Source: an uncultured bacterium (GTDB taxonomy: Bacteria; Cyanobacteriota; Vampirovibrionia; Gastranaerophilales; Gastranaerophilaceae). From it: a stretch of DNA of 64,000 nt. The position numbers and the translations under genes are program-made. The DNA lies in the NCBI GenBank assembly GCA_949286705.1, contig CASEDF010000003.1, positions 62,474 through 126,473 of the forward strand. Reading direction: 5' to 3'. The number at the start of each line of letters is the position of its first letter. Within the stretch, counting starts at the first letter, position 1. This document shows, in pieces, positions 1 through 64,000 of the stretch. The notes under the pieces were generated by a model. That model saw only the letters and a list, made by a program, of their open reading frames with translations, searched no databases and was not told the origin of the DNA.

Positions 1-552
1 GCCGAAACCTTCTTTAAATCCTTCCAGAATTGAAGGTTTTTTTATACCTTTTTGTTTCAACTCCGCTTTCGCAAGTGTTTTCAAATATGATTTGTTGTTC
101 AGCGCGGATTGGTCTACGTTTATGCTTAAATTTTTTGCATATTCCGGATCGTTGAATATTTTGTCTAAAACTTTATCTATCGGTTTTAAGGCTCCTACCT
201 GAAATAAAATCGCAAGTACTGCGGATATAGGCTGTCTCATTGCCGTGTATAATTTGGTGTTGGTTACTTCTTTCTTTTGTTCTTCGGATGCATTTTTCGG
301 GGCTTTTACAAACGGGTTAAATCCTATAAATATCGGCGCAACCAATCCTGTTCCGAGTGCAGTGATTAATATGCCTCCGAGTTCCCCTTTTAACCATTCA
401 AGGCTTTTCATTCTGCTTAATGCCTTTTTACCGGGCAGTGAATTGGTTATTTCATCGGCTAATGATGTTACTCCGCCCGTAAAATTAGGCGATTTATTGC
501 GCCCGGGGGTGCGCTGCATCGCATAATTTCCGTTTATCTTTTCTACTTTCAT
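1..552 (-). CDS. lineage-specific hypothetical protein (3' end outside window)
   Basis: Open frame of 184 codons from ATG at 552 that runs off the left edge, so only the N-terminal part is visible. An AGAAGG ribosome site precedes the ATG. Near residue 22 it has the short motif SPNFTGG, resembling the NPSFGVK motif near the start of the protein at 58833. Two hydrophobic stretches follow (about residues 56-75 and 107-120), so it may be membrane associated. I do not recognise a family. The opposite-strand frame at 245-526 is taken as a shadow because this frame is longer, continuous and has a ribosome site. Confidence 0.7.
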   Translation of the reverse strand, partial: MKVEKINGNYAMQRTPGRNKSPNFTGGVTSLADEITNSLPGKKALSRMKSLEWLKGELGGILITALGTGLVAPIFIGFNPFVKAPKNASEEQKKEVTNTKLYTAMRQPISAVLAILFQVGALKPIDKVLDKIFNDPEYAKNLSINVDQSALNNKSYLKTLAKAELKQKGIKKPSILEGFKEGFG

Positions 553-754
553 ACCTTCTACCTTCTATATATATAGAGTGTTAAACAAAATTAAAATTGC
601 TATATCTGCAAGAATTATTAAGTTTTGTAAATGCTTTTGCCGACTCTTTCACAAACTTGTCAAATTAAGCAGAATACGTAATTGATTTCCCTAATCTTTC
701 CCAAGAGGGGTCACATATTAATTATACATCATAAAGGGTGGTGTCAAGCAATAC

Positions 755-782
755 TTGCAAAAAATACAGAAAGTTATAAAAT
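755..782 (+). promoter_or_regulatory. probable promoter of pgpH-ybeY-dgkA
   Basis: TTGCAA (755-760) and TAAAAT (777-782) are separated by 16 bp and lie just upstream of the ribosome site AAAGGA (791-796). Predicted from consensus only. Confidence 0.4.
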
Positions 783-802
783 ATATAGAAAAAGGAATGA
801 TT

Positions 803-3004
803 ATGAACAGATTTATAACCGCATTAAAGGAGTTTGTGACTTCATCAAACACAATAAAAATTTCCGCGCTGATAGGATTTACCTGTCTTATGACGGCTGT
901 CATTGCGTCTCAGAATTATTTTTTCCAAAATATTATAGAAAACGGAATAAGCAAGCGTGATATTATTGCGCAAAAAACTTTGACTGTTGTTGATGTAAAG
1001 CGCACCGAGCAGCACAGAAAAGAGGTTGCCTCTAAAGTTGAGCCTGTTCTGACCTCAGCCGAGGATGAATTTATCAAGACAAATCTTGTTACTATGGAAA
1101 ATTCCATTGTGCAGATCAGAAAAAAAAGTATTCCGGATACGGTTAAAATGGAAGAATTGAACACTTTACTGGATCTTTCGGGCAATCCGCGCAAGGAATT
1201 CATCACAACATTCCTTTTAAAATCCGATGACGCAAGTCTTCATGAGGTCTTTGACAAAGCGAACATGACACTTGATAAGATTTTGCGTGTGGGAATCAGC
1301 GAAAGTGATTATGAAAATAATGACATACATCTTTTAGTCGTGAATAATATGGCTTCCAATGTTTCAAGACGCCAGATTTCCATAATCAGTGCGCTTTTGG
1401 AACAGGTAATTGTGCCAAATCTTGTTGTGGATGAATTCGCAACCGAAATCGCCCGCAAAAACGCAATGAATTCGGTTAAGCCTTATGAAATTACTTTCCA
1501 AAAAGGCGATAAAATCCTGTTTGAAGGCGAGCCTGTAACCCGTTTAAAGCGTGATGCTTTAAGACAAGCCGGGTATAACGTTTATGAACTCAACTGGCAG
1601 GGGCTTTCAGCGATTTATGTACTGGTATTTTTAGCAACAATTCTGTTTTTAGGGTATATGAAGTTTTTCGAAAAGAAATTTTTGGAAAGCAGTTATCTTG
1701 CAATATCAGCTGTTTTGTCGGTAATTATCGCGTTAATTGTTGCGGTTATCCCGACCGGATTTTCGCCTTATATACTGCCGATTCCGGCGTATATGATTAT
1801 GATGTCAATATTTTTGAACCCGAGGGTGGCATGTATTGCTACGGTCATTCTTTCGACGGTTCTGGCTGCCGGTGCCCAGTATGATATTCAGTGGCTCATA
1901 ACCTTTATTCTTATGGCTGTTGTTTCCATGCTCGCTATCTCCCAAATCAGATATTCAAGACGTTTTGACCTTATTAAAACAGGTTTTCATATATCCATTG
2001 CAGGTCTGGTAATTGTTTTGAGCATTTATCTTCTCGAAAAATGTCTTATTGACGTAAGTAATATTTTAATTGTCCAGAACTGCGTATTTTTGTTCTTTAA
2101 CGGTATATTAAGTTCTATAATCGCTCTCGGGCTTTTCCCGATATTTGAAAGCGGATTTAAGATAATAACGCCGTACGGTCTGGCGGAGCTTGCTGATCAC
2201 AACCAGCCGCTTTTAAAGCGTCTGCAGTTTGAAGCTCCCGGGACATATCACCACAGTCTTATGGTGTCCAACCTCTGTGAAGCTGCCGCAGAAGCTATCG
2301 GCGCAAACCCGATTCTGGCACGTGTCGGCGCGTTTTATCATGATATAGGTAAATTGAAACGTCCGCTGTTTTTCGTGGAAAACCAGTCTTATTTCGGGAT
2401 TGAAAACCCGCACACCAAACTAAATCCTAGGTTAAGCAAAATGGTTATCACCGCGCATCCCAAAGACGGTGTGGAACTCGCTAAAGAATACGGGCTTCCG
2501 CCGGTTATTCATAATTTTATTTTGCAGCACCACGGAGAGGGGCTTGCAAGCTATTTTTATAATCAGGCTGTGCAGGAGGAAGGTATTGAAAACGTTAAGG
2601 AAGAACAGTTCCGCTACACGGGTCCAAAACCCAACACCAAAGAAACCGCTATTCTTATGATTGCCGACGCGGTTGAGTCTGCGGTACGCTCTTTGAAAAA
2701 TCCCACTCCCGAAGAAATTGAAAGTATTATTGATAAAATTATCGTGGAAAGACTTAATGATACCCAGCTTGCGGACAGCCCTTTGACGCTTCATGATTTG
2801 AAGGTTATTGCCGCTACTTTCAGCAGAATCTTAAGAGGCATGCAGCACAACAGAATTAAATATCAGGAAAATCTCGCGGAAGAATTCGGCAAAAATAAAA
2901 TTGTCATGCCTAATAAAATTCTTGATGAAGATTTGGAAAATAAGATTAAGCAGCTGGAAAACCGCTCTGATGACACTAATGACGACAAAAAAGATGAAAA
3001 TTAA
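803..3004 (+). CDS. pgpH: 7TM-HD family cyclic-di-AMP phosphodiesterase (PgpH/YqfF type)
   Basis: Predicted 733-residue membrane phosphohydrolase. Architecture matches the 7TMR-HD family: one N-terminal membrane segment, an extracytoplasmic domain (about 40-270), a block of seven membrane helices (about 275-455) and a cytoplasmic HD domain with HH at residues 483-484 and HDIGK from residue 513. The family hydrolyses c-di-AMP to pApA. I chose ATG 803 because GGA at 794-796 is 6 nt upstream; ATG 797 is too close and ATG 755 lacks a ribosome site. The stop overlaps ybeY by 11 nt, giving the pgpH-ybeY-dgkA order common in Firmicutes and cyanobacteria. The matching cyclase CdaA is at 24394. Confidence 0.93.
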   Translation: MNRFITALKEFVTSSNTIKISALIGFTCLMTAVIASQNYFFQNIIENGISKRDIIAQKTLTVVDVKRTEQHRKEVASKVEPVLTSAEDEFIKTNLVTMENSIVQIRKKSIPDTVKMEELNTLLDLSGNPRKEFITTFLLKSDDASLHEVFDKANMTLDKILRVGISESDYENNDIHLLVVNNMASNVSRRQISIISALLEQVIVPNLVVDEFATEIARKNAMNSVKPYEITFQKGDKILFEGEPVTRLKRDALRQAGYNVYELNWQGLSAIYVLVFLATILFLGYMKFFEKKFLESSYLAISAVLSVIIALIVAVIPTGFSPYILPIPAYMIMMSIFLNPRVACIATVILSTVLAAGAQYDIQWLITFILMAVVSMLAISQIRYSRRFDLIKTGFHISIAGLVIVLSIYLLEKCLIDVSNILIVQNCVFLFFNGILSSIIALGLFPIFESGFKIITPYGLAELADHNQPLLKRLQFEAPGTYHHSLMVSNLCEAAAEAIGANPILARVGAFYHDIGKLKRPLFFVENQSYFGIENPHTKLNPRLSKMVITAHPKDGVELAKEYGLPPVIHNFILQHHGEGLASYFYNQAVQEEGIENVKEEQFRYTGPKPNTKETAILMIADAVESAVRSLKNPTPEEIESIIDKIIVERLNDTQLADSPLTLHDLKVIAATFSRILRGMQHNRIKYQENLAEEFGKNKIVMPNKILDEDLENKIKQLENRSDDTNDDKKDEN

Positions 3005-3488
3005 TATTTTTACCGAAAATATCACAGATGATTTTGAAATTAATGAAAAGAAATTCATTGATATTGCTAAAAAGGTGCTGAAATTTTATATGTCAGAAAT
3101 CCTTGAGCAGTCGTGTCTTTTCGGGCATGACTTTAATACAATTTCTTTTGACATTTTGTATTGTAAAAGTGACAAAACGCATGAAATTAACCGTGAATAC
3201 AGAAACAAGGATTATCCCGCGGATATAATTACTTTTGCTATTTTTGCGGATAGTGAGGACAAATTTATTTTTGACGGGGAAATTAACCTCGGGGAAATCA
3301 TTATCGCGCTCGACAAGGTTCGGGATGAAGCCGAAAAAAAGGGCACGACGTTTGATTATGAGCTTGCGTTTTTAATAAGCCACGGCATAATGCATCTTCT
3401 GGGATTTGACCATCAGACGGATGAGGATTATAATTTTGTTGTGGGATTGCAGAATAAAGCGCTGGAAGGTGTGTATGACAAAATATAA
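2994..3488 (+). CDS. ybeY: endoribonuclease YbeY (rRNA maturation factor)
   Basis: 164 residues, the normal size for YbeY, a single-strand-specific zinc endoribonuclease used in 16S rRNA 3' processing and ribosome quality control. The zinc signature H-x3-H-x5-H is present at H130, H134 and H140 (SHGIMHLLGFDH). Start ATG 2994 gives the family's usual N-terminus and overlaps the end of pgpH by 11 nt. A frame extending upstream to 2901 lies inside pgpH and is not used. It overlaps dgkA by 14 nt, so the three genes are probably translationally coupled. Confidence 0.95.
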   Translation: MKINIFTENITDDFEINEKKFIDIAKKVLKFYMSEILEQSCLFGHDFNTISFDILYCKSDKTHEINREYRNKDYPADIITFAIFADSEDKFIFDGEINLGEIIIALDKVRDEAEKKGTTFDYELAFLISHGIMHLLGFDHQTDEDYNFVVGLQNKALEGVYDKI

Positions 3489-3858
3489 AGCTCAGGGGTT
3501 CTCAAATACTTTCAAAAACGCAAGAAAGGGTTTGCGGCTTGTTTTGAAAAGTGAAATTAATATAAGGGTTCATTTTTGCGCCGCGCTTTTAATTCTTTTG
3601 CTGGCTGTGTTTTTGGGATTTTCAGTCACAAAGATTTGCGTTTTATTGCTGACTATTTCCGCGGTAATCTGTGCGGAGATGGTGAACTCCGCTATTGAAT
3701 TTTCGCTCGACGCGGTATTCCATAACAAATATTCCAAACTCGTCGGCATGGCAAAGGATATTTCAGCAGGCGCCGTAATGTTTACGACGTTTGTGGCGAT
3801 AGCCGTGGGGCTTTTGTTGTTTGTTCCGGCATTTTGGGATGTTGTTTCAAATTGGTAA
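3475..3858 (+). CDS. dgkA: diacylglycerol/undecaprenol kinase family protein
   Basis: 127-residue small integral membrane kinase. The family signature E-M-V-N-S-A-I-E starts at residue 68 and is followed by a KDISAGAV motif and a last membrane helix, giving about three transmembrane segments. In Gram-positive bacteria this family phosphorylates undecaprenol, in proteobacteria diacylglycerol; sequence alone does not decide which. Start ATG 3475 overlaps ybeY by 14 nt. It is the last gene of the operon. Confidence 0.9.
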   Translation: MTKYKAQGFSNTFKNARKGLRLVLKSEINIRVHFCAALLILLLAVFLGFSVTKICVLLLTISAVICAEMVNSAIEFSLDAVFHNKYSKLVGMAKDISAGAVMFTTFVAIAVGLLLFVPAFWDVVSNW

Positions 3859-3900
3859 AAACTATCCGTGTCTTTTGCCGTATACAATGACAGGTTATAC

Positions 3901-3977
3901 TAAATCCGTAATATACTTTTGAGACAATAGCGGAACCGGAGGTGAGAGCGTCGTCAAAAAAGTATATTACGGATTTA
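3901..3977. repeat. perfect 20-bp inverted repeat with 37-nt loop
   Basis: Bases 3901-3920 are the exact reverse complement of 3958-3977. The arms begin TAAATCCG and contain GTATATTA. The loop is relatively GC-rich (GGAACCGGAGG). It lacks a T-run, so it is not a standard intrinsic terminator. It lies between dgkA and the prophage-like fragment and may be a junction or mobile-element scar. Confidence 0.85.
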
Positions 3978-4100
3978 CTAAAAAGGCTATATATGGCCGA
4001 AACCGTCAAACATGATGCCTTGTCCGCCAGCAATAAACGGCGCTGCGGTCTTTGCCTTCGTAAAGCCCTCCAGCCTATGCTCGCCTTTGGCACACTCAAA
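3978..4100. other. GC-rich scrap with no supported gene
   Basis: About 56% G+C by eye over roughly 3990-4092, against under 40% in the neighbourhood. Short open frames exist on both strands (for example minus 3782-4126) but have no ribosome site or recognisable domain and overlap dgkA. Looks like a fragment of foreign DNA at the end of the prophage-like region. Confidence 0.5.
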
Positions 4101-4130
4101 TAAAAAAGTCTTGAATATTTCATCAAGACT
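4101..4130 (-). terminator. intrinsic terminator of the prophage-like minus-strand operon
   Basis: Arms AGTCTTG (4107-4113) and CAAGACT (4124-4130) with a 10-nt loop; on the minus strand the stem is followed by a T-run (A-run 4102-4107 on the plus strand). It lies 20 nt past the stop at 4150. Confidence 0.7.
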
Positions 4131-4149
4131 AATCACATTTTCTATATTC

Positions 4150-4353
4150 CTAATTATTGCTTAACACTAATCTGAATGTTGCTAAATTTTTGATGGAAAG
4201 CATAGCGTGTTTGTTATGCTGTTCTTCCGCTATATTAAAGATACGGATGATGCGCTGAATCTCTTCCAGATCTTTTCTCGTTTCGATTTTGTATACGTTT
4301 TTAATCGGATCTGACACCACTGACATCATTGTATTTAATTCTTGTTCTTTCAT
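4150..4353 (-). CDS. small hypothetical protein of the prophage-like fragment
   Basis: 67 residues, charged and helical, no recognised domain. An AAAGAGGATAA ribosome site precedes ATG 4353. The site lies in a possible hairpin: AAAGAG (4363-4368 on minus) can pair with CTCTTT (4388-4393). Last gene of the minus-strand phage-like operon, separated from the regulator-like gene by about 100 nt. Confidence 0.65.
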   Translation of the reverse strand: MKEQELNTMMSVVSDPIKNVYKIETRKDLEEIQRIIRIFNIAEEQHNKHAMLSIKNLATFRLVLSNN

Positions 4354-4457
4354 TGAGTTATCCTCTTTCCAACCTGTATATTTATATAAAGAGTTTCTTC
4401 CCGTAAAAATTGCTTTTTTTGTTTTTTGTGTCGTTACATTTGTTTACAAACGTAAAA

Positions 4458-4910
4458 TCAGCCGTCGGTAAGCTCTTTGAGTGCTTTTCGGTGCCAGTAC
4501 ATAACTTTTTCTCTGTACTTGAAATCTTTTTCTTCTTCATAATCATCTTCAAATTCAAAAAAATCCTGTATAATTTCTGACCATTTCAGTTTTTCAAGGT
4601 ATCTGTATACCAGAAGTTTCCGGTACTGCCATTTTTTTATGCGGGCAATTTCACGTTTTATTGTTTCGTGTTCGGGAACTATGAAAGCTTTGTATTCATC
4701 TATTTTACGGTTAATTTTTTCGAGTTTGATGACGTAATTTTCCTGTTCGCTGGTCTTGCCTTTTGTGCCTTCAGTAACCTTTATTTTTTTATAATCAGGA
4801 CTTTTAAGCGAATTTAATCTTTCTTTTATTTGTTCCTTTTTCCTCAATAAAAAGTCCAGTTCTTTAACTATCTCCGTGTAATCGTTAAGCCTCTCGGTTG
4901 TTATTGTCAT
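4458..4910 (-). CDS. phage late-gene regulator-like protein (ArpU/RinA type)
   Basis: 150 residues. The first two thirds are charged coiled coil; the C-terminus carries the sigma-70-region-4-like pattern of ArpU/RinA phage regulators: YRYLEKLKWSEI, then a variable acidic stretch and a final YWHRKALKEL. In phages such proteins activate late operons from a position between replication and packaging genes. Start ATG 4910 overlaps the replication gene stop by 4 nt. No terminase follows; the next gene is a small ORF and then host DNA, so its normal target may be lost. Confidence 0.65.
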   Translation of the reverse strand: MTITTERLNDYTEIVKELDFLLRKKEQIKERLNSLKSPDYKKIKVTEGTKGKTSEQENYVIKLEKINRKIDEYKAFIVPEHETIKREIARIKKWQYRKLLVYRYLEKLKWSEIIQDFFEFEDDYEEEKDFKYREKVMYWHRKALKELTDG

Positions 4911-6049
4911 TTCATGCTCCTTAATTTTTCTCCCAGTTTTTTAAAGCTTTCGGGCATCGGATCTCCTTTGAAGTTTTTGTATTCGGCAAGGAGTTTTTTT
5001 GTTTCCAGAAGCTCCCGTTTTGCACGGGCTTCTATTCTTTCTCTCTCAATAGTTTTGGAATCCTTGTATTTGCCGTTGAGAATTCCTATCCTGCAATTCA
5101 GCATTGTTTCAAAATCTATGTTGATTGTTCCTATTTTTTTCAGCTTATCGGCTTCGCGGCAAAGCTGTTTGTATAACTCCATATCGTTTTTAGTTTCTTT
5201 TAAGTAAAGTTTGATTTTGTCATCAGTGCGTTTACTTTCGGCTTCTCCCGAAATTTTTATAAGATGCGGACACAGGTTTTCGTATTCTTTCAGCATTTCT
5301 AATTTTAGGTCTTCAAATTTATACTTTAGTTTTGTTTTGTTATTATTTTTAATATCAAAATAATGGTCTTGAAAATCGCCGACATTATTTTTGATACCGT
5401 TATTAATACTGTTATTATTATTTTTAATATCATTTGTTACATAAGCGTTACAATCGTTATTATTTTGCATATTAAAATCAATACAATCAATATGATTTTT
5501 AATATCATTTGCGGTTTTAATGCCGTGATTGTCGTTATTTTGTGAGTCTGAATTTGAGATATTGATATTATTTTTGATATCGTTTGTAACACTATTGTTA
5601 CAATTGTTATTATTTTGCATATCGGAATTAATACTATTGATATGATTTTTAATATCGAAATCGGAGATTTGATTTTTATTTTTATTTTTATTTTTAACAG
5701 TTTCAAAAGGGTTTAATAAGAGTTTATGTTTTTCAAGACATCGAAGTACACCTTTATGCACGCTATTTTTAGGTTTTAGCCCGTTTATATCTACTCCGTA
5801 CTGGAATTTTATAAACTCCTCTATGAAGATTTTATTTTCGTCAATAAATTTAATCATTTTTATATCTTCAAAATCTTCTTTTTTAATTTCTTCGTTAAAA
5901 CAGTTGCGCAGATTCCGGAATGAAATCTCATAAATTCCTGCGCAGTCACAGTTGTCAAAAATGTATTTTAAAAGCAGCTTTTTTTTAATGGACAGGTCCA
6001 AATACCAGTCTTTGTTCCAGATTTCAGTATCCGTAAGTCTTTTAGCCAT
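4907..6049 (-). CDS. phage replication initiator/replisome organiser-like protein with Asn-rich 25-residue repeats
   Basis: 380 residues. The N-terminus (AKRLTDTEIWNKDWYLDLS, then a segment around DNCDCAGIYEIS) matches the winged-helix start typical of phage replisome organisers of the DnaD/phage-O type. The middle (about residues 130-240) is Asn-rich and built of tandem 25-residue units each starting DIKN; the C-terminus is helical and charged. At DNA level the repeats give ATTTTTAATATC-like blocks spaced 75 bp. Position between the small early ORFs and the ArpU-like gene fits a phage replication module. Function is inferred from the N-terminus and context. Confidence 0.7.
   Translation of the reverse strand: MAKRLTDTEIWNKDWYLDLSIKKKLLLKYIFDNCDCAGIYEISFRNLRNCFNEEIKKEDFEDIKMIKFIDENKIFIEEFIKFQYGVDINGLKPKNSVHKGVLRCLEKHKLLLNPFETVKNKNKNKNQISDFDIKNHINSINSDMQNNNNCNNSVTNDIKNNINISNSDSQNNDNHGIKTANDIKNHIDCIDFNMQNNNDCNAYVTNDIKNNNNSINNGIKNNVGDFQDHYFDIKNNNKTKLKYKFEDLKLEMLKEYENLCPHLIKISGEAESKRTDDKIKLYLKETKNDMELYKQLCREADKLKKIGTINIDFETMLNCRIGILNGKYKDSKTIERERIEARAKRELLETKKLLAEYKNFKGDPMPESFKKLGEKLRSMK
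5345..5656. repeat. iteron-like repeats inside the replication gene
   Basis: Six copies of a 12-bp AT-rich block (ATTTTTRATAYC) start at 5345, 5387, 5420, 5495, 5570 and 5645. The last four are exactly 75 bp apart. They encode the DIKN starts of the protein repeats. Lambdoid phages carry their origin iterons inside the initiator gene, so an origin role is possible. Confidence 0.7.
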
Positions 6050-6050
6050 G

Positions 6051-6215
6051 TTATTTCCTTTCCGTCAGGGTTTCAAATTCTTCAGAAGATATGAGTTTTT
6101 TTCGATAAAGCTCCTCAATATCCGAACGTGAAAAATACCCGTCAAATACGAGTTTTTCAAGTTCATTTGAAAAATTATAACCGTCAAGTCGCAAAAAATT
6201 ATCTTCACAAGCCAT
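6051..6215 (-). CDS. small hypothetical phage-like protein
   Basis: 54 residues from ATG 6215 (an in-frame ATG at 6278 has no ribosome site). Acidic and helical; contains a FSRSDIEELYRKKLISSEEF stretch that reads like a small DNA-binding or excisionase-like helix pair, but I do not recognise it. The start overlaps the stop of the upstream gene by 11 nt, and its stop is 1 nt before the replication gene's start codon region, so it is probably translationally coupled. Confidence 0.5.
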   Translation of the reverse strand: MACEDNFLRLDGYNFSNELEKLVFDGYFSRSDIEELYRKKLISSEEFETLTERK

Positions 6216-6396
6216 TTTTGAAATTTTTATACCAGAAGTTAAGAGTACCTTTTTGTTCAATAAGCCTGATATCCTCATCAGCCAGCAGAAAAGCCGGAAT
6301 GCTTACTCTGTCTTTGTTTACTGTTTCGTAATACCTGATAAGCCGTTTCCTTAAGTTTTCTTTTTTGTTTTCTTTGTTCATTAACTGTTGCAGCAT
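6205..6396 (-). CDS. first small gene of the phage-like operon
   Basis: 63 residues from ATG 6396, chosen because a strong GAGGAGG ribosome site is 5 nt upstream; an upstream ATG at 6429 has none. Basic N-terminus, then RVSIPAFLLADEDI. No family recognised. It directly follows a terminator-like hairpin (6415-6436), so expression of the whole operon may depend on read-through. Confidence 0.6.
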   Translation of the reverse strand: MLQQLMNKENKKENLRKRLIRYYETVNKDRVSIPAFLLADEDIRLIEQKGTLNFWYKNFKNGL

Positions 6397-6414
6397 ATTT
6401 TCCTCCTCAATTTT

Positions 6415-6436
6415 AAAAAAAACGGGCATATGCCCG
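6415..6436 (-). terminator. attenuator-like terminator in the leader of the phage-like operon
   Basis: On the minus strand a perfect 14-nt palindrome (CGGGCATATGCCCG) is followed by eight T residues and only then by the ribosome site and ATG 6396. This is an intrinsic terminator upstream of the first gene. Alternatively the palindrome is a protein-binding site. Confidence 0.6.
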
Positions 6437-6488
6437 AGGGTTAGGGTTTTGTAAATGATTTGTAAAATTTTTTTTTAAATATATCCAG

Positions 6489-6504
6489 TCAGGTGATAGC
6501 CTGA
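6489..6504. promoter_or_regulatory. inverted repeat in the divergent control region
   Basis: TCAGG (6489-6493) and CCTGA (6500-6504) separated by 6 nt, between the divergent repressor and early operon. A candidate operator for the minus-strand promoter; weak evidence. Confidence 0.3.
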
Positions 6505-6631
6505 TGTATTTGTTGTATTATAATGATGTTGGAATTCATAAAAGCTTGCCGTGTCGGATATTATGGAAGTCCGGTTTAGTGGAGTTATTTTACAAAATTC
6601 ATTTTTAATCACAGGTATATCATAACATACT

Positions 6632-6663
6632 TGTTGACAAAAGTCAACACAAAAGTTGATAAA
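6632..6663 (+). promoter_or_regulatory. repressor promoter with overlapping palindromic operator
   Basis: A perfect palindrome TGTTGAC-AAAA-GTCAACA (6632-6649) overlaps a consensus -35 TTGACA (6634-6639); a GATAAA -10 (6658-6663) lies 18 bp on. This is the layout of an autoregulated phage repressor. Confidence 0.65.
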
Positions 6664-6693
6664 ATCTACAATAAGTTTCAAACGAAGGGAAAT

Positions 6694-7302
6694 ATGAAGT
6701 ATAGTAAGCTTTTAAGTACTTTACAAAATTTAATAGGGTTCAGGCCGAAGCAGACTGATCTGTGTGATATATTGCAGATAAAGCGTGCTGCGATGTCTGC
6801 AAGAGCCGCACGAGACAGTGAATTTACCGAGGAAGAAGTTGCTTTAATCGAGGCGCATTACGGGATAGAGTTGCTGAGTGATTGTGTAGAATTGGAATAT
6901 ATTCAGATAAATCCTTCCTGCGGCAAGGGGACGGTTATTCTTGATGAAGCTGATGTAACCCCTGTTCGGATAGGCAAAGAAATAATCCGGGATTTGTGGA
7001 AGGTACCGCATCCGTCGGATTTAAAATTGTTCAAAGCTTCCGGCGACAGCATGGAAACTGTAATAGAAGACGGAAATATTTTGTTAGTAGACACATCTCG
7101 CAGAGATTTTAATAACGGCGGAATATTTGTATTGACCATAAATAATGATTGGTATGTGAAGCGTTTAAGGCTAAGGGTTACGGGAGAATTGGACATAATC
7201 TCCGACAACTCCAAATATCCGATGGAAACTTTAAAACCGGATAGTGATGTTGAAGTTACTATTGTCGGCAGAGTTATCAAAAATCTTTCCAGAGGGCTTT
7301 AG
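6694..7302 (+). CDS. prophage-type S24/LexA-like repressor
   Basis: 202 residues. An N-terminal helix-turn-helix region (about 10-60) is followed by a C-terminal S24 peptidase-like domain with SGDSME around the catalytic serine and WYVKRL around the catalytic lysine. Such repressors hold prophage early genes off and self-cleave on RecA activation. Start ATG 6694 has AAGGGAA upstream; the frame extends upstream to 6631, but that part covers the promoter and operator. It is divergent from the phage-like operon. No integrase is nearby. Confidence 0.85.
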   Translation: MKYSKLLSTLQNLIGFRPKQTDLCDILQIKRAAMSARAARDSEFTEEEVALIEAHYGIELLSDCVELEYIQINPSCGKGTVILDEADVTPVRIGKEIIRDLWKVPHPSDLKLFKASGDSMETVIEDGNILLVDTSRRDFNNGGIFVLTINNDWYVKRLRLRVTGELDIISDNSKYPMETLKPDSDVEVTIVGRVIKNLSRGL

Positions 7303-7351
7303 CGCTGCTAAAATTAATCTGTGCGGAACCAAGATTGTTTTTTATATAACA

Positions 7352-7431
7352 CTTATTCACTTCTTAGTGCCTTACTTAGTATCTTAGTAACTTTAACATG
7401 AGAACGCAGGTTGGGCATACCTACCCAACAG
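7352..7431. repeat. TAAG-octad repeat arm plus GTTGGG hairpin
   Basis: On the minus strand TAAG-type units recur at about 8-bp steps (plus-strand CTTA at 7352, 7363, 7371, 7375, 7383, then 7391 CTTT). The preceding 7313-7351 (ATTAATCTGTGCGG to TATATAAC) matches the core of the elements at 47030, 55535 and 61932. GTTGGG/CCCAAC (7410-7429) is a diverged member of the small hairpin family. Confidence 0.75.
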
Positions 7432-7438
7432 TAAAATT

Positions 7439-8209
7439 TTAATTATGCAGGGATTTTTTTGCCTGTTTCCACAGCGCGTCAAATTCCTCAAATGTATATT
7501 CGCATAACGGCTTTTGGGCAAGTTCTTCCATTTTGCGGAAACGTTTTTCAAATTTTTTGTTAGCACGTAAAAGTGCCTGCTCTGCATCAATTTTGTTCCA
7601 GCGTGCAAGATTGACCACGGCAAATAAAATATCGCCGAATTCATCTTCCATGTGGTCTTTGTCATTGTTTTTGCAGGCGTCTTTAAATTCGTCAAATTCG
7701 GAGAATATGCATTCATAAAGCGATTTTTCGTCCGGCCACTCAAACCCCTGTTTTACTGCGCGTTTGCTGATTTTTTGGGCGCTCATCAGAGCGGATTGCG
7801 CTTTTGAAATCCCGTCCATTGCGGATTTGCGGTGGGGTTTTTCTTCCGCCTTTAATTTATCCCAGTTATCAAGAATTTCGTCGGTGGAATTTACTTTTGT
7901 ATGCCCGAAAACGTGAGGATGGCGGTGGATTAATTTATCCTTAATCCCCTTTGCAACGTCTTCTATTGTGAACTCGCCTTCTTCAGCGGCGATTTGAGAA
8001 TGCAGAACTACCTGCAGCAAAACGTCGCCCAGCTCCTCTCTTAAATGTGTCATATCATTGTCGTCAATGGCATCGACAGCTTCATAAGCTTCCTCAAGCA
8101 TATTCGGACGCAGTGTTGCGTGGGTTTGTTCCCTGTCCCATTTGCATCCGTCAGGCGCGCGCAGCCGTCTTATTACCTCTATTAATCCTTCTAAATTCTC
8201 ATATCCCAT
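7439..8209 (-). CDS. mazG: nucleoside triphosphate pyrophosphohydrolase MazG
   Basis: 256 residues; two tandem MazG domains. Near the N-terminus it reads APDGCKWDREQTH, then the metal-binding EEAYE motif and REELGDVLLQVV; a second copy has DEFGDILFAVVNLARW. The enzyme hydrolyses (d)NTPs to monophosphates, cleaning the pool. Start ATG 8209 follows TAGAAT-N6, so it may be leaderless; the upstream in-frame TTG (8215) lies within that spacer. Monocistronic between the phage fragment and the 8340 gene. Confidence 0.93.
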   Translation of the reverse strand: MGYENLEGLIEVIRRLRAPDGCKWDREQTHATLRPNMLEEAYEAVDAIDDNDMTHLREELGDVLLQVVLHSQIAAEEGEFTIEDVAKGIKDKLIHRHPHVFGHTKVNSTDEILDNWDKLKAEEKPHRKSAMDGISKAQSALMSAQKISKRAVKQGFEWPDEKSLYECIFSEFDEFKDACKNNDKDHMEDEFGDILFAVVNLARWNKIDAEQALLRANKKFEKRFRKMEELAQKPLCEYTFEEFDALWKQAKKSLHN

Positions 8210-8221
8210 ATTCAAATTCTA
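8207..8221 (-). promoter_or_regulatory. leaderless-type start of mazG
   Basis: -10 TAGAAT (8216-8221 on minus) is followed by six bases (TTGAAT) and ATG at 8209. No Shine-Dalgarno fits, so transcription probably begins at or near the ATG. Confidence 0.6.
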
Positions 8222-8339
8222 TCACAAACTCCAACTAAAGTTTATATTCTTTTTCTAAAATTACATCAAAAGGTGGATTTCATATCCGGTTAGTATGTTA
8301 TTCTTAGTATGTGAATAGTGAAGAGAGAGGTATACATTA

Positions 8340-8792
8340 ATGGCAATAATTGCAAAGATTGGTCAGGTTTTAAACACCCCGATAAAAATCGGAAAGACAG
8401 TAAATCATTCATCAAACCCGTTTGCGGCAGCAACATTTGTGACTGCAGACGTATTTGTATCTAAAGCGGCAAAACCATCATTGAAAGACAAATTAAAATT
8501 AAGTGCATTTGTCGGTTCAATCGGTGATGCATTCCCGACTTTCCGTAAAGGTATTGAATCAGTCGTTGCATTCGGTAACAGAATGAAAGAAGGTTTTTCA
8601 TCCGCAATGAGCAAACTTAACGAAATCGGTTCTATGGAAATTTCAATTGATTTTGCGGGTGCAGGTCGTGCCATTAAATCAGGATTTGCTTCAATTGCAG
8701 ACAATTACAGCGTACAAAAGCTTAAAAAACAGGATGTAGCATCACTTGAAGCAATGTGGAAAGAGTTATCAGGCTTGAATATAGCAGCATAG
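8340..8792 (+). CDS. lineage-specific hypothetical protein
   Basis: 150 residues, no signal peptide, Ala/Ser/Gly rich and amphipathic. Motif SSNPFAAATF near residue 25 recalls the NPxF segments of other unassigned proteins in this window. AGAGAGG lies 10 nt before the ATG. Followed after 13 nt by a HEAT-like protein, so the two probably form an operon ending at the terminator at 9201. No family recognised. Confidence 0.7.
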   Translation: MAIIAKIGQVLNTPIKIGKTVNHSSNPFAAATFVTADVFVSKAAKPSLKDKLKLSAFVGSIGDAFPTFRKGIESVVAFGNRMKEGFSSAMSKLNEIGSMEISIDFAGAGRAIKSGFASIADNYSVQKLKKQDVASLEAMWKELSGLNIAA

Positions 8793-8805
8793 AGGAGGAT
8801 ACAAT

Positions 8806-9174
8806 ATGAAAGATAACAAAAACAGAAAAATCAGAAATATAATAGAAGCTTTATGCTTGCATTCAGATGCTGATTCAATCAGAGTATTGGAAGAAATGGG
8901 CACAAATTCTTCTGACGATGAAATCAGAGAATTAACAGCCCGTGCACTTGTCAGAAAAAATAGCCACGACTCTCTTGCGGTTACTATTACAAACAAAGGC
9001 AAAGGCATCAACGATATGTCAACAGTTGTTGCAATGAGCACTATAAACGAGCTTTTGGCTCTCGATAATAAAGACGAAGCTATTAAGATTTTAACTGATA
9101 CCGTTGAAATGCATTCTGATGAAGAAGTCAGAGAAAATGCACGTTCAGTAAAGGCATTAATGGCTTTAAGCTAA
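8806..9174 (+). CDS. small HEAT-repeat-like hypothetical protein
   Basis: 122 residues, all helical, with repeating pattern DDEIRELTARALVRKN and DEEVRENARSVKALM that looks like two or three HEAT-type helical pairs. Strong AGAGGAGG ribosome site. Second gene of a two-gene operon with 8340-8792. HEAT-like proteins are usually protein-binding scaffolds; no specific partner can be inferred beyond the neighbour. Confidence 0.7.
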   Translation: MKDNKNRKIRNIIEALCLHSDADSIRVLEEMGTNSSDDEIRELTARALVRKNSHDSLAVTITNKGKGINDMSTVVAMSTINELLALDNKDEAIKILTDTVEMHSDEEVRENARSVKALMALS

Positions 9175-9200
9175 GATTTCCATACAGCAACTCCAAAAGG

Positions 9201-9231
9201 CATCCGCAACATAAGTTGCGGATGTTTTTTT
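9201..9231 (+). terminator. intrinsic terminator
   Basis: Perfect stem CATCCGCAAC/GTTGCGGATG (9201-9210, 9215-9224) with loop ATAA and seven Ts. Ends the 8340-9174 operon. Confidence 0.92.
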
Positions 9232-9260
9232 GATTGAATTCAGTTGCCGGATGGTGCCCA

Positions 9261-10502
9261 CTAGTATCTGAAGCCGTCAGCTTTCATGCGGTCAATGACC
9301 TCCTGCAGCTGCTCGTCGGAGCATACGTAAGACAATCTGAAAAACCCTTCGCCGCAGTCGCCGAAAGCCGTACCCGGCACGACTACAATTCCGGACGTCC
9401 TTAATAAATCCTCACAGAATTCAAACGAGGTTTTGTATTTTCTCGGAATCGGCATCCAGAGGTAAAACGTTGTATGCGGAACATTTGACATATCCCAGCC
9501 GAGTTCCGTGAAGCCTTTTACCATAATTGCCTGTTTGCGTTTGTAGCCGAGGTTCCCTTCTTTTATGTAATCGTCGCCTTCTTTTGAATTCAAAATTTCC
9601 GCGCAGGCTTTTTGCAGCGCCTTAAAAATCCCGTTATCAATAGTTGATTTGCCTTTGCCAAGACGCTGAACGACAAATTCGTTTCCGCAAACCCAGCCCA
9701 GACGCCAGCCGGTTACCGCATAAGGCTTTGAAAAGCTGTGAAATTCAACCGCAATATCTTTTGCACCCTCAATTTCAAACACGCTGAACGGTTTTTCATC
9801 TTCGCTGAAGTACAAATCCGCGTATGCCAGGTCTGATATCAAAAGAATTTTGTGTTTTTTGCAGAAATCAACTGCGGATTTTACGTAATCTTTTGTTGCG
9901 CTTACACCCAGCGGGTTATTCGGGTAATTTATGATAAGCGCTTTCAAATTCTCAGGATTGCGTCCGTCTTTTATAAATTTGTCCCAAACCCCGTCCAAAT
10001 CCGGCATATAGTTGTTTTCGGCAGTCAGAGGAATGTGGTAAGCCTCGCCGCCCGCGCATTGGATAAACTGCAAATATGAAGCATAGCAAGGATCCGGAAC
10101 CATTATGATATCTTTATCCGTGTCTTTTTGGGTTATCAAAAATCTTATGAGATTTGCAATACCTTCTTTTGAGCCTACAAGCGAAAAGATTTCTTTATCG
10201 GGGTCAAGCTCAACGCCAAAGCGGTTTTTCATCCTTTGGGCTATTGCTTTTCTGTAGTAATCCTCGCCTTTGGGGGTAGAATATGTATGAATTCCGTCCT
10301 CGTCAAGGATTTGTTTAAGTCTGTCTATCAAAACTTTTGGCGGATTTGCGGTCGGCGCACCCATTGAAAGTGAAATCGGCGCCCTGTTTTTGGCAATCAA
10401 TTCCGGCTTCAGCCGTGCTGTTTCTTCTTTCAGCTTAAACATAATATATGTGTCAAGTGACATTACGTCTTTATTAAACAAATTTTCTTTAAAATTACTC
10501 AT
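9261..10502 (-). CDS. class I/II aminotransferase, probably LL-diaminopimelate aminotransferase-like
   Basis: 413-residue fold-type I PLP enzyme. Visible signatures: NYPNNPLG (cofactor pocket), DLAYADL, and HSFSKPYAVTGWRLGW with the Schiff-base lysine; FFRLSY near the C-terminus carries the carboxylate-binding arginine. Closest recollection is the DapL-like group converting tetrahydrodipicolinate to LL-DAP; aspartate or alanine aminotransferase activity cannot be excluded. lysA lies at 23072. It starts 1 nt after the end of mlaF and is probably co-transcribed with mlaEF. Confidence 0.75.
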   Translation of the reverse strand: MSNFKENLFNKDVMSLDTYIMFKLKEETARLKPELIAKNRAPISLSMGAPTANPPKVLIDRLKQILDEDGIHTYSTPKGEDYYRKAIAQRMKNRFGVELDPDKEIFSLVGSKEGIANLIRFLITQKDTDKDIIMVPDPCYASYLQFIQCAGGEAYHIPLTAENNYMPDLDGVWDKFIKDGRNPENLKALIINYPNNPLGVSATKDYVKSAVDFCKKHKILLISDLAYADLYFSEDEKPFSVFEIEGAKDIAVEFHSFSKPYAVTGWRLGWVCGNEFVVQRLGKGKSTIDNGIFKALQKACAEILNSKEGDDYIKEGNLGYKRKQAIMVKGFTELGWDMSNVPHTTFYLWMPIPRKYKTSFEFCEDLLRTSGIVVVPGTAFGDCGEGFFRLSYVCSDEQLQEVIDRMKADGFRY

Positions 10503-10503
10503 A

Positions 10504-11229
10504 TTAATTTCCTTCCATCATTTTCATAGGACCTTCCAAAGATGCGGTTACAAACTGTTTGGTGTATTCATTATCCTGTTTCAGCATATCAGAAGGAGTT
10601 CCTTCATAAACTATTTTTCCGTTATAGAGCATAACCACTCTGTCCGCGGTTCTTGTAATTGTTGACATCTGGTGGGTTACAACAATTGATGCCGCGTTTG
10701 TTTCTTCTTTTAATCTTACAATATAATTTTCAATAAGTGTAGAAGATATCGGATCCAGACCTGCCGTGGGTTCATCGTAAAGTATTGTATTGGGTTCCGT
10801 AACAATTGCTCTGGCAAAGCTTACGCGTTTTTGCATACCGCCTGAAAGCTCTGACGGAAACAGCTTTTCAATCCCTTTTAAGCCGACAAGTTCAAGTTTT
10901 TGTTTTACAATTTCCTTAATTTCGTCTTCCGTGAATTTTTTTCTCAAATCGCGTCTTTCGTGCAGTGCAAACGCGATGTTATCCGCCACGTTCAAAGAGT
11001 CAAACAACGCCGAATACTGAAATACCATTGCAATATCGCCTTTTGAGGTGATAATTTCGCCGGAATCTTTTTCCAGTAAACCGGAAATCAATTTTAAAAT
11101 GGTACTTTTGCCGGAGCCTGAAAAGCCCACAATTGCAAGAGTTTCGCCGTCGTTTACCTTAAAAGATACGTCGTCAATAACTTTTTTATCTCCAAAAACT
11201 TTAACCAGATTTTTAACTTCAATACTCAT
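10504..11229 (-). CDS. mlaF: ABC transporter ATPase of the Mla/MCE lipid transporter (MlaF)
   Basis: 241 residues. Walker A GFSGSGKST, signature LSGGM, Walker B TILYDEPTAGLDP; the combination LSGGMQKRVSFARA and the GLDP turn are typical of MlaF. With MlaE and an MCE protein it moves phospholipid between the membranes. Gene order mlaE-mlaF-aminotransferase; the MCE subunit is elsewhere (48097). Spacing to mlaE is 11 nt. Confidence 0.92.
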   Translation of the reverse strand: MSIEVKNLVKVFGDKKVIDDVSFKVNDGETLAIVGFSGSGKSTILKLISGLLEKDSGEIITSKGDIAMVFQYSALFDSLNVADNIAFALHERRDLRKKFTEDEIKEIVKQKLELVGLKGIEKLFPSELSGGMQKRVSFARAIVTEPNTILYDEPTAGLDPISSTLIENYIVRLKEETNAASIVVTHQMSTITRTADRVVMLYNGKIVYEGTPSDMLKQDNEYTKQFVTASLEGPMKMMEGN

Positions 11230-11240
11230 AATTTACACCT

Positions 11241-12050
11241 TTAAAAGAAAAATGCCACCGCAAAAATCATATCCCATACAACGATTGCGACAAAAGACCA
11301 GACAACTGCTTTTGTCGTTGCAAGTCCGACGCCTTTGGCTCCGCCCGACGCGTAATATCCGCACGAACAGCTTATTAAAGCGATTGTTCCGCCGAAAAAT
11401 ACCGCCTTAAGTAAGCTTACCCATAAATCCTTCATGTAAATTCCAAGCCATGCCGAATCAAAATATGCCCTGTAACTTAGTCCCGCAAACAAATCCGACG
11501 TTACGGCTCCCGCCAAAACCCCGACTGCCGCCGCAATTATGGTTACAAACGGCATCATTATTATTCCTGACAATACCCTCGGCACAAATAAATAACTTAC
11601 CGGATCGACTTTTAATACTCTTATTGCGTCAATTTGTTCGGTGACGCGCATTGTGGCGATTTCGGAGGCTATTGAGGAACCTATCATGGAAATTATCGCA
11701 AAGCCCGACATTATAACCGCAACTTCCCTTACTATCAAAATTGACATCATCATGCCGATAAAATTTCCGCCGCCCTGTTTAACCATCTCAAGCGCAACCT
11801 GCGATGCTACGATTACAGATGTCATACCTACAATTGTGAGTGTAATAGGCAAAGAACTTACACCAAATCTTGAACACTGATAAATCAGTTCTTTTCTGTC
11901 AATCCCGCCTTTTATCAAGGCTTTTATAAGCTGAATTCCGTTTTGGGTAATTTTTCCCAGAGTATCGACAAAATCATAAAAAGTGTCGTAAACCCCTGTA
12001 AAAATTTTGTATGTGGCGGATTGTTTAAAATATTTTTGTAAAGTCCCCAT
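11241..12050 (-). CDS. mlaE: Mla/MCE lipid transporter permease (MlaE)
   Basis: 269 residues, about five membrane helices, with the MlaE-family core GMTSVIVASQVALEM and EIATMRVTEQIDAIRVLKVDP. It forms the inner-membrane channel with MlaF. First gene of the operon; ATG 12050 is preceded by TATAAT-N7, with GAGG in the spacer, so initiation may be leaderless or use a minimal leader. It is divergent from padR, with only 57 bp between the two starts. Confidence 0.92.
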   Translation of the reverse strand: MGTLQKYFKQSATYKIFTGVYDTFYDFVDTLGKITQNGIQLIKALIKGGIDRKELIYQCSRFGVSSLPITLTIVGMTSVIVASQVALEMVKQGGGNFIGMMMSILIVREVAVIMSGFAIISMIGSSIASEIATMRVTEQIDAIRVLKVDPVSYLFVPRVLSGIIMMPFVTIIAAAVGVLAGAVTSDLFAGLSYRAYFDSAWLGIYMKDLWVSLLKAVFFGGTIALISCSCGYYASGGAKGVGLATTKAVVWSFVAIVVWDMIFAVAFFF

Positions 12051-12110
12051 ACCTCAAATTATACAGGAAAATTAGCCGCGATGTCAATTTTATGATATAA
12101 TTTGTGTATG
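12048..12110. promoter_or_regulatory. back-to-back promoters of mlaE and padR, both leaderless-type
   Basis: Minus-strand TATAAT (12058-12063) is 7 nt from mlaE ATG 12050. Plus-strand TATAAT (12096-12101) is 6 nt from padR ATG 12108. The 57-bp shared region is a likely PadR target (inference). Confidence 0.6.
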
Positions 12111-12635
12111 ATTGAATTAATGATATTATATGTGCTGTCAAAGCGTGAATTGACGATGTATTCCGTGCAGAAGTTTATATTTGAAAACTTTGGCGCATTC
12201 TCAAAGCCGAGTATCGGTGCGATTAAGCCGGCTCTTGTAAGGCTTGAAAAAGAAGGCTGTCTGACTTCACGCAAAATGATGTCTGACGGCGGTAAACTGT
12301 CTGTTTTTTATACAATTACCAAAAACGGACTTGAAGAATTAAGACGGCTTATTCTTGAAAATTTGAGTGAAAATCCTCTGCAATTCTTTTCAAATGCCAG
12401 AATTAAGCTTTCGTGCGCGTCTTTTTTGTCAAAAGATGATTGCGCGGATTTGTTTTTTCATATCAAATCCCTTGCAATGCAGCACAAATTTAACGCGGAA
12501 GCTGTTATTAACGATGAATACAATCACTTGAGTTTTTATCAGAGAATTATCTTAGACAATGCGATTTGCGAATATGCTAATTTTATAACTATTCTTGAAG
12601 GTTTGGAAAAAGAAAATGCCGGCAATAGTAAATAG
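12108..12635 (+). CDS. PadR-family transcriptional regulator
   Basis: 175 residues. N-terminal PadR winged helix: IELMILYVLSKRELTMYSV, then SIGAIKPALVRLEKEGCLTS and FYTITKNGLEELR. C-terminal part is helical, as in PadR subfamily members with a dimerisation domain. The family senses small molecules or cell-envelope stress and usually autoregulates. ATG 12108 chosen over the TTG at 12102, which is inside the 6-nt spacer after the -10 box. Overlaps the radical-SAM gene by 20 nt and faces the mla operon. Confidence 0.85.
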   Translation: MIELMILYVLSKRELTMYSVQKFIFENFGAFSKPSIGAIKPALVRLEKEGCLTSRKMMSDGGKLSVFYTITKNGLEELRRLILENLSENPLQFFSNARIKLSCASFLSKDDCADLFFHIKSLAMQHKFNAEAVINDEYNHLSFYQRIILDNAICEYANFITILEGLEKENAGNSK

Positions 12636-13881
12636 TGTTGTTGAAAATTCAATAGCCGCGGAGCTGGAAATTGCCTCCGGCGACGAAATTTTGTCAATAG
12701 ACGGGAATAAAATGTCCGATATGATTGACTATAATTTTTATTGCAAAACAGAACTTCTGACGCTGGAAGTAAAGAAAAAATCCGGTGAACTTGAAGAAAT
12801 AGAGATTGAAAAGGATTTTGACGAAGATCTGGGAATTGTATTTGAGAGTGCTGTTTTTGACCGCGTGAAGCCCTGCCTTAACCATTGTATATTTTGTTTT
12901 GTCGACCAGCAGCCAAAGGGATTGAGGGAAACTTTGTACGTAAAAGATGACGATTACAGGCTTTCTTACCTTCAGGGAACATACATTACGCTTACGAATT
13001 TTACGGATAAAGACCGCGAAAGAATTAAAAGGATGCATCTTGGGCCGTTTTATGTTTCGGTGCACACAACAAACCCCGAATTAAGGTGTAAAATGCTTCA
13101 AAACCCCAACGCCGGCAAGGCTCTGGAAAATCTTAAATGGTTCAGAAAAAATAAAATCCCTTTTCATGCTCAAATTGTTTTGTGCCCAGGTTTAAATGAC
13201 GGAAAAGAGCTTGAGCGGACGCTTAATGATCTTGCGGAGTTGAAAAACACTGTTTTATCAACGGCGATTGTACCTGTCGGGATAACTCAGTTCAGACAAG
13301 GCGGGCTTAAACATGTTGATAAAAAATGTGCGGAAGAAACTATTGATATAGCTTCCCGATACAAACGGGTTTGCTGCTCGGATGAATTCTTTTTGCTTGC
13401 GGGGCGCGAGGTTCCGCCGGTCAAATATTACGGAAACTTTGAACAGCTTGACGACGGTGTGGGTGCTATAAGGCTTTTGTTAGAAGACTTTAAAAAACAT
13501 AAGCTTCCCAAAAAGCTCAAAAAGCCTTTGAAATTTATTTTTGCGACATCTTATGCTGCGCGCTTTGCAATAGATAAAATTGCCGGAAAGCTTAATAAAA
13601 TCGAAAATCTTAGCTGTTTTGTTTGCCCTGTCAAATCCGATTACTGGGGAAAAGATATTACTGTCGCAGGACTTATTACAACCGGTGATTTGATAAGAAC
13701 AATCAAAGATGTAGATGCGGATTTTGTCGTAATCCCTTCCGTTATGCTCAGACCATACAGCGAGGATTTTTTGGACGGAAAAACGCTGGATTATGTCCGA
13801 AAAGTTACGAAAAAAGAGTTTTTTGTGGTGAAAAATATTTATTCCATCGGCGAATTGGTTGAATATTTGCAAACATGCTGA
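12616..13881 (+). CDS. DUF512 radical-SAM Fe-S protein with N-terminal PDZ-like domain
   Basis: 421 residues. PDZ-like start (residues 1-60: VENSIAAELEIASGDEILSI), then a radical-SAM cluster motif CLNHCIFCFVDQ, and the DUF512 C-terminal region. A cyanobacterial family of this kind is defined as a putative Fe-S oxidoreductase (TIGR03279); homologues occur in clostridia. Substrate unknown. ATG 12616 overlaps padR by 20 nt, which implies translational coupling. Presence supports a cyanobacteria-related lineage but is not decisive. Confidence 0.88.
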   Translation: MPAIVNSVVENSIAAELEIASGDEILSIDGNKMSDMIDYNFYCKTELLTLEVKKKSGELEEIEIEKDFDEDLGIVFESAVFDRVKPCLNHCIFCFVDQQPKGLRETLYVKDDDYRLSYLQGTYITLTNFTDKDRERIKRMHLGPFYVSVHTTNPELRCKMLQNPNAGKALENLKWFRKNKIPFHAQIVLCPGLNDGKELERTLNDLAELKNTVLSTAIVPVGITQFRQGGLKHVDKKCAEETIDIASRYKRVCCSDEFFLLAGREVPPVKYYGNFEQLDDGVGAIRLLLEDFKKHKLPKKLKKPLKFIFATSYAARFAIDKIAGKLNKIENLSCFVCPVKSDYWGKDITVAGLITTGDLIRTIKDVDADFVVIPSVMLRPYSEDFLDGKTLDYVRKVTKKEFFVVKNIYSIGELVEYLQTC

Positions 13882-13953
13882 AAAGTAGCACCCTCGTAAT
13901 GACTTGAAAAACGATTGTAATGTGGTCATTTATCTATTCAACAACAATGCGAT

Positions 13954-15570
13954 TTACAAAACTTCCATCGGTTCGACAATAAATTCCACAAGCACGGTAC
14001 CCTTATCGGCAAAAGCTTTTTCCAATACCGGCAAAACTTCTGCGCGATTAGACACCCTATAAGCTTTCAGCCCGTAGCTTTCAGCGATTTTCATAAAATC
14101 CGGATTGGAAATTTTGGTTTCAAAATACCTTCCGTCACATTGTTTTTCCTGCAGTTGACGAACCATGCCGAGATAGCCGTTATTCAGTATAAGAATTTTT
14201 ACGGGCAAATTATAGTCGCGGCAGGTAGCCAATTCCTGCAAATTCATCTGAAAAGACCCGTCGCCCGCAACGCACACAACCGGTTTTGACATGTCGTAAA
14301 TACAAGCTCCGATTGCCGCTGGAAAACCAAATCCCATAGTACCGGAGCCGCCGGAGGTCAGGAATTTTCCGGGCTTTGAAAAATGCAGGTTCTGCGCTGC
14401 CCAGAGCTGATGCTGACCGACTTCCGTTGTCACGGTCAAATCTTTTCCGCAAATAAATTTGTCCAGCTCCCGCATAACCTCAAATGATTGCAGCATGTTT
14501 GTTTTTGCCTCACGCTTAACGTTCAGGGCGCGGAATCTTTCCGTGTCACCCCACTTGGCGGAAAAAGAAATACCCGCAAGCGACTTAATCATTTCCGCCA
14601 GAATAATTTTCGCATCGCCCGTTATAGAGTCGTGCGCCTTAATTACGCGCGAAATTTCACGCTCATTTATGTCAAGCTGGATGAATTTCTTCTCTAAATC
14701 AGTCTTTTCAAAGCAGCAGGTAATTCTGTCATTAAACCTTGCTCCGATTGAAAAAATTAAATCACTCTCTTTAATCACGGCATTTGCGGCTCTGTCACCG
14801 AAAATGCCTATCATGCCGAAATAGTTTTCATCCTCTGCAGGGTAAACGCCAAGCCCCATCATAGTCGTCACAACAGGGAATTTCAGGATTTTGTTAAGCT
14901 CTCTCACCTCTTTATAAGCATCTTTAGCCCCGCCGCCCGTCACGATTACCGGACGTTTTGCAAGGGAAAGCTCTTTAAGAATATTTGTAACATCAACAGC
15001 CGCTTCACATGCCGGTGCCGTATCAGGGAGGCCCTTAAATTCAGCGTTTTCATACAGAATATTTTTTGCCAGATCAACGACAACAGGGCCTTTTTTGCCG
15101 GATATTGCGGTATTAAAGGCGTCATAAAGAGTTTGTTCAAGGTCTTTGACCGATTTAACCTGATAAACTTTTTTGGTGCAGGAACGTGTAATATCGCAGA
15201 TATCAGCCTCCTGAAACGCGTCTTTGCCTATTAAATCCGCCGTAACCTGACCTGTCAAAACCACAAGAGGCGCGCCATCGAGGTAGGCGTTTACAATTCC
15301 CGATACGGTATTTGTGGCGCCCGGACCTGATGTCACAAGGACAACGCCCGCTTTGCCGCTCACTCTTGCGTAACCCTCTGCCGCATGTACGGCTGCCTGT
15401 TCGTGTCGCACAAGAATATGCCGTATTTCGTTTTGTTTATAAAGTTCGTCGTATATTTTTAAAACTATGCCGCCGGGGTAGCCGAAAATCTTTTCAACTC
15501 CGAGATTTTGCAGGGTTTTAACTATAATTTCGGCACCTGTCAGTGTTTTTGTTTTTAACAAATTTTCCAT
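13954..15570 (-). CDS. ilvB: acetolactate synthase large subunit (ThDP enzyme)
   Basis: 538 residues. N-terminal ThDP domain with GYPGG and the catalytic Glu in RHEQAAVHAAEGYARVSG; central FAD/Rossmann-like domain; C-terminal GDGSFQMNLQEL motif binding ThDP-Mg. It condenses two pyruvates in branched-chain amino acid synthesis. No small subunit is adjacent. C-terminus ends VEFIVEPMEVL, as in ilvB-type enzymes. ATG 15570 follows TAAAAT-N6; leaderless start likely. An in-frame TTG at 15576 is inside that spacer. Confidence 0.9.
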   Translation of the reverse strand: MENLLKTKTLTGAEIIVKTLQNLGVEKIFGYPGGIVLKIYDELYKQNEIRHILVRHEQAAVHAAEGYARVSGKAGVVLVTSGPGATNTVSGIVNAYLDGAPLVVLTGQVTADLIGKDAFQEADICDITRSCTKKVYQVKSVKDLEQTLYDAFNTAISGKKGPVVVDLAKNILYENAEFKGLPDTAPACEAAVDVTNILKELSLAKRPVIVTGGGAKDAYKEVRELNKILKFPVVTTMMGLGVYPAEDENYFGMIGIFGDRAANAVIKESDLIFSIGARFNDRITCCFEKTDLEKKFIQLDINEREISRVIKAHDSITGDAKIILAEMIKSLAGISFSAKWGDTERFRALNVKREAKTNMLQSFEVMRELDKFICGKDLTVTTEVGQHQLWAAQNLHFSKPGKFLTSGGSGTMGFGFPAAIGACIYDMSKPVVCVAGDGSFQMNLQELATCRDYNLPVKILILNNGYLGMVRQLQEKQCDGRYFETKISNPDFMKIAESYGLKAYRVSNRAEVLPVLEKAFADKGTVLVEFIVEPMEVL

Positions 15571-15582
15571 AATCAAATTTTA
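15568..15582 (-). promoter_or_regulatory. leaderless-type start of ilvB
   Basis: Minus-strand TAAAAT (15577-15582), six bases (TTGATT), then ATG 15570; no ribosome site. Confidence 0.55.
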
Positions 15583-15585
15583 GCA

Positions 15586-15618
15586 CAAAAAAGCCTGCGC
15601 GAGGCAGGCTTTTTTTTA
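15586..15618. terminator. bidirectional-looking terminator
   Basis: Stem GCCTGC/GCAGGC (15593-15598, 15604-15609) flanked by A-run and T-run on both sides. Ends the two secreted-protein genes on the minus strand. Confidence 0.85.
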
Positions 15619-15891
15619 TTATTCGCTGATTAATTCGTTCCACAATTGTTTTTTGTGTTCGATTTTCTTTTTAGCAGCTTCACGTTTTTTCTGCTGTTCA
15701 GCCTGTTGTTTTTCTCTTTCGAGTCTTGCAGCTTCCTGTTGTTTTTTGTAATCTTCTTGTTTTTGCTGCATTTCAGCTTCTTTTTTATTAATTTTGTCGG
15801 TTGTTTGCTGCGCCCAATCGCCTAAAGGACCTGCAAAAGCGCCTGTTGCCGTAAACATAACGATAAGTGATGCAATCAATGTTTTTTTCAT
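15619..15891 (-). CDS. small secreted charged coiled-coil protein
   Basis: 90 residues. Signal peptide with cleavage near AFA-GP (about residue 20), then a Lys/Glu/Gln-rich helix of about 60 residues. It resembles the neighbour at 15904 in layout (signal peptide, short amphipathic segment, coiled coil), so the two may be paralogues. AGGAG-like ribosome site. No known family; a periplasmic or surface structural role is possible but unproven. Confidence 0.8.
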   Translation of the reverse strand: MKKTLIASLIVMFTATGAFAGPLGDWAQQTTDKINKKEAEMQQKQEDYKKQQEAARLEREKQQAEQQKKREAAKKKIEHKKQLWNELISE

Positions 15892-15903
15892 AAATTTTCT
15901 CCT

Positions 15904-16203
15904 TTATTCTTCAAGCAGTATTCTTAACTGCTCTTTCTTTTCCTCTAAACGTTTCTGGTTGGCCTGATAAATTTCCTGACGTTTTCTTTGTTCTTCAAGA
16001 ATTTTTTGTTCGCGTTCGGCTTTTTTCGCCTCATATTTTCTTTGCTGCGCTTCGTTTTTAGCTTGAATATCGTCAACTTTCGCCATTACGTCGTCGTTAA
16101 ACTTCCAGAGCTTATCAAAAAACGAGGTTATGGGATTGTCGGCTGCAAACGCAGGCGCTGCAAGCATTATAGCTGCCAATAAAACTACCGGAATTTTTTT
16201 CAT
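15904..16203 (-). CDS. small secreted charged coiled-coil protein
   Basis: 99 residues. Signal peptide ending near APAFA-AD, a short segment ITSFFDKLWKFNDDVMAKVD, then a long charged coiled coil rich in Lys, Glu, Gln and Arg. AAAGG ribosome site. Twelve nt upstream of its likely paralogue 15619-15891; both end at the terminator at 15586. Function unknown. Confidence 0.8.
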   Translation of the reverse strand: MKKIPVVLLAAIMLAAPAFAADNPITSFFDKLWKFNDDVMAKVDDIQAKNEAQQRKYEAKKAEREQKILEEQRKRQEIYQANQKRLEEKKEQLRILLEE

Positions 16204-16239
16204 AAACCAACCTTTCTTGTTAAGATTATAACAATATTT

Positions 16240-16932
16240 TTAGTATTTTGCAATGATTTCGTCAATACCTTTTTTAGCAATTTGAAAAATTTGTAACATT
16301 TTATCATATTCGTAAGGTTCGCCCTCGGCTGTTGTCTGGAATTCAATGATTTTGCCGCTTTTTGTCAGGACGACATTTGAATCGACCTGAGCGTGCGAAT
16401 CTTCTTCATAATTCAAATCAAGTCTGACATCCCCGTTGATAATTCCTGCAGAAATTGCCGCAACAGGTTCGATTATAGGATTTTCTTGCAAAGTGCCTTC
16501 GGCAAGAAGTTTTTCAACAGCGTCTTTAAGCGCCAGAAAACCTCCGCAAATGCTTGCGGTTCTTGTTCCTCCGTCTGCCTGAATTACGTCCGCATCAATT
16601 GTTATTGTCAAATCCGGCATTTTGGTTAAATCAACGGCAGCTCTGAGGCTTCTGCCTATAAGCCGCTGGATTTCCTGAGTTCTGCCTGAAATTTTTGTAC
16701 GTTCCCTCTGGCAGCGCGTGTTTGTTGATGAAGGCAAAAGGGAATATTCTGCCGTAACCCAGCCTCGGGGGTCATCTTTTTCCATCCATTTCGGTTTTGT
16801 GTGTTCGACCGATGCCGTTACAATCACCTTTGTATCTCCGAATTCCGCAAGAATTGATCCGGGGGCGTGTTTTGTGTATCCGTGTGTGAATTTGATTTCA
16901 CGGGTTTCGTTGTTTTTTCTGTTTTCTCTCAT
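16240..16932 (-). CDS. rph: ribonuclease PH
   Basis: 230 residues, near the family norm of about 240. RPH core visible: GDTKVIVTASVE, RGWVTAEYSLLPSST, RTQEIQRLIGRSLRA and IDADVIQADGGTRTASI with the phosphate-binding region. It trims tRNA 3' ends using phosphate. Start ATG 16932 (GAGAGG upstream) rather than the longer frame to 16992, which would overlap the zinc-ribbon gene. It overlaps that gene's stop by 4 nt. Confidence 0.93.
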   Translation of the reverse strand: MRENRKNNETREIKFTHGYTKHAPGSILAEFGDTKVIVTASVEHTKPKWMEKDDPRGWVTAEYSLLPSSTNTRCQRERTKISGRTQEIQRLIGRSLRAAVDLTKMPDLTITIDADVIQADGGTRTASICGGFLALKDAVEKLLAEGTLQENPIIEPVAAISAGIINGDVRLDLNYEEDSHAQVDSNVVLTKSGKIIEFQTTAEGEPYEYDKMLQIFQIAKKGIDEIIAKY

Positions 16933-17156
16933 ATATTCATCCTCTCGTAATCCCACATATAAATTTGTCCGCAGTATCTGCACACAGCGCATTCGTTCAT
17001 AAATCTCAAATCCGGCACAAATGTGTAACCGTCAACCGTAATCTCTATTTCGTTTTTGGAATTGTATCGCTGCTCAAAATGTTTGTCACCCTTATAATCC
17101 GGCGCAAACATCAATTCAAATTTATCAACTGATTTGCAATTTTTACATATAAACAT
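16929..17156 (-). CDS. small zinc-ribbon-like protein
   Basis: 75 residues with two CxxC pairs (CKNC near residue 5 and CRYC near residue 59), suggesting one zinc site. The rest is short beta-rich sequence. ATG 17156 overlaps the stop of the upstream membrane gene and its stop overlaps rph's start, so three genes are tightly coupled. No specific family recognised. Confidence 0.7.
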   Translation of the reverse strand: MFICKNCKSVDKFELMFAPDYKGDKHFEQRYNSKNEIEITVDGYTFVPDLRFMNECAVCRYCGQIYMWDYERMNI

Positions 17157-18058
17157 TATTTCTTTTCGGATTTTTTGCCTGATAAATTTTTGTACCACAG
17201 AGTCCAGCAGATACTTCTCATCGGAAGCGTAAGTCCGGCAACCGTAAACAATATACTTGATGCAAGAATTTCTTTTGCAACGGTTAACGGTGTTATAGTC
17301 TGCATTCTGAAATATTCAAGCGTATTATTGATTTCGTTCAAAGGAAGCGTTGATGCCCAGTTTTCAAAAATTCCGCGCAAAAAATCGCCGAGCTTTACAA
17401 TATCCGCTAAAGCTGCCGCGCCCCAATTTATCAGGTAATGCGAAATTAATGTCAAAATCGTCATAATCAAAAATGTTCTGGCAAAATTTCCCTTTATAAG
17501 GTTAAAACTGCGCTTGAAACATCCCGTGACACCCGCCTCAGGCTCAAACGTAAAGATTTGAAACACAAGTATAAAATAAATGAAAAAGATTAATCCCAGA
17601 ACCCAGAATAACGGGTTAATTGCGATTAAAGACAGAATGCTTATTATAAGAAGCAAAATAATAAAGCTTCCCGTGCGCGTTGTCACAACCTGATTGTGTG
17701 CCTTGAAGTCGTATAATTTCCCCGTTGTAATGACGGCATCCGTCATGGAATTCAGGGCAACATATGCCACCAGAAAATCCCAAAACGCCTTTAAAAATAC
17801 CGCAAACCCAGGTAATGTCAAAAGCACAAGGCAAAAAGTCACAGTCGTGAAATTATTCAAAAATTCATGCTCCATGGTCAAATTCGGAAGCGATTGTATA
17901 AACCAGCCCGTTAATCCGAAAATCAGCGCAATACCGATTATCTGCCCGAATACCGGAAAAAGCATATATTGCGTGAATTTCAAAAAATTCGTGAAATATA
18001 TCTTTAACCCCTCGCCCAAAACATTCCAAATACTGTCTTTTATCTTGAATTTCGCCAT
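17156..18058 (-). CDS. integral membrane protein, unknown function
   Basis: 300 residues with about six hydrophobic segments (about 30-55, 75-100, 130-170, 195-215, 265-285). The pattern of cytoplasmic amphipathic start and poly-TM body recalls the membrane domain found before some glycerophosphodiester phosphodiesterases, but no catalytic domain is attached. AGGAGAAAAT precedes the ATG. First gene of the operon leading to rph. Confidence 0.75.
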   Translation of the reverse strand: MAKFKIKDSIWNVLGEGLKIYFTNFLKFTQYMLFPVFGQIIGIALIFGLTGWFIQSLPNLTMEHEFLNNFTTVTFCLVLLTLPGFAVFLKAFWDFLVAYVALNSMTDAVITTGKLYDFKAHNQVVTTRTGSFIILLLIISILSLIAINPLFWVLGLIFFIYFILVFQIFTFEPEAGVTGCFKRSFNLIKGNFARTFLIMTILTLISHYLINWGAAALADIVKLGDFLRGIFENWASTLPLNEINNTLEYFRMQTITPLTVAKEILASSILFTVAGLTLPMRSICWTLWYKNLSGKKSEKK

Positions 18059-18074
18059 ATTTTCTCCTTTGATG

Positions 18075-18080
18075 TATAAT
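18075..18080 (+). promoter_or_regulatory. -10 box for the PHP gene
   Basis: TATAAT at 18075-18080, about 30 nt upstream of ATG 18111; the leader has no clear ribosome site. Confidence 0.45.
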
Positions 18081-18110
18081 AATTTTATTACAAATAAGTT
18101 TAAAAAAACA

Positions 18111-18734
18111 ATGATAGATTACAAAGAATTAATAAAGAGCTTTACGGAAGAAGATTACAAAGCGCACAGGGTAAATTTGCACATCCACACAACTTACTCT
18201 GACGGCGCCGGCGACTTTGCCACACTTGTACGGCAGGCAGACGGCTACAAGGCAATTGCGATTTCCGACCACAATACGATTGAAGGTTACCTTGAAAACC
18301 CCGTTCCCGCGAACGTCATCCCCGCGGTTGAATTTGATGTCTGGTGCGGATACGTGTTTATGCACCTTCTGGCATACGGAATTGACGTGAATTCCGATGC
18401 TTTAAAGCCTTTTCTTGCAAAATCCAAAAGAGAAACAGAACTTGATATTGTGCGCATTTTTGCAAAACGCGATATAAAAAAACTTATTGAAGCAATCCAC
18501 GCCTCAGGCGGAATTGCGGTAATTGCGCATCCGGCATGCTGCTGGGCGTTCAGCCTTGACAGGTTTTTCAAAAAATTGAAATCCCTCGGACTTGACGGTG
18601 CCGAAGTTTTTTACCCCTATGAACGCCACAGAGGCATAATTAAATTCCATACAGTAGCTGCGGTTAAAAAAGCAGCCGAAAAATACGATCTGATTATGAC
18701 GGGCGGAACCGATCTTCACGGAGAAACACTGTAA
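18111..18734 (+). CDS. PHP-domain phosphoesterase
   Basis: 207 residues. PHP motifs in order: HIHTTYSDGAG (metal ligands), SDHNT, AHPA and a final GGTDLHG. The family includes RNase AM/TrpH-type 5'-3' exonucleases and histidinol phosphatases; this protein is shorter than TrpH (about 280) and lacks the insert, so the substrate is uncertain. ATG 18111 is the first plausible start; the frame runs upstream through the divergent membrane gene. Monocistronic. Confidence 0.8.
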   Translation: MIDYKELIKSFTEEDYKAHRVNLHIHTTYSDGAGDFATLVRQADGYKAIAISDHNTIEGYLENPVPANVIPAVEFDVWCGYVFMHLLAYGIDVNSDALKPFLAKSKRETELDIVRIFAKRDIKKLIEAIHASGGIAVIAHPACCWAFSLDRFFKKLKSLGLDGAEVFYPYERHRGIIKFHTVAAVKKAAEKYDLIMTGGTDLHGETL

Positions 18735-18787
18735 ATTTTTCCGCTGTTAAAACTTTGAAAAGGCCGCAATGGCGGAAAGAAGGTTAC

Positions 18788-18850
18788 TAAGATACTAAGA
18801 TATTAAGGCACTAAGAAGTTACTGTCGGATTAGTAAATCAGACCTACTAC
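18788..18850. repeat. TAAG-octad array followed by GTCGG hairpin
   Basis: TAAG at 18788, 18796, 18804 and 18812, exactly 8 bp apart, then a GTCGGATT-AGTA-AATCAGAC hairpin (18824-18843, one mismatch) followed by CTAC. Lies between convergent genes. Confidence 0.85.
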
Positions 18851-18899
18851 TGCCTCTGTCAGCTTCACAATAACATGTAGAGCTGCACTTACTGCCTTA

Positions 18900-20228
18900 T
18901 TATCTTTCCGGAACCAGCACCGATATTACGGCATTATTAATATTCAAATATTTTCTGATCGTGTCCTGCAGATCCCCAACAGTAATGTTTTCCAGCTCGT
19001 TTAAATAATGCTCGATAATTTTTAAATCACCGCAAACCGTTACATAATAACCGATATTTTCTCCGATTTCGGAAACCGTTTCCGCAGAATATGCAAATTT
19101 TGATTTGGTCTTTTTCTTTGCTTTCAAAAGTTCTTCTTCCGTAATCTCAACCGTCAAAAGCTTTTCAAGCTCTTTTTTAATCAAATCAAGCGCTTCATCC
19201 TTTTTTTCGGATTTGAAATTAGCCTGAATAAAGAAGTTATCCCCGTCTTTGAACTGGTAATGCTCGGAATTTATCATATTAAACACCGGCTCGGGTAATT
19301 TTTCGATTAAATTCCGGTAAAGTCTTGAGCTTGTTCCGTCGCCGAAAATTATACCGATTAAATCAAGGCAGATTGTATTTTTCAAATCGCTTGCCTTTGG
19401 TCCGAGCCAGCCGAACATAGCATAGGATGTATTTATGTGTGATGTCTGCTCGACATATTTTGTTTCCGCAACCGGCAAATCCGGCTCATGCATCTGTACG
19501 GGACGGTTTTCGCGCCCTTTAAAATCAAATTCTTTTTCCAGTTTTTTAAGAATTTCTTCATGGTCAAAATCCCCGACAACAATGGTCGTCATATTTTCGG
19601 GTGTGTAGAAATTCTTATAATAACTCATTATGTCATCGCGCGTAACCTTTGATATAATTTCGGGTGTGCCTATGACATCGCGCTTATAGGGGTGTTTTGT
19701 GTACATATTGAAATTGCAGGTATTGTAAACTTTTGTCCAGGATTGGTCTTTTCTCATCCTGATTTCTTCAATAACCACGTGGCGTTCACGTTTGTCCGAA
19801 ACCGCCGTGTCGTTCAAATCAAACGGAGCGCCGATTTCTTCTTCCGGCAGAACAGGATCGAGCATCATATCAGCATGAAGTTCTATCGCAAGGTTCAAAT
19901 CACGGCAGTTTTCCCCTTTCGGAAGTGTTACGTAATAAAAAGTATAATCTTTCCACGTTGCGGCATTGACAATAGCGCCTTTAGCCTCGAGAGTTCTGTC
20001 AAAATAACCCGCCTTGTGTCTGTGGGTGCCTTTAAACATCAAGTGCTCCAGAAAATGTGAAATACCGTTGTTTACGTCGGTTTCATTTATTGAACCCGTT
20101 TTAACCCAGGTGCTCAAATTTACGAGCATACCTTCTTTATGTGCAAGGACAATCGTATGCCCGTTTTCGCGGGTGTAAACCTCTACATCGCGCGTCAGAT
20201 ACGGATATTTTACAAAACTTTTTTTCAT
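18900..20228 (-). CDS. M16-family zinc metallopeptidase
   Basis: 442 residues. Inverted zinc motif HFLEH (in ISHFLEHLMFKGT) near residue 60 with the downstream glutamate in NLAIELHADMML; C-terminal inactive M16 domain. Homologues include YmxG-type processing peptidases. No signal peptide, so cytoplasmic. AGAGAGG ribosome site before ATG 20228 and a TATAAT about 18 nt further upstream. Divergent from nanE. Confidence 0.88.
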   Translation of the reverse strand: MKKSFVKYPYLTRDVEVYTRENGHTIVLAHKEGMLVNLSTWVKTGSINETDVNNGISHFLEHLMFKGTHRHKAGYFDRTLEAKGAIVNAATWKDYTFYYVTLPKGENCRDLNLAIELHADMMLDPVLPEEEIGAPFDLNDTAVSDKRERHVVIEEIRMRKDQSWTKVYNTCNFNMYTKHPYKRDVIGTPEIISKVTRDDIMSYYKNFYTPENMTTIVVGDFDHEEILKKLEKEFDFKGRENRPVQMHEPDLPVAETKYVEQTSHINTSYAMFGWLGPKASDLKNTICLDLIGIIFGDGTSSRLYRNLIEKLPEPVFNMINSEHYQFKDGDNFFIQANFKSEKKDEALDLIKKELEKLLTVEITEEELLKAKKKTKSKFAYSAETVSEIGENIGYYVTVCGDLKIIEHYLNELENITVGDLQDTIRKYLNINNAVISVLVPER

Positions 20229-20274
20229 AGAACCTCTCTTTATTATAATTATACCTCAAAAAGTTTTTTTGGTA

Positions 20275-20290
20275 TATAATTAAATGTATG
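20275..20290 (+). promoter_or_regulatory. leaderless-type start of nanE
   Basis: TATAAT (20275-20280) lies 7 nt before ATG 20288; no ribosome site fits. Confidence 0.55.
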
Positions 20291-20977
20291 GATATTATTG
20301 ATCGTTTGAAAAACAAAGTAGTGGTTTCAGTACAGGCAATGCCGAGCGAGCCTTTATATCTTGAAAAATGTATGGCAGCCATGATGAAATCGGTTGTAAA
20401 AGGGGGCGCCGGCGGCTTAAGAGTTGCGGGTACAAGAGATGTCAAAAATGCAAAAACACTTTTTGATGTTCCCGTGATAGGGATTACAAAACCCGACATT
20501 ATCCCCGCGAATTACAAAGAAATCGTCTATATCACGCCAGAATTAAAGGATGTAATCGCACTCATCGAAGCCGGAGCGGATATTATTGCGTTTGACGGAA
20601 CTCAAAGACCGCGGCCGAATAAGGCATCTTTAGCGGAAATGATTAAATATATTCATATTAATAAAAAAGCTGCGATGGCAGATATTTCAACCGTTGAAGA
20701 AGGCATTGAGGCTGTCAAACTCGGAGCGGATATTTTATCCACAACACTTGCAGGATATACGCTTGAATCGAAAGATTCCCCTCAGGGACCGGATTTTCCG
20801 CTTCTGGAAAAACTTATAAACACGGTTAATGTGCCTGTTTGTTTGGAAGGCAGAATATGGGAGCCTTGTGAGGTTGACAGAGCTTTTTCTCTGGGCGCGC
20901 ATTGTGTTGTAATCGGTTCAGCCATTACCCGTCCGCAGCTGATTACCAGACGATTTGTCCAAAGGGGGAATAAATAA
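20288..20977 (+). CDS. nanE: N-acylglucosamine-6-phosphate 2-epimerase (NanE)
   Basis: 229 residues, TIM barrel. Visible family features: VVVSVQAMPSEPL near the N-terminus, FDGTQRPRP, MADISTVEEG and CLEGRIW. NanE interconverts ManNAc-6-P and GlcNAc-6-P in sialic acid and amino-sugar use. The next gene, a ROK kinase overlapping by 1 nt, would supply ManNAc kinase activity (NanK role). No sialic lyase is in the window. Confidence 0.92.
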   Translation: MDIIDRLKNKVVVSVQAMPSEPLYLEKCMAAMMKSVVKGGAGGLRVAGTRDVKNAKTLFDVPVIGITKPDIIPANYKEIVYITPELKDVIALIEAGADIIAFDGTQRPRPNKASLAEMIKYIHINKKAAMADISTVEEGIEAVKLGADILSTTLAGYTLESKDSPQGPDFPLLEKLINTVNVPVCLEGRIWEPCEVDRAFSLGAHCVVIGSAITRPQLITRRFVQRGNK

Positions 20978-21855
20978 TGCGAAAAGCTCTTGCGCTTGAT
21001 ATAGGCGGTACAAAAATTTACTCGGCAATTGTTGATGAAAACGGCGAAATCCTTTCCCGCATCGAAAAAACCTCTACACCAAAACAGTATGAGGGGTTGA
21101 TTTTATGTCTAAAAAATATTATTCACAAATGCGAAAAAGAAGTTGACCTGATTGCAATTTCAACCTGCGGCACGGTAAATAACGACAACACAAAAATTCT
21201 GGGCTCAACAGGCAATATGGCAAAAGAGTATCCCTCAACGGATTTTCAGAGCTTAAGCGAAAAGCCCGTATTTCTTGAAAACGATGCAAATTGCGCCGCA
21301 TGGGCTGAATACAGACTCGGAGCTTCAAAAGGATGCCTGCATTCCATAACTCTTACACTCGGAACAGGTGTCGGAGGCGGTATAATTGTTGACGGAAAAC
21401 TTTTGAAAGGTCAAAACGGCGCCGCCGGCGAAATGCATTTTAAAATGCGCACCGACCGCATGAGAAAATGCACCTGCGGCTCATGGGACTGTTTTGAAGC
21501 GTACGCATCCGGAACCGGACTGAAAAAAACAGGTGAAGAAATTTCTCACAATCCGAATATAACAACCTATGATATAATCGGAGGCCAAAAGCTTGATGAT
21601 GCGGTTATGATAATGATTTACGAACGCTGGCAAAATGATATTCTGGAAGGGTTAATAGGACTTGCAAACCTTTTTGACCCCGAAATTATTGTATTATCAG
21701 GTTCTATGGCAGAATTTGTCGATACTGCCTATTTGACGGATGCTTTGAATGAAGAAATTGTAACAACTCCGACAAAGGTTGTCAAAGCTTCTGCGGGTAA
21801 TTATTCGGGTATGGTTGGTGCGGCAGTTCTCGCGTTTGAAAAATGTAAGGAATAA
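20977..21855 (+). CDS. ROK-family sugar kinase, possible N-acetylmannosamine kinase
   Basis: 292 residues. N-terminal phosphate loop LALDIGGTKIYSA; LTLGTGVGGGIIVDG; and the ROK cysteine motif CTCGSWDCFEAYASG, with the expected first two cysteines and a third further on. Sits directly after nanE, so ManNAc is the favoured substrate, but glucokinase-type activity is also common in ROK proteins. Ends 3 nt before the TTG of the next gene. Confidence 0.85.
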   Translation: MRKALALDIGGTKIYSAIVDENGEILSRIEKTSTPKQYEGLILCLKNIIHKCEKEVDLIAISTCGTVNNDNTKILGSTGNMAKEYPSTDFQSLSEKPVFLENDANCAAWAEYRLGASKGCLHSITLTLGTGVGGGIIVDGKLLKGQNGAAGEMHFKMRTDRMRKCTCGSWDCFEAYASGTGLKKTGEEISHNPNITTYDIIGGQKLDDAVMIMIYERWQNDILEGLIGLANLFDPEIIVLSGSMAEFVDTAYLTDALNEEIVTTPTKVVKASAGNYSGMVGAAVLAFEKCKE

Positions 21856-21858
21856 ATT

Positions 21859-22077
21859 TTGGGCAAGGCAAAGAAAAGAAGTTTACATCTCGGCATAAAT
21901 GACAGATTTTCAAAGCTTTCAAGAGAAGAGGCGGTTGAAACGGTTGTTGACATGCTTCAAAACGGCGACAAAGACGTTTATGCGCTTATAACTCTTTTCG
22001 GGCTTACGGCTGAAGAAATCCTTGAAGCCGGTGCAAGTTATGAATCCGTAATAGGAATGGGGAATATTTTATTGTGA
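21859..22077 (+). CDS. small hypothetical protein
   Basis: 72 residues starting at TTG 21859, with AAGGA (21847-21851) 7 nt upstream; the next methionine is near residue 31. Basic N-terminus, then helical LSREEAVETVVDMLQNGDKDV. Overlaps the next gene by 4 nt. No family recognised. Confidence 0.6.
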   Translation: MGKAKKRSLHLGINDRFSKLSREEAVETVVDMLQNGDKDVYALITLFGLTAEEILEAGASYESVIGMGNILL

Positions 22078-23039
22078 ATAAATTAAAATTCTGGTGGAAT
22101 TGTTCAAGAGCTTTTGCGCTGCCTGTGACCGTAATGTCGTGGCTTTCGGTATTTGTATACGCTCTGATTTCGGGCGGAAATGCTGTTTTTGGGGTTCTCG
22201 CGCTTACAGGTGTTTGTTTTGCACACCTTGCGGCAAATATTTTTGACGATTATTTTGACTACAATATTTTGTCAAAAGACGAAAAATACCTTAAATCAGC
22301 CCAGATTTGCAAATGCAAATTCATAACCGACGGGCTTGTAACGCATAAGGGGATGCTGATTGCGGGCTTGGTGTGTTTGTTTATTGCTGTATGCTTCGGG
22401 GCTTTATTGACATTTTTTACCGGCTGGGGCGTGGTTTTGATTGCACTTCTTGCAAGTGTTTTTGTAATTTTTTATTCAAAATTCACATTTATAGGGCTTG
22501 GAGAGCTTGCAGTCGGGATTACGTACGGACCTTTGTTGTTTGAGGGTGTTTATTATGTTATGACAGGAAGTTTTTCGCTTGACGTTTTAATCCTGTCACT
22601 CGGAGTTTCGCCTTTTGTAATCGCGTTTTTGTACACACATACGATTTTGGATTACGACGGGGATTTGTGTTCTCACAAAAAAACTCTGGCTTGCTCGTTT
22701 GCGGATAAAAATGATGCGTTGAAAATTCTTGCGGGATTTTATGCGGAAGGTTATGTTTTTCTGGCAGTTTTTGCTTATTTAACTCAGATTTACACGGTTT
22801 TAATCTCATTTTTGGCAGTGCCGTTGATTTTTCTTTTATACAAAAGCCTTGAGGTATATAATCAAGACAAAAGCCTTGTGCCGGAGGTGAAATGGTGGAA
22901 TTACCCCCTCGGAAACTGGGCGCATATTGAACAAGAGGGAACTCAGAGTTTTTATTTAAGACTCTATCTTGCGCGAAACATTACAACTTATTTTACCGTA
23001 CTTGTTTGTATTGCATTTGTGCTTGAAAAATTCCTCTAA
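22074..23039 (+). CDS. UbiA-family prenyltransferase-like membrane protein
   Basis: 321 residues, about eight membrane helices. First Asp-rich motif NIFDDYFDYN (about residue 58), second DYDGD (about residue 188), as in UbiA prenyltransferases that transfer polyprenyl chains to ring acceptors (MenA, COQ2). GTG start 22074 overlaps the previous stop. It lies between a sugar kinase and lysA, with no quinone-synthesis genes nearby, so the acceptor is unclear. Confidence 0.75.
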   Translation: MNKLKFWWNCSRAFALPVTVMSWLSVFVYALISGGNAVFGVLALTGVCFAHLAANIFDDYFDYNILSKDEKYLKSAQICKCKFITDGLVTHKGMLIAGLVCLFIAVCFGALLTFFTGWGVVLIALLASVFVIFYSKFTFIGLGELAVGITYGPLLFEGVYYVMTGSFSLDVLILSLGVSPFVIAFLYTHTILDYDGDLCSHKKTLACSFADKNDALKILAGFYAEGYVFLAVFAYLTQIYTVLISFLAVPLIFLLYKSLEVYNQDKSLVPEVKWWNYPLGNWAHIEQEGTQSFYLRLYLARNITTYFTVLVCIAFVLEKFL

Positions 23040-23071
23040 ATTTGTTACTCTAAAATAAAAAGAGGATAAAA

Positions 23072-24397
23072 ATGACGACAAATCAATCAATAAAACCCCT
23101 GACCGCGGCTGTAAATTCGCTCGGACACCTTGAAATAGGCGGATGCGATACGGTTGAACTTGCAAAAAAATACGGAACACCCTTGTATGTTCTGGATAAA
23201 TTTACAATAGAAAGTATTTGCAGGGAGTATAAAACCGCGTTCAAAGCTTACCCGAAAATCCGTATGATGTACGCGTCAAAAGCCCTGTGCACAATCGCAA
23301 CCACGCAATTGATCGCAAAAGAAGGCTTTGGATTTGACGTTGTATCCGGCGGCGAGCTGTTTACGGTATACAAAGCCGGCGTTGACATGTCAAAAGTTCT
23401 CTTTAACGGCAATAACAAGTCATTTGACGAACTTTCGCTGGCAATTGATTTGAATACCGGCAGAATTTCCGCAGACAATTTTACCGAGCTTGAAATGCTG
23501 AATGAAATTGCCCGTTCAAAAAACAAAACCGTCAAAATCCTCTTGAGGATTACCCCCGGAATTGAATGCCACACCCACGAATACATTCAAACCGGACATC
23601 TTGATTCAAAATTCGGGTTTGACCTGACGCAGATTGACAATGCTGTAGAGCTTATCCTGAAAAATTACAAAAACCTTGAATTGACTGGGCTTCACGCACA
23701 TATCGGCTCCCAGATTTTTGAGACGCAAATCTACTTTGACGAAGTTGAAATTCTGGTGAAAGAAATCGCCCGCCTGAGAGAAAAATTTGCGCTAAACCTT
23801 GATGAAATCAACCTTGGCGGCGGGCTTGGCGTCAAATATACAAATGCCGACAATCCTCCATCGGTCAATGAAATTGCGGCGGTAATTATAACGGCGCTTG
23901 AAAATGCAATTCAAAAATACCGGATTGACCCGCCGGTTGTTTACATAGAACCCGGCAGAAGCATAATTTCCACCTCCGGCGTAACCCTCTACACAGTCGG
24001 AAGTTCTAAACAGGTTCCCCGCGGCACAAAATACATTGCAGTAGACGGCGGAATGGCGGACAACCCGCGCCCCTCAATGTACAGAGCGGAATATTCCGCG
24101 CAAATTGCAAATAAAGCAAATTTTTCAGAAAATTTACAAACGGTAACAATTGCCGGAAGATTTTGTGAATCCGGCGATATTTTGATAAAAAATATTCAAC
24201 TCCCTAATCCCGAAAAAGGCGACATTTTATGCGTGTTTAACACCGGTGCCTATAATTTTTCAATGTCATCAAATTACAATCGCGTACAAAAATCTTGTAT
24301 GGTACTTGTAAATAATTCACAATCTGATATTATAGTATATAGAGAGACATTAGAGGATTTGATATCCCGTGATGTTATTTTGGATGGGTTAGCATGA
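23072..24397 (+). CDS. lysA: diaminopimelate decarboxylase
   Basis: 441 residues, PLP alanine-racemase-like barrel. PLP lysine K70 in MMYASKALC; HAHIGSQI; GGGLGV; YIEPGRSI; CESGD; and AGAYNFS near the end are all as expected for LysA. It makes L-lysine from meso-DAP. AGAGG ribosome site before ATG 23072. Its TGA overlaps cdaA's ATG (ATGA). Confidence 0.95.
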   Translation: MTTNQSIKPLTAAVNSLGHLEIGGCDTVELAKKYGTPLYVLDKFTIESICREYKTAFKAYPKIRMMYASKALCTIATTQLIAKEGFGFDVVSGGELFTVYKAGVDMSKVLFNGNNKSFDELSLAIDLNTGRISADNFTELEMLNEIARSKNKTVKILLRITPGIECHTHEYIQTGHLDSKFGFDLTQIDNAVELILKNYKNLELTGLHAHIGSQIFETQIYFDEVEILVKEIARLREKFALNLDEINLGGGLGVKYTNADNPPSVNEIAAVIITALENAIQKYRIDPPVVYIEPGRSIISTSGVTLYTVGSSKQVPRGTKYIAVDGGMADNPRPSMYRAEYSAQIANKANFSENLQTVTIAGRFCESGDILIKNIQLPNPEKGDILCVFNTGAYNFSMSSNYNRVQKSCMVLVNNSQSDIIVYRETLEDLISRDVILDGLA

Positions 24398-25272
24398 TAT
24401 CGGAAATTTCAGCATTTTTTCAAAGTTTAATAGCGCCTATGGATCTGGCTTTTAACTGGACTAATCTGGCTGAAATCTGCGTTATAATTGCGATTTTATG
24501 GCTCTTTTATAAAAAATTCATCAAAAACACCCAGTCCGAAAAGTTTGTAAAAGGCGCATTTTTCCTTGTATTTTTATGGATTTTCAGCGAAATATTAATA
24601 AGATTTGACCTCAAGATAATCGGCGTATTCTTAAAATCTGTTGTAACCCTTGTATCATTGAGTTTAATCGTAATATTCCAGCCGGAATTAAGACGGCTTT
24701 TGGGATTTTTGGGACAGGTTGATTTTATCAACAAACTTTTCTCAAGCTCCAAAAAAAATGACAGCAAACGAATTGACGTTGTAAAAGAGATTATAGAGGC
24801 GGTAAAATATTTTTCCAAATCTCACACAGGCGCCTTGATTGTATTTCAGGACGATTTAAGCAACACATATTATGATGTGGGAACAGAATTGAACGCGGAT
24901 GTTTCGACGGAACTTTTGCTGACGATTTTCCACCCCAATACTCCGCTGCATGACGGTGCGGTTGTGATTAACGGTGACAAAATTATCTCAGCCGGGGTTC
25001 TTTTGCCGCTTACTGAAGATCCGAAATTGAGCTGGAAATACGGAACCCGCCACCGTGCCGCAATCGGAATGTCCGAAGTCAGCGACGCTGCCTGCCTTGT
25101 TGTGTCGGAAGAAACCGGCGATGTGTCAGTTTGTATTGACGGGACTTTGAAAAGATACGAGGATCTTGTAACACTTAAAACCGATCTCGAAAATATTCTC
25201 GGTGTTAACCCCGTCGATGAAGAAAAAACCGTTTTTAAAATAAATAACTTTATAACAATTAAGAAAAAATAA
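24394..25272 (+). CDS. cdaA: diadenylate cyclase CdaA (c-di-AMP synthase)
   Basis: 292 residues. N-terminal membrane helices (about 20-100), then a DisA_N domain with the catalytic DGA (D187-A189, in LHDGAVVI) and RHR (R219-R221, in GTRHRAAIG). It makes c-di-AMP from ATP. lysA-cdaA overlap by 4 nt; no cdaR is adjacent, unlike Firmicutes. PgpH at 803 can degrade the product. Confidence 0.96.
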   Translation: MISEISAFFQSLIAPMDLAFNWTNLAEICVIIAILWLFYKKFIKNTQSEKFVKGAFFLVFLWIFSEILIRFDLKIIGVFLKSVVTLVSLSLIVIFQPELRRLLGFLGQVDFINKLFSSSKKNDSKRIDVVKEIIEAVKYFSKSHTGALIVFQDDLSNTYYDVGTELNADVSTELLLTIFHPNTPLHDGAVVINGDKIISAGVLLPLTEDPKLSWKYGTRHRAAIGMSEVSDAACLVVSEETGDVSVCIDGTLKRYEDLVTLKTDLENILGVNPVDEEKTVFKINNFITIKKK

Positions 25273-25273
25273 T

Positions 25274-26146
25274 ATGCACACAAAAACCATTCCATTGAAA
25301 TTCAGAATATTATTGATAATCCGAAAGATGCTTTTTTTAACAATCGGAGCATTTATCGCTGCAGCGGCAATCGAAGGATTTTTGCTGCCGAATAACATTA
25401 TTGACGGCGGTGTCATCGGTATTTCAATGATTGCGACTTACCTGACAAAAATTAATCTGGGCTTGCTCGTTGTTTTGATTAACTTTCCTTTTATCTGTCT
25501 TGCATTTACCAAAATGGGGAAAAAATTTGTACTGCAGACATTTTATGCGATTATAATGTTTTCGCTCGCATTGAACATATTTCACGGGCATCAGGCGACG
25601 GAGGATTTGCTTCTGGCAACGGTATTCGGCGGGATAATCCTCGGCACCGGAGTCGGCATAATCCTTAAAAACGAAGGCTCGCTTGACGGAACTGAAATCC
25701 TTTCGCTTGTTTTATCCAAAAAATGGGGGTTTTCGGTCGGTGAATTCATTATGGGGATGAATATATTCATCTATTGCGGGGCGGGACTTGTTTTCGGCTG
25801 GGGAAAAGCAATGTATTCAATGCTCACCTATTTTATAGCGTTTAAGGTTATTGATATTGTTATTGAAGGGCTTAACAGCTCCAAATCCGTCAGAATTATC
25901 AGCGACAAATCCTATGAAATCGGGCAAACGCTTATTGAAAAGCTTGATATCGGAATTACTTATATATACGGGCAGGGCGGCTATTCAAAAGTCGATAAAA
26001 CAATGATTTACTGTATTATTTCCCGTCTTGAAATGTCCAAAATGAAAGAAATTGTCCGCGAAATTGACCCCAATGCGTTTATGTCAATTGTTGACGTTCA
26101 CGAAACCTACGGCGCCAGACTCAAAAAAAGAGTTAATAAGATATAG
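25274..26146 (+). CDS. YitT-family membrane protein (DUF161/DUF2179)
   Basis: 290 residues: about five membrane helices (residues 15-175), then a C-terminal DUF2179-type domain (about 205-285; VRIISDKSYEIGQTLIEKLDIG). Function of the family is not established. Starts 1 nt after cdaA's stop, so part of the same operon. A TAAG-octad array begins 5 nt after its stop. Confidence 0.85.
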   Translation: MHTKTIPLKFRILLIIRKMLFLTIGAFIAAAAIEGFLLPNNIIDGGVIGISMIATYLTKINLGLLVVLINFPFICLAFTKMGKKFVLQTFYAIIMFSLALNIFHGHQATEDLLLATVFGGIILGTGVGIILKNEGSLDGTEILSLVLSKKWGFSVGEFIMGMNIFIYCGAGLVFGWGKAMYSMLTYFIAFKVIDIVIEGLNSSKSVRIISDKSYEIGQTLIEKLDIGITYIYGQGGYSKVDKTMIYCIISRLEMSKMKEIVREIDPNAFMSIVDVHETYGARLKKRVNKI

Positions 26147-26150
26147 TTGC

Positions 26151-26208
26151 TAAGATATTAAGGCAGCAGGATAGTAAGGATTTACTGTCGGATAAGCCGA
26201 CCTGCAGT
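26151..26208. repeat. TAAG-octad array followed by GTCGG hairpin
   Basis: TAAG at 26151, 26159 and 26175 with a degenerate CAGG at 26167 in register; then stem GTCGG/CCGAC (26187-26191, 26197-26201) and CTGCAG. Confidence 0.75.
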
Positions 26209-26213
26209 AGACT

Positions 26214-26241
26214 TTGAATTTTTATATTTTTATAGTATAAA
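26214..26241 (+). promoter_or_regulatory. tRNA-Gly promoter
   Basis: TTGAAT (26214-26219) and TATAAA (26236-26241), 16-bp spacing, just upstream of the tRNA. Confidence 0.55.
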
Positions 26242-26251
26242 TAAGATAGCT

Positions 26252-26323
26252 GCGGAAGTAATTCAGTGGTAGAATGCAACCTTCCCAAGGTTGACGTCGC
26301 GGGTTCGAGTCCCGTCTTCCGCT
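26252..26323 (+). tRNA. tRNA-Gly (CCC)
   Basis: 72 nt. Acceptor stem GCGGAAG/CTTCCGC, D-arm ATTCAGTGGTAGAAT, anticodon loop TTCCCAA (anticodon CCC), T-loop TTCGAGT, discriminator T. No CCA follows here (TTTGTTG); a second copy of the 3' end at 26635-26650 is followed by CCA and the terminator. Confidence 0.95.
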
Positions 26324-26374
26324 TTTGTTGAAAACAGAATATCGGCGGACGAGAACCGCAAAGCGAAGCTTTGC
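26316..26374 (+). repeat. 59-bp direct repeat, copy 1 (overlaps tRNA-Gly 3' end)
   Basis: Identical to 26471-26529. Contains the hairpin GCAAAGC-GAA-GCTTTGC at its right end. Confidence 0.9.
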
Positions 26375-26650
26375 AAAAACCTGTTTGCGGACGGAGCGGC
26401 AATAAGTTGAGTCCCGTTGCTTCAGCTCTTAACGAACGAAGTGAGTTTAGAGATGAAGTACCCCGTGTGGCTTCCGCTTTTGTTGAAAACAGAATATCGG
26501 CGGACGAGAACCGCAAAGCGAAGCTTTGCCCCAGGTTCGAGCGCGAACGAGCTGAGGCTGGAGGAATTTTCTTTGCAAGCGGCAAAGCCGCGAAAAGAAA
26601 ATCCGAAATGCCGTTAAACGCGAGTGAGCAAGACAGTCCCGTCTTCCGCT
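26324..26650. mobile_element. hairpin-rich insert between tRNA-Gly and a duplicate of its 3' end
   Basis: No gene is supported in 26324-26769; frames here are antisense readings of tRNA repeats. AGTCCCGTCTTCCGCT (26308-26323) recurs exactly at 26635-26650, and two degraded versions lie near 26409 and 26458. Two 59-bp direct repeats and triloop hairpins such as GCGGC-AAA-GCCGC fill the gap. Could be a small integrated element or serial duplications. Confidence 0.6.
26471..26529 (+). repeat. 59-bp direct repeat, copy 2
   Basis: Identical to 26316-26374, 155 bp further on. Confidence 0.9.
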
Positions 26651-26656
26651 CCACCT

Positions 26657-26685
26657 AAAAGGCTTTATCTGTCTGCCTTTTGGGA
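26657..26685 (+). terminator. terminator after the duplicated tRNA-Gly 3' end
   Basis: AAAAGGC (26657-26663) pairs with GCCTTTT (26675-26681). It follows the duplicate 3' end that carries CCA, so it is probably the original tRNA terminator. Confidence 0.65.
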
Positions 26686-26769
26686 AAGTATAAAATTTTA
26701 TTATTGTCTAGTTTTTTATTTATTCTCACATTTTGCTCACATTTTTAGAAGAAATATAAAGGAGTATAT

Positions 26770-27621
26770 ATGATAACAGAAATTTTAAATTACGCGGATA
26801 AAATCGAAGCAGCGCTAAAGACGCTGAAGTTCGGCTTTATCATAGGGATTATAATCAACGTAATAATAGCGATTGCGCTTTTCAAGGTTACGGATATTTT
26901 TATACGGAAATTGAAAGAGCATACACAAAAGTCTGATTCAACGGCGCTTTCAGCGCATTTGATACCGATTTTGGATAAAACTATAAAATTTTTAATTTTG
27001 TTTTTTATAGTTGCATCGTTTTTGCAGAGTAACGGGTATTCAATAACCTCATTGATAGCAGGTTTTGGTATAACCGGTCTGGCAGTGGGCTTTGCGGCGC
27101 AGCAGACAATTGCTGATTTTTTCGGAACGCTTGCGATTATTGCGGATAAAATTTATAAACTCGGCGATTACGTTAAAATCGGCGAGATTGAGGGTACGGT
27201 TGAAGATATAAACCTTTTGTCAACCAAAATCCGCACACTGGACGATTTTATCGTGTCAATTCCCAATAATAATATCTCGGCGACTTTGATTACAAATATT
27301 TCAAAAGCCAGAAAGCGCCGTATTAACGAAGTTTTTGGCGTAACTTACGACACAAGTGACCAAAAACTTCACCGCGCAATTGAGATTATAAAAGAAGTTT
27401 GCGAAAACGACACAAGGGTTCACAAAAATCCCGTCACGGTTGTCGAAACCCTTTCTGCAAGCTCAATTGACATAAGACTTTACGCTTATGTCAAAGCGAA
27501 CGCTTTTAATGAATTTATCAAAATAAGGTCAGACGTAATTCTGGAGATTGTAAAACGCTTCAGAGCAGAGGGCATAGATTTTGCGTTCCCGTCACAGTCT
27601 GTTTATATTGAGAAAAAATGA
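26770..27621 (+). CDS. mscS: MscS-family mechanosensitive channel
   Basis: 283 residues, the classic size. Three N-terminal helices; pore helix TM3 with GFGITGLAVGFAAQQTIADF, then the beta domain (GDYVKIGEIEGTVEDINLLST) and the C-terminal alpha/beta domain. Releases solutes on hypo-osmotic shock. Strong AAAGGAG ribosome site. The ATGA overlap couples it to rlmH. Confidence 0.93.
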   Translation: MITEILNYADKIEAALKTLKFGFIIGIIINVIIAIALFKVTDIFIRKLKEHTQKSDSTALSAHLIPILDKTIKFLILFFIVASFLQSNGYSITSLIAGFGITGLAVGFAAQQTIADFFGTLAIIADKIYKLGDYVKIGEIEGTVEDINLLSTKIRTLDDFIVSIPNNNISATLITNISKARKRRINEVFGVTYDTSDQKLHRAIEIIKEVCENDTRVHKNPVTVVETLSASSIDIRLYAYVKANAFNEFIKIRSDVILEIVKRFRAEGIDFAFPSQSVYIEKK

Positions 27622-28088
27622 AGATAAAAATTATTGCTTTAGGCAAAATCAAAGAAAAATTTCTAAAAGAGGGTATAGACGAATTTCTTAAACGGCTTAC
27701 ACCCTACGCGAACGTGGAAATAGTCGAACTTGCGCCCGTGGAGATAAAGGATGAAAATTTAATTGAAAAAGCTCTTGATGCCGAGGGCGAAAAAATTCTT
27801 GCCTGCATAAAGCCGCAGACGTACGTAATTACGCTTGAAATTCAAGGAAAAATGCTTTCGAGCGAAGAATTTGCCGAAAAAATTCAAACCCTGTCAAATG
27901 AGGGAATTTCGGAGATTGCATTTGTAATCGGTTCTTCCCACGGAATTTCAAAAGAGGTTTCAAAAAGGGCGGATTTTGCTTTGAGTATGTCAAAAATGAC
28001 GTTTTTGCACCAGTTTGCCAGGCTTTTGCTTGTTGAGCAGATATATAGGGCTTTCAAGATAATTAAGGGAGAAACTTACCATAAATAG
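27618..28088 (+). CDS. rlmH: 23S rRNA (pseudouridine1915-N3)-methyltransferase RlmH
   Basis: 156 residues. SPOUT fold with the family end sequence: FVIGSSHGISKEV, then LSMSKMTFLHQFARLLLVEQ and a final YRAFKIIKGETYHK. Methylates m3Psi1915 on assembled 70S ribosomes. Overlaps mscS by 4 nt. Confidence 0.96.
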   Translation: MKIKIIALGKIKEKFLKEGIDEFLKRLTPYANVEIVELAPVEIKDENLIEKALDAEGEKILACIKPQTYVITLEIQGKMLSSEEFAEKIQTLSNEGISEIAFVIGSSHGISKEVSKRADFALSMSKMTFLHQFARLLLVEQIYRAFKIIKGETYHK

Positions 28089-28114
28089 ATGAGCCATGCC
28101 GCGGCAAAATATGC

Positions 28115-28135
28115 TATAATTTTCGGCAAAAGGAG
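28115..28135 (+). promoter_or_regulatory. promoter -10 and ribosome site of the M49-like gene
   Basis: TATAAT (28115-28120) and AAAGGAG (28129-28135), with ATG at 28143. Marks a new transcript after rlmH. Confidence 0.6.
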
Positions 28136-28142
28136 TTTATTT

Positions 28143-29870
28143 ATGAGAGAATTTGAATTAAATTTATCGGAAAAAGAACTTGAAAAGCGGACAAGTAAGG
28201 ACTATCTGGTTACGAAGAAATTTTTAACCCCAGATGCGCCGGAATACCTTGCACTTGATGAGGGCGATAAAAAGGCGCTCATCCATCTTGTAAAGGCGGC
28301 AAATATCATCGGACGGGTGAATTTACAGCTTGATTGCCACGATAACCTTGATTTTGAAGCTTATTTGAAACGCGAAATCAAAAACGGAAATCATCGCGCC
28401 AAATTAACCAAAATCCTTTTTGACGCACAAAAGGGTATGAATGCGGTTGATACTATGTCAAATAAAATTAACCTTGCAAAAGGGATTAAAGAACTTCCCG
28501 GAAAAGGCGTTTACCCGAAAGATTTGAGCGTAAAAGAATTTCATAAGATTCTGACGGAAATGATAGAAGCCAAAAAAATCGACGAGGTTAAGAAAGTCCT
28601 TAATCAGCGCTCTGTTGTGGAAAGAAGCGGAAAACATCTTGTGGGAATTGATTATGTGGACAAATTCCGCGAAGAATTTCAAAAAGCTGCCGACGAATTG
28701 GAAAAAGCCGCAGAAACTTCCACAAATGAGGATTTCAACGAATATTTAATTTTGCAATCTAAAGCTCTTAGAACGGCAGATCCGACATTCGATGCATTTG
28801 CGGACAAAAAATGGGCAACTTTGCAGGATACCCCTCTGGAATTCACGATTACAAGGGAAAATTACGAAGACGAGATGACCGGCACAATTATGGAAAATCA
28901 GGATCTTGTCAATCTGCTTTCAAAACACGGTATAACCCCGACGCCCAAGGATTTTCTCGGCGGCAGGGTCGGAATTGTTAATAAAAAAGGCACGGAAGCT
29001 TTGACGGCGATTAAAAAATACCTTCCGGAACTTGCAAAAAACATGCCTTATGCTGACGAATACGAACAAAATATTTCGCCGGATAAAGACACAAAACAGA
29101 CAATGGTTGACGTAGATATGGTTCAGGCAGCGGGTGACGTCGGGGCATACAGGGGCGGAATTACGCTTGCGGAAAATCTCCCCAATGACGACAAACCGTC
29201 TTTGCAAATCGGCGGGGGCAGAAGAAATGTTTATCACAGGCAGATAAGATTTATAAGCGATAAGAAAAAACTTCAGGAAAGGCTGGATGCGATTTTAGAC
29301 AAAGATCAGCACAAATATTACCTTGATGAGGCTGACCACTGGTTTACAATCGGGCATGAAAACGCGCATTCTCTGGGACCTAAAAAGGCTTGCGAAAAAC
29401 TCGGTAAATACAGAAATATTATTGAGGAAAATAAGGCGGATATGGCATCTTTAGCTTTTGTTGACCTGTTGACGGAACTCGGAATGTATACAGATGAACA
29501 GCGCAAACAAATTCTCGTAACCGTTGTGGCTGATAACTTTTTGAAATCAAAACCGAATTTAAGCCAGGCACACCGCGTCAGAACGGTTATGCAGAACAAA
29601 TATATGGCAGAACGCGGCGCATATGAGCTTGTTGACGGAAAAATCCACGTTAATATAGACAAAGTCGTTCCCGCAGCTCAAGAAATGCTCAAAGAGATTA
29701 TCCGCCTTCAAATAGACGAAGATTTTGAACGTGCGGATAAATACGTTAAGAAAAATTTTGTCTGGACTGATAATATGGAAATTATTGCAAAAGCGCTTCA
29801 AAAAGTCAGCAAAACCCTTAACGGCAAACTCGAAACCAAACTCGCCGATAAGCTTGCAAAAGAAAAATAA
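28143..29870 (+). CDS. M49 (dipeptidyl peptidase III)-like zinc metalloprotein
   Basis: 575 residues, no signal peptide. A zinc-site pattern is visible: IGHENAHSLGP (HExxH) followed about 25 residues later by EENKADMASL, in the place of the E-E-x-x-A-(E/D) of M49 peptidases. Classical DPP III has HExxGH; here the spacing is one shorter, as in some bacterial relatives. Upstream QAAGDVGAYRGGITLAENLPN also fits. Start ATG 28143 follows AAAGGAG; an in-frame ATG at 28089 lies before the promoter. Peptidase activity is inferred. Confidence 0.7.
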   Translation: MREFELNLSEKELEKRTSKDYLVTKKFLTPDAPEYLALDEGDKKALIHLVKAANIIGRVNLQLDCHDNLDFEAYLKREIKNGNHRAKLTKILFDAQKGMNAVDTMSNKINLAKGIKELPGKGVYPKDLSVKEFHKILTEMIEAKKIDEVKKVLNQRSVVERSGKHLVGIDYVDKFREEFQKAADELEKAAETSTNEDFNEYLILQSKALRTADPTFDAFADKKWATLQDTPLEFTITRENYEDEMTGTIMENQDLVNLLSKHGITPTPKDFLGGRVGIVNKKGTEALTAIKKYLPELAKNMPYADEYEQNISPDKDTKQTMVDVDMVQAAGDVGAYRGGITLAENLPNDDKPSLQIGGGRRNVYHRQIRFISDKKKLQERLDAILDKDQHKYYLDEADHWFTIGHENAHSLGPKKACEKLGKYRNIIEENKADMASLAFVDLLTELGMYTDEQRKQILVTVVADNFLKSKPNLSQAHRVRTVMQNKYMAERGAYELVDGKIHVNIDKVVPAAQEMLKEIIRLQIDEDFERADKYVKKNFVWTDNMEIIAKALQKVSKTLNGKLETKLADKLAKEK

Positions 29871-29896
29871 CTTAACATAAAAGGCAATTTATAAAG

Positions 29897-29927
29897 TCCC
29901 CTTGTTTTTATATAAATAACGAGGGGA
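29897..29927 (+). promoter_or_regulatory. hairpin overlapping the ribosome site of the 29932 gene
   Basis: TCCCCTTG (29897-29904) can pair with CGAGGGGA (29920-29927), which holds the ribosome site. The loop contains TATATAAATA, a possible -10. Same layout as at 41505-41530. Confidence 0.5.
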
Positions 29928-29931
29928 TTTT

Positions 29932-30456
29932 ATGCCAGACACGGGGAAAATACAACAGAATGTATCAATCCAGAGTTTCCAGTCATTTAACGGGGACAAT
30001 CAGACTATTGCCATGTACGGCGTAAATTATAAACCGTGCGAAAGCGTTTCGCTGTTTGCGGGCGGCGGTCTTGATACGAATTTGAAAGATTACACGGGAG
30101 GCGTGGTTGATTTGAAAGGCAATGTCGCGTTCAATCCTAATTACGGCGTGCAAACCCGTGTCAGAACTTATGCCGGCGACGGCAAACTCGCCACTCAGGT
30201 GAGAATTTCTCCCTATATTCAGGAAAATATCGGCAAAAACGTTACGCTTTACGTAAACCCTTACTATGCCTATAAAGCAGACTATCTCACTCCGGATAAA
30301 AGTAATCACTCATTGGGAATTTTCGGCGGCGCTAATTTTAAAGTTAATGATAAAACCGTGATTTTTGCGGAAATTCAGCGCTATAACCTCCAAAATCCGA
30401 CGGATAATTCACCCCGAAATTGGAGTGCAAATGTCGGCATAACTTATAAATTTTAG
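29932..30456 (+). CDS. beta-strand-rich hypothetical protein, porin-like pattern
   Basis: 174 residues of alternating polar/hydrophobic strands (for example SVSLFAGGGLD, VTLYVNPYYAYKAD, NWSANVGITYKF), ending in aromatic F as in outer-membrane barrels. There is no signal peptide from this ATG and no longer upstream frame is supported, so either the export signal is absent or the gene is a truncated or cytoplasmic form. GAGGGG ribosome site. Overlaps folE2 tail-to-tail by 4 nt. Confidence 0.65.
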   Translation: MPDTGKIQQNVSIQSFQSFNGDNQTIAMYGVNYKPCESVSLFAGGGLDTNLKDYTGGVVDLKGNVAFNPNYGVQTRVRTYAGDGKLATQVRISPYIQENIGKNVTLYVNPYYAYKADYLTPDKSNHSLGIFGGANFKVNDKTVIFAEIQRYNLQNPTDNSPRNWSANVGITYKF

Positions 30457-31232
30457 TTTGACTCCTTTTGATAAGCCCAGGCAGAGTGGTTGTGAATACT
30501 TTCAAAAGCTTCGCATTCAACTTCAAACTCTTTAACAACGGGGTGTCTGCGGAGTTTTACGACAACATCACGCAGCACATCTTCAACAAATTTCGGGTTA
30601 TCCCACGCTTTTTCGGTTACGAATTTTTCGTCTTTGCGCTTTAAAAGAGGATATACAGGACATGACGCGCAGCTTTCAATAAGCTCTATCAAATCCTCAA
30701 GCCAGATATGCTTATTCTCATCATAAGAAACTTTAACCGAAATATAAGCACGCTGATTGTGCGCCCCGTTTTCGGAAATTTCTTTTGAACACGGGCAAAG
30801 TGTTGTCACAGGCACCACAACGCCTAAGATAAATTTGTAATTCCCGTCTTTTATCCGTCCTTCAAATGTACATTCGTAGCTCATCGGTGCGCTGAAGCCC
30901 GTAACCGGTGCGGATTTGTCAATGAAATATTTGAACTTGAATTCAAGATCGCCGCTTTGGGCATGAAGTTTTTTGATAATTTTTTCAAGACAGCCTTTTA
31001 TATCAACCCCCAGAAGATTCTTGGTCTGCCATTCGCTCAAAACTTCCACAAATCGTGACATGTGTGTTCCTTTGTATTTTTTGGGCAAAGAAACACTCAC
31101 GCGGGCTTTTGCACAGACTGTCTGGTTGGAATTGTTTTTCCTCTGGATTATCAAAGGCAGTTCAATATGCTTAATCCCGACTTTTTGTATGTCGACTTCT
31201 CTTGTGTCTTCCAAACTCTGTATATCTTTCAT
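30453..31232 (-). CDS. folE2: GTP cyclohydrolase IB (FolE2)
   Basis: 259 residues. GCYH-IB signatures: active-site cysteine region TTLCPCSKEIS, HNQRAYISVKV, and a C-terminal YKFILGV-type beta framework. Converts GTP to dihydroneopterin triphosphate for folate and queuosine; queA at 45788 uses the latter route. ATG 31232 follows TATAAT-N6, a leaderless-type start. Confidence 0.93.
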   Translation of the reverse strand: MKDIQSLEDTREVDIQKVGIKHIELPLIIQRKNNSNQTVCAKARVSVSLPKKYKGTHMSRFVEVLSEWQTKNLLGVDIKGCLEKIIKKLHAQSGDLEFKFKYFIDKSAPVTGFSAPMSYECTFEGRIKDGNYKFILGVVVPVTTLCPCSKEISENGAHNQRAYISVKVSYDENKHIWLEDLIELIESCASCPVYPLLKRKDEKFVTEKAWDNPKFVEDVLRDVVVKLRRHPVVKEFEVECEAFESIHNHSAWAYQKESN

Positions 31233-31244
31233 ACCTGAATTATA
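31230..31244 (-). promoter_or_regulatory. leaderless-type start of folE2
   Basis: Minus-strand TATAAT (31239-31244), six bases (TCAGGT), ATG 31232. Confidence 0.6.
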
Positions 31245-31258
31245 CCAGAAAGATAATT

Positions 31259-32002
31259 TTACATCTCAAAAAGTTTGTAAAGCACGATCGCACACGAAAT
31301 ACTAAGATTTAAAGATTCCACGCCGTCTTCCATTTCTATTTTTACGCTGTCCGTTGAAAAGTTTTGCAGCTCTTTACTCAATCCGTCAGCCTCAGAACCG
31401 AACATTATAAGACACGGCAGTTTAGTATGAAAATCTTTCAGATAATTTTTTGCTCTAGGCAGCGTTGCTATCCTGTTGTACTTTGTAAAGATTTCTTCAA
31501 GTTCGTTATGATTTTTAATATCAAAAACCGGAATTTTCCACAAATTTCCGACGGCAGAGCGGATACATTTCGGGTTGTACAAATCCACGCTGTCCCCGTA
31601 CAAAACAACCGCATCAACCCCGAATGCGGCGGATGTCCGCAATATCGTCCCGAGGTTTCCCGCGTCTTTTATCCCCTCCAAAAGCACAACTTTTTTTGCG
31701 GATTTTAAAATTTCAATGTCGTATTTTTTCTTAAAAGCTACCCCGACCGCCTCCGGCGCCGTGTCTGTAGTGGAAATCTTTTTCAAAACAGGTTCGGTTG
31801 TCAAAATTACTTTGTCCCCTAAAAATTTGTATTCATCCGCTTTTTTGTCCGAAACAAATATGTAATCAAACTCTATGCCTGAATTGTAAGCCCCTTCAAT
31901 CGCCTTAAATCCTTCCAGCAGAAATTTTTCCGTCCTGTATTTTTTCTGCTGAAGCTTTACGGTTTCTTTTACAAGATTGTTGTTTACGCTCGTAATTTCC
32001 AT
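31259..32002 (-). CDS. SpoU/TrmH-family RNA 2'-O-methyltransferase
   Basis: 247 residues. N-terminal substrate-binding region, then the SPOUT domain with LLEGIKDAGNLGTILRTSAAFG, LIMFGSEADGLSKE and ESLNLSISCAIVLYKL. The family methylates ribose in rRNA or tRNA; target not deducible. Downstream of the M24 peptidase with no gap, so in the ppiC-pepP-trmH operon. Confidence 0.88.
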   Translation of the reverse strand: MEITSVNNNLVKETVKLQQKKYRTEKFLLEGFKAIEGAYNSGIEFDYIFVSDKKADEYKFLGDKVILTTEPVLKKISTTDTAPEAVGVAFKKKYDIEILKSAKKVVLLEGIKDAGNLGTILRTSAAFGVDAVVLYGDSVDLYNPKCIRSAVGNLWKIPVFDIKNHNELEEIFTKYNRIATLPRAKNYLKDFHTKLPCLIMFGSEADGLSKELQNFSTDSVKIEMEDGVESLNLSISCAIVLYKLFEM

Positions 32003-33565
32003 CTAAATCACCCCGAATTCTTCAAGCCATTCTTTTTCAATATTGGTCAAAAGCGTGTAATCAATGAGTTTTTTCTCATAAGGCATTTTGACAAACGAAT
32101 TTATTTTTCCGTTTTTTAAATAGCAGGAATTTTCAAGCCTTACACCGAAATGTTCCGCGTTATAAAGTCCCGGTTCAATGGTAAAGCACATGTTGTCCGT
32201 CAAAGGCACCTTTGCGATTTCACCTTTTCCGAGGTTTGGCGGGGCTTCGTGGACGTTTATGCCGATACCGTGTCCGAGTCCGTGATTAAACACAAATCCG
32301 TCAATTTTGTTTTCGTCAAAAAATACGCGTGCCTCGCTGTCAATGTCGTAACCCGTCATTCCGTCTTTGATTTCGGTGTTATAAGCATGCAAAAATGCTC
32401 TTAAAATCGTTGTGTAAACCCGCTTTTGCAATTCACAAGGTTCGCCTTTTACAAAAACTCTCGTAATATCGGTTGCAAGTCCGCCTTCAAAATACGCACC
32501 GCAGTCGATTAAAACAAGGCTCCCGTCTTTCAAAACCTCGTCGGGCGAGGATTTTGAATAATGCGCAAGTGCGGAATTCTTGTCCTTCGCGACAATCGAA
32601 TTGAAGCTCAAACCTTTTGCGCCGTTTTTAATGAATTCTTCTTCAAGTTTGCAGGCGATATCAAATTCCGAAATATTTTCAACGGAATTTATATAATCGC
32701 GGATTGCCCGAACAGCCTTATCCGTGCGGCAAAAAGCGTCTTTATAATGCGCGATTTCCGCGTCTGTTTTAACTGCCTTCATCAACTTAACAGGGCTTGA
32801 TTTCATTTCCTGCGCGCGGTTTCCCAAAAGTCCGTAATCATAAGCGTTTATCGAGCTTTTGTCTACGTAAATTTTTTTATCAAGATTCTTGATAAATTCT
32901 TCAAACTTATCAAGCCTGTTTTCTTCAAAAAGCAGGGCTTTGTCTTTCAAAATGACTGCTTTTGCCTTGATTTTGGCAGAAAACGGCATGGAAAAGTCCC
33001 TTAAATTAAAAAGATACGAAACCTCTTCCAAATTCGTCAAAAGGATTGCCTCGTCATCGTTGAGCTTGATTTGAGCGATTTTTTCTTCGCTCGTGAGTCC
33101 GGTTAAATTTTTATCAAGCGGTATGATTTCGGAGTTTTGTGCTGACGTGAAAATATCCAGCGGGTCTTTGTCTAAAAGCTTAATTTTGCGCTGTTTTTGT
33201 ATCAAATCAACCGCAGACTGCGGATTTTTTTCGGAAAAAAGCCCCAGAACCGCATCCGGCGGAATGTTTTTGAGCATTTCTTCAAGAAAAGTCTGACCGG
33301 TTTGCAGTTTTACAACTGTTGTAATATTCGGGTCAACCTCCAAATCCGCCTGAATATGATACCTTCCGTCAACAAACAAAAGAACTCTGTCCGGTGTCAC
33401 AAGCGCATCGCCTGTTGAGCCTGTGAAGTTCGTCAGGTGGTAACGTGAATTTTCGCTCAGGGTATTGTATTCCACCAAAAATTTGTTAGTGGAATTCACA
33501 AGCAGGTAATCGACCTTTTGTTCGGTCATAAATTCCCGAAGCACCGTCAAAACGTGATTTGTCAT
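32003..33565 (-). CDS. M24 aminopeptidase P-like metallopeptidase
   Basis: 520 residues. C-terminal pita-bread domain with the five metal ligands visible: two Asp in VLIDCGAYFEGGLATDITRV, His in GLGHGIGINVHEAP, Glu in FTIEPGLY and Glu in GVRLENS. The N-terminal part is a creatinase-like domain. Removes N-terminal residues before proline. Starts overlapping ppiC's stop by 1 nt. Confidence 0.9.
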   Translation of the reverse strand: MTNHVLTVLREFMTEQKVDYLLVNSTNKFLVEYNTLSENSRYHLTNFTGSTGDALVTPDRVLLFVDGRYHIQADLEVDPNITTVVKLQTGQTFLEEMLKNIPPDAVLGLFSEKNPQSAVDLIQKQRKIKLLDKDPLDIFTSAQNSEIIPLDKNLTGLTSEEKIAQIKLNDDEAILLTNLEEVSYLFNLRDFSMPFSAKIKAKAVILKDKALLFEENRLDKFEEFIKNLDKKIYVDKSSINAYDYGLLGNRAQEMKSSPVKLMKAVKTDAEIAHYKDAFCRTDKAVRAIRDYINSVENISEFDIACKLEEEFIKNGAKGLSFNSIVAKDKNSALAHYSKSSPDEVLKDGSLVLIDCGAYFEGGLATDITRVFVKGEPCELQKRVYTTILRAFLHAYNTEIKDGMTGYDIDSEARVFFDENKIDGFVFNHGLGHGIGINVHEAPPNLGKGEIAKVPLTDNMCFTIEPGLYNAEHFGVRLENSCYLKNGKINSFVKMPYEKKLIDYTLLTNIEKEWLEEFGVI

Positions 33566-33846
33566 TAATTTTTACCGGTAAGTTGGATTAAATGCCAGCC
33601 GAATTGGGTTTGAACAGGGTCGGACACCTCGCCCACTTCCATATTAAATGCCGCATCTTCAAACGGTTTGACCATCATTCCGCGTCCGAAATATCCTAAA
33701 TCGCCGCCTGCGCTGCCTGACGGGCATAAAGAATTTTCCTGTGCAGCTTCTGCAAATGATTTGCCGCCTTTGATTTCGTCCAATAGTTTTTCAGCTTCTT
33801 CTCTGGTTTTTACAAGAATATGGCTTGCTCTTACTTCTGTTGTCAT
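33565..33846 (-). CDS. parvulin-type peptidyl-prolyl isomerase
   Basis: 93 residues, a lone PpiC domain: RASHILVKTREEAEKLLDEI, SAGGDLGYFGRGMMVKPFE and FGWHLIQL. Cytoplasmic (no signal peptide), which fits free small parvulins. ATG 33846 has AAAGGAG upstream; the longer frame to 33894 has none. First gene of the operon with the M24 peptidase. Confidence 0.93.
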   Translation of the reverse strand: MTTEVRASHILVKTREEAEKLLDEIKGGKSFAEAAQENSLCPSGSAGGDLGYFGRGMMVKPFEDAAFNMEVGEVSDPVQTQFGWHLIQLTGKN

Positions 33847-33904
33847 AATTACTCCTTTTTTATGGATTATAACCCAAAAAATCGCGCCGTGCAAGATGAT
33901 AAAC

Positions 33905-33945
33905 TAAGATACCCAAGAATTTATTGCCGGCCAATCCGGCCTGCG
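33905..33945. repeat. short TAAG fragment with GCCGG hairpin
   Basis: One TAAG (33905) and an out-of-register CCAAG, then stem GCCGG/CCGGC (33926-33930, 33936-33940) followed by CTGCG. A degraded member of the family seen at 18788 and 26151. Confidence 0.6.
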
Positions 33946-33969
33946 ATAACCAATTGGCGCGGATGCATG

Positions 33970-33998
33970 AAAAAAGAGCGCTTGCGCGCCCTTTTTTG
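33970..33998 (-). terminator. terminator after the prepilin gene
   Basis: AAAAAGAGCGC and GCGCCCTTTTTT arms around loop TTGC; T-run on the minus strand. Confidence 0.75.
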
Positions 33999-34016
33999 TT
34001 ATCTTTATTCAATAAA

Positions 34017-34793
34017 TTACTTACCGAATAATACTGCTCTTGCAGAAGCTGTAGCCGGTTCAAATGTTTGACCGTGGAAGATTACAGGGAACAAGTCAGT
34101 AATTTCAGATGATTCACAAGAACCTGCATCTGCATTAGCACAAGAAATAACTGTGTTCGGACCGGTTGCACCGTTTACATCGATGAAACCATAGCAGTTA
34201 TTTTGAACTGCTGCAGAATCAGTACAATCATGAGCATTTTTAAAATACCAGAAAGCAGTACCGTCAGCGAATGAATATTTAGCATAGTTAGCAGGTGTAG
34301 CATCCATTGTTACGCTGACTTTAATTGTACCATCAGAGTCACATTCGTCTGCCAATTCACCATTTGCAGGATCTGCCGGCGGAGTCCAGTTGTCAGCACT
34401 GCCTGTACAATTAAGAGTATAAGTAACTACAGGTGTAGTTGCATCATCACCAGAACCTTCAGTCAATGTAGGTGCTGTTGTGTAAGAATCAGAAATTTCA
34501 GTAGCTGATTGCATTCTGCCTTTCAACATAAGACCTAAAGAACCAGCGTTAGTTCCGAATGTATCAGAACTAGTTCCTGTATCAGCTGCAAGTGTAGAAA
34601 GATCTGTATCTTCCATTGCAATGTTCATCAATACTGCCTGGTTCAATGTTGATAATGCTTTTTTGTAAGCTGTTTTGAACTGTGCGCCATTAGTGTTTGA
34701 AATCAATGTCGGAATAGTCATGGCAGCAACTACACCGATGATACCCAAAGTGATTAACACTTCGGCCAAAGTAAAACCGAATCTTTTTGTCAT
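34017..34793 (-). CDS. type IV prepilin-like protein
   Basis: 258 residues. Six-residue leader cut at G-F, then FTLAEVLITLGIIGVVAAMTIP with Glu5 of the mature protein, as in type IVa pilins and pseudopilins. The C-terminal domain has four or more cysteines and is Asp/Thr-rich. Good ribosome site (AAAGGTG). Its own promoter (34859-34890) and terminator make it monocistronic. Large size suggests a minor pilin or a surface-adhesion pilin. Confidence 0.92.
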   Translation of the reverse strand: MTKRFGFTLAEVLITLGIIGVVAAMTIPTLISNTNGAQFKTAYKKALSTLNQAVLMNIAMEDTDLSTLAADTGTSSDTFGTNAGSLGLMLKGRMQSATEISDSYTTAPTLTEGSGDDATTPVVTYTLNCTGSADNWTPPADPANGELADECDSDGTIKVSVTMDATPANYAKYSFADGTAFWYFKNAHDCTDSAAVQNNCYGFIDVNGATGPNTVISCANADAGSCESSEITDLFPVIFHGQTFEPATASARAVLFGK

Positions 34794-34858
34794 AATCTTT
34801 TCACCTTTCTTTTTTTTGTACTAATAAAGCTATGAACAATTTTATCTTTACTAATGCG

Positions 34859-34890
34859 ATTATAATATCAATTTTTTCAAAAGGTGTCAA
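34859..34890 (-). promoter_or_regulatory. prepilin gene promoter
   Basis: Minus-strand TTGACA (34885-34890) and TATAAT (34859-34864), 20-bp spacing, which is longer than optimal; leader of about 60 nt. Confidence 0.5.
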
Positions 34891-34920
34891 GCATATGTAT
34901 GATTTTTAACAAAAATATTT

Positions 34921-37191
34921 TTAAGCCTTCAAAAGCTCAAATACGCGAAACTCACCGTTTTTAAGCTCTTTCAGCTCCAAATCGTGCCCGTTTTGTTCGC
35001 AAATAATTTTTTCAAATTTATCTTTTTTCAGGACATGCTCTCCAACTATAGTATAGTCCACGGGAAGATGGACAACTTTATTAAACACACTTTCGCCCTC
35101 AACCCATTCCTGATAGCTTCCGCCGTTTTCATCAGTTTTGGAGACCTTTTCCACCGGATATTTATAATTTGCCGTAACCAAAAACGCTGTTTTTAAAGGT
35201 TCCTTTGTAATAAGCCATGAAACAAATCCGTCATCATCCTGTTCAATAATCTGTGCTTCGCCGTCGGTTATAACGGGCTGTGACTTTACAAAACAGTCGA
35301 TTGCATTGAATTTATCGTAAAATTCCTGATTATTTTCTCTCGGCATGGAAACTTCTTCACCGATTGCATGCTCAATACCTCTTTGTGTAAAGCTTTCATC
35401 TCCGTCAACATAGAGCATGGAACGCTGGGCAAATTTTCCGCCCGGCAAAAATTTATACTTAAACCACTTAAACAACGCGCCGTCTTCGCCCAATTGCCCC
35501 GGATACTGGTCAATGCATCTGAATTCACCGTCTTGATTGTTGTATGTTTTTAAAATTGACAAATGATTTCCGGGTTTGAATTTGACGTTATAATTTGTCA
35601 GATACCGGTTATCTTCCGTAATCTGTTCCGGTGTTTTGGAGGATTGCGACACAATATCATTTCCCCATAAAATATCAAACGCCATATCCTCGTGGTATTC
35701 TTTATAGAAATTATCCCAGAGCATGTACTCCGCAAGAGTCGCAAAATAAGGAATTTTTTCTTTCATTGCTCTGTTAAGCTTGCCAAGCACCACTCTCGGC
35801 GCGCGGTAGCTTATCGGGGTTCCGTCAAGCTCTGAAACGTTATCCACGACATGATCAATATGATCCACCCTGAAACCGTCAAAATTATATTCAGCCTGAA
35901 GGTTCTTCATGTAATTTATAAAATACTCAATAACCGGCTCATTAAAGCTTCCGCTCTCCAAAAACGCGAAATAATAAGGCGTCTGGCAGTCAAGGTTTGC
36001 AAAACACGTAACGTCTTCACCTTTGTAATCATAGTGTTTAAATGTCGGATAGCCGCCGCATTCGCTCATTTTGTCATAAACCGGAACTCCTGCCGAGCAC
36101 CATGCCCCGCCCGGTGCCGGCCATAATCCCTCTTTTATAAGTGTTTGTATAATATCAAGCTGTTTTGTTATATCTTCTTCGGTTAATTTTTTATCCGCTT
36201 TAACGTTCTCAAGCTCTGCGACAATTTCTTTTACACGTTTTTGGATTTTAAATTGAGGGGCTTTTTCAAGCATTTTATTTGAATATTCTTTTTTAAATTC
36301 CTCCATTTTGGTTTCAAATTGAGTCAGAATATTTCTGTAATATTCGCTCAATTCGCCGGAGGAGCCGCCCTGTTTATAAATCCCTTTGACAACTTCAATA
36401 TCTTCCGAATCAAAGACATCGCCCATCAATCTGGCAACTTCTTCAACTTTTGAATCAAGCTCTTTTTGCAATGCGGTTATATCAAACCAGCGTGCTATAT
36501 GCGGATTTGCAAGCACGGCTTTTGAAAATCTTCCCGTCTGCGGCAGAATATCATAAATAACGGGATGCCCCGCAAGCTGCGCCATCTGAATAAAGAGTTT
36601 GACCTGACCTTTTGCATCCAGACCCGTTATTTTTTCGATATCTTTATCAAGAAGATTTTCGCTCACTTCCGAACTTTTTGGCAGATATGCACAGCCGAAT
36701 TCCCGCGGATGAAAAGGTATAAGATAAATCGTTGTGTTGTATATATTATTTGCCAAATTGCCTGACGGTAAGATTAAAAGCTGTTTCAGCCAGTCGAAAA
36801 ATTTGCCGGCTTCGCCTTTTTTATTTCCCAAACCTGCAAGGTTGATTAATTTTATATCATGACCTTCTTTTTTTATCCAGTCGGAAGTTTTTTCATTATT
36901 ACGCTCAAGAACGCTTGATTTTTCAAACTTGAATTCCCCGTCTTTGAAAACTCCCTCTTTCTTCCATTTTTCACGCAGAGCAAAAAGCGTTTCTGCCTCG
37001 GTTAATTCATCCAGAGCCTTGAAATAAGGATACGGAAGATATCCGTTTTCTCTCACCTGATTTTCCAAATATTTTTTTCTGTCATCGGGAATATTCTCAA
37101 CACCGTATTCCCTGCATAACTTTGTGTAAATTCCGTTTATAATACTATCTGCCGGCTCGGCTTTTTTGCCGAATAAAAAATCAAAAATCAT
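34921..37191 (-). CDS. GH13 alpha-amylase-like glycoside hydrolase, unusual member
   Basis: 756 residues, no signal peptide, so cytoplasmic. The (beta/alpha)8 core has the nucleophile motif FDGFRVDHIDH (Asp at about 443) and a possible acid/base Glu in ATLAEYMLWDNFY; the region IV HD pair is not obvious. It contains a long helical insert (about 250-340) and a C-terminal beta domain. May act on storage glucan or sugar phosphates; substrate unknown. Confidence 0.7.
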   Translation of the reverse strand: MIFDFLFGKKAEPADSIINGIYTKLCREYGVENIPDDRKKYLENQVRENGYLPYPYFKALDELTEAETLFALREKWKKEGVFKDGEFKFEKSSVLERNNEKTSDWIKKEGHDIKLINLAGLGNKKGEAGKFFDWLKQLLILPSGNLANNIYNTTIYLIPFHPREFGCAYLPKSSEVSENLLDKDIEKITGLDAKGQVKLFIQMAQLAGHPVIYDILPQTGRFSKAVLANPHIARWFDITALQKELDSKVEEVARLMGDVFDSEDIEVVKGIYKQGGSSGELSEYYRNILTQFETKMEEFKKEYSNKMLEKAPQFKIQKRVKEIVAELENVKADKKLTEEDITKQLDIIQTLIKEGLWPAPGGAWCSAGVPVYDKMSECGGYPTFKHYDYKGEDVTCFANLDCQTPYYFAFLESGSFNEPVIEYFINYMKNLQAEYNFDGFRVDHIDHVVDNVSELDGTPISYRAPRVVLGKLNRAMKEKIPYFATLAEYMLWDNFYKEYHEDMAFDILWGNDIVSQSSKTPEQITEDNRYLTNYNVKFKPGNHLSILKTYNNQDGEFRCIDQYPGQLGEDGALFKWFKYKFLPGGKFAQRSMLYVDGDESFTQRGIEHAIGEEVSMPRENNQEFYDKFNAIDCFVKSQPVITDGEAQIIEQDDDGFVSWLITKEPLKTAFLVTANYKYPVEKVSKTDENGGSYQEWVEGESVFNKVVHLPVDYTIVGEHVLKKDKFEKIICEQNGHDLELKELKNGEFRVFELLKA

Positions 37192-37334
37192 GATACTTTC
37201 TCCCTGGTAAAGAAAATTATATCATAAAATTTTTCATATTAATCAGCGCCGTCAATAATATTGTCCTGTTGGGTAATGGAATTCGCTTTACGGGTATCCT
37301 TAAATTGACTTATCAAAGAAAAGAGGTATTACAA

Positions 37335-38024
37335 ATGACAAATTCTACAGAAGCGAAAAAAGCTGACACCATCAAAGTCGTTATAGTTGAAGATTTTAAG
37401 CTTACAAGAGTTGGCTTAAGATGTGCACTTAACTCAAACCCCGATCTTGATGTTATCGCGGAATCCGAAGACGCTATTGACGGACTTAAACTTATTGAAC
37501 GGAATAAACCGGATGTTGTTCTCATGGATCTGGGACTTCCGGGCATGAACGGCATTGAAGCCATGCAAAAAATAAGAGAATTCTCCGACACCATAAAAAT
37601 AATTGCTTTGACCTCGCATGACAGAGAAGAAGAAGTAATCGCCGCTTTAAGCTCCGGTGCAAATGCTTATTGTTTGAAAGATATTGACCCGCAAAAACTC
37701 GCCGACGTAATTCGTGATGTATTTGAAGGTGTCTGCTGGATTGACCCTGTTGTCGCAAAGATGGCTCTTAACTCTTTGCCGAAAATTGATAATCCCGGAT
37801 TCTTACCTGATAAAGCTCAAGGTGAAGGCAGAGTTCCGCTTACTGAACGAGAATACGAGGTCTTGAAACACCTCGTAACCGGCAAAAGCAATACTGAAAT
37901 CGCAAAAGAATTAATCGTAAGCGTACACACCGCAAAAGCCCATGTCTGCTCAATCCTGCAGAAAATGTGCGTAAACGACCGCGTTCAGGCTGCTGTCAAA
38001 GCCGTAAAAGAAGGCATGGTTTAA
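37335..38024 (+). CDS. NarL/LuxR-family response regulator
   Basis: 229 residues. Receiver domain with phospho-acceptor Asp in VVLMDLGLPGMNGIEAM and Lys in CLKD; C-terminal LuxR helix-turn-helix LTEREYEVLKHLVTGKSN and EIAKELIVSVHTAKAHV. No histidine kinase is adjacent, so it is an orphan. ATG 37335 follows AAAGAGG. Ends at the strong terminator at 38102. Confidence 0.93.
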   Translation: MTNSTEAKKADTIKVVIVEDFKLTRVGLRCALNSNPDLDVIAESEDAIDGLKLIERNKPDVVLMDLGLPGMNGIEAMQKIREFSDTIKIIALTSHDREEEVIAALSSGANAYCLKDIDPQKLADVIRDVFEGVCWIDPVVAKMALNSLPKIDNPGFLPDKAQGEGRVPLTEREYEVLKHLVTGKSNTEIAKELIVSVHTAKAHVCSILQKMCVNDRVQAAVKAVKEGMV

Positions 38025-38101
38025 TTCTCCAAGCCTTACTGCTCACTCGCGCTCGAACCCCCATTGTGGGCTTCTCTGCCGTCTACATTCCAAAAAAAAA
38101 A

Positions 38102-38128
38102 GAACACCTTCTCCGGTGTTCTTTTTTT
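38102..38128 (+). terminator. intrinsic terminator
   Basis: GAACACC/GGTGTTC stem (38102-38121) with flanking A-run and T-run; ends the response-regulator gene and could also serve tRNA-Ala on the minus strand. Confidence 0.9.
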
Positions 38129-38200
38129 GGAGCGTAGGGGACTTGAACCCCTGACCCCGACACTGCCAGTGTCGTGCGCTACCAACTGCGCTAACGCCCC
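38128..38200 (-). tRNA. tRNA-Ala (GGC)
   Basis: 73 nt. GGGGCGT/ACGCTCC acceptor with the G3-U70 pair that identifies alanine tRNA, D-arm AGCGCAGTTGGTAGCGC, anticodon loop CTGGCAG (GGC), T-loop TTCAAGT, discriminator A. No encoded CCA. Confidence 0.96.
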
Positions 38201-38268
38201 TCACAAATATTTATTATTGTTTGAATTTATGGAGGTTTACATAACCCCTTATCTGATTTTCTTTTTTG

Positions 38269-38300
38269 CATACTTTTTTCTTTGTAAAGAAAAAAGTATG
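38269..38300. repeat. perfect 15-bp inverted repeat
   Basis: CATACTTTTTTCTTT (38269-38283), GT, exact reverse complement (38286-38300). It abuts the duplicated tRNA-Leu 3' end. Confidence 0.9.
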
Positions 38301-38476
38301 GGCATGAAGAGACTCTCTTATGGCGCTCGCGTTAAACGTGTCTTCGGTTTTTGCTTCTAAGAACTGCGTTCTTTTCGCAAAAGACCTCCGCACTCTGCTC
38401 GCGCCTCGCTCGAACTCTGACAAGGCAAAGCCTTGTGGAGTTCTCGTCTCTTAGCTTTCCGATTTCTTAGAAAAAA
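38298..38476. mobile_element. insert between tRNA-Leu and a duplicate of its 3' end
   Basis: ATGGGCATGAAGAGACTC (38476-38493, tRNA 3' end on the minus strand) recurs exactly at 38298-38315. Between are hairpins such as CAAGGC-AAA-GCCTTG and runs of CTCGC/GCGAG. No gene is supported in 38201-38476. Confidence 0.6.
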
Positions 38477-38555
38477 TGGGCATGAAGAGACTCGAACTCC
38501 CACGCGTTAGCACTAGTTCCTAAGACTAGCGTGTCTACCATTCCACCACATGCCC
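38477..38555 (-). tRNA. tRNA-Leu (TAG)
   Basis: 79 nt. GGGCATG/CATGCCC acceptor, D-arm GTGGAATGGTAGACAC, anticodon loop CTTAGGA (TAG), short variable arm, T-loop TTCGAGT, discriminator A. The variable arm is short for a leucine tRNA. Confidence 0.93.
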
Positions 38556-39025
38556 ATATTTTGTTTTCAATTGCCTTCGGCAAGGCGTGTCTACCACCTC
38601 TCACAAAACGATACTCAATCGTTTTGTTCGGCAGAGTACCACATGCCCGTATTTTGTTTTCAATAGCCTTCGGCAAGGCGTGTCTACCACCTCTCGCAAA
38701 ATGATACTCAATCATTTTGCTCGGCAGAGTACCACATGCCCGTATTTTGTTGTCAATTGCCTTTGGCAAGGCGTGTCTACCACCTCTCGCAAAATGATAC
38801 TCAATCATTTTGCTCGGCACAGTACCACATGCCCGTATTTTGTTGTCAATTGCCTTCGGCAAGGCGTGTCTACCACCTCTCGCAAAATGATACTCAATCA
38901 TTTTGCTCGGCAGAGTACCACATGCCCGTATTTTGTTGTCAATTGCCTTCGGCAAGGCGTGTCTACCACCTCTCGCAAAACGATACTTAATCGTTTTGTT
39001 CGGCACAGTACCACATGCCCGTATT
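38556..39025 (-). repeat. five 93-bp repeats of tRNA-Leu 5' half with inserted hairpin
   Basis: Read on the minus strand, each unit has a leader hairpin (TTGCC-GAA-GGCAA), GGGCATGTGGT (tRNA nt 1-11), a hairpin insert starting ACTCTGCCGA, then TGGTAGACACGC (end of the D-arm). The 10-bp stems lie at 38603-38627, 38696-38720, 38789-38813, 38882-38906 and 38975-38999; the stems differ but keep pairing. It ends next to the intact tRNA. 93 bp is 31 codons, so both strands stay open by chance; no protein is supported. The rest of 39026-39310 holds only AT-rich DNA. Confidence 0.88.
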
Positions 39026-39310
39026 CAATTATCAACAGACAGTAAAACCGCCTTTAATTAATCTATATTAACAGACGATTAATGTCAAGTCTTTTGTCTC
39101 GGGCTTTATATAGCAGCTTCCTCAGATATTATAAAACGTCATTCTGAGGGCTTCAGCCCGAAAAATCTCATTTGTCAGATTCTCCGTATACTCTCTGTAT
39201 GTCACGGTTTTTAGTTTTCTATCGAATTTGCTATAGAAGTACCTTTGTTCTTGCCCGATGTGTTTTTTTATGCAATAATCTAATCATGCAAAATTTTACT
39301 GAGGATGGTT

Positions 39311-41140
39311 ATGGAATATAAATTAAAAGATACAGTATCTAAAGACGCGTTCAGATACGGATATTTATTACAAAAAATATACCCCTATATAAAGCCTTTT
39401 TGGGCAAGAATAATTATCAATCTTATTATTGCAGTCCCTTTAGGTCTTCTCGATGGTGTTGTTGCGCTTTCTTTACGTCCTTATATGGATCTTGTTATTA
39501 ACGGCAATCCCTCTGTTACATATAATATTATGGGACACGATATTCAGCTTCAGGCAGGATTTGCAGCGATTATTCCGATTGGTATTGTGCTTTTTGCCGC
39601 GTTTCAGGGGATTTTAAAATATTTGAGCCACTATTTAACCGATTGGCTCGGACAGAGAATTTCTAACTCTTTAAAAATTGATTTGTTTAAAAAATTAACT
39701 TCTCTTGACCCGCAATTCTATGACGTAAATTCTTCAGGTCTTGTTCTTACAAGATTTTTATCAGATCCTGATACTGCTTCAAAAACTATTATCAACAACT
39801 TGCAATCCTTTATCTCTACAGCGTTCGGTATTGTCGGACTTGTTGCGGTTTTGTTATATAATTCATGGCAGCTTGCAATTGTCGGGGTTACGGTCATGGC
39901 ACTTGCAATTACGCCGGTTACCTTAATCAGAAAAAAAATCAAGTCTGTTTCGAATGCAACAATGGTTGTCGGCGGAAACATGACTACCAACTTTAACGAA
40001 ACTTTTGCCGGCAATAAAATAATCGCTGCTTATAATCTTCAGAATAATCAAAATACAAAATTTGAAAATCAAATTCACCAGCAGTTTGACCTTGCCATGT
40101 CTTTAACAAAGCGCGTTGGCTGGATGTCACCGATTATGTATTTTATCTGTTCTATAGGTATTGCGCTTGTTTTCTGGTACGGAACTCACTTAATATTAAC
40201 GGGCGCTCTCACGGCAGGAAGCATGATGTCTTTTGTCACATCGCTTTTACTCTTGTACAAACCTGTTAAAAACCTCGGCAATACCCTCACCGGACTCCAA
40301 ACAACTTTTGTTGCAATGGGTCGTGTATTTGAACTCTTTGATCTTGTTCCGTATATAAGAGATAATAAAAATGCCGTTGAGCTTGAGGGATTAAATAAGG
40401 ATATTTATTTTAATAACGTTTCTTTTGAATATGAACCGGGACTTCCTGTTTTGAAAAACATTAATCTCAGAGTGCAAAAAAATGAAACTCTGGCTCTTGT
40501 CGGCAATTCAGGAGGCGGTAAAAGCACACTCGTAAATCTTATTCCGAGATTTTACGATGTATCTCAAGGTTCGATTGAATTTGACGGGGTTGATATCCGA
40601 AATTACAGGTTGAAATCCCTCCGCAAGCAGATATCTTTTGTTTTTCAGGATAATTATCTGTTTTCAGGCACAATCAAAGAAAATATTCTTATGGGAAATG
40701 AAAATGCCTCTGATGAGGATATCGCCAGAGTTATAGAAATGGCGCATTTGACCGAGTTTATTTCTACTCTTGAAAACGGGCTTGATACATATGTCGGGGA
40801 ACGCGGCACAACGCTTTCCGGCGGACAGCGCCAGCGTGTTGCAATTGCGCGCGCAATGTTAAAAGACGCTCCTATCGTTATTTTGGACGAGGCAACCTCC
40901 GCACTTGACAACGAATCCGAAGCTATTGTCCAAAAAGCTCTGGATAATCTTATTCAAAACAAAACAGTTTTCGTTATCGCTCACAGATTGTCCACAATTA
41001 AAAACGCGGACAGAATAGCTGTCATAAACGAGGGCGAACTCGCCGAACTCGGCACTCACGACGAGTTGATGAACATTGCCGACGGAAAATACAAACACTT
41101 ATACGAAATGCAATTTAAAAAACAAGAGGAATTATGCTAA
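39311..41140 (+). CDS. MsbA-like ABC exporter (fused TMD-NBD)
   Basis: 609 residues. Six membrane helices (about 25-320), then an ATPase with Walker A GNSGGGKST, signature LSGGQ, Walker B VIILDEATSALD and H-loop IAHRLSTI. It exports lipids or lipid A, as in MsbA, or drugs. ATG 39311 is 6 nt after GAGG; ATG 39305 overlaps that site. lpxK at 49459 shows lipid A is made. Overlaps the small gene 41134 by 7 nt. Confidence 0.88.
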   Translation: MEYKLKDTVSKDAFRYGYLLQKIYPYIKPFWARIIINLIIAVPLGLLDGVVALSLRPYMDLVINGNPSVTYNIMGHDIQLQAGFAAIIPIGIVLFAAFQGILKYLSHYLTDWLGQRISNSLKIDLFKKLTSLDPQFYDVNSSGLVLTRFLSDPDTASKTIINNLQSFISTAFGIVGLVAVLLYNSWQLAIVGVTVMALAITPVTLIRKKIKSVSNATMVVGGNMTTNFNETFAGNKIIAAYNLQNNQNTKFENQIHQQFDLAMSLTKRVGWMSPIMYFICSIGIALVFWYGTHLILTGALTAGSMMSFVTSLLLLYKPVKNLGNTLTGLQTTFVAMGRVFELFDLVPYIRDNKNAVELEGLNKDIYFNNVSFEYEPGLPVLKNINLRVQKNETLALVGNSGGGKSTLVNLIPRFYDVSQGSIEFDGVDIRNYRLKSLRKQISFVFQDNYLFSGTIKENILMGNENASDEDIARVIEMAHLTEFISTLENGLDTYVGERGTTLSGGQRQRVAIARAMLKDAPIVILDEATSALDNESEAIVQKALDNLIQNKTVFVIAHRLSTIKNADRIAVINEGELAELGTHDELMNIADGKYKHLYEMQFKKQEELC

Positions 41141-41469
41141 ATTTAATTATCAGAAAATGGATTGAACCTTACATGCTTTTGGAAACCGTTAAACAACATG
41201 CAACAACCGAAGAATTCACGTTTGACGGCTCTAACAAAGCTATTTTGAAACAGCACTTTTTGAAACAATTAAAAGATACAAAAGGTTTCGGGCTGTACAT
41301 GAAAAATGTAAACAAATTCTACCTTTTTAACACAAATGCAAATGTCAAAGACATTGTGACAAAAGAATTTGAACTCAATGAAAATGATTACGAAATTACG
41401 GAAGATGAGCACAAACCCTTTGACATGGTTGATTCGGGCGAGGCTGAAGCATCCATTATAACTTATTAA
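41134..41469 (+). CDS. small hypothetical protein after the ABC exporter
   Basis: 111 residues, no signal peptide, acidic C-terminus (ENDYEITEDEHKPFDMVDSG). ATGCTAA overlap with the exporter. No domain recognised; probably an accessory of the exporter transcript. Confidence 0.65.
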   Translation: MLNLIIRKWIEPYMLLETVKQHATTEEFTFDGSNKAILKQHFLKQLKDTKGFGLYMKNVNKFYLFNTNANVKDIVTKEFELNENDYEITEDEHKPFDMVDSGEAEASIITY

Positions 41470-41504
41470 TATTTTGTTACAAAAAAGCAATTTTTCACTC
41501 AAAA

Positions 41505-41530
41505 TCCCCTTTATAAATATATAAAGGGGA
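41505..41530 (+). promoter_or_regulatory. perfect 11-bp hairpin overlapping the ribosome site of the CHAP gene
   Basis: TCCCCTTTATA (41505-41515), AATA, TATAAAGGGGA (41520-41530); the 3' arm holds the GGGG ribosome site and ATG is at 41535. Either an anti-Shine-Dalgarno RNA hairpin or, if transcription begins inside, a DNA palindrome around a TATAAATA -10. Confidence 0.6.
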
Positions 41531-41534
41531 TAAA

Positions 41535-42251
41535 ATGAGTTTTTGGGGATTTAACAATTATTATATGCCTGCAATGCCGACATTTATGCAAACGATGCCG
41601 TCATTCAACCCGTTTATGAGCGGATTTTCACTATTTCCGCCGTTCCCGCCTTATGCAATAGATAATTGTCTGCTGAACCCTTTCGGCGGTTTTAATAATA
41701 CAAGCTTTTTCGCGTACAATCCGTTTAATATATTTAATCAAGGTGCAGCCCAATACACTCCCTCTTTTACACCCGCACCGCAAAATAACATTTTCGGATT
41801 TTTAAATTCACAATTCGCAACAAATGATATTAAAACGAATATCAATGCAGCGGCACTTCCCGCACTCAAAACAGCCGGATATAACAGACAAAAAGGCGAA
41901 AAACTCGCACGAATTATGGGTTCGAGATCAACGGACGGCGGGTTTGATAATTACTGTGCAAGAAATGTAAAAGAAGCGATTGAAGATGCGGGACTCGGCA
42001 GATATGAATCAGGACACGGCTATCAGGTAGCAGACATTTTATCCCGCAACAAAAACTTCAAAGAAATTTCAACAAAAAATATGGATTTATCCTCACTTCC
42101 TGCAGGCTGTGTGCTGGTATACGACCGCGGAGTGGCAGGTTACAGTTCAAAATACGGACATACGGAAATCACGCTGGGCGACGGAACTGCAGGCAGCGGC
42201 GGGATTACACACAACATCAGGCAAGGCGCAAGAGTGTTTGTCCCAGTGTAG
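41535..42251 (+). CDS. CHAP-domain protein with Phe/Pro/Asn-rich N-terminus
   Basis: 238 residues. N-terminal half (1-110) is low-complexity, full of FNPF, PSF and FPPFPP repeats, and lacks a signal peptide. C-terminal CHAP amidase/endopeptidase fold: catalytic Cys in FDNYCARNVKEAIED, His in KYGHTEITLGDG. CHAP enzymes cut peptidoglycan peptides. Its stop overlaps coaE tail-to-tail by 35 nt. How a signal-less cell-wall hydrolase is exported is unclear; a specialised secretion route or cytoplasmic role are options. Confidence 0.8.
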   Translation: MSFWGFNNYYMPAMPTFMQTMPSFNPFMSGFSLFPPFPPYAIDNCLLNPFGGFNNTSFFAYNPFNIFNQGAAQYTPSFTPAPQNNIFGFLNSQFATNDIKTNINAAALPALKTAGYNRQKGEKLARIMGSRSTDGGFDNYCARNVKEAIEDAGLGRYESGHGYQVADILSRNKNFKEISTKNMDLSSLPAGCVLVYDRGVAGYSSKYGHTEITLGDGTAGSGGITHNIRQGARVFVPV

Positions 42252-42798
42252 AAACCTGACGGGTTAAAGCTCCGAAATCACCGTCATTATTAATTATAAA
42301 ATCTGCTTTGGCGGCTTTTTTATCCTGAGGCATTTGAGAGTCAAGCCTTTTCAGAGCATATTCCCGTGAATATCCGCTGCGCTTTATCAGACGTTCAAGA
42401 CGCACGCTGTCCGAGGTTTGAATAAGTACAACTCTGTCAAACATATTTTCCATTCCGCATTCATACAAAAGCGGAACAGCAGCAAAAACAATGTTTTTAT
42501 CGCTGTTTTCATCAAAAAAATTTTCAATTTCGGCACGAACCAAAGGATGAATAATAGCGTTTAATTTTTCCAGCAGATTTTTATTGTTAAAAACGATTTT
42601 GCCCAATTTTTCGCGGGAAATTTTTCCGTTTTCCAGAATATCAAAATCCGCAAAAGTTTCAAGAACTGCCGAATTGTCATCAAGCAATTCGTGCGCCGCG
42701 ATGTCGGCGTCAAAGACCGCAAACCCGCTTGTTTCAAGAATTTCCTGAACAACGGATTTGCCTGAAGCTATATTTCCTGTGATTGCGACCTTAAGCAT
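42217..42798 (-). CDS. coaE: dephospho-CoA kinase
   Basis: 193 residues. P-loop GNIASGKS, FDADIAAHELLD, then HPLVRAEI and the lid region DRVVLIQTSDSVRLERLIKR. Last step of CoA synthesis. Its start overlaps rsuA's stop by 8 nt and its end overlaps the CHAP gene. Confidence 0.95.
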   Translation of the reverse strand: MLKVAITGNIASGKSVVQEILETSGFAVFDADIAAHELLDDNSAVLETFADFDILENGKISREKLGKIVFNNKNLLEKLNAIIHPLVRAEIENFFDENSDKNIVFAAVPLLYECGMENMFDRVVLIQTSDSVRLERLIKRSGYSREYALKRLDSQMPQDKKAAKADFIINNDGDFGALTRQVSTLGQTLLRLA

Positions 42799-43519
42799 TA
42801 TTAGAAATCCTGTTTAAAAAATTACGCAGCTCCTTAATCTGACCGGGTTTAATCGGCTTGAATTCACCGCGTTTCAGACCGTCCAATTGAATGGTTGCAT
42901 GCTGAATACGTTTGAGGGATTTAACTTCATACCCGAAATATTCAATCATCTTGCGGATTTGCCGGTTCATCCCCTGATAAAGTACGATTTGCATGGTTGT
43001 ATGTTTGCTGTCAGCCTCCAGCACCGTAACATCCGCATAAGCGATTTTGCCGGGTTCAATTTCAATCCCTTTTGCCATTTTTTCGAATTCATGAGGATGC
43101 ATCCGGCTGTCAACCGTAACCAGATAGACTTTCGGAACTTTCACGGACGGATGAGTCAATTCATTAATCAAATCACCGTCATTCGTAAGAATCAAAAGCC
43201 CTGTTGAATCTTTATCAAGTCTGCCGACGGGTTTAAGGTTATACATGCTTTCCGGAAGCAGGTCATAGATTGTTTTTCTGCCTTTTTCGTCGTCGGAGGT
43301 GGTAATATATCCGGCGGGTTTGTAGAACCTGTAATATTCGTGTTTTACGGGACGGACAAGCTTGCCGTCGATTACGACTTTATCTTTATCCTCAACGGTA
43401 AAACCGAGTTCCGTAACCTTTTTGCCGTTAACAAAAACTTTTCCGTCCTCGATAAGTTCGTCGGCTTTTCTTCTTGAGCAAAGTCCGGATGAGGCTATGA
43501 ATTTATTTAAGCGTGTCAT
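42791..43519 (-). CDS. RsuA/RluB/E/F-family pseudouridine synthase
   Basis: 242 residues. N-terminal S4 domain (MTRLNKFIASSGLCSRRKAD), catalytic Asp in GRLDKDSTGLLILTNDGDL, RQIRKMIEYFGYEV near the end. Modifies rRNA; RluB is favoured by context in Gram-positives but not proven. Sits between the thioesterase and coaE with overlaps of 4 and 8 nt. Confidence 0.9.
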   Translation of the reverse strand: MTRLNKFIASSGLCSRRKADELIEDGKVFVNGKKVTELGFTVEDKDKVVIDGKLVRPVKHEYYRFYKPAGYITTSDDEKGRKTIYDLLPESMYNLKPVGRLDKDSTGLLILTNDGDLINELTHPSVKVPKVYLVTVDSRMHPHEFEKMAKGIEIEPGKIAYADVTVLEADSKHTTMQIVLYQGMNRQIRKMIEYFGYEVKSLKRIQHATIQLDGLKRGEFKPIKPGQIKELRNFLNRISNNA

Positions 43520-43923
43520 ACAATCGCCCTTTCAAAAATTTCAAAAAGCGGAGAGGGCATTTTTCTGTACAATTTGCCGTCATTATGGATTGCAACAACA
43601 TCAACAAAGGCATCTATCAAAACTTTCTCCGTATCTTTTGATAAAATCCGCTGTCTAAAAGTTACACAAAAACCGTTAAATTTTTCGATTTTGGTTGTGA
43701 TAATAACATCGTCGTTAAGTCTTGCGGAGGCTTTGTAGCGGACGTTAATATTGGTGACGGGCAGGACAATATCGTTATTTTTAAGCTCAATCAAATTATT
43801 GCCCGTAGTTTCACACCACATAACTCTTCCCATCTCAAGCCATCTTAAATACGCACCATGCCAGACAACGCCGTAGGCATCGGTATCAGCATAATAAACT
43901 TTTTGTTCAAATTTGTGTTCCAT
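43516..43923 (-). CDS. YbgC-type acyl-CoA thioesterase (hot-dog fold)
   Basis: 135 residues. Hot-dog motif YYADTDAYGVVWHGAYLRWLE with the catalytic Asp. In proteobacteria YbgC links with the Tol-Pal system, but none is here. ATG 43923 is 6 nt after TATAAT, so leaderless. First gene of the thioesterase-rsuA-coaE operon. Confidence 0.88.
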   Translation of the reverse strand: MEHKFEQKVYYADTDAYGVVWHGAYLRWLEMGRVMWCETTGNNLIELKNNDIVLPVTNINVRYKASARLNDDVIITTKIEKFNGFCVTFRQRILSKDTEKVLIDAFVDVVAIHNDGKLYRKMPSPLFEIFERAIV

Positions 43924-43935
43924 AAATTAATTATA
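43921..43935 (-). promoter_or_regulatory. leaderless-type start of the thioesterase operon
   Basis: Minus-strand TATAAT (43930-43935), six bases (TAATTT), ATG 43923. Confidence 0.6.
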
Positions 43936-44012
43936 CCATAAAATCGGGTAAGGGCGGTAATGTAAAAAATCAGATAAATAATATAAATTAAATAAAAAGA
44001 AAGGAGAAAATT

Positions 44013-44168
44013 ATGAGATTCAGATGTTTGGTATGCGGGTGGATATATGACGACAAAAAAGAGGGACGCGACTTTGACGATTTGCCCCGCGATTGGGTAT
44101 GTCCGGTGTGTCATGCGAGCCACGACAATTTTGAATTAATCGACGAGAGCTGTGAAGGAGAATATTAA
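44013..44168 (+). CDS. rubredoxin
   Basis: 51 residues, within the usual 45-55. CLVCGWIYD and [13 protein letters not shown] give the four Fe ligands (two CxxC). A one-electron carrier, common in anaerobes for oxygen and superoxide detoxification. AAAGGAG ribosome site (44000-44006). Monocistronic, followed by a terminator. It may accept electrons linked to the hydrogenase system at 51336. Confidence 0.95.
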
Positions 44169-44179
44169 AATCAAATTTA

Positions 44180-44215
44180 ACCGGTGCGTCACAAAACCCG
44201 ACACGCCGGTTTTTC
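44180..44215 (+). terminator. terminator after rubredoxin
   Basis: Imperfect stem CCGGTGCGTC/GACACGCCGG followed by five Ts. Confidence 0.65.
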
Positions 44216-44322
44216 CGTCAGCACTCTTGACTAAGCAAAATGTTTATCCTAAACTAAAAAAGCACAATTGTGTTGATAATTGAATAAATTTGATAACCAC
44301 AAACAATATGTTGTCGTGCAGG

Positions 44323-44576
44323 TTGAAAACCGAATAGGTTGACGAACAACCAATATGTTACAGTTTTTTTGTAAAACTTTTTTACAAAAATCTGATAGGC
44401 ACACCAACAACCAATATGTTGTCGTGCCTCAGGCACCGGGATGTGGCACTCTGCCGAACAAACGATTAAGTATCGTTTGTGAGAGGTTGGTAGCGCACCC
44501 CATAACATTGAAAACCGAATAGGTTGACCAACAACCAATATGTTACAGTTTTTTTGTAAAACTTTTTTTACAAAAA
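44323..44576. repeat. direct repeats leading into tRNA-Pro
   Basis: About 67 bp at 44323 (TTGAAAACCGAATAGG) recurs at 44508, offset 185. ACAACCAATATGTTGT-type palindromes occur four times (44290-44535). No protein is supported in 44169-44583; the minus-strand frame 44254-44661 is a shadow of these repeats. Confidence 0.85.
44437..44499 (+). repeat. tRNA-Pro 5'-half copy with inserted hairpin
   Basis: CGGGATGTGGC (tRNA nt 1-11), insert ACTCTGCCGA (44448) with a perfect 9-bp stem 44458-44466/44472-44480 and loop TAAGT, then TTGGTAGCGCACC. The same insert, at the same D-arm position, is in the tRNA-Leu array at 38556-39025. Confidence 0.9.
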
Positions 44577-44583
44577 AAGTTTT

Positions 44584-44657
44584 CGGGATGTGGCGCAGCT
44601 TGGTAGCGCACCTCGCTTGGGACGAGGGGGTCGCACGTTCAAATCGTGTCATCCCGA
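44584..44657 (+). tRNA. tRNA-Pro (TGG)
   Basis: 74 nt. CGGGATG/CATCCCG acceptor, D-arm GCGCAGCTTGGTAGCGC, anticodon loop CTTGGGA (TGG), T-loop TTCAAAT, discriminator A, with CCA encoded at 44658-44660. C1-G72 is typical of bacterial proline tRNA. Confidence 0.96.
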
Positions 44658-44697
44658 CCATTTTAAAAAAGAGCCGAAAAAAAAGAGGATTAGGGAA

Positions 44698-45783
44698 TTG
44701 GATTTTACGACATTAACCATAGAATTTTTAGGGAAACTGGCGTCAATCGTCGGCAGTTACGGCTGGGCAATAATCGTATTAACTATAATAGTGCGTGCAT
44801 TTTTGTGGCCGTTAAACGTATCACAGCAGCGTTCAATGCGAATGATGCAGACATTGCAGCCGAAATTAAAGGCAATACAGGACAGATACAAAAGTAATCC
44901 GCAGGTAATGCAGCAAAAGCTTATGGAATTTTACAAAGAGCATAAGTTCAATCCTATGGGCGGCTGTATGCCTTTGTTAATCCAGATGCCGATATTCATC
45001 CTGTTATATTCGGCGTTAATGAGTCCGCAGTTCATCCAGACAGCGGGGAATGTCCCTTTTTTATTTGTAAACAGGCTTGATACAACATTAAGAGCATCCG
45101 CCGGAATTTCAAACGACGGCGAGATGGGTGTATCCAAGTACGACAGATTTATTGTCGGAAAAACCGCGGTTGTATATTTGCCCGATGAAACTTTAGAGAA
45201 CGTAAAAATATCAAAACCCAATCAGGCATTGGAAATTCAGGGCGAATTAACACCGGGAGAGCCGATTGATTTTAAAATCAGCCTTGACAATTTGAACTTA
45301 AAATTCAGCCAGCTTCAAAAAATTGAAAAAGCAGATGTAATAATAACTGACGTAAACACAAAAGAAACCGAAAAGATAACCTTTGAGCGTCAGGGCGAGA
45401 TATTAGCGGCATCAGTTCCGTCTATTGAGGTAAAACAGGCTTTCCACTTTGATGTATTGCTTTTAATAGTATTATTCGGTATTACGATGTTCATTTCGCA
45501 AAAGGTAATGATGGCGACATCAAAAACTTCGGAACCGCAGGATCCGACACAAGCCGCAATTCAAAAATCAATGGGCACATTTATGCCTATAATGATTATT
45601 GCGACGTTTGTAATAATTCCGATACCTGCCGGTGTGCTTTTATATCTTGTTACGAGCAATTTAATCCAGATATTACAGACGGTAATTGTAAATAAACAGA
45701 TGGATATAGAAGAAGCGCACAAAAAAGCCGTTGTAACGGAAAGCGATCTTGATAACGCCAAAAAGATAGACAGTAAGGAGTAA
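44698..45783 (+). CDS. yidC: membrane protein insertase YidC
   Basis: 361 residues from TTG 44698 (AGAGGA upstream). The upstream frame runs through tRNA-Pro and is rejected. Conserved insertase core: SYGWAIIVLTIIVRAFLWP, then MQTLQPKLKAIQDRYK, NPMGGCMPLLIQMPIFILLY and PIPAGVLLYLVTSN. About 180 residues of periplasmic-like beta sequence lie between the first and later helices. Inserts and folds membrane proteins. 38 nt after tRNA-Pro; queA follows 4 nt later. Confidence 0.92.
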   Translation: MDFTTLTIEFLGKLASIVGSYGWAIIVLTIIVRAFLWPLNVSQQRSMRMMQTLQPKLKAIQDRYKSNPQVMQQKLMEFYKEHKFNPMGGCMPLLIQMPIFILLYSALMSPQFIQTAGNVPFLFVNRLDTTLRASAGISNDGEMGVSKYDRFIVGKTAVVYLPDETLENVKISKPNQALEIQGELTPGEPIDFKISLDNLNLKFSQLQKIEKADVIITDVNTKETEKITFERQGEILAASVPSIEVKQAFHFDVLLLIVLFGITMFISQKVMMATSKTSEPQDPTQAAIQKSMGTFMPIMIIATFVIIPIPAGVLLYLVTSNLIQILQTVIVNKQMDIEEAHKKAVVTESDLDNAKKIDSKE

Positions 45784-45787
45784 GGCA

Positions 45788-46879
45788 TTGCAGGTATCGG
45801 AATATGATTACGAACTGCCCGAAGAATTAATAGCGCAAATGCCTGCCGACAAACGCGAAAATTCCCGAATGCTTGTACTTAATCCGGAAGAACAGACGAT
45901 TGAGCACAAGCATTTTTACGATATAGTCGATTTGCTGGATGAGAATACATTGCTTGTAATGAATAATACAAAAGTGCTTCCGGCAAGGCTGTACGGAACA
46001 AAAGACACAGGCGCGCGGATTGAAGTATTTTTGCTGGAATCAAAAGCGGGGGTAAATGAGGGGGAAAATGCGGAGGTAAAAGACGGCAAAAACTGGTCAT
46101 GCCTTATAAAGCCGTCAAAACGTGTAAAGCCCGATACGATAATTAAAATAAGTAATGAATTAAGCGTGCGCGTCATAAAGCGGCTTGAAGAGGACGGCGA
46201 ATGGCTTGTTGAGATGATTTATGACGGGGATTTGTTTGAGATACTGCATAAAGTCGGGAATATACCGCTTCCGCCGTACATAGAGCGCAAACTTCAAACA
46301 GAGGAGATAAAAAAAATTGACACTGAGCGCTACCAGACGGTTTACGCAAAAGATGAAGGTTCGGTTGCAGCGCCGACTGCAGGATTGCATTTTACAAAAG
46401 AGATATTGAAAAAACTGGAAGAAAAAGGTGTAGAGACGGCTTACGTAACGCTTAACGTGGGTCTCGGGACGTTCAGACCCGTAAAATGCGAGCGGATAGA
46501 AGACCATAAAATGCACTCGGAAACCTTTGAAATAAGCGAAGAAACAGCAGCCGTAATAAACCGTGCGAAATCCGCCGGCAAAAAGCTTATAGCAGTAGGC
46601 ACAACGACCGTCAGAACTCTGGAGACCGCATACAAACAATTCGGCTGCATAAAGGCTTGTAAAAGTGCGTCGGAATTATTCATTTACCCGCCTTATGAAT
46701 TCAAGGTTATCGACGGGCTTATAACGAACTTTCACCTGCCGAAATCAACGCTTTTAATGCTTGTGAGCGCTCTTGCGGGGAAAGAATTTATCTTTAAAGC
46801 TTATAAAGAAGCCGTAAAAGAGCGTTACAGGTTCTTTTCCTACGGGGATTGTATGTTTATTAAGTCGTTAAGTCGATAA
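45788..46879 (+). CDS. queA: S-adenosylmethionine:tRNA ribosyltransferase-isomerase
   Basis: 363 residues from TTG 45788 after AAGGAG. Motifs: SEYDYELPEELIAQ, NNTKVLPARLYG, VAAPTAGLHFT and FHLPKSTLLMLVSALAG. Makes epoxyqueuosine-type precursor on tRNA. The C-terminal residues after CMFI (KSLSR) and the stop codon are encoded by a TAAG array that starts at 46861. Confidence 0.93.
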   Translation: MQVSEYDYELPEELIAQMPADKRENSRMLVLNPEEQTIEHKHFYDIVDLLDENTLLVMNNTKVLPARLYGTKDTGARIEVFLLESKAGVNEGENAEVKDGKNWSCLIKPSKRVKPDTIIKISNELSVRVIKRLEEDGEWLVEMIYDGDLFEILHKVGNIPLPPYIERKLQTEEIKKIDTERYQTVYAKDEGSVAAPTAGLHFTKEILKKLEEKGVETAYVTLNVGLGTFRPVKCERIEDHKMHSETFEISEETAAVINRAKSAGKKLIAVGTTTVRTLETAYKQFGCIKACKSASELFIYPPYEFKVIDGLITNFHLPKSTLLMLVSALAGKEFIFKAYKEAVKERYRFFSYGDCMFIKSLSR

Positions 46880-46980
46880 GACGTTGGGTTGTTAAGTGCG
46901 TTTCATTAATCAGATTGTAGGTCGGATTTACTAATCCGACAGAAATTTTATTGTCGGCATAGTAATGCCGACCTACAGTA
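46861..46980. repeat. TAAG array overlapping queA 3' end, plus two GTCGG hairpins
   Basis: TAAG at 46861, 46869, 46877 and 46893 (TGGG at 46885) in 8-bp register; then a core fragment TTTCATTAATCAG, then hairpins 46921-46940 (GTCGGATT-TACT-AATCCGAC) and 46953-46972 (GTCGGCAT-AGTA-ATGCCGAC) facing each other. Confidence 0.9.
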
Positions 46981-46987
46981 TGTTTAT

Positions 46988-47106
46988 TGAGTGAATAAAG
47001 GAATAAGTGAATAATGGAATAAGTTGTATCATAGATTAATCTGTGCGGGATTTCTCCAAGATTGCTTTTTATATAACACTTATTAACTTATTCACTTATT
47101 CCCTTG
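46988..47106. repeat. palindromic TAAG-octad element, core type A
   Basis: Left arm TGAG, TAAA, TAAG, TAAT, TAAG at 46988, 46996, 47004, 47012, 47020; right arm CTTA at 47079, 47087, 47095 and CTTG at 47103. Core 47030-47078 contains GATTAATCTGTGCGG and TATATAACA. Together with 46861-46980 it fills the 304-bp gap between queA and the transglycosylase. Confidence 0.88.
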
Positions 47107-47183
47107 ACATCTTACGAAAAATCCTTAATTTATATGATACCAAACTTCAATAAAGCGTGTAGAATAAAATTGAGGGTAGGATT

Positions 47184-47903
47184 ATGTTTTCAGAAATGAT
47201 ACAAAGAATGCTGAATAGCGGCGGACAGGCAGCAGCAATTCAAAGAGCCGCGCAGATGAATCAGTATGTAAATAATTTTTATAAGACAAAAAACGTAACA
47301 CAGGCGAATATAAATACGATTCTTCCGCCGTCAAACCCCAACGTGCAATCATTTGAAAATGTTCTTTCTTCAACGCAAAAAGTAAACTTCGGCAATCTGC
47401 TTTTAAATCCGGAATCAATGAAAGTTAAGGCGGAACTTGCAAAAACAAATCCGACGGAAAGTCTTAATAACGCGCTTATGCAGGCGGCAGCAGCTAATAA
47501 CGGAATAGGGAATATCAACAACCCTTCCAAAAGCCAGATTATGAACATGGTCGAACAAATTGCCAAAAAACACGGAGTAGACGATAAATTAGTAAAAGCG
47601 CTAATCAAACAGGAATCAGGCTTTAACCCTGATGCGAAATCCAAAGCCGGCGCTATGGGATTAATGCAATTGATGCCTGCGACAGCCAAGGGTTTGGGGG
47701 TAACTGACGCTTATAATCCCGTCCAAAACGTAGACGGCGGCGTAAGATATTTAAAATCCATGCTTAATAAATATAACGGCAACGTAATTCTGGCGCTTGC
47801 GGCATACAATGCCGGTCCCGGCGCTGTTGACAAATATGACGGTGTTCCGCCATATAAAGAAACCCAAAATTACGTAAAAAATATTCTGGCGAATTATTTG
47901 TAA
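47184..47903 (+). CDS. SLT-type lytic transglycosylase
   Basis: 239 residues. Catalytic Glu in [15 protein letters not shown], then [10 protein letters not shown] and [13 protein letters not shown] near the C-terminus. No signal peptide; N-terminal 120 residues are Asn/Gln/Ala-rich and disordered. Cuts peptidoglycan, possibly for flagellum or pilus assembly. A TAAG array begins immediately after its stop (47904). Confidence 0.9.
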
Positions 47904-48027
47904 AAAGTCGATAAGTCGTTGAGTCGTTAAGACGGTAAGTTCTTTAATAAAAGCTATTCGAAAATGTGTTAAGACTGATTAATGAAACGTACTTAACGAC
48001 CTAACGTCTTACCGACTTCACGACTTT
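47904..48027. repeat. palindromic TAAG-octad element, core type B
   Basis: Five units per arm in exact register: 47904, 47912, 47920, 47928, 47936 (AAAG, TAAG, TGAG, TAAG, TAAG) and 47992, 48000, 48008, 48016, 48024 on the other side. The core reads, in reverse, TTTCATTAATCAGTCTTA to CTTTTATTAAAG, as at 51135. Confidence 0.92.
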
Positions 48028-48096
48028 ATTAAACATTTTTGCATTTAAAAAAGTTTTTTGCTACAATAAAAATGTAGATAACAAATGAGGGATTAA

Positions 48097-49455
48097 ATGA
48101 AGTTCTCGTCATCATTCAAGGTAGGCTTGCTAACCTTAATAGCGCTGGTATTATTGTTTGGGGTAGTATTCAAGGTAAAAGGAAGAACCTTTTCCAATGC
48201 AAAAAGGATAGAAATACAATTCAAAGACGTAAACGGCATGAGACCTGGTGCGGGAGTACAGATGATGGGCTTAAGAGTAGGTCAGGTAGAGGAAGTAACG
48301 CCGATAGTTGACGGCGAAAACAGCTACGTAAAGGTAAAATTCGTAATCACCGACCCTGATGTAAAAATCCCCAAAGCTTCACTTTTTTCGATCCAGCAGT
48401 CAGGCTTAATCGGTGAATTATTTTTGGAAATCACCCCGCCAAAGACAAGAACCCTCTATATTCCGATGAAAACAAAAGGGCTTTTGTATAAAGATGATAC
48501 GGTCGAAATGCAGCTTGATGACAAATTCTACGACGTCGGCACGGTAAAAGCCATTGAAGTAATTTCACGTGCTGCAGTACCGTTTAATTTCAGAGATTCA
48601 ATAGATACGACTTATGCCTATAAAATAGATTATATGGTAGATTTGCCGGGGCTTGTACTTCCGGAATTTATGAAAGGTCAGCCGGTATTCAAAAACGGTG
48701 AGAAAAAATTAAGAATATCCACGCTGGATGATACAATATTGCCATACCCTGCGCAGGATTCGCCCTATACAATAATTGAGCCGATGAGGATAGCGGATTT
48801 TATGGAATGGCAGTACAAAGCGGCGGAATCACTTACCGAAACCAACAGAAAAATCAATGACCTTTTATCTGATGAAGTTATCGCGGAACTTCAGATGTCA
48901 GTCACAAACATAAATTCACTGACTGCGCAATCAGCCGCAACAATTGCCAAGTTTGACAAACTCATTGACGCGTCAGAAGGCGATTTGAAAGAATTGATGA
49001 CCATGCTTGACAGAACAAGCAAAGATTTTTCAAAACTTTCGGATAACCTTAACAACATAATCGGTGACAAAGAATTCAAATCAAAACTTTATTCCACGGC
49101 GGATTCACTGGAATTGTTAAGCAAAAACTTAAACAAAATTATGGATAACGGCAACGCGGAAGCCATTGCAGCTGATTTAAAAGTCATTATGCATAATGTA
49201 AATGAAATCAGCACTTACATAAATTCAATGACAAAAGACGATAACCTGAAACATGATTTGACAAGCGCTATTAAAAGCGTAGATAAAGCAATGACGGATA
49301 TCTCAACAACACTTGCAACAGTAAATCAGCTGACACCGGAAAACAAAACGGAATTACAATCCATAATTGATGATGCAGCTGTTACAACCTGCAATTTGAG
49401 AAAATTCTCCGAAAAATTAAATAAAAGATTTTTATTATTCAGACTGATGTTTTAA
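48097..49455 (+). CDS. mlaD: MCE-domain lipid transport protein (MlaD-like)
   Basis: 452 residues. One N-terminal membrane anchor (about 10-28), MCE domain (about 35-115: MRPGAGVQMMGLRVGQVEEV), then a long helical C-terminal part (repeating Leu/Asn/Ser heptads) with a last hydrophobic patch. It is the substrate-binding ring of the MlaEF lipid transporter encoded at 10504-12050. The lpxK gene follows 3 nt later. Confidence 0.88.
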   Translation: MKFSSSFKVGLLTLIALVLLFGVVFKVKGRTFSNAKRIEIQFKDVNGMRPGAGVQMMGLRVGQVEEVTPIVDGENSYVKVKFVITDPDVKIPKASLFSIQQSGLIGELFLEITPPKTRTLYIPMKTKGLLYKDDTVEMQLDDKFYDVGTVKAIEVISRAAVPFNFRDSIDTTYAYKIDYMVDLPGLVLPEFMKGQPVFKNGEKKLRISTLDDTILPYPAQDSPYTIIEPMRIADFMEWQYKAAESLTETNRKINDLLSDEVIAELQMSVTNINSLTAQSAATIAKFDKLIDASEGDLKELMTMLDRTSKDFSKLSDNLNNIIGDKEFKSKLYSTADSLELLSKNLNKIMDNGNAEAIAADLKVIMHNVNEISTYINSMTKDDNLKHDLTSAIKSVDKAMTDISTTLATVNQLTPENKTELQSIIDDAAVTTCNLRKFSEKLNKRFLLFRLMF

Positions 49456-49458
49456 AAT

Positions 49459-50490
49459 ATGAACCTGAAAACAAAGATAACAAAATTACATTATGACCGG
49501 AATGCAAAAGGCGTGCTTGTGAATATACTGGAAGGCATGTCATACGTATACGGTCTGGGAAGCGGATTAAAAAACTGGCTATATGATAAAAAAATCTTAC
49601 GTCCGAAAAAAGTCGGCGCATACGTAATTTCGGTCGGAAACATGACAACCGGCGGCGTTGGAAAGACACCCGTTGTTCTGGAAATTGCAAGATATTTGCT
49701 CAAAAAAGGCGAAAAAGTCGCAATAATTTCGCGCGGCTACGGGGGCAAATTATCAAATAAAAACGTCAACATAATATCAGACGGAAAATACGTACTTCAT
49801 ACAGCGGCAATGGCGGGAGATGAACCTTTCTGGCTTGCGCAAAAAGCCGAAGGCGCCTGCGTTTTAACCTGCAAAGACAGATATAAAGCCGCAAAATACG
49901 CAATAGAAAATTTCGGTGTAACAAAAATAATTCTTGACGACGGATTTCAGCATCGCAAATTATTCCGCGACATAGATATAGTCCTGATGGACAGCAAAAT
50001 GGGTCTGGGAAATGAAAAGCTGCTTCCCGCAGGACCTTTAAGAGAAGGCGCGGAAGCACTTGACAGAATTGACAAACTGCTCATCATAAGCAAAGACACT
50101 GACCACACAAAAGCCGAAAAATTTGCACGGATTATGGAAAAAAGACTGAGCATTGAAACAATGGTCTGCGCGATTGAACCGGATTACATATATAATATTA
50201 AAACAGGCGAACATCTGGAGGAGGGAAATGCCGTGACGGCAATGTGTTCAATCGGTCAGCCCCAACAGTTTTTCGACTTTTTAACAGGATTTTACGTAAA
50301 AAAAGAAATCGCACTTGACGATCATCATCAATATTCTCCGATTGACCTTGTAGATATCGACGGAAATGTTGTTACAACGGAAAAAGATGCTGTAAAACTT
50401 TTACGGTTTGACAAAGATAACATTTATGCGCTGAAACTTCGCACAGTGCTTGATGTTGAAAGGCTTTTGAATGTTAAAAGAAAAAGTTAA
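49459..50490 (+). CDS. lpxK: tetraacyldisaccharide 4'-kinase
   Basis: 343 residues. P-loop GNMTTGGVGKTPVV (about residue 55), ILDDGFQHRKLFRDID, and GPLREG downstream. Phosphorylates lipid A at the 4' position, a Gram-negative marker. Overlaps nth by 20 nt. Confidence 0.95.
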   Translation: MNLKTKITKLHYDRNAKGVLVNILEGMSYVYGLGSGLKNWLYDKKILRPKKVGAYVISVGNMTTGGVGKTPVVLEIARYLLKKGEKVAIISRGYGGKLSNKNVNIISDGKYVLHTAAMAGDEPFWLAQKAEGACVLTCKDRYKAAKYAIENFGVTKIILDDGFQHRKLFRDIDIVLMDSKMGLGNEKLLPAGPLREGAEALDRIDKLLIISKDTDHTKAEKFARIMEKRLSIETMVCAIEPDYIYNIKTGEHLEEGNAVTAMCSIGQPQQFFDFLTGFYVKKEIALDDHHQYSPIDLVDIDGNVVTTEKDAVKLLRFDKDNIYALKLRTVLDVERLLNVKRKS

Positions 50491-51115
50491 TATAGATAGT
50501 GTCGTAAAAAACTTAAAAGCCGCCCGACAGCCGCAAAGCGATTTTGTAAAGCTTATGGACGGATTTAAAGATCCGTATCTTGTTTTGATAGCATGCATTT
50601 TGAGCTTAAGAACAAACGATAAAACAACCTATCCCGCGACATTAAGGATGCTGGAATTAGGCAGAACCCCTGAAGACTTTGCAAAACTGGATCCGAAAGT
50701 TCTGGAAAAAGCCATATACCCCGTAGGTTTTTATGCGAATAAAGCGCGTCAGATAGTTGAATTATCAAAAGAATTGGTGGAAAAATACAATTCACGTGTT
50801 CCGGATGAGATAGACGAACTTGTAAAATTCAACGGAGTAGGGAGAAAGACCGCGAATTTAGTTTTGAGCGAAGGATTTCACAAACCCGCAATCTGCGTGG
50901 ATGTACACGTCCACAGGATTATGAACAGACTGGGATACGTGAAAACAAATACACCAGAGGAAACAGAATTTGCGCTGAGAGAAAAACTGCCCGTAAAATA
51001 CTGGATAGATATAAATTCACTCCTTGTAACCCACGGACAGAACGTCTGCACCCCGCGTAACCCAAAATGCGAAATCTGCCCCGTTAAAGAATTTTGCGAA
51101 ACTTACCGCGCCTGA
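50471..51115 (+). CDS. nth: endonuclease III
   Basis: 214 residues. HhH motif FNGVGRKTANLVL with the catalytic Lys in the loop, D in DVHVHRIMNRLG, and the C-terminal Fe-S cluster loop CTPRNPKCEICPVKEFC (C-x7-C-x2-C-x5-C). Removes oxidised pyrimidines. Last gene of mlaD-lpxK-nth. Confidence 0.95.
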   Translation: MLKEKVNIDSVVKNLKAARQPQSDFVKLMDGFKDPYLVLIACILSLRTNDKTTYPATLRMLELGRTPEDFAKLDPKVLEKAIYPVGFYANKARQIVELSKELVEKYNSRVPDEIDELVKFNGVGRKTANLVLSEGFHKPAICVDVHVHRIMNRLGYVKTNTPEETEFALREKLPVKYWIDINSLLVTHGQNVCTPRNPKCEICPVKEFCETYRA

Positions 51116-51134
51116 GAACCTGAAACACACGGGA

Positions 51135-51246
51135 TAAGACTTTAAGACGTTAAGTCGTTAAGACGATAAGTGCATTTCATTAATCAGTCTTAGCGCAATA
51201 TCACCAAAACAGCTTTTATTAAAGAACTTAACGTCTTAACGACTTT
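51135..51246. repeat. palindromic TAAG-octad element, core type B
   Basis: TAAG at 51135, 51143, 51151, 51159 and 51167 exactly 8 bp apart; right arm CTTA at 51227, 51235 and CTTT at 51243. Core TTTCATTAATCAGTCTTAGCG to CTTTTATTAAAG. Confidence 0.92.
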
Positions 51247-51265
51247 TTATCATGCTTAAGGCACC

Positions 51266-51294
51266 TTGATTTATAAAAAAAATTATGCGATAAT
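51266..51294 (+). promoter_or_regulatory. hydrogenase operon promoter
   Basis: TTGATT (51266-51271) and GATAAT (51289-51294), 17-bp spacing. The leader holds a small GGGT/ACCC hairpin (51302-51314) and GAGGAG before ATG 51336. Confidence 0.65.
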
Positions 51295-51335
51295 ATGCGT
51301 GGGGTAGTCGACCCTGACAATACGAGGAGTTAATG

Positions 51336-51830
51336 ATGACAATAGACACAACCCGCAGAATCAGCACAACGAAGTTAGACGAGATTTTGCAGTCTTATGA
51401 TTACAAAAAATCCAATCTGATAGCTATTTTGCAAAAAGTACAGGAAGAATACCGTTATCTTCCGGAAGAAGCTTTAATTTACATCGGGACAAAAATTGAG
51501 GGGTTATCGCCCGCAACTGTTTTCGGTGTGGCAACATTTTACGCGCAATTTTCACTGGAGCCGAAAGGCAAATTTGAAATCAAAGTCTGCGACGGCACAG
51601 CATGCCATGTGAGAGGCTCAATGCCTGTATTAAACGCAATAAGAAACAAACTTAACATCAAAGAGGGGCAATTAACAAGCGAAAACGGACTTTTCTCGCT
51701 GGAAACGGTAAGCTGCCTCGGTGCATGCGGACTTGCACCGGTTGTTGTAATTAACGGAAAAGTTTACCCGCAGATGACGTCCGATGCCATCAGCATTGTA
51801 CTTGATACCCTTTTGAAAGAGGAAGAATAA
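51336..51830 (+). CDS. NuoE/HydC-like subunit of [FeFe] hydrogenase
   Basis: 164 residues. Thioredoxin-like [2Fe-2S] fold with C-x4-C (CDGTAC) and C-x3-C (CLGAC) ligands. Pairs with the flavin subunit. ATG 51336 is 6 nt after GAGGAG; ATG 51333 is too close. The next gene starts 1 nt after its stop. Confidence 0.94.
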   Translation: MTIDTTRRISTTKLDEILQSYDYKKSNLIAILQKVQEEYRYLPEEALIYIGTKIEGLSPATVFGVATFYAQFSLEPKGKFEIKVCDGTACHVRGSMPVLNAIRNKLNIKEGQLTSENGLFSLETVSCLGACGLAPVVVINGKVYPQMTSDAISIVLDTLLKEEE

Positions 51831-51831
51831 T

Positions 51832-53694
51832 ATGGAAACAAAAAGCTTAAGTATAGATATAAAAGAAGAACAGCAAAAAGCACAGGAAAAAATACGTGAA
51901 CAGGGTCTGAGGGTTCTTGTCTGCGCAGGAACAGGCTGCGTTGCAAACGGGGCTTTAGGTGTAATCGAAAGATTCAAAGAACTGGGCGCTGACGTATCAG
52001 TTTTGACGGATTACGATAAAATGACAATAGTTCCGACCGGATGCCACGGATTTTGCGAACAGGGCGTTCTGGTAAGCATTCCCGACAAGCACGTAACCTA
52101 TGTTAAAGTCCGCTACAAAGACGTTGAAGAAATTTACGAAACCCACATAAGAGGCGGACAGCCGGTTGAAAGACTTTTATACACGGATCCGCAGACAAAA
52201 GAACATATTTTTAAAGACGAAGATATTAATTTTTACGCAAAACAAAACCGCACCGCGCTTAAAAACTGCGGAAACATAAACGCGGAAAGTATTGACGAAG
52301 CAATTGCGGTGAGAGGTTACGAGGCACTATATAACGTATTGACCGAAAATAACCCCGAAGGCGTAATTGAAACAATTGAAAAATCAGGCTTAAGAGGCAG
52401 AGGGGGCGGCGGTTTCCCGACCGGAAGAAAATGGCGCTTTACGGCAGCCAACCGCGGCGGAAAATCCTACGTGGTATGTAACGGTGATGAAGGCGACCCG
52501 GGCGCATTCATGGACAGAAGTATTATGGAAGGCGATCCGCATAAACTTCTTGAAGGTATGGCAATTGCAGCTTTTGCAATCGGCGCTGACGAAGGTTATA
52601 TCTACGTAAGAGCCGAATACCCGCTTGCGATTGAACGTCTGAAAAAAGCAATAAAAGACGCCGAAGAAAGACATTTTTTGGGCGAAAACATAATGGGAAG
52701 CGGATTTTCCTTTACTATTCACATAAAAGAAGGCGCCGGAGCATTTGTTTGCGGCGAAGAAACCGCACTCATAGCATCAATAGAAGGCGAACGCGGAATG
52801 CCCAGACCAAAACCGCCGTTCCCTGCAAATAAAGGTTTGTTCGGCAGACCGACATTGATTAACAACGTTGAAACACTCGCAAACGTGCCTGTTATAATGC
52901 TTAACGGCGCTGACTGGTTTGCACAAATGGGTACCGAAACTTCTAAAGGCACCAAAACATTTGCACTGACAGGTGAAGTTAATAATACGGGCTTAATCGA
53001 AGTTCCGATGGGCACAACCTTAAGACAAATCATCTTTGACATAGGCGGCGGAATAAGAGGCGGCAAAAAATTCAAAGCTGTCCAAATCGGCGGCCCGTCA
53101 GGCGGTTGTTTAACCGAAGAACATCTTGATTTGCCTATGGATTACGACAGTCTTATAAAAGCAGGCGCAATGGTCGGCTCAGGCGGTCTGGTCGTAATGG
53201 CGGAAGATACCTGTATGGTTGAAGTTGCAAGATTTTTCATGAACTTTACCAAAAACGAAAGCTGCGGAAAATGCGTTCCCTGCCGCGAAGGTACAAAAAA
53301 CATGCTCAAAATCCTTGAAAAAATAGTTGCGGGAAAAGGCGAACTTTCGGATTTGGATTTGCTGGAAGAATTGGCACACACTGTTAAAGAAGGTTCATTG
53401 TGCGGGCTTGGAAAAACAGCTCCGAACCCTGTTTTGTCAACCTTAAAATACTTCAGGGACGAATATATAGCACACATTGTCGATAAAAAATGCCCTGCAG
53501 GGGTTTGTACGGCAATGAAAAAAATCGTTATTAACGAAGAAAAATGCAAAGGATGTACAAAATGTGCAAGAACCTGTCCTGTAGGCGCTATTGAAGGCAC
53601 GGTAAAACAACCGCACCACATAGATCAGGAAAAATGTATTAAATGCGAGGCATGCCTCAAGAGCTGTCCGTTTAAGGCAATTGAATTACAATAG
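51832..53694 (+). CDS. NuoF/HydB-like FMN-NAD subunit of [FeFe] hydrogenase
   Basis: 620 residues. N-terminal [2Fe-2S] thioredoxin-like domain, NAD/FMN core with GLRGRGGGGFPTGRKW and NGDEGDPGAFMD, Fe-S motif CGKCVPCREGT, and C-terminal two [4Fe-4S] ferredoxin domain. The composition matches HydB of trimeric bifurcating hydrogenases rather than complex I. Followed by hydA after 28 nt. Confidence 0.95.
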   Translation: METKSLSIDIKEEQQKAQEKIREQGLRVLVCAGTGCVANGALGVIERFKELGADVSVLTDYDKMTIVPTGCHGFCEQGVLVSIPDKHVTYVKVRYKDVEEIYETHIRGGQPVERLLYTDPQTKEHIFKDEDINFYAKQNRTALKNCGNINAESIDEAIAVRGYEALYNVLTENNPEGVIETIEKSGLRGRGGGGFPTGRKWRFTAANRGGKSYVVCNGDEGDPGAFMDRSIMEGDPHKLLEGMAIAAFAIGADEGYIYVRAEYPLAIERLKKAIKDAEERHFLGENIMGSGFSFTIHIKEGAGAFVCGEETALIASIEGERGMPRPKPPFPANKGLFGRPTLINNVETLANVPVIMLNGADWFAQMGTETSKGTKTFALTGEVNNTGLIEVPMGTTLRQIIFDIGGGIRGGKKFKAVQIGGPSGGCLTEEHLDLPMDYDSLIKAGAMVGSGGLVVMAEDTCMVEVARFFMNFTKNESCGKCVPCREGTKNMLKILEKIVAGKGELSDLDLLEELAHTVKEGSLCGLGKTAPNPVLSTLKYFRDEYIAHIVDKKCPAGVCTAMKKIVINEEKCKGCTKCARTCPVGAIEGTVKQPHHIDQEKCIKCEACLKSCPFKAIELQ

Positions 53695-53722
53695 TGCGGG
53701 ATAATTTACGAGGAAAATAGAA

Positions 53723-55471
53723 ATGACAGATAAAAAAACATTATTTATAGACGGTAAAGAAGTAGAATTCACGGATGAACCGAATTTATTGGAAGTAATC
53801 CGAAAAGCGGGAATGAATGTTCCGACATTCTGCTACCGCCCTGATTTAACCTCATTCGGCGCATGCAGAATGTGTGTTGTGGAAGTTGAAGGCAGAGGAA
53901 TACAATCCTCCTGCACAATGCCGCCGGAAGCGGGTTTAAAAATTCATCTTAATACCGAAAAGACCAGAAGAATAAGGAAAACAGTTCTGGAATTATTGCT
54001 GGCAAACCACGACAGAAGCTGTTTGACCTGCGAAAAATCAGGTGACTGCGAACTTCAAAAATACGCTGAAGAATACGGAATTACAAAAATCAGATATGCC
54101 GAAAAAGAGGATTACCTGCCGATAGACGACAGCTCCCCCTCAATAGTCAGAGATCCGAACAAATGTATTTTGTGCGGTGCGTGCGTAAGAGCCTGCTCTG
54201 AATTTCAGGGGCATTCTGTACTGGGTTTTGCCAACAGAGGCTCAAAAACAGTCGTAGAGCCAATGAACGGCAGACCGCTCGGACAGGTTGACTGTGTAAA
54301 CTGCGGACAATGCGTTGCGGTTTGCCCGACAGGAGCATTAACGATTAAATCATCACTGGATGATGTCTGGGCAAGGATTACAAACCCGGAGGTGAAAGTT
54401 ATCGCGCATATGGCACCGTCAGTCAGAGTTGCACTGGGCGAAATGTTCGGACTTGAACCGGGTGAAAACACTATCGGAAAAATTGATGCTGCGCTCAGAA
54501 GAATAGGATTTGACATGGTATTTGATACCAATTTCGGGGCGGACTTAACGATTATGGAAGAAGCAACGGAATTTGTTGAAAGACTAAAATCAGGTCAAAA
54601 TCTTCCGTTATTTACATCGTGCTGTCCTGCGTGGGTTAAGTATCTTGAGATGATGCACCCTGATATGCTTAATCACCTTTCAAGCTGCAAATCCCCTATG
54701 TCAATGCAGTCGCCGGTTCTGGTCGATTTAATCCCGAAAATGCTTGGAATCCAGCGCGAAAACCTTACAGTCGTTGCAATAATGCCGTGTACAGCGAAAA
54801 AATATGAAGCCTTGCGCCCTGAATTAAGCCAAAACGGACGTCAGGACACGGATTTTGTACTTACGACAAAAGAACTCGGCAAAATGATAAAGAGTGCGGG
54901 AATTGATTTTAATTCGCTGGAACCCGAAGCACCTGATTCACCGTTCGGGGAGTATACAGGTGCCGGAACAATATTCGGCGCATCCGGCGGGGTTGCGGAA
55001 GCAGCTGTCAGAACGGCTTATGAATTTGCAACCGGCGAAGTTCTCCAAAACGTTGATATCAAAGAAATGCGCGGCACAACAAACAGGTGCAAAGATGTTG
55101 AAATCGACATCAAAGGCACAAAAGTTGTCGTAAGGGTAGTGTCAACGCTTAAAGAGGCTGAAAAATCAATTAAAGAAATCAAAGAAGGAAAAGCACAATT
55201 CCAGATGCTTGAAGTTATGGCATGCCCCGGAGGCTGCATAAACGGCGGCGGACAACCCGCAAGTTTTAATGACAGCAAAATCAAGCAGGAACGCGCAGAA
55301 GGATTATACAAAGAGGACGAACAGCTTCCTATACGTAAATCGCATATGAATCCTTCAGTTCAAAAACTTTATCAGGAATTTTTGGAACATCCGAATTCCC
55401 ATAAGGCGCACGAAATCCTGCATACCGTATACACGGACAGATTCGCGGGGTCATATAAAGATATTAAATAA
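53723..55471 (+). CDS. hydA: [FeFe] hydrogenase catalytic subunit
   Basis: 582 residues. N-terminal [2Fe-2S] (CYRPDLTSFGACRMC), His-ligated cluster, two [4Fe-4S] (CILCGACVRAC, CVNCGQCVAVC), then the H-cluster domain with L1 FTSCCPAWVK, L2 MPCTAKKYEA and L3 EVMACPGGCINGGGQP, ending in the small-subunit-like tail. Makes or uses H2; with the E/F subunits it likely confurcates NADH and ferredoxin. No maturases HydE/F/G are in the window. Confidence 0.97.
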   Translation: MTDKKTLFIDGKEVEFTDEPNLLEVIRKAGMNVPTFCYRPDLTSFGACRMCVVEVEGRGIQSSCTMPPEAGLKIHLNTEKTRRIRKTVLELLLANHDRSCLTCEKSGDCELQKYAEEYGITKIRYAEKEDYLPIDDSSPSIVRDPNKCILCGACVRACSEFQGHSVLGFANRGSKTVVEPMNGRPLGQVDCVNCGQCVAVCPTGALTIKSSLDDVWARITNPEVKVIAHMAPSVRVALGEMFGLEPGENTIGKIDAALRRIGFDMVFDTNFGADLTIMEEATEFVERLKSGQNLPLFTSCCPAWVKYLEMMHPDMLNHLSSCKSPMSMQSPVLVDLIPKMLGIQRENLTVVAIMPCTAKKYEALRPELSQNGRQDTDFVLTTKELGKMIKSAGIDFNSLEPEAPDSPFGEYTGAGTIFGASGGVAEAAVRTAYEFATGEVLQNVDIKEMRGTTNRCKDVEIDIKGTKVVVRVVSTLKEAEKSIKEIKEGKAQFQMLEVMACPGGCINGGGQPASFNDSKIKQERAEGLYKEDEQLPIRKSHMNPSVQKLYQEFLEHPNSHKAHEILHTVYTDRFAGSYKDIK

Positions 55472-55476
55472 AATTA

Positions 55477-55505
55477 AGGGTCGGGTTAAGCTCCGGCCCT
55501 TTTTC
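55477..55505 (+). terminator. terminator of the hydrogenase operon
   Basis: GGGTCGG/CCGGCCC stem and five Ts, 6 nt after hydA. Confidence 0.88.
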
Positions 55506-55506
55506 T

Positions 55507-55655
55507 AAAGTGAATAAGGGAATAAGTTGTATCATAGATTAATCTATGCGGGAGTTCTCCAATTTTCATTTTATATAACGAATGATATAACACCTCACGC
55601 CACTCACTTCACTCACTCTAAAAACTTCTTACTGTCCCAGTATCTTAGTAACTTT
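55507..55655. repeat. palindromic TAAG-octad element, core type A
   Basis: TAAA, TAAG, TAAG at 55507, 55515, 55523; CTTA-type units at 55628, 55636, 55644 and 55652. Core GATTAATCTATGCGGG to TATATAACG, with an extra CTCAC-rich stretch in the right half. Confidence 0.85.
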
Positions 55656-55677
55656 TATCAAAGATTCTAAAAAACTG

Positions 55678-55706
55678 TTGACAAGAAAATTTGTTCTTGA
55701 TAGACT
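55678..55706 (+). promoter_or_regulatory. tRNA-Lys promoter
   Basis: TTGACA (55678-55683), 17 bp, TAGACT (55701-55706). Confidence 0.7.
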
Positions 55707-55740
55707 AAAAACATTGACAGTCGAAATGAATAGCAAATAA

Positions 55741-55813
55741 GCGCTTGTAGCTCAGCAGGTAGAGCACTCCCCTTTTAAGGGATAGGTCGCGCGTTCGAAT
55801 CGCGCCAAGCGCA
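55741..55813 (+). tRNA. tRNA-Lys (TTT)
   Basis: 73 nt. GCGCTTG/CAAGCGC acceptor, D-arm AGCTCAGCAGGTAGAGC, anticodon loop CTTTTAA (TTT), T-loop TTCGAAT, discriminator A. No encoded CCA. Confidence 0.96.
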
Positions 55814-55847
55814 AAATAAAAGAGGACATAAAGTCCTCTTTTATTTT
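55813..55847 (+). terminator. tRNA-Lys terminator
   Basis: Perfect 15-bp stem (55813-55827 with 55833-55847) around AGAGGAC, loop ATAAA, T-rich 3' side. Confidence 0.93.
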
Positions 55848-56054
55848 GCTGTTTAGCCAAGATTTAAATGCTTATTGCGTTCGAGCGGATTTTGCGTAGT
55901 GCGCCGTGTGAGCGAAGCGAACCCAGCACGAAGTGGCGCGGAGCTAACGAACGGAATTTTTACTAAGTAAAAATGAAGTGAGTGACAGCGTAGCGTGAAG
56001 CAATAATCCAAGACCGCGTGGAGCAAATCCAAGACAAATCGCGCCAAGCGCAAA
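55848..56054. mobile_element. segment between tRNA-Lys and a duplicate of its 3' end
   Basis: The 18 nt AATCGCGCCAAGCGCAAA (55798-55815) recur exactly at 56037-56054. The interval has GAGCGAAGCGAAC, a TTTTTACT/AGTAAAAA hairpin and GTGAGTGACAGCGTAGCG. No gene is supported in 55814-56117. Unlike Gly, the tRNA-proximal copy keeps the terminator. Confidence 0.6.
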
Positions 56055-56117
56055 TTTTTATACCCTTAGTATGCCAAATGCTCACAAAATGCTCACAGTT
56101 GCAGCTTATTTATTATC

Positions 56118-56681
56118 TTACTTAATATGCACGAATTTTTTAGCGCAGTCGAACATGGAGTTTACAAGCGCGGCATTTGAATAAATATTCATACCGTTGA
56201 TCTCCAGAACCTGTTTCATTCGTTTTTCCCACATATTATAAACCTCGTCGACCGTCAAATCCAGAACCTGACCTATCATTGACAATTCCTTAAAATCAAT
56301 GGGCACAGGCATTACACCGCGCAAAATATCCACAATATCCAGACGTTTTTTTCGCGGAAAAGCTTTCAAAAAATTCACGACAGACATTTTTTTAGACTTT
56401 AGAGCATCTTTTATAAATTCCACGGAATCGTCAAGCAAAACAGGCTCCTGCGGGATTTTATATTCCTCAAATTCTTCAGGCTCAACCTCCATAACCGTTG
56501 CAATCCGTTCCAGCGTAGTGCCGCGGGTTGAAAACGGTATCGATTCATCTATCAAGTTATATACATACGAAAGCGTTACCCCTATCATTTCCGCGAAATC
56601 TTTCTTGTGCAAAGCGTTTTTTTCAAGAAACCTTGCGACTTTTTCCGAACTTTTTTGTTGAATTATCTGTTTATCTTTCAT
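56118..56681 (-). CDS. XRE/Cro-type helix-turn-helix regulator
   Basis: 187 residues. N-terminal HTH: FLEKNALHKKDFAEMIGVTLS, then IATVMEVEPEEF; C-terminal helical region. It lacks an S24 domain. GAGG precedes ATG 56681. Divergent from pth with a palindrome (56747-56762) between them. Confidence 0.85.
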   Translation of the reverse strand: MKDKQIIQQKSSEKVARFLEKNALHKKDFAEMIGVTLSYVYNLIDESIPFSTRGTTLERIATVMEVEPEEFEEYKIPQEPVLLDDSVEFIKDALKSKKMSVVNFLKAFPRKKRLDIVDILRGVMPVPIDFKELSMIGQVLDLTVDEVYNMWEKRMKQVLEINGMNIYSNAALVNSMFDCAKKFVHIK

Positions 56682-56746
56682 AATTTAATCCTCACAATTG
56701 AACTTACCTTCAAAATACGTTTATCTTATCGATTTGTTAAGCGAAA

Positions 56747-56762
56747 TGTCGGTAAATCGACA
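56747..56762. promoter_or_regulatory. palindrome between XRE gene and pth
   Basis: TGTCG-GTAAAT-CGACA at 56747-56762; candidate operator for the adjacent XRE regulator. Confidence 0.4.
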
Positions 56763-56811
56763 CGGTAATATTTATTTACGTTAAAATAATAAATATAAAA
56801 GGTTTTTGAAA

Positions 56812-57369
56812 ATGAAATTAGTTACAGGGTTAGGAAATATCGGAGAAAAATACTGTTTTACACGCCACAACGCAGGATTTATGGTCGTCGACAAATGGGC
56901 GCTTGAAAATAACCTGCAATTCAGAGAAGAAAAAAAATTCAAATGTCTTATGACAAAATTCAATTTCAACGGCGAGGATATAATTATCGCAAAGCCCACA
57001 ACATTTATGAACCTGTCGGGTGAAGCTGTCGGCGCTCTTTGTAATTTCTACAAAATAGATATAAAAGATGTTTTGATAATTTTTGACGATATAGCACTGG
57101 ATTTGGGGAGGCTGAGGTTCCGTAAAACAGGCTCTGACGGCGGTCATAACGGGATTAAATCAATTATAAAGCACCTGGTGACAACTGATTTTGCAAGATT
57201 AAAAGTGGGTATAGGTCCGCAGCCGCCGATTCCGTCGGAGAATTATGTTCTCGGGACTTTTACAAAAGAGCAGGCGGAAATCTTGAAACCAACGCTTTCG
57301 CGTGCCGTAAGCGCGGTTGAGTGTTATCTCACGGACGGAATTGAAAAGGCTCAGAATATTTTCAATTAG
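56812..57369 (+). CDS. pth: peptidyl-tRNA hydrolase
   Basis: 185 residues from ATG 56812. GLGNIGEKYCFTRHNAGFM (catalytic His in RHNAGF), PTTFMNLSGEAV, FDDIALDLG and GGHNGIKSII. Recycles peptidyl-tRNA. The ATG is preferred to TTG 56806. Confidence 0.95.
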   Translation: MKLVTGLGNIGEKYCFTRHNAGFMVVDKWALENNLQFREEKKFKCLMTKFNFNGEDIIIAKPTTFMNLSGEAVGALCNFYKIDIKDVLIIFDDIALDLGRLRFRKTGSDGGHNGIKSIIKHLVTTDFARLKVGIGPQPPIPSENYVLGTFTKEQAEILKPTLSRAVSAVECYLTDGIEKAQNIFN

Positions 57370-57425
57370 CCAATCGGACTTTTCAAACAAAATATTTTGT
57401 GTATAATGAACTCAAGGAGTATAAA

Positions 57426-58823
57426 ATGAGCATACAAACAGCAGAACAATTTGAAGCCAACGAACAATACGAACAGGCTTATGAAGAATATAAAAAAGAA
57501 CACGAAAAACGCCCGAATGATTTGAGTATAACCGAACGCCTCGGACACTTAGCAATGATGCTTAACAAAAAAGACGAAGCAGCGGATTATTATATACAAA
57601 TTCTCGAAAAAGACATGACAAATACGCTTTGCTATGAACAGCTGATGGATATTTATGTTGATACAGACAGATACAAATACTATATCTATCGCGGGAATTT
57701 GCATTCAGTTGAGCATAAACTTGAACATGCAATAAATGACTACAAAAAAGCCCTTAATCATGCGGAAAACGAACGCGATATTGTCATGACACGTTTTACG
57801 CTTGCCAACTTGTACGACCAGACAGGAAATACGACAAAAGCAATCGATGAATTTTTGAAAACCCTTGAATACGAAGAAAACCACGAAGAAGTTTTCCTCA
57901 AACTTGCGGATTTATACATAAAAGAAGATATGCTCACAAGCGCAATTGATGTGCTTGAACGCGCTCAAAAACGCTTTGATACTGATAACGTCAGAGAAAA
58001 TCTTGCAAAACTGTATCTCAGGAATAATCAGCCCGAACTTGCAAAAGATTTGACTAAAGATGATTTATTAAAAATCAAGTGTATGCTCCAATCCGGCGAA
58101 GATACCGATGCCGAGAAAAAATTGCAGTTAATTGAGCCGTTTTATAAAAACAACCCCGAATATTACGCACTCAGAGCGGAATACTATTACACACAGGGCG
58201 AATACGATAAAGCGCTTGAATACGTTGAAAAATACAACGAGCTTAACAGAAATTCAGCGCTTGTGTACCAGATGCGCGCTTTGATTTTTGAAGGTAAAAA
58301 CGACGAATACAGCGCTCACCTCAACTGGGGTAAATATAACCTTGTCCGCGGCAATAAAGACATTGCGGTCAATGAATTTTTAAACGCATGGCAAATGAAA
58401 GAAGATGATGTGGATTTGATGAATACCCTTGCTGTTTTACTGGAAGAAACAGGGGACAAAAACCACGCTGTTGAATTCTGGGAAAGGATTTCCAAAGCTG
58501 AACCGACAAACAAAAAAGCGCTTGAAAAGCTTTCCGATTTCAGAGAAAATATAGGCGATTACAGAGCGGAAGCGGATTATCTTGAGAAATGGTACGAACT
58601 TGATAAACGCAACGCGATTGTAGTCAGACGGCTTGCAAAAGTTTACGAAAAAATAAAAAATAAGCCTGATGCCGTCGAATTTTACAAAAAATACCTTGAA
58701 CTTGCAAAAGGCGCTCAGGATTATGCACAAATCGAGCAAAAACTCCAAAAGCTTGAACATACGGAATTTGTTCAGGAAGATGAAGGTTTACTTGATAAAA
58801 TAATGCGATTTTTCAACAAATAA
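57426..58823 (+). CDS. TPR-repeat protein
   Basis: 465 residues with about ten TPR-type helix pairs (for example YEQAYEEYKKEHEKRPND and EYSAHLNWGKYNLVRGN). No signal peptide. TATAAT at 57402 and AAGGAG upstream give a firm start. Scaffold function is probable; partner unknown. The small NPSFGVK protein follows 9 nt later. Confidence 0.85.
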   Translation: MSIQTAEQFEANEQYEQAYEEYKKEHEKRPNDLSITERLGHLAMMLNKKDEAADYYIQILEKDMTNTLCYEQLMDIYVDTDRYKYYIYRGNLHSVEHKLEHAINDYKKALNHAENERDIVMTRFTLANLYDQTGNTTKAIDEFLKTLEYEENHEEVFLKLADLYIKEDMLTSAIDVLERAQKRFDTDNVRENLAKLYLRNNQPELAKDLTKDDLLKIKCMLQSGEDTDAEKKLQLIEPFYKNNPEYYALRAEYYYTQGEYDKALEYVEKYNELNRNSALVYQMRALIFEGKNDEYSAHLNWGKYNLVRGNKDIAVNEFLNAWQMKEDDVDLMNTLAVLLEETGDKNHAVEFWERISKAEPTNKKALEKLSDFRENIGDYRAEADYLEKWYELDKRNAIVVRRLAKVYEKIKNKPDAVEFYKKYLELAKGAQDYAQIEQKLQKLEHTEFVQEDEGLLDKIMRFFNK

Positions 58824-58832
58824 GGAGAAATT

Positions 58833-59231
58833 ATGCAGGTTAACAGAATAAATTCAAACCCGTCTTTCGGAGTAAAAATTCCGACAACAGAACTGATAGG
58901 ATTTGTGTGTAATGCACCGGTTACGGAAAATAAATTTGCATCAGCCGCGCAGACTATTACGAAACTTACAAACGGAAAAACTCAGGCGCTGCATTTGAAT
59001 GCACTGAATTTACACCATGTTGCAACACAAATGGGCGAAACCATAAAAACAAAATTCCCTCAAATTGCTGATGCGGCGCGCAAAGTTGACAACTATGCCA
59101 AAAAACTTACAAGTCATAATACCCCTATGAATGAGTATCTCGGGAAAATTGAAAGACGCTTAAGAGCTTTCAACAAATCACTCGGTGAAGAATTTGATAT
59201 AAAAGATTTTGAAAATACCACATGGGTTTAA
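58833..59231 (+). CDS. lineage-specific hypothetical protein with NPSFGVK start
   Basis: 132 residues. The start MQVNRINSNPSFGVK has the same layout as MKVEKINGN and NFTGG in the 552 protein. The rest is helical. AAGGAG ribosome site. Probably co-transcribed with the TPR gene. No family recognised. Confidence 0.75.
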   Translation: MQVNRINSNPSFGVKIPTTELIGFVCNAPVTENKFASAAQTITKLTNGKTQALHLNALNLHHVATQMGETIKTKFPQIADAARKVDNYAKKLTSHNTPMNEYLGKIERRLRAFNKSLGEEFDIKDFENTTWV

Positions 59232-59274
59232 TTTTTTACGGGCATTCTTTGCTAATGCACACAATTATTATAAA

Positions 59275-59297
59275 AAAGAGGTCTTACGACCTCTTTA
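59275..59297. terminator. bidirectional terminator
   Basis: AAAGAGGTC and GACCTCTTT arms (59275-59296), loop TTAC, between the hypothetical gene (plus) and clpC (minus). Confidence 0.88.
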
Positions 59298-61805
59298 TTC
59301 TGCCGGAATTTCTTCCTTAACTTCTTCTTTGGCTTTTGATTTACGTTTTGTCCCGCCTTTTTCAAACGCGATTTTGCCGTCGTTCAGAACAATTCTTACG
59401 GTATCGCCGTTTGCGTATTTTCCGGAGAGAATTTCTTCGGCGAGCTCATCTTCAATTTTACGCTGAATCAATCTTCTCAACGGTCTTGCGCCGTAAGCTT
59501 CGGAGTAACCGTTTTCAGCAAGGTGGTCTTTAACTTCATCAGTAACCTCAACCGACAATTCGCGTTCCTGCAAGCGTTTGAACAAATCTTTAAGCATTAA
59601 ATCAACAATCTGTCTGATTTCCTCTTTGCTGAGGTGAGAGAAGACTATTGTTTCATCAATACGGTTCAAGAATTCCGGTCTGAAGGCTTTTTTCATTTCT
59701 TCGGTAACGGTTTCTTTGAGTTTTTCGTATTTATCTTTAGATTCGTCCTCGCCTGTTGTAAAGCCGAGTTTAGCCGTATTTGTAATCATGCTTGCGCCGA
59801 CGTTTGACGTCATGATAATAATTGTATTTTTGAAATTGATATGGCGTCCTTTGGAATCCGTCAGGCGGCCGTCATCAAGGATTTGAAGCATAATATTAAA
59901 TACATCCGGATGAGCTTTTTCAATTTCGTCAAAAAGCACAACTGAATAAGGCTTTTTACGGATTAATTCGGTTAAATGCCCGCCGTCATCATAGCCCACG
60001 TAGCCCGGAGGAGAGCCGATAAGTTTTGCGGTTGAATGTTTTTCCATAAATTCTGACATATCAACCCTTATCATGTTATCTTCAGAGCCGAAAACAGCTT
60101 CAGCCAGCGCTTTTGCAAGTTCTGTTTTACCGACGCCTGTCGGACCGCAGAAGATAAAGCTTCCGATGGGTCTGTTGGGTGATTTCAAGCCGACACGCGC
60201 GCGGCGGATTGCTTTTGAAATGGCCACAACAGCATCGTTTTGCCCGATAACACGTGCGTGGAGAGTTTCTTCAAGCTTAAGAAGTCTTTCACTTTCGCCC
60301 TCTGTCAGCTTGGTTACAGGAACACCTGTCATTGTCGCGATAACTTCCGCAACGTTTTCAGCTGTTACGGTCGGTTTATTTGCTTCGTGTTCTTCTTTCC
60401 ATTTTGCGGACATTTCGCGGATTTTGTCTTTCATATCAGCTTCTTCGTCGCGCAATTGAGAAGCTTTTTCAAATTCCTGATTGCGGATTGCGTCTTCTTT
60501 TTCTTTAATCAAAGCGCGCAATTCTTTTTCCATTTCTTTGCCTTCAGGAGAAAGTGTTGAAACTTTCAAACGGACTTTAGAGCTTGCCTCATCAAGAACA
60601 TCAATAGCTTTATCGGGCAAGAATCTGTCCGTAATGTATTTGTTAGACAATTTAACAGCCGCAACGACCGCCTCATCGGAGATTATAAGGTTGTGGTGTT
60701 CTTCATATTTGCCTTTAATACCTTTAATAATTTCAATTGATTCATCCTCGGTCGGCTCGTCAATCATAACGGGCTGGAAACGTCTTTCGAGCGCTGAATC
60801 TTTTTCGACGTATTTTCTGTACTCATCGAGTGTAGTTGCGCCGATAACCTGAATTTCGCCGCGTGAGAGAGCGGGCTTAAGGATATTTGCGGCATCAATT
60901 GCACCTTCAGCGGCACCTGCGCCGATAAGTGTGTGCATTTCGTCGATTACGAGAATAATATTACCTGCCTGTCTGATTTCGTCCATAATCTTTTTAAGAC
61001 GTTCTTCAAATTCGCCGCGGTATTTTGTACCTGCAACCAGAAGTCCCATATCAAGCTGGATAACCTTTTTGCCGTCGAGAATATCAGGGACTTCGGCATT
61101 AACAATTCTTATTGCAAGCCCCTCTGCGACAGCGGTTTTGCCGACACCGGGTTCGCCAATCAAAACAGGGTTATTTTTTGTTCTGCGTGCCAAAATCTGT
61201 ATAACACGTTCAATTTCTTTTTCTCTGCCCACAACAGGGTCAAGTCTTAACTCTTGAGCCGCAAGTGTCAGGTCGCGTCCGAATTCGTCAAGGCTCGGAG
61301 TTTTAGTCTTGCCGGATGAAGACGAACTTGATGATGAACCGGATGAAGATCCGCTTGAAACCTGCGGTTTTGTTTCGCCGAGCATTTTTATAACATTGCT
61401 TCTGATTTTATTCAAATCAACGCCTAAATTTTCCAGAACACGGGCTGCAACGCCTTCGCCTTCTCTTATCAAGCCTAATAAAAGGTGTTCTGTGCCTATA
61501 TAATTATGTCCTAACTGTCTTGCTTCATCCCATGAAAGCTCAAGAACACGTTTTGCACGGGGAGTGAAAGGGATTTCCACCGCAACAAAACCTGAGCCGC
61601 GGCCGATAATTTTTTCGACTTCCGCTCTTGCGTCTTTCAGAGTTACCCCCATAGATTTAAGGGTTTTTGCGGCAACGCCGGTTCCCTCTCCTATAAGTCC
61701 GAGAAGAACCTGCTCCGTGCCGACAAAATTATGACCGAGTCTGCGGGCTTCTTCCTGCGCAAGCATTATGACCTTGATAGCTTTTTCCGTAAAACGTTCA
61801 AACAT
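59295..61805 (-). CDS. clpC: ClpC-type AAA+ unfoldase
   Basis: 836 residues. Two N-domain repeats, then a Ser-rich linker (about 147-165), D1 ([23 protein letters not shown]), a UVR-type coiled coil ([12 protein letters not shown]) and D2 ([12 protein letters not shown]). The partner of ClpP in protein degradation. Promoter TTGAAA-17-TATAAT. ClpP is not in the window. Confidence 0.96.
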
Positions 61806-61834
61806 TTTTTCTCCTATCTCTTCCTATGTTATAA

Positions 61835-61863
61835 ATTATATATCAAAAACTTTAAACTTTCAA
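61835..61863 (-). promoter_or_regulatory. clpC promoter
   Basis: Minus-strand TTGAAA (61858-61863), 17-bp spacer, TATAAT (61835-61840). No CIRCE or CtsR box is seen. Confidence 0.65.
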
Positions 61864-61900
61864 GTCTAATTCGGAGTTTTACTATCAGGCATGCCCGATT

Positions 61901-62028
61901 AAAGGGAATGAGGGAATAAGTTATTTCTAAAATTAATCTGAACAAATTTTTTCAATATCAACTTTATATAACGCTTATTTACTTCTTAGCGCCTCAGTAT
62001 CTTAGAGCCTTAGTATCTTAGTAACTTT
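61901..62028. repeat. TAAG-octad element, core type A
   Basis: AAAG, TGAG, TAAG at 61901, 61909, 61917; right arm CTTA-type units at 61985, 61993, 62001, 62009, 62017 and 62025, all 8 bp apart. Core with ATTAATCTG and TATATAACG. The 321-bp gap 61806-62126 holds this and the clpC promoter only. Confidence 0.9.
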
Positions 62029-62126
62029 TACACATTTGACTTTTTTAAAAAAATCATTAAATCTCATACAAACAGATGTTTATTACATTTGATTAATCAT
62101 TCATAATGAATGCAAGAAAGTGTAAT

Positions 62127-62624
62127 ATGCCATTCAGATACCGTTTACAAAAAGTTCTGGATTTCCGTATCCGTAAAAAAGAAGAACAATTGCTGGTCGT
62201 ACAAAAAGCACAGCAGGCAGTGTACATAGCAGAAGAAAACATCAGAAAAAACGAGGCGGAAATACAGGCAACAAAAGACGGCCTGAGGAAAGCTGATCCC
62301 ATGATGTTTGAGGCTTATGACAAATACCTCAACCACCTCTGGGAAAAAGCCGAAGAACTTGAACAAATCCGCATACAGGCGCAGGAACAGCTTGATATTG
62401 AAAAAGAAAAGCTGGTAAAGCTTGAACAGGCGGTCAAAGTTCTTGAAAAACACAAAGAGCGGCACAGAGAAATCTATATAGAAGAAGAAAAAGCCGCTGA
62501 ATTAAAACAGTATTCCGAACTCGGGGTCACGAGATTTTTCAGACAAAATCAGGAAAAACTCGAGCAGGAAGAAAAAGAAATCCTTGAAGAATTAAAAAAA
62601 ATAGAGGGCGAAAATGGATATTAG
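62127..62624 (+). CDS. fliJ: FliJ-like flagellar export chaperone
   Basis: 165 residues from ATG 62127. MPFRYRLQKVLDFRIRKKEEQ is the FliJ start; the rest is a long two-helix coiled coil. It assists the flagellar export ATPase, which is not in the window. The ATG at 62106 lacks the conserved start. Overlaps the FliK-like gene by 11 nt. Confidence 0.88.
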   Translation: MPFRYRLQKVLDFRIRKKEEQLLVVQKAQQAVYIAEENIRKNEAEIQATKDGLRKADPMMFEAYDKYLNHLWEKAEELEQIRIQAQEQLDIEKEKLVKLEQAVKVLEKHKERHREIYIEEEKAAELKQYSELGVTRFFRQNQEKLEQEEKEILEELKKIEGENGY

Positions 62625-63444
62625 TTCAACATCATCAGCAACAGTCGCATCAGCGGAAGTAAGCACATCTTCCCGCAGCGAAAAAACATCCAAAAGCAAT
62701 TCTTCATTCAAAGATGAAATGCAAAAAGTATCTGAAGCTGAAAATAAAGAAGCGGAACAGACAGAACAGGATAGTGAACAGAAAACTGATGCTGCCGACA
62801 CAAAAAATGAAGAAAATACTGATAATGATCAGAATCTTACGCTTAAAGGCGAAGCAACAGTGACTGCCGATCAAAATCAACAGATTACCGGATTAAACGG
62901 GCAAAATCCGCAGAACAGCAATATTCAGGCTCTTTTGGATGCAAACATGCAGCTTACGAATTTGACCAGAATGAATAATACTTTTGCGCAGGTAAAGGTT
63001 GATTATTCAACTGTTGAAATGGGTGCGGATGATGCCAAATTTTTCAGCGATCTTGTCCAGAACACGGATAAAACCCTTCAGAACGTGGCAGATACATTAA
63101 ACGGCGGGATAGAGCAAAACGTACAAAAAACAACACAGCATGTAAAAGTTTCGGCTACTCTTATGAATGCATTAAATGAAGCCGTAAAAACCAATCAGCC
63201 GTTCAGAATTAATCTTGACAAAGATGTTTCCATAATTATAAAAGTTGATAAAGACGGTGCGCTTTCCGCAACGTTTATCCCCGGAGATAAAGCTGTTGAA
63301 GAATATTTGAGGCAGAATATTTCCGTGCTGCGCCAGAGATTTGACGAACAGGAACTTTCATACAGAGATTTGTCATATTCGCGGCAAAAACAAAATCAGG
63401 AACAAAATAGAAGAAATAATAATAAGGAGAATGATAATGAATGA
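62614..63444 (+). CDS. FliK-like flagellar hook-length control protein
   Basis: 276 residues. Long Ser/Thr/Asn/Gln-rich disordered N-terminus, then a C-terminal region that resembles the FliK hook-length domain (NLDKDVSIIIKVDKDGALSATF, then LRQNISVLRQRFDEQELSY). Position between FliJ and the hook/rod gene supports this. Overlaps the next gene by 8 nt. Confidence 0.75.
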   Translation: MDISSTSSATVASAEVSTSSRSEKTSKSNSSFKDEMQKVSEAENKEAEQTEQDSEQKTDAADTKNEENTDNDQNLTLKGEATVTADQNQQITGLNGQNPQNSNIQALLDANMQLTNLTRMNNTFAQVKVDYSTVEMGADDAKFFSDLVQNTDKTLQNVADTLNGGIEQNVQKTTQHVKVSATLMNALNEAVKTNQPFRINLDKDVSIIIKVDKDGALSATFIPGDKAVEEYLRQNISVLRQRFDEQELSYRDLSYSRQKQNQEQNRRNNNKENDNE

Positions 63445-64000
63445 TTCATTTATCACGGCACTGAATACGCAGTTTGCGACTAACAACTGGATGGATGTAA
63501 TTGCGGATAACATGACAAACGTTTACACCCCGGGTTTTCGTGAAAAACAGGTGAATTTTAAAACATTTTTGGGCGGTGCTGTCGCAGATGACTACAACAA
63601 AAACCTCGGTCAGGGTAAATCTACTCCCGGTACTGCCGTTGAAAACCTGTTTCTGGAAGGTAAAGGCTTTTTCCTTGTGAAAAATTCCGAAGGCAAAAGT
63701 ATTTATACCCGTCTCGGTGAATTTAAGTTTGACGGCGAAGGCGTTTACCGTGATAAAGACGGAAATACCGTTCAGGGGTATATTTTAAACGACAAAGGCG
63801 AAATTATGCAGGGCACAAAGTCAGTCAGTGCCGATTTATACCAGCAGACAGCCTTAAAAGGCGGTTCTCTGGATATTCCGACGACAAACATAAAAATGTG
63901 GATTGACCCCAATAACGGAAAGTATTTGGGCAAATACGACGACTATGAAATTAAAGGTGACGGCACAATTTACGGAAAGGCTGACGGCGGCAAGCGTATG
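63437..64000 (+). CDS. flagellar hook/basal-body rod family protein (3' end outside window)
   Basis: 188 codons visible, continuing to the right edge. Start FITALNTQFATNNWMDVIADN has the N-terminal Flg_bb_rod pattern, then GKGFFLVKNSEG and YTRLGEFKFDGEGVYRDK, the FlgE/F/G core. FlgE, FlgF or FlgG cannot be separated from this part. AAGGAG lies 7 nt before ATG 63437. Confidence 0.88.
   Translation, partial: MNDSFITALNTQFATNNWMDVIADNMTNVYTPGFREKQVNFKTFLGGAVADDYNKNLGQGKSTPGTAVENLFLEGKGFFLVKNSEGKSIYTRLGEFKFDGEGVYRDKDGNTVQGYILNDKGEIMQGTKSVSADLYQQTALKGGSLDIPTTNIKMWIDPNNGKYLGKYDDYEIKGDGTIYGKADGGKRM

What the first reader, a model, noticed from the sequence alone, without database searches (positions are those of the whole stretch)
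26308..26650. tRNA-Gly 3' end duplicated 327 bp downstream, with the CCA on the distal copy
The 16-nt tRNA 3' end recurs exactly, and only the distal copy has CCA and the terminator. That is expected if DNA was inserted at the tRNA end, rebuilding the tRNA proximally. The interval is too short for an integrase gene and contains two 59-bp direct repeats and two further degraded tRNA ends, so insertion may have happened more than once.
Basis: partly seen in the sequence, partly recalled or inferred. Interest (0 to 1): 0.72.

Follow-up and report, generated by a model that had tools for sequence, protein, structure and literature searches.

The report
Hairpin cassettes rebuilding tRNA 3' ends
In gut relatives of cyanobacteria (Gastranaerophilales), short non-coding DNA units built around a conserved hairpin pile up behind tRNA genes, each carrying a spare tRNA tail, and the window holds two of them; they look like an undescribed mobile element that marks where such genomes take in new DNA, including phage-defence genes.

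Summary
tRNA-Gly(CCC) ends at 26323. Its last 16 nt recur at 26635-26650, and only the distal copy has CCA and a terminator. A congener has the empty site, with that same CCA and terminator directly on the tRNA.

It is not a one-off. In this genome 8 tRNAs have their 3' end repeated within 500 bp downstream (control 0), and similar units follow at least 21 isoacceptors across the order Gastranaerophilales. A unit holds a tRNA 3' end starting at T-loop A58, usually a terminator, a spacer, GTTCG, and a ~95-nt 'body' hairpin ending CAAGAC, then the next tRNA end. The body covaries strongly (score 0.458, shuffled 0.179). It occurs in 206 of 241 genomes of the order and was not found elsewhere in the phylum sample.

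The body sits exactly between T-loop positions 57 and 58 of displaced tRNA copies. Homologous islands have a clean tRNA remnant in some genera and the same remnant split by the body in others. Body types are swapped at the GTTCG boundary. Some bodies close islands with defence or toxin-antitoxin genes.

Most likely: a non-autonomous, structure-recognised mobile element moved in trans. The enzyme was not found: IS110 is absent, Y1 transposase and reverse transcriptase are not universal, only Xer recombinases are shared.

The parts
26252..26323 (+). functional tRNA-Gly(CCC); T-loop GTTCG|A58; no encoded CCA
   Evidence: ARAGORN; Rfam tRNA 66.8 bits
26324..26470 (+). unit 1: left flank with GGACGAGAACCGCAAAGCGAAGCTTTGC hairpin, then a different (non type-A) body; nearly the same unit is present at the same locus in G005 (L079)
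   Evidence: sequence
26471..26478 (+). partial tRNA-Gly 3' end (CTTCCGCT) between unit 1 and unit 2; start of the second 59-bp repeat
26479..26534 (+). unit 2 left flank; includes the 5' part of hairpin 1 (26502-26539, GGACGAGAACC...GGTTCG)
   Evidence: sequence; GAGAA motif within 60 nt upstream of 57 of 113 distinct bodies versus a background rate of 0.06 per 60 nt
26535..26539 (+). GTTCG, the T-loop pentamer (53-57) copy that precedes the body
26540..26634 (+). type-A body: ~95-nt long imperfect hairpin AGCGCGAAC...GAGCAAGAC
   Evidence: R1 hit G000:C3:89008-89112 = window 26535-26639, E 2.7e-27; covariation
26635..26653 (+). displaced original tRNA-Gly 3' end (A58 to discriminator) plus encoded CCA
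   Evidence: matches the empty allele in L080
26657..26681 (+). original tRNA terminator-like inverted repeat AAAAGGC...GCCTTTT
   Evidence: sequence; shared in part with L080

Best explanation
The window carries two tandem copies of a short, non-coding, non-autonomous insertion unit that lodges in tRNA genes. Shown: each unit brings a spare tRNA 3' end (from T-loop position 58 onward; the window's units lack the terminator that most others carry), and the full type-A unit ends in a ~95-nt hairpin body that lies exactly between positions 57 and 58 of the displaced T-loop. The functional tRNA therefore stays intact while the old tRNA end is pushed downstream. Shown by comparison: the body can be gained and exchanged on its own at that exact point. 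Inferred: body and unit are moved by a recombinase or transposase supplied in trans that recognises the folded (probably single-stranded) hairpin and uses the near-universal T-loop sequence GTTCG|A as target, so one element family can enter almost any tRNA locus. Only insertions that leave a complete tRNA survive. Loci with units also appear to be entry points for larger DNA, including defence and toxin-antitoxin genes.
For: Order-wide family: 206/241 genomes, 43/50 genera. Across the best loci, 46 of 67 bodies lie within 800 bp downstream of a tRNA on the same strand and 39 of those show a tRNA-end copy of 9 nt or more, mostly 16-19 nt starting at A58 after AAGAC. Strong covariation on 87 distinct sequences: 93.8% paired, 15 of 19 pairs with double changes, score 0.458 versus 0.179 shuffled and at most 0.08 slid. 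Empty sites L080 and L081. Filled/empty pair at one site: islands at tRNA-Ile have attR CTGATAAGGGTGAGGTCGGTGGTTCGAGTCCACTGCGGCCCA with an intact T-loop in L296-L298, and the same remnant split by the body in L265 and L241, with homologous island flank. Body swaps: same tRNA with upstream 74 nt 88-93% identical but body type A versus B, switching at GTTCG. Unit number and order differ between close species at Tyr, Leu-CAA and Lys. Composite B-then-A bodies at Arg and Leu-TAG. Non-tRNA body copies also lie inside an outer stem.
Against: No enzyme has been linked to it. Y1 transposase is in only 7 of 16 congeners, reverse transcriptase in 10 of 16, IS110 in none; the tyrosine recombinases shared across congeners are two Xer-like proteins (one hit missing in the least complete MAG). 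No circular intermediate or movement within one strain was seen; all genomes are MAGs or single representatives. The upstream T-stem half matches the host tRNA only partly (2.3 of 4 positions versus 1.15 shuffled), so the true left boundary of the mobile unit is unclear. Precise body exchange could also come from gene conversion.
Confidence: 0.55

Rival explanations
1. Scars plus repeats: the tandem tRNA ends are attR scars of ordinary tyrosine-integrase islands whose interiors were deleted, and the hairpins are a REP-like repeat that later colonised these non-functional tRNA remnants. No special tRNA-targeting system exists.
For: Intact integrase islands with clean tRNA attR remnants of 37-46 nt exist, and the body was found inserted in such a remnant. 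Truncated integrase C-termini lie in L241 and L265. Displaced tRNA fragments from integration are common in prokaryotes (PMC9897764).
Against: The clean islands' att repeats start at the anticodon loop, whereas small units start exactly at A58 and keep only a partial T-stem and GTTCG upstream. Small units share a common left motif GAGAAC at many isoacceptors. Tandem units with different terminators at one tRNA would need many independent islands.
Confidence: 0.27
2. A single-strand HUH system (IS200/IS605-like or RAYT): a Y1 transposase moves the hairpin, inserting 3' of the pentamer GTTCG with no target duplication, as those elements insert after a fixed tetra- or pentanucleotide.
For: Insertion immediately 3' of GTTCG without evident target duplication; GTTCG pairs with CGAGC near the right end in predicted folds. 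RAYT genes occur in the own genome and near a body at tRNA-Ser in G177.
Against: Y1_Tnp found in only 7 of 16 congeners although all 16 have the body. The own RAYT is flanked by its own REP and not by the body; of the ten Y1 loci tested only L195 and L258 hold a body.
Confidence: 0.1
3. No mobility: the arrays grow by unequal crossing-over and gene conversion between tandem tRNA ends, and the hairpin is a conserved functional structure (for example a barrier or an RNA) of the tRNA trailer region.
For: Neighbouring bodies at one locus are often nearly identical, and the fold is clearly selected.
Against: Empty alleles in congeners, bodies at non-tRNA sites, a body on an island remnant that is clean in other genera, and type A/B swaps. 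A terminator often separates the tRNA from the body.
Confidence: 0.08

Closest known systems
Genomic islands integrated in tRNA genes by tyrosine integrases (Islander-type tDNA islands, PMC4383910; displaced tRNA fragments, PMC9897764)
   Same: tRNA 3' part duplicated, functional copy rebuilt on one side and a displaced fragment on the other; empty sites in relatives; the T-loop is a known sublocation (Ms6 phage, PMC1762012).
   Different: Units are ~150-330 bp and non-coding, stack in tandem, occur at at least 21 isoacceptors with one shared hairpin family, and have no integrase; the displaced T-loop is split by the hairpin.
Integron attC sites and cassettes (from general knowledge)
   Same: Conserved fold with variable sequence; modules stacked in tandem behind a fixed anchor; occasional gene cargo such as toxin-antitoxin genes; order of modules shuffled.
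   Different: Anchor is the tRNA T-arm; boundaries are GTTCG|A and CAAGAC|A, not the attC core site; no IntI identified; most units carry no gene.
REP/RAYT, MITE and IS200/IS605-derived palindromic repeats (from general knowledge)
   Same: Short non-coding palindromic repeat dispersed in the genome, likely moved in trans.
   Different: Very strong preference for T-loop position 57|58 of tRNA remnants; longer multi-loop fold; the own RAYT has a different REP.
Tycheposons of marine picocyanobacteria (term met in PMC10872708; otherwise from general knowledge)
   Same: Elements at tRNA genes with displaced tRNA ends in the same phylum.
   Different: Those are large and carry or depend on a tyrosine recombinase; the hairpin family was not found in the other cyanobacterial families sampled.

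Membership tests
tyrosine-integrase tRNA genomic island | tRNA 3' end duplicated with functional copy rebuilt | tested here: met
tyrosine-integrase tRNA genomic island | empty site in relatives | tested here: met
   L080, L081
tyrosine-integrase tRNA genomic island | integrase gene inside the element | tested here: not met
   327-bp interval, non-coding; five tyrosine recombinases in the genome, none at this locus
tyrosine-integrase tRNA genomic island | att repeat like that of intact islands of the order (from the anticodon loop) | tested here: not met
   repeat begins at T-loop A58; intact islands begin at the anticodon loop
integron (attC/attI) | recombination site with conserved fold and variable sequence | tested here: met
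   covariation on 87 distinct sequences; that it is a recombination site is inferred
integron (attC/attI) | attC core site at the crossover | tested here: not met
   boundaries are GTTCG|A and CAAGAC|A
integron (attC/attI) | IntI-type integrase in the genome | tested here: inconclusive
   PF00589 search finds Xer-like and phage-type proteins; no IntI-specific model was run
IS200/IS605 or RAYT-REP element | Y1 transposase present wherever the elements are | tested here: not met
   7 of 16 congeners versus body in 16 of 16; MAG gaps possible
IS110 (bridge RNA) derivative | DEDD transposase in the genome | tested here: not met
   0 of 16 congeners
MITE of a DDE transposon | target-site duplication of fixed length | tested here: not met
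   filled/empty comparison L265 versus L297 leaves at most 1-2 shared bases
known Rfam RNA family | match at gathering score | tested here: not met
   only the tRNA itself reaches its cut-off in 26100-26800

The most novel reading that the evidence does not exclude
An integron-like system that uses tRNA genes as anchors: a recombinase (possibly the cell's own Xer proteins) joins folded hairpin sites to the T-arm of almost any tRNA gene, inserting cassettes that bring a new tRNA 3' end and usually a new terminator each time, and sometimes defence or toxin-antitoxin genes, so that tRNA tails serve as cassette arrays in a whole bacterial order.
Probability: 0.2. Interest if true: 0.9.

Novelty: new variant of a known kind. 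Interest (0 to 1): 0.66.

Why it matters
tRNA genes are the classic landing sites of mobile DNA, but each integrase normally fits one or a few tRNAs. A single hairpin family found at the T-loop of at least 21 isoacceptors in most genomes of an order would mean a general way of entering tRNA loci without an integrase of its own. It would give exact boundary marks for defence islands in uncultured gut bacteria, explain contig breaks at tRNAs in their assemblies, and may explain why some of their tRNA genes have lost or gained an encoded CCA. Whether a folded strand is the substrate is directly testable.

Tried and rejected
Viral contigs: two exact-pattern scans gave only two chance hits in GC-rich phage and none for the right-end pattern. 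Small ~180-aa tyrosine recombinases of congeners were considered as mobilisers; they mostly lie beside restriction, HipA-like and polysaccharide genes, are missing from the own genome and mostly lack a body nearby. The 2.3-kb gaps between bodies in G012, G010 and G005 looked like cargo but are two separate tRNA loci with an ordinary gene between. The idea that the body is part of the att site of the integrase islands was tested and rejected, because intact islands have clean T-loops. Strand preference of the fold by G-U versus A-C counts was not decisive (61 versus 49), although the tRNA-sense strand folds more stably in 85 of 87. Literature searches in the held library found no report of this family.

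Full report
Observation. ARAGORN finds tRNA-Gly(CCC) at 26252-26323. The 16-nt end AGTCCCGTCTTCCGCT recurs at 26635-26650, and two exact 59-nt repeats lie at 26316-26374 and 26471-26529, each starting with the last 8 nt of the tRNA. The proximal copy has no CCA; the distal copy is followed by CCA and AAAAGGC...GCCTTTT.

Not a single event. The window lies in a 1.85-Mb MAG; matches in named genomes identify Candidatus Gastranaerophilales, a non-photosynthetic sister lineage of cyanobacteria. Blast of the interval in the own genome gave partial matches, several of them just downstream of other tRNA genes. Scanning all tRNAs, the 3' ends of Arg-TCT, Gly-CCC, Gly-GCC, Leu-CAA, Leu-TAG, Leu-GAG, Lys-TTT and Glu-TTC recur within 500 bp downstream; upstream flanks and ends of other tRNAs give none. 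More diverged cases are visible at Asp, Asn, Tyr, Met, Phe and Thr.

Anatomy. Units read: tRNA 3' end from T-loop A58; usually a terminator-like inverted repeat; spacer, often with a hairpin beginning GAGAAC and ending in GTTCG; a body; CAAGAC; then the next tRNA 3' end. Bodies come in at least two types. Type A is ~95-105 nt, type B ~120 nt. The window has one type-A body (26540-26634) and one other unit (26324-26470) that is also present in a congener (L079). The T-stem half upstream of the body resembles that of its own tRNA (2.3 of 4 positions against 1.15 when shuffled; related sequences inflate this).

The fold is real. RNAalifold on 11 bodies gave 19 pairs, 10 with double changes. On 87 distinct bodies, 93.8% of cells pair, 15 of 19 pairs have double changes, and the covariation score is 0.458 against 0.179 for shuffles and 0.08 or less for slid structures. 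The alignment was fitted to the model, which favours it, but the slid and shuffled controls are far away. Nothing in Rfam matches.

Distribution. A covariance model of the body hits all 16 genomes of the genus (1-44 copies), 206 of 241 genomes and 43 of 50 genera of the order. In a phylum-wide draw, 77 genomes had hits and all of them belong to the own family; none of the same-class or other cyanobacterial genomes did. Across 56 loci, 46 of 67 bodies follow a tRNA within 800 bp in the same orientation and 39 of these show the tRNA-end copy; many of the rest also end in a tRNA 3' end but the tRNA is further away or the contig is cut.

Empty and alternative alleles. In front of the neighbouring mechanosensitive-channel gene, congener L081 has tRNA-Gly and only 17 bp. 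L080 has tRNA-CCA and the terminator that in the window sits on the distal copy. L076 has one unit, L079 the window's unit 1, and L082 and L083 have one or more. So the distal CCA end is the ancestral one and the proximal end came with the insertion. At Tyr, Leu-CAA and Lys the number and order of units differ between species.

Which part moves? Some bodies end larger islands. I tested whether the body belongs to the att site of integrase islands. Intact 11-12-kb tyrosine-integrase islands at tRNA-Ile (L296-L298), and others at tRNA-Met and tRNA-Gly, leave a clean tRNA remnant that starts at the anticodon loop. Islands with homologous right flanks in two other genomes (L265, L241) have the same remnant split exactly at GTTCG|A by a body. 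At tRNA-Gly(GCC) and tRNA-Arg(TCT), units with 88-93% identical upstream 74 nt carry type A in some species and type B in others, switching at GTTCG. Composite B-then-A bodies occur, with A placed after the CAAGAC of B. Dispersed non-tRNA copies also sit within an outer stem (CCGCGCC...GGCGCGG, GTGCC...GGCAC). Together these say that the body is an exchangeable module placed in hairpin loops, above all the T-loop of displaced tRNA ends. Bodies in functional tRNAs are not seen, as expected from selection.

Cargo. In the own genome the tRNA-Asn array includes a zeta-toxin-like kinase (Pfam Zeta_toxin 1.2e-8) between repeats. Elsewhere, between tRNA and body or directly before a body: a NERD nuclease gene at tRNA-Asp (L233), a HigBA-like pair at tRNA-Arg (L245), PD-(D/E)XK (L241), GIY-YIG (L242, named from sequence only), a reverse transcriptase of retron type VI and PDC-S31 (L265), and SIR2-APAZ with short Argonaute and type I restriction genes (L237). 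For L237 the left end was not reached. I did not measure enrichment.

Mechanism. Shown: precise boundaries, conserved fold, empty/filled pairs, module exchange, order-wide spread. Inferred: movement in trans by an enzyme that reads the folded strand and uses GTTCG|A. Not found: the enzyme. IS110 is absent, Y1 transposase is in 7 of 16 congeners and the own RAYT has a different REP, reverse transcriptase is in 10 of 16, and the tyrosine recombinases shared across congeners are two Xer-like proteins. A Xer or other host recombinase acting on folded DNA would fit but is untested.

Verdict. A real, precise, lineage-wide feature that is more interesting than the single tRNA duplication suggested. 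As a kind of thing it is a variant of tRNA-targeted integration combined with a structured non-autonomous repeat; an integron-like tRNA-anchored cassette system is not excluded.

Noticed in passing
window 26187-26206: GTCGGATAAGCCGACCTGCAG just upstream of tRNA-Gly resembles the REP (GTAGGTCGGCTTTACCAAGCCGAC) that flanks the genome's own RAYT transposase gene (L192 272-775, contig C2).
   Followed up: partly
L038 1439-2237 (G000:C12): A zeta-toxin-like kinase and a 65-aa ORF lie between two tRNA-Asn 3' end repeats, as if a toxin gene had been captured in the array.
   Followed up: partly
L041, L043, L141, L142: A shorter (~80-nt) body variant is dispersed away from tRNAs, next to pilin-like genes or inside other hairpins; G013 has 44 model hits, many at contig ends.
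   Followed up: partly
L246 4455-6846: Mu-type transposase (Mu-transpos_C, rve) and TniB-like ATPase directly behind tRNA-Leu(GAG) in G154, at the left of an island that ends with a body.
   Followed up: no
L173 1860-2399, L182 1656-2228: Minimal ~180-aa tyrosine recombinases (no N-terminal domain) lie beside tRNA-His and tRNA-Arg genes; elsewhere such genes neighbour restriction and polysaccharide loci, suggesting DNA inversion.
   Followed up: no
L237 1121-4305: SIR2-APAZ and short Argonaute genes (PADLOC E 7e-165 and 8e-178) in an island whose right end has three bodies and tRNA-Asn-like ends.
   Followed up: no
whole genome tRNA set: Encoded CCA is present in some tRNA genes and absent in others; at unit-bearing loci the presence can differ between the proximal and distal copies, so insertions may have changed CCA status.
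   Followed up: no

What the first reader, a model, noticed from the sequence alone, without database searches (positions are those of the whole stretch)
38556..39025. Five 93-bp repeats: tRNA-Leu 5' half split by a hairpin with compensatory changes
Seen: next to intact tRNA-Leu(TAG) are five units, each made of tRNA nt 1-11, a hairpin, then the end of the D-arm. The outer stem pairs vary together: ACAAAACGAT/ATCGTTTTGT in one unit, GCAAAATGAT/ATCATTTTGC in three, and a G-U variant in the last. Two base pairs change without losing pairing, which points to selection on the folded structure rather than simple tandem slippage. I know no described repeat of this kind. It may be a tRNA-derived small RNA, a tRNA decoy, or a DNA hairpin used by a transposase.
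Basis: partly seen in the sequence, partly recalled or inferred. Interest (0 to 1): 0.88.

Follow-up and report, generated by a model that had tools for sequence, protein, structure and literature searches.

The report
Mobile-like hairpin repeat in tRNA copies
A conserved 42-base hairpin, found so far only in the gut bacteria Gastranaerophilales, sits in many places at one short target motif inside other hairpin-forming DNA, most often inside broken copies of the ends of tRNA genes; it is a new family of short structured repeats whose copying machinery is unknown.

Summary
In detail: five 93-bp units (38557-39025) lie between a promoter-like site and tRNA-Leu(TAG). On the tRNA strand each is tRNA nt 1-11, an A, a 40-nt hairpin, then the D-loop. 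The hairpin is not private to this array. A covariance model finds 20 copies in this genome and copies in 92 of 194 genomes of the class, all but one in one family of Candidatus Gastranaerophilales. Nine of ten stem pairs show double-sided changes (0/500 shuffles) while loop and foot stay constant. The hairpin sits in truncated copies of many tRNAs, a 5S gene, REP-like repeats and C-rich palindromes. It points toward the intact tRNA in 147 of 153 cases. In tRNA copies it replaces 4-6 nt at a native motif S^GNARY (G 45/46, A 46/46). At tRNA-Leu(TAG), sister species carry 0, 1, 2, 3 or 5 units. Best reading: a lineage-specific dispersed hairpin element that enters hairpin-forming DNA at GNAR sites and is then amplified in tandem or as composites. 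No candidate enzyme (RAYT, IS110, integron integrase, reverse transcriptase) tracks it. Copies follow the locus, not the genome, so recent hopping is not shown and a local function remains possible.

The parts
38476..38556 (-). intact tRNA-Leu(TAG), the parent gene
   Evidence: ARAGORN and Rfam
38557..39025 (-). array of five 93-bp units: leader, tRNA nt 1-11, A, hairpin, tRNA D-loop to about nt 27, small hairpin GCCTTGCCGAAGGC
38597..38636 (-). hairpin copy 1 (nearest the tRNA), stem ACAAAACGAT
38690..38729 (-). hairpin copy 2, stem GCAAAATGAT
38783..38822 (-). hairpin copy 3, stem GCAAAATGAT, foot CTGT
38876..38915 (-). hairpin copy 4, stem GCAAAATGAT
38969..39008 (-). hairpin copy 5 (outermost), foot CTGT; one A.C mismatch in the stem on this strand
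39060..39088 (-). promoter-like site TTGACA-17-TAGATT upstream of the array
   Evidence: a similar TTGACA/TATAGAT site lies upstream of the empty tRNA-Leu locus in sister species G012
44449..44486 (+). second locus in the window: same hairpin inside a 5' copy of tRNA-Pro (CGGGATGTGGC-A-hairpin-TTGGTAGCGCACC)
44584..44660 (+). intact tRNA-Pro(TGG), parent of that unit

Best explanation
The 42-nt hairpin is a lineage-specific, non-coding dispersed hairpin element. SHOWN: it has a constant foot (ACTCTGCCGA...GAGAGG), a usually constant loop (TTRAGTA) and a covarying stem. In tRNA copies it occupies a native S^GNARY site, replacing 4-6 nt. It sits inside hairpin-forming DNA, often as the second arm of P1-hairpin-P3-P1'. 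At tRNA loci it lies in a truncated copy of the gene end, outside the intact gene, with its 3' side facing that gene. Such units differ in number between species and are alike within a species. INFERRED: the folded single strand is what is recognised. The element entered a duplicated tRNA (or 5S) end at a GNAR site, and unequal recombination or replication template switching then multiplied the unit. Inside REP-like palindromes it travels as part of a composite repeat. The enzyme is unknown.
For: Dispersal: 20 hits in this genome, 38 of 59 relatives, 92 of 194 class genomes, 71 context clusters. Covariation: 9 of 10 stem pairs, 117 double-changed cells against 24 in shuffles, 0/500. Flanks pair with each other, 0/2000 permutations. 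109/136 5' flanks match the neighbouring tRNA against 3.1% for other tRNAs, and 4-6 nt are missing at nearly every resolvable junction. Target S^GNARY. Intergenic: 7/110 inside ORFs against 70% of random positions. Unit number 0-5 at one locus, with empty sites and remnants. Composites of about 20 copies with differing outer flanks in G102, and a REP-type family in G152.
Against: Hairpin sequence follows the tRNA locus, not the genome: mean edit distance 3.8 for the same locus in different genomes, 6.0 for different loci in one genome, 5.9 for different loci in different genomes. Recent hopping of the hairpin alone is therefore not seen. No candidate mobility enzyme tracks copy number: G035, with 42 copies, lacks Y1 transposase, RVT_1 and IS110, and has no integron integrase above cut-off. 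No target-site duplication was seen.
Confidence: 0.55

Rival explanations
1. The units are functional leader RNAs of pre-tRNAs: a structured, perhaps kink-turn-like hairpin bound by a protein or RNase that tunes processing or expression of Leu, Pro, Met, Val and Ile tRNAs.
For: The array lies between a promoter-like site and the tRNA. Loop and foot stay constant while stems covary, and each locus is inherited vertically. G-U pairs on the tRNA strand (18) outnumber A-C (8). The foot GCCGA/GA resembles a kink-turn (inference).
Against: About a fifth of tRNA-linked copies are antisense at tRNA 3' ends; in the example read these lie beyond the terminator. Many copies are in REP-like or C-rich palindromes with no tRNA nearby. 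Three sister species have no unit at tRNA-Leu(TAG).
Confidence: 0.22
2. It is a REP/BIME-type repeat moved by a RAYT or another IS200/IS605-type Y1 transposase.
For: Imperfect hairpin with conserved foot, intergenic, dispersed; one Y1_Tnp gene in this genome; GNAR resembles GTAG/GGAG REP feet (recalled, not tested).
Against: Y1_Tnp is found in 21 of 59 genomes and is absent from hairpin-rich G035, G024, G028 and G029. Only 2 of 21 RAYT loci have the hairpin nearby, and in one of them the RAYT is inserted into the hairpin array. The RAYTs read here have their own, different flanking hairpins.
Confidence: 0.08
3. Ordinary tandem slippage plus template-switch correction inside a quasi-palindrome makes stem changes appear compensatory without selection.
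For: Units within an array are nearly identical, and double-sided stem changes can arise in one step in quasi-palindromes (general knowledge).
Against: Template correction cannot keep the unpaired foot and loop constant across genera (GCCGA in 105/109), nor explain copies in unrelated contexts at one target motif.
Confidence: 0.06
4. The units are tRNA decoys or sources of tRNA-derived small RNAs.
For: Each unit keeps tRNA nt 1-11 and D-loop bases, and probably lies in a transcript.
Against: In the window's units the anticodon, T-arm and 3' acceptor strand are absent, and the same hairpin occurs in non-tRNA palindromes.
Confidence: 0.07

Closest known systems
Rickettsia palindromic elements (RPE) and similar short dispersed palindromes
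   Same: short, palindromic, dispersed through related genomes, no enzyme assigned (recalled)
   Different: this element avoids ORFs, prefers truncated tRNA ends, has a GNARY target and forms tandem arrays
REP/BIME sequences with RAYT (Y1) transposases
   Same: folded hairpin with a conserved foot, intergenic, many copies, composites
   Different: RAYT genes are absent from several hairpin-rich genomes, and the local RAYTs have other flanking hairpins
rRNA intervening sequences (IVS)
   Same: a stem-loop that replaces the tip of an existing hairpin in a stable RNA gene (recalled)
   Different: here the host copy is a partial copy beside an intact gene; only 42 nt; orientation can be antisense
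Yeast mitochondrial GC clusters and other mobile hairpins of organelles
   Same: 30-50 bp hairpins with conserved ends, sometimes nested in one another (recalled)
   Different: bacterial chromosome, different sequence, different target

Membership tests
REP/RAYT | a RAYT/Y1 transposase present where the repeat is abundant | tested here: not met
   absent in G035 (42 copies), G024, G028, G029
REP/RAYT | the transposase gene is flanked by the repeat it moves | tested here: not met
   2 of 21 RAYT loci near a copy, one of them a nested insertion
Rickettsia palindromic element | insertions inside protein-coding genes, in frame | tested here: not met
   7/110 inside mechanical ORFs against 70% of random positions
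Short dispersed palindromic repeat (broad kind) | non-coding, hairpin-forming, many dispersed intergenic copies in related genomes | tested here: met
rRNA intervening sequence | sits inside functional 23S rRNA genes and is excised | not tested
   23S genes of the carriers were not examined; the 5S case found is a partial copy
Integron attC | integron integrase in the genome | tested here: not met
   TIGR02249 above cut-off in 0/59 genomes
IS110/IS1111-type remnant | DEDD transposase in carrier genomes | tested here: not met
   5/59 genomes, not the hairpin-rich ones
Known Rfam RNA family | match to a curated covariance model | tested here: not met
   only tRNA genes at gathering score; no credible family for the units or flanking repeats
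CRISPR array | different spacers between repeats | tested here: not met
   unit remainders are nearly identical
Kink-turn RNA motif | tandem sheared G.A pairs next to a 3-nt bulge, bound by an L7Ae-type protein | not testable with these tools
   conserved GCCGA opposite GA fits loosely (bulge of 3 or 4 nt); no structure or binding data

The most novel reading that the evidence does not exclude
The hairpin is the recognition part of a new kind of bacterial mobile element with no enzyme yet known: its folded strand is placed by replacement at GNARY sites inside hairpin-forming DNA, above all at the ends of stable-RNA genes, and causes the neighbouring gene end to be duplicated.
Probability: 0.25. 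Interest if true: 0.86.

Novelty: new variant of a known kind. Interest (0 to 1): 0.66.

Why it matters
It is a very small, strongly structured repeat with a clear target motif and a fixed orientation toward stable-RNA genes, present in most sampled genomes of one large family of gut bacteria. Because sister species carry 0 to 5 units at one tRNA locus, gain and loss can be followed directly. If mobile, it would be among the shortest insertion elements known. If functional, it is an unrecognised structured leader of bacterial tRNAs.

Tried and rejected
RAYT/Y1, IS110, integron integrase and reverse transcriptase as mobilisers: presence does not follow hairpin number. Search for a protein family shared by loci with different contexts: the clusters were inspected by eye only and not annotated; nothing pointed to a mobility enzyme. 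Longer autonomous element with the same 5' end: 359 of 388 ACTCTGCCG sites are the hairpin itself; the rest are remnants, nested insertions or chance. Viral contigs: none with the core pattern. Rfam: nothing. Literature searches on palindromic elements, tRNA repeats and Gastranaerophilales gave no description among the titles and abstracts listed; the library is open-access only and no paper was read in full. A conserved leader box TTGAMAAYTNAATA before units was seen by eye, but only 1 of 34 own-genome tRNAs matched a strict pattern, so it is not claimed as a rule.

Full report
WHAT IS THERE. The array is real and placed as described. On the minus strand the order is: promoter-like site TTGACA-17-TAGATT (39088-39060), five 93-bp units, tRNA-Leu(TAG) (38556-38476). 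Each unit is tRNA nt 1-11, an extra A, a 40-nt hairpin, the D-loop (TGGTAGACACGC) and a small hairpin. The hairpin replaces four tRNA bases, GGT[GGAA]TGG. Two stem pairs change on both sides between units. The last unit has an A.C mismatch on the tRNA strand (a G-U only on the other strand).

IT IS A DISPERSED ELEMENT. A DNA search of the same genome already found the hairpin elsewhere, including in a partial copy of tRNA-Pro in this window (44449-44486). A covariance model (R1) finds 20 hits here and hits in 38 of 59 relatives, up to 47 per genome. In 194 genomes of the class, 92 have it; all but one belong to the window's own family, the exception being another family of the order. No viral contig has the pattern.

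STRUCTURE IS CONSERVED. In 122 aligned copies (81 distinct), 96.5% of stem cells pair, nine of ten stem pairs show double changes, and 117 cells are double-changed against 24 in shuffles, 0/500. That alignment was fitted to the model, which leans the counts toward the structure; the unfitted set of 12 gives the same picture. Unpaired parts are conserved as well: bulge GCCGA 105/109, 3' foot GAGAGG 112/117, loop TTRAGTA 97/109. The copies were found partly by patterns that include these parts, so these percentages are somewhat inflated. A few copies keep the foot but carry another hairpin above it, so the foot is the most constant part. One lineage has tandem G.A pairs in the stem. The foot resembles a kink-turn (inference, untested).

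WHERE IT SITS. Of 153 copies with a tRNA within 700 bp, 114 are upstream on the same strand and 33 are antisense beyond the 3' end, pointing at the gene; 6 point away. Of 136 distinct cases, 109 have a 5' flank matching that very tRNA, against 3.1% for other tRNAs. The junction is at nt 11-12 in most same-strand cases and 11-14 nt from the 3' end in antisense cases, and 4-6 tRNA nt are missing at nearly every resolvable junction. The native sequence at the junction is S^G-N-A-R-Y: G 45/46, A at +2 46/46, R 41/46, Y 44/46. The 46 sites are distinct but not independent, since tRNAs are related and A14/R15 is a tRNA constant. However the same motif holds at other tRNA positions (nt 18-20, nt 26, and antisense in the T-arm) and, by eye, in non-tRNA hosts: REP GAGC^GAAGC, 5S ATGG^GAAC, C-rich palindrome AAG^GGAGG, another repeat CAC^GGAG. 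Flanks of the hairpin pair with each other more than with flanks of other copies (0/2000 permutations): it sits inside palindromes, often as P1-hairpin-P3-P1'. Copies avoid ORFs.

HISTORY. At tRNA-Leu(TAG), species of the genus have 5, 3, 2, 2, 1, 1 or 0 units, and two have remnants. Units are more alike within an array than between species. Across the genus, hairpins group by tRNA locus, not by genome: inheritance is mainly vertical, with no sign of recent movement of the hairpin alone. Composite repeats do amplify: about 20 copies of a C-rich palindrome with the hairpin in G102, and a REP-like one in G152. A 5S-derived array exists in G012.

MECHANISM. I favour a dispersed hairpin element whose folded strand is what matters and which enters hairpin-forming DNA at GNAR sites. 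Partial tRNA copies survive because the intact gene remains beside them. Neither the enzyme nor the insertion step is shown. Y1/RAYT, IS110, integron integrase and RT do not follow copy number. The strongest rival is a functional pre-tRNA leader RNA. It explains constraint and vertical inheritance, but not the antisense 3' copies or the REP-type copies.

KNOWN OR NEW. No Rfam family and no paper found in the library. It belongs to the broad kind of short dispersed palindromic repeats but fails the tests for RPE, REP/RAYT, attC, IS110 and CRISPR.

Noticed in passing
38300-38417: A copy of the tRNA-Leu 3' end (GGGCATGAAGAGACTC) in which a different 96-bp, hairpin-rich sequence sits exactly at GACTC^GAACTC, again a G-N-A site, without loss of target bases. 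One weak relative elsewhere in the genome.
   Followed up: partly
L344 1-960 (G011), L328 (G010): A RAYT gene with its own GTTGGGCA hairpins is inserted inside a hairpin unit beside tRNA-Phe in two species.
   Followed up: partly
L057 1-300 (G012): A tandem array made of 5S rRNA pieces plus terminator, one piece with the hairpin in antisense.
   Followed up: partly
L163, L164, L211, L224, L225, L230, L234, L238: A dispersed modular repeat of roughly 300 nt (starts TGTCTGAG, ends GTCAGTTGACWATATGAA), not in Rfam, that carries the hairpin at one or two tips.
   Followed up: partly
L367 (G152): Three tandem hairpin units with the flank ACGCGTGGAGA-hairpin-GGAGAACCCCCGTCGGGAG; parent gene not identified.
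   Followed up: no

Follow-up and report, generated by a model that had tools for sequence, protein, structure and literature searches.

Among described genetic elements, the closest counterparts of the repeats considered here are the intervening sequences (IVS) of 23S rRNA genes, as in Leptospira and Coxiella, in which a palindromic stem likewise surrounds an ORF of family PF05635 and from which the insert is known to be excised by RNase III. The product of this ORF, the 23S rRNA intervening-sequence protein (S23), is a four-helix bundle, and two solved relatives (2gsc and 2rld) contain five chains each. In the passages of one study that treat this family, the Xanthomonas S23 is described as a homopentameric toroid, the S23/IVS proteins as a family without known function, the mobility of their ORFs as a hypothesis alone, and the Coxiella IVS as preceded by heptameric repeats in variable number (PMC4990558). 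Two further systems invite comparison. The GTAG and CGTC REPs, with their RAYTs, are also dispersed intergenic palindromes that are rare in divergent gaps. The BrickBuilt MITE of Porphyromonas gingivalis likewise sets tandem units between small inverted ends, but its units are 23 nt long, it belongs to one species, and its published summary makes no mention of PF05635 (PMC4596501).

The stretch analyzed here (the window; 64,000 nucleotides) comes from a Gastranaerophilales genome of 1.85 Mb in 41 contigs. It carries palindromes whose arms repeat TAAG every 8 bp, and these probably belong, as gene-less members, to a mobile-palindrome family whose complete forms contain the S23 gene. Unlike the 23S IVS, the octad elements lie between protein ORFs or at ORF ends and not inside a 23S rRNA gene, are present in many copies, mostly lack a gene, and have arms of about five words. 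An RNA-family search of the window recovered five tRNAs alone, with no rRNA family match and no known RNA family at the octads. The IVS-like stem is present at window copies 46988, 47904, and 51135; a PF05635 ORF in the loop is absent from the window's genome and present in cognate elements of its relatives. The octads are also nested with GTAG and CGTC REPs, which themselves contain no octads, and the octad arms do not have the REP signature of a GTAG or CGTC tag beside a short palindrome. The arms differ from BrickBuilt in their word length, with a period of 8 bp at the octads and mostly 7–9 bp at other loci.

The octad palindromes are genuine and lie far above chance. On either strand of the window, (TAAGN4)x3 occurs eight times, against a mean of 0.00 and a maximum of 0 in 60 dinucleotide shuffles, and the intergenic part holds seven such triplets, against a maximum of one in 300 shuffles. 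TAAG triplets appear at period 8 alone, with zero at all other periods from 5 to 14. Over 431 kb of the window's genome, the distances between TAAG pairs peak at 8, 16, and 24 bp (47, 33, and 18 vs. approximately 6), and four-unit matches genome-wide number 40, against one in a reversed control. A first-pass annotation, made from the letters of the window, had proposed a dispersed element with an octad grammar of its own, and this is borne out by the register relative to shuffled DNA, the 8-bp periodicity, and the genome-wide copies. The grammar is not peculiar to this genome: in Flavobacterium, a CTAAG pattern gave 158 and 177 matches, against 0 in controls. The matches listed from a collection scan, which include many plain exact tandem repeats, also place octad palindromes in other bacteria, Prevotella-like ones among them, and in further genera of the window genome's family.

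Arms follow the pattern [AAAG N4][TAAG N4]n, with AAAG in the outermost slot of 39 of 86 Gastranaerophilales arms and 19 of 52 Flavobacterium arms (against approximately 1% in the background). Spacer bases define three arm types: A (ATAC, TTAC, GCAC, GCAG), B (GGAA, TGAA, TAAA), and C (TCGT, ACGT, ACGA). The copy at 47904–48027 is a type C palindrome that starts immediately 3′ of the stop codon of ORF 47184–47903. Its left arm (47904–47939) and right arm (47992–48027) enclose a core and have five slots each, as first described; not every slot is exact, however, the left arm reading AAAG, TAAG, TGAG, TAAG, TAAG and the right arm, from the outside in, AAAG, GAAG, TAAG, TAGG, TAAG. The two arms are identical at 28 of 36 bases, and the palindrome folds with z −3.2. 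Two others fold as well: a type B palindrome at 46988–47106 (five-slot left arm 46988–47023, core 47024–47078, right arm 47079–47106; z −4.3) and a type C palindrome at 51135–51247 (five-slot left arm 51135–51174, core, and a shorter right arm; z −5.6). Copies at 55507 and 61901, listed initially as palindromes alongside these three, are instead asymmetric composites that do not fold. The first (55507–55656; z −0.39) consists of a three-slot B-type left arm, a core, TGAG 9-mers in reverse complement, and an A-type right arm; the second (61901–62030; z +1.17) of a three-slot B-type left arm, a core, and an A-type right arm. The TGAG words recur every 9 bp across 55590–55640 (reverse complement), forming a second word array, similar to the arms that flank a PF05635 gene in another genome (G340, L343).

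Partial copies are found as well. A type C left arm and the start of a C core lie on the forward strand at 46861–46917 (TAAG, TAAG, TAAG, TGGG, TAAG), overlapping the 3′ end of ORF 45788–46879 and followed by GTAG-type REPs. Single type A arms occupy 18780–18819 (forward strand; AAGG and four TAAG slots, then a GTAG-type REP) and, in degenerate form, 26151–26188 (forward strand), while 7352–7404, on the reverse strand, lies downstream from a B core and consists of right arms alone, first B-type and next A-type. Left arms of five slots are thus found also at 46861, 46988, 51135, and 18780. The reported agreement of spacers between the arms of one copy holds mainly through family membership: a copy belongs to a single family, which makes its spacers alike, and word by word, shuffled partners match nearly as well. 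Relative to shuffled partners, exact-word pairing gave p = 0.02 in Gastranaerophilales (n = 11) and p = 0.09 in Flavobacterium (n = 20), and base-level pairing p = 0.58 (n = 7) and p = 0.011 (n = 20), respectively.

The partner gene emerged from Flavobacterium, where one octad loop is filled by a 119-aa ORF that matches PF05635 (E 2e-43) and, more weakly, bAvd (E 8e-8). A transposase or binding protein matching the repeats had been named as something to look for; the protein found, PF05635, is neither a transposase nor a known operator-binding protein, and no catalytic domain was found. A PF05635 search of 62 genomes returned matches in 39 and none in 14 control genomes, and several matches coincide with octad arrays that had been found independently (G013:C12, G001:C49, G009:C18, G009:C24, G014:C38, G071:C61, and G063:C15). 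We examined 90 copies, comprising those with loci and 60 hand-picked search rows rather than all rows, and the ORF is present at 90 of 90. Flanking inverted repeats score above the 95% point for mismatched pairings at 81 of these loci (median score 25, vs. 10 for mismatched pairings) and the 99% point at 38, against 6 of 715 control genes, the same 6 of 715 scoring above 25. Nine loci miss the cut, among them three (L341, L346, and L365) that still show short arms by eye. The arms at PF05635 genes are tandem words of 7–10 bp, of which the TAAG octad is one of many; others include CAAAG and GGTTGAT. The best word period at the 81 loci is 8 in 23, 7 in 18, 14 in 5, 9 in 3, 10 in 1, and 6 in 1, with no clear period in 30, and 35 of 1620 shuffled arms pass the word-period cut.

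Units per arm peak at five in Flavobacterium (38 of 65 arms, vs. 9.4 expected under a geometric law) and in Gastranaerophilales (49 of 120, vs. 16.6), and arms at PF05635 genes have five units in 59 of 131 cases (3–9 units, periods 7–10, with one further arm of 10 units outside this set), counted at the 66 loci whose two arms each show a clear word, at one common period. The simplest reading is one word per S23 subunit: arms would have five words because a toroidal homopentamer reads one word with each subunit. Tandem words could also come from plain microsatellites that expanded by slippage and then folded as quasi-palindromes. Unit numbers do differ between the window's genome and a same-genus genome at the same copy, and many of the listed collection matches are plain tandem repeats, but slippage accounts poorly for the sharp peak at five, a fixed motif with varied spacers, the inverted arrangement, and a PF05635 gene between the arms, and we regard this origin as very unlikely.

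All three arm types of the window have gene-bearing cognates in the same genus: A arms enclose PF05635 in G009 and G011, B arms in G009 and G013, and C arms in G001 and G014. The PF05635 protein tree tracks the arm word and not the insertion site. Among 25 tree rows, A-arm proteins cluster across two sites (support 96/92), B-arm and C-arm proteins form clades with support of 100/99 and 99/98, and proteins with TGAAG arms, from two genera and sites, cluster with support of 98/96. A Mantel test restricted to different-site pairs correlates protein identity with arm similarity across 80 loci (r = 0.166, p = 0.0005), after loci with inverted-repeat scores up to 16 were dropped; L345, identical in place and sequence to L344, was dropped from this set and from the unit counts. 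The correlation is small, clear for close proteins and weak for distant ones, and agreement fades below approximately 60% identity (nearest-neighbor mean rank fraction 0.33).

The PF05635 search gave no match in the window's own genome, and none was found in octad-rich genomes G003 and G010 (G079 is probably the same genome as G003, by its identical counts). Within the genus, the gene occurs in five of eight octad-rich genomes and zero of eight octad-poor ones (p = 0.026). Where it is lacking, the gene may have been lost, it may lie in an assembly gap, or something else may drive the elements. Sequence comparison gave no support for the B core being a deletion product of a gene-bearing B element, finding no trace of such elements in the gene-less B core; the C core shows weak traces of gene-bearing C elements (p = 0.007 and 0.03, uncorrected, in 33 comparisons).

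The octad elements are insertions. Several element-bearing gaps of the window's genome are short and element-free in same-genus genomes, which supplies the empty sites in relatives that the first-pass annotation had proposed as a check. The element of the 47904 copy is absent from its junction in relatives, and the gap behind ORF 47184–47903 holds a C element in the window's genome and a B element in G009 and G011. The 51135 copy is common to G009, with an identical core and differing unit numbers, and the 61901 copy is common to G011. Like MITEs, the octad elements have terminal inverted repeats and sites that are empty in related genomes; unlike a MITE with a transposase-bearing parent, their probable parent carries PF05635. 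By eye, no clear target-site duplication was seen at the compared junctions. Gene names here and below (nusA with rimP, kdpB and kdpC, groEL, and the pilin-like genes) are tentative. The most informative junction, before what we take to be nusA, is readable in 13 of 16 same-genus genomes and presents a decay series of complete elements, an internally deleted gene, and the empty state. It is empty in four genomes by script (23–27 bp, the window's genome included) and in two more by eye; two genomes have a B element with the PF05635 gene and two a C element with the gene; and in G007, read by eye, the arms surround an internally deleted PF05635 ORF whose 30-residue remnant has no Pfam match.

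In the remaining two genomes, the same junction (L415 in G011:C2 and L417 in G002:C5) contains a gene for a 96-aa GIY-YIG nuclease (PF01541, E 3e-16) between CGTC-type palindromes (CGTCATTCTGAGCGAAGCGAAGAATCT). This nuclease may be the absent partner of the CGTC REPs, since these reportedly have no dedicated transposase (PMC3733652). A comparable exchange is visible in Flavobacterium. Across 21 species (L272–L292), a junction that is presumably kdpB–kdpC is empty, holds octad elements, or holds unrelated palindromes, so that different kinds of palindrome swap with one another in one gap. Close relatives have strongly scrambled gene orders (G000:C3, in the window's genome, vs. G009:C31 and G011:C6). 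Octads as rearrangement breakpoints were considered and rejected: in the comparison with G009, octads are found at 8 of 16 broken and 9 of 87 kept junctions, but the excess is no longer significant once short gaps are removed (8 of 15 vs. 9 of 35, p = 0.1), and other comparisons are similar. Breakpoints fall in repeat-rich gaps and not significantly at octads.

A complete element comprises an arm of approximately five words, the PF05635 gene, and an inverted arm of approximately five words. We infer that S23 binds these arms and drives their movement. Each subunit of the homopentamer would recognize one word of the protein's own arms, leaving spacers free between the fixed tetranucleotides; recognition would probably occur on the stem of the palindrome, as RNA or single-stranded DNA, with S23 pairing the two element ends. 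Host or reverse-transcription machinery would then insert the copy into intercistronic gaps, typically right behind a stop codon, and gene-less copies with the same arms would be mobilized in trans and accumulate as in the window. An RNA route is worth considering because S23 is distantly related to Avd, the four-helix-bundle protein of diversity-generating retroelements that acts with a reverse transcriptase; Avd, unlike S23, does not lie in an element with word arms.

It is conceivable, and we offer it tentatively, that these elements form a separate class of mobile DNA without a known transposase, in which a five-subunit ring reads five words, word length (7–10 bp) and sequence form a clade-specific address, mobilization in trans of gene-less copies spans several phyla, and the 23S IVS represent the few members that ended up inside rRNA genes. 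If so, the ring would set the number of words, with their length and sequence varying by clade. S23/IVS ORFs, known for decades without a function, here gain a genome-wide setting, and the likely DNA or RNA partner of S23 is its own five-word arms. The system offers natural cognate pairs, sites in both the occupied and the vacant state, and a graded decay that runs from complete elements to gene-less ones, and would account for many intergenic repeats of Flavobacterium and Gastranaerophilales. In the open-access papers searched, we found no description of PF05635 in such palindromes or of the intergenic octad repeats of these two groups; six arm 12- to 13-mers are printed there in three unrelated papers alone.

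A different account would make the palindromes host-useful hairpins or binding arrays at gene borders (terminators, mRNA stabilizers, or operator arrays), with PF05635 a passenger in a favored site. Folding is strong, with a mean z of −8.2 in Flavobacterium (15 of 15 below −2) and −4.85 in Gastranaerophilales (6 of 7 below −2). Divergent gaps are few among arm-bearing gaps, at 3 of 24 in the window's genome and 1 of 33 in Flavobacterium, vs. 46 of 221 Flavobacterium gaps overall; these counts are approximate, with gene context taken from a simple longest-ORF script, arm-bearing gaps of any length included, and totals restricted to gaps of 60–1500 bp. At one Flavobacterium junction in nine species, moreover, the motif is conserved while spacers are free (pairwise difference 0.042 at CTTAG positions vs. 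0.477 at spacers). Yet near relatives have the junctions empty, different families swap at one junction, and the PF05635 link recurs at many unrelated sites, and this account appears improbable as a whole. Since the motif is kept at that fixed Flavobacterium junction, which would not be expected of a selfish copy once its movement is over, the mobile palindromes may nevertheless have an additional, host-level role.

Mobilization as ordinary REPs, by a RAYT or another Y1 transposase, is the least probable of the alternatives and largely refuted. The window's genome does contain one RAYT-like gene, and by eye, Y1 genes are commoner in the octad-rich genomes of the genus, but arms of at least three units flank 0 of 20 Y1 loci, one of 30 Y1 loci in octad-rich genomes has such an arm, approximately 500 bp away, and G009, with 63 octad matches, has no Y1 match. 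The RAYT loci lack octad arms; that of the window's genome (L031, G000:C2:311–628) lies between GTCGG-type REPs, one of them within the reading frame. A single Y1 locus with TAAG-armed flanks was seen, an IS200-like gene in G026:C176 (L094); the tandem palindromic elements that flank it on either side have two-unit octads as their outer arms, a point in favor of this alternative.

TAA, TGA, or TAG every 8 bp would close three frames in both directions, and the arms could thus be stop-codon cassettes. They start at upstream stop codons, as Flavobacterium arms often do, altered slots are often TGAG or TAGG, and a slot required to stay open inside pilin-like ORFs reads TATG. Stops, however, require neither the fourth-base G nor the preceding C of Flavobacterium, both near invariant; arms antisense to the gene change no less (TGAG in 6 of 66 vs. 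2 of 63); and PF05635 arm words such as CAAAG and GGTTGAT have no stop pattern. The conserved G and C disfavor such cassettes, which we consider highly doubtful. The pilin-like ORFs (so named on our assumption) lie on G000:C1 (L060–L072), where A-type arms occur in or just before them at approximately 16172, 153523–153974, 236138, 250038–250327, and 255477. At four of these places, the arms follow a run of at least nine G near a possible start and include one TATG octad; at 250038, it is this slot that leaves the frame open. These look like phase-variable genes with leader repeats.
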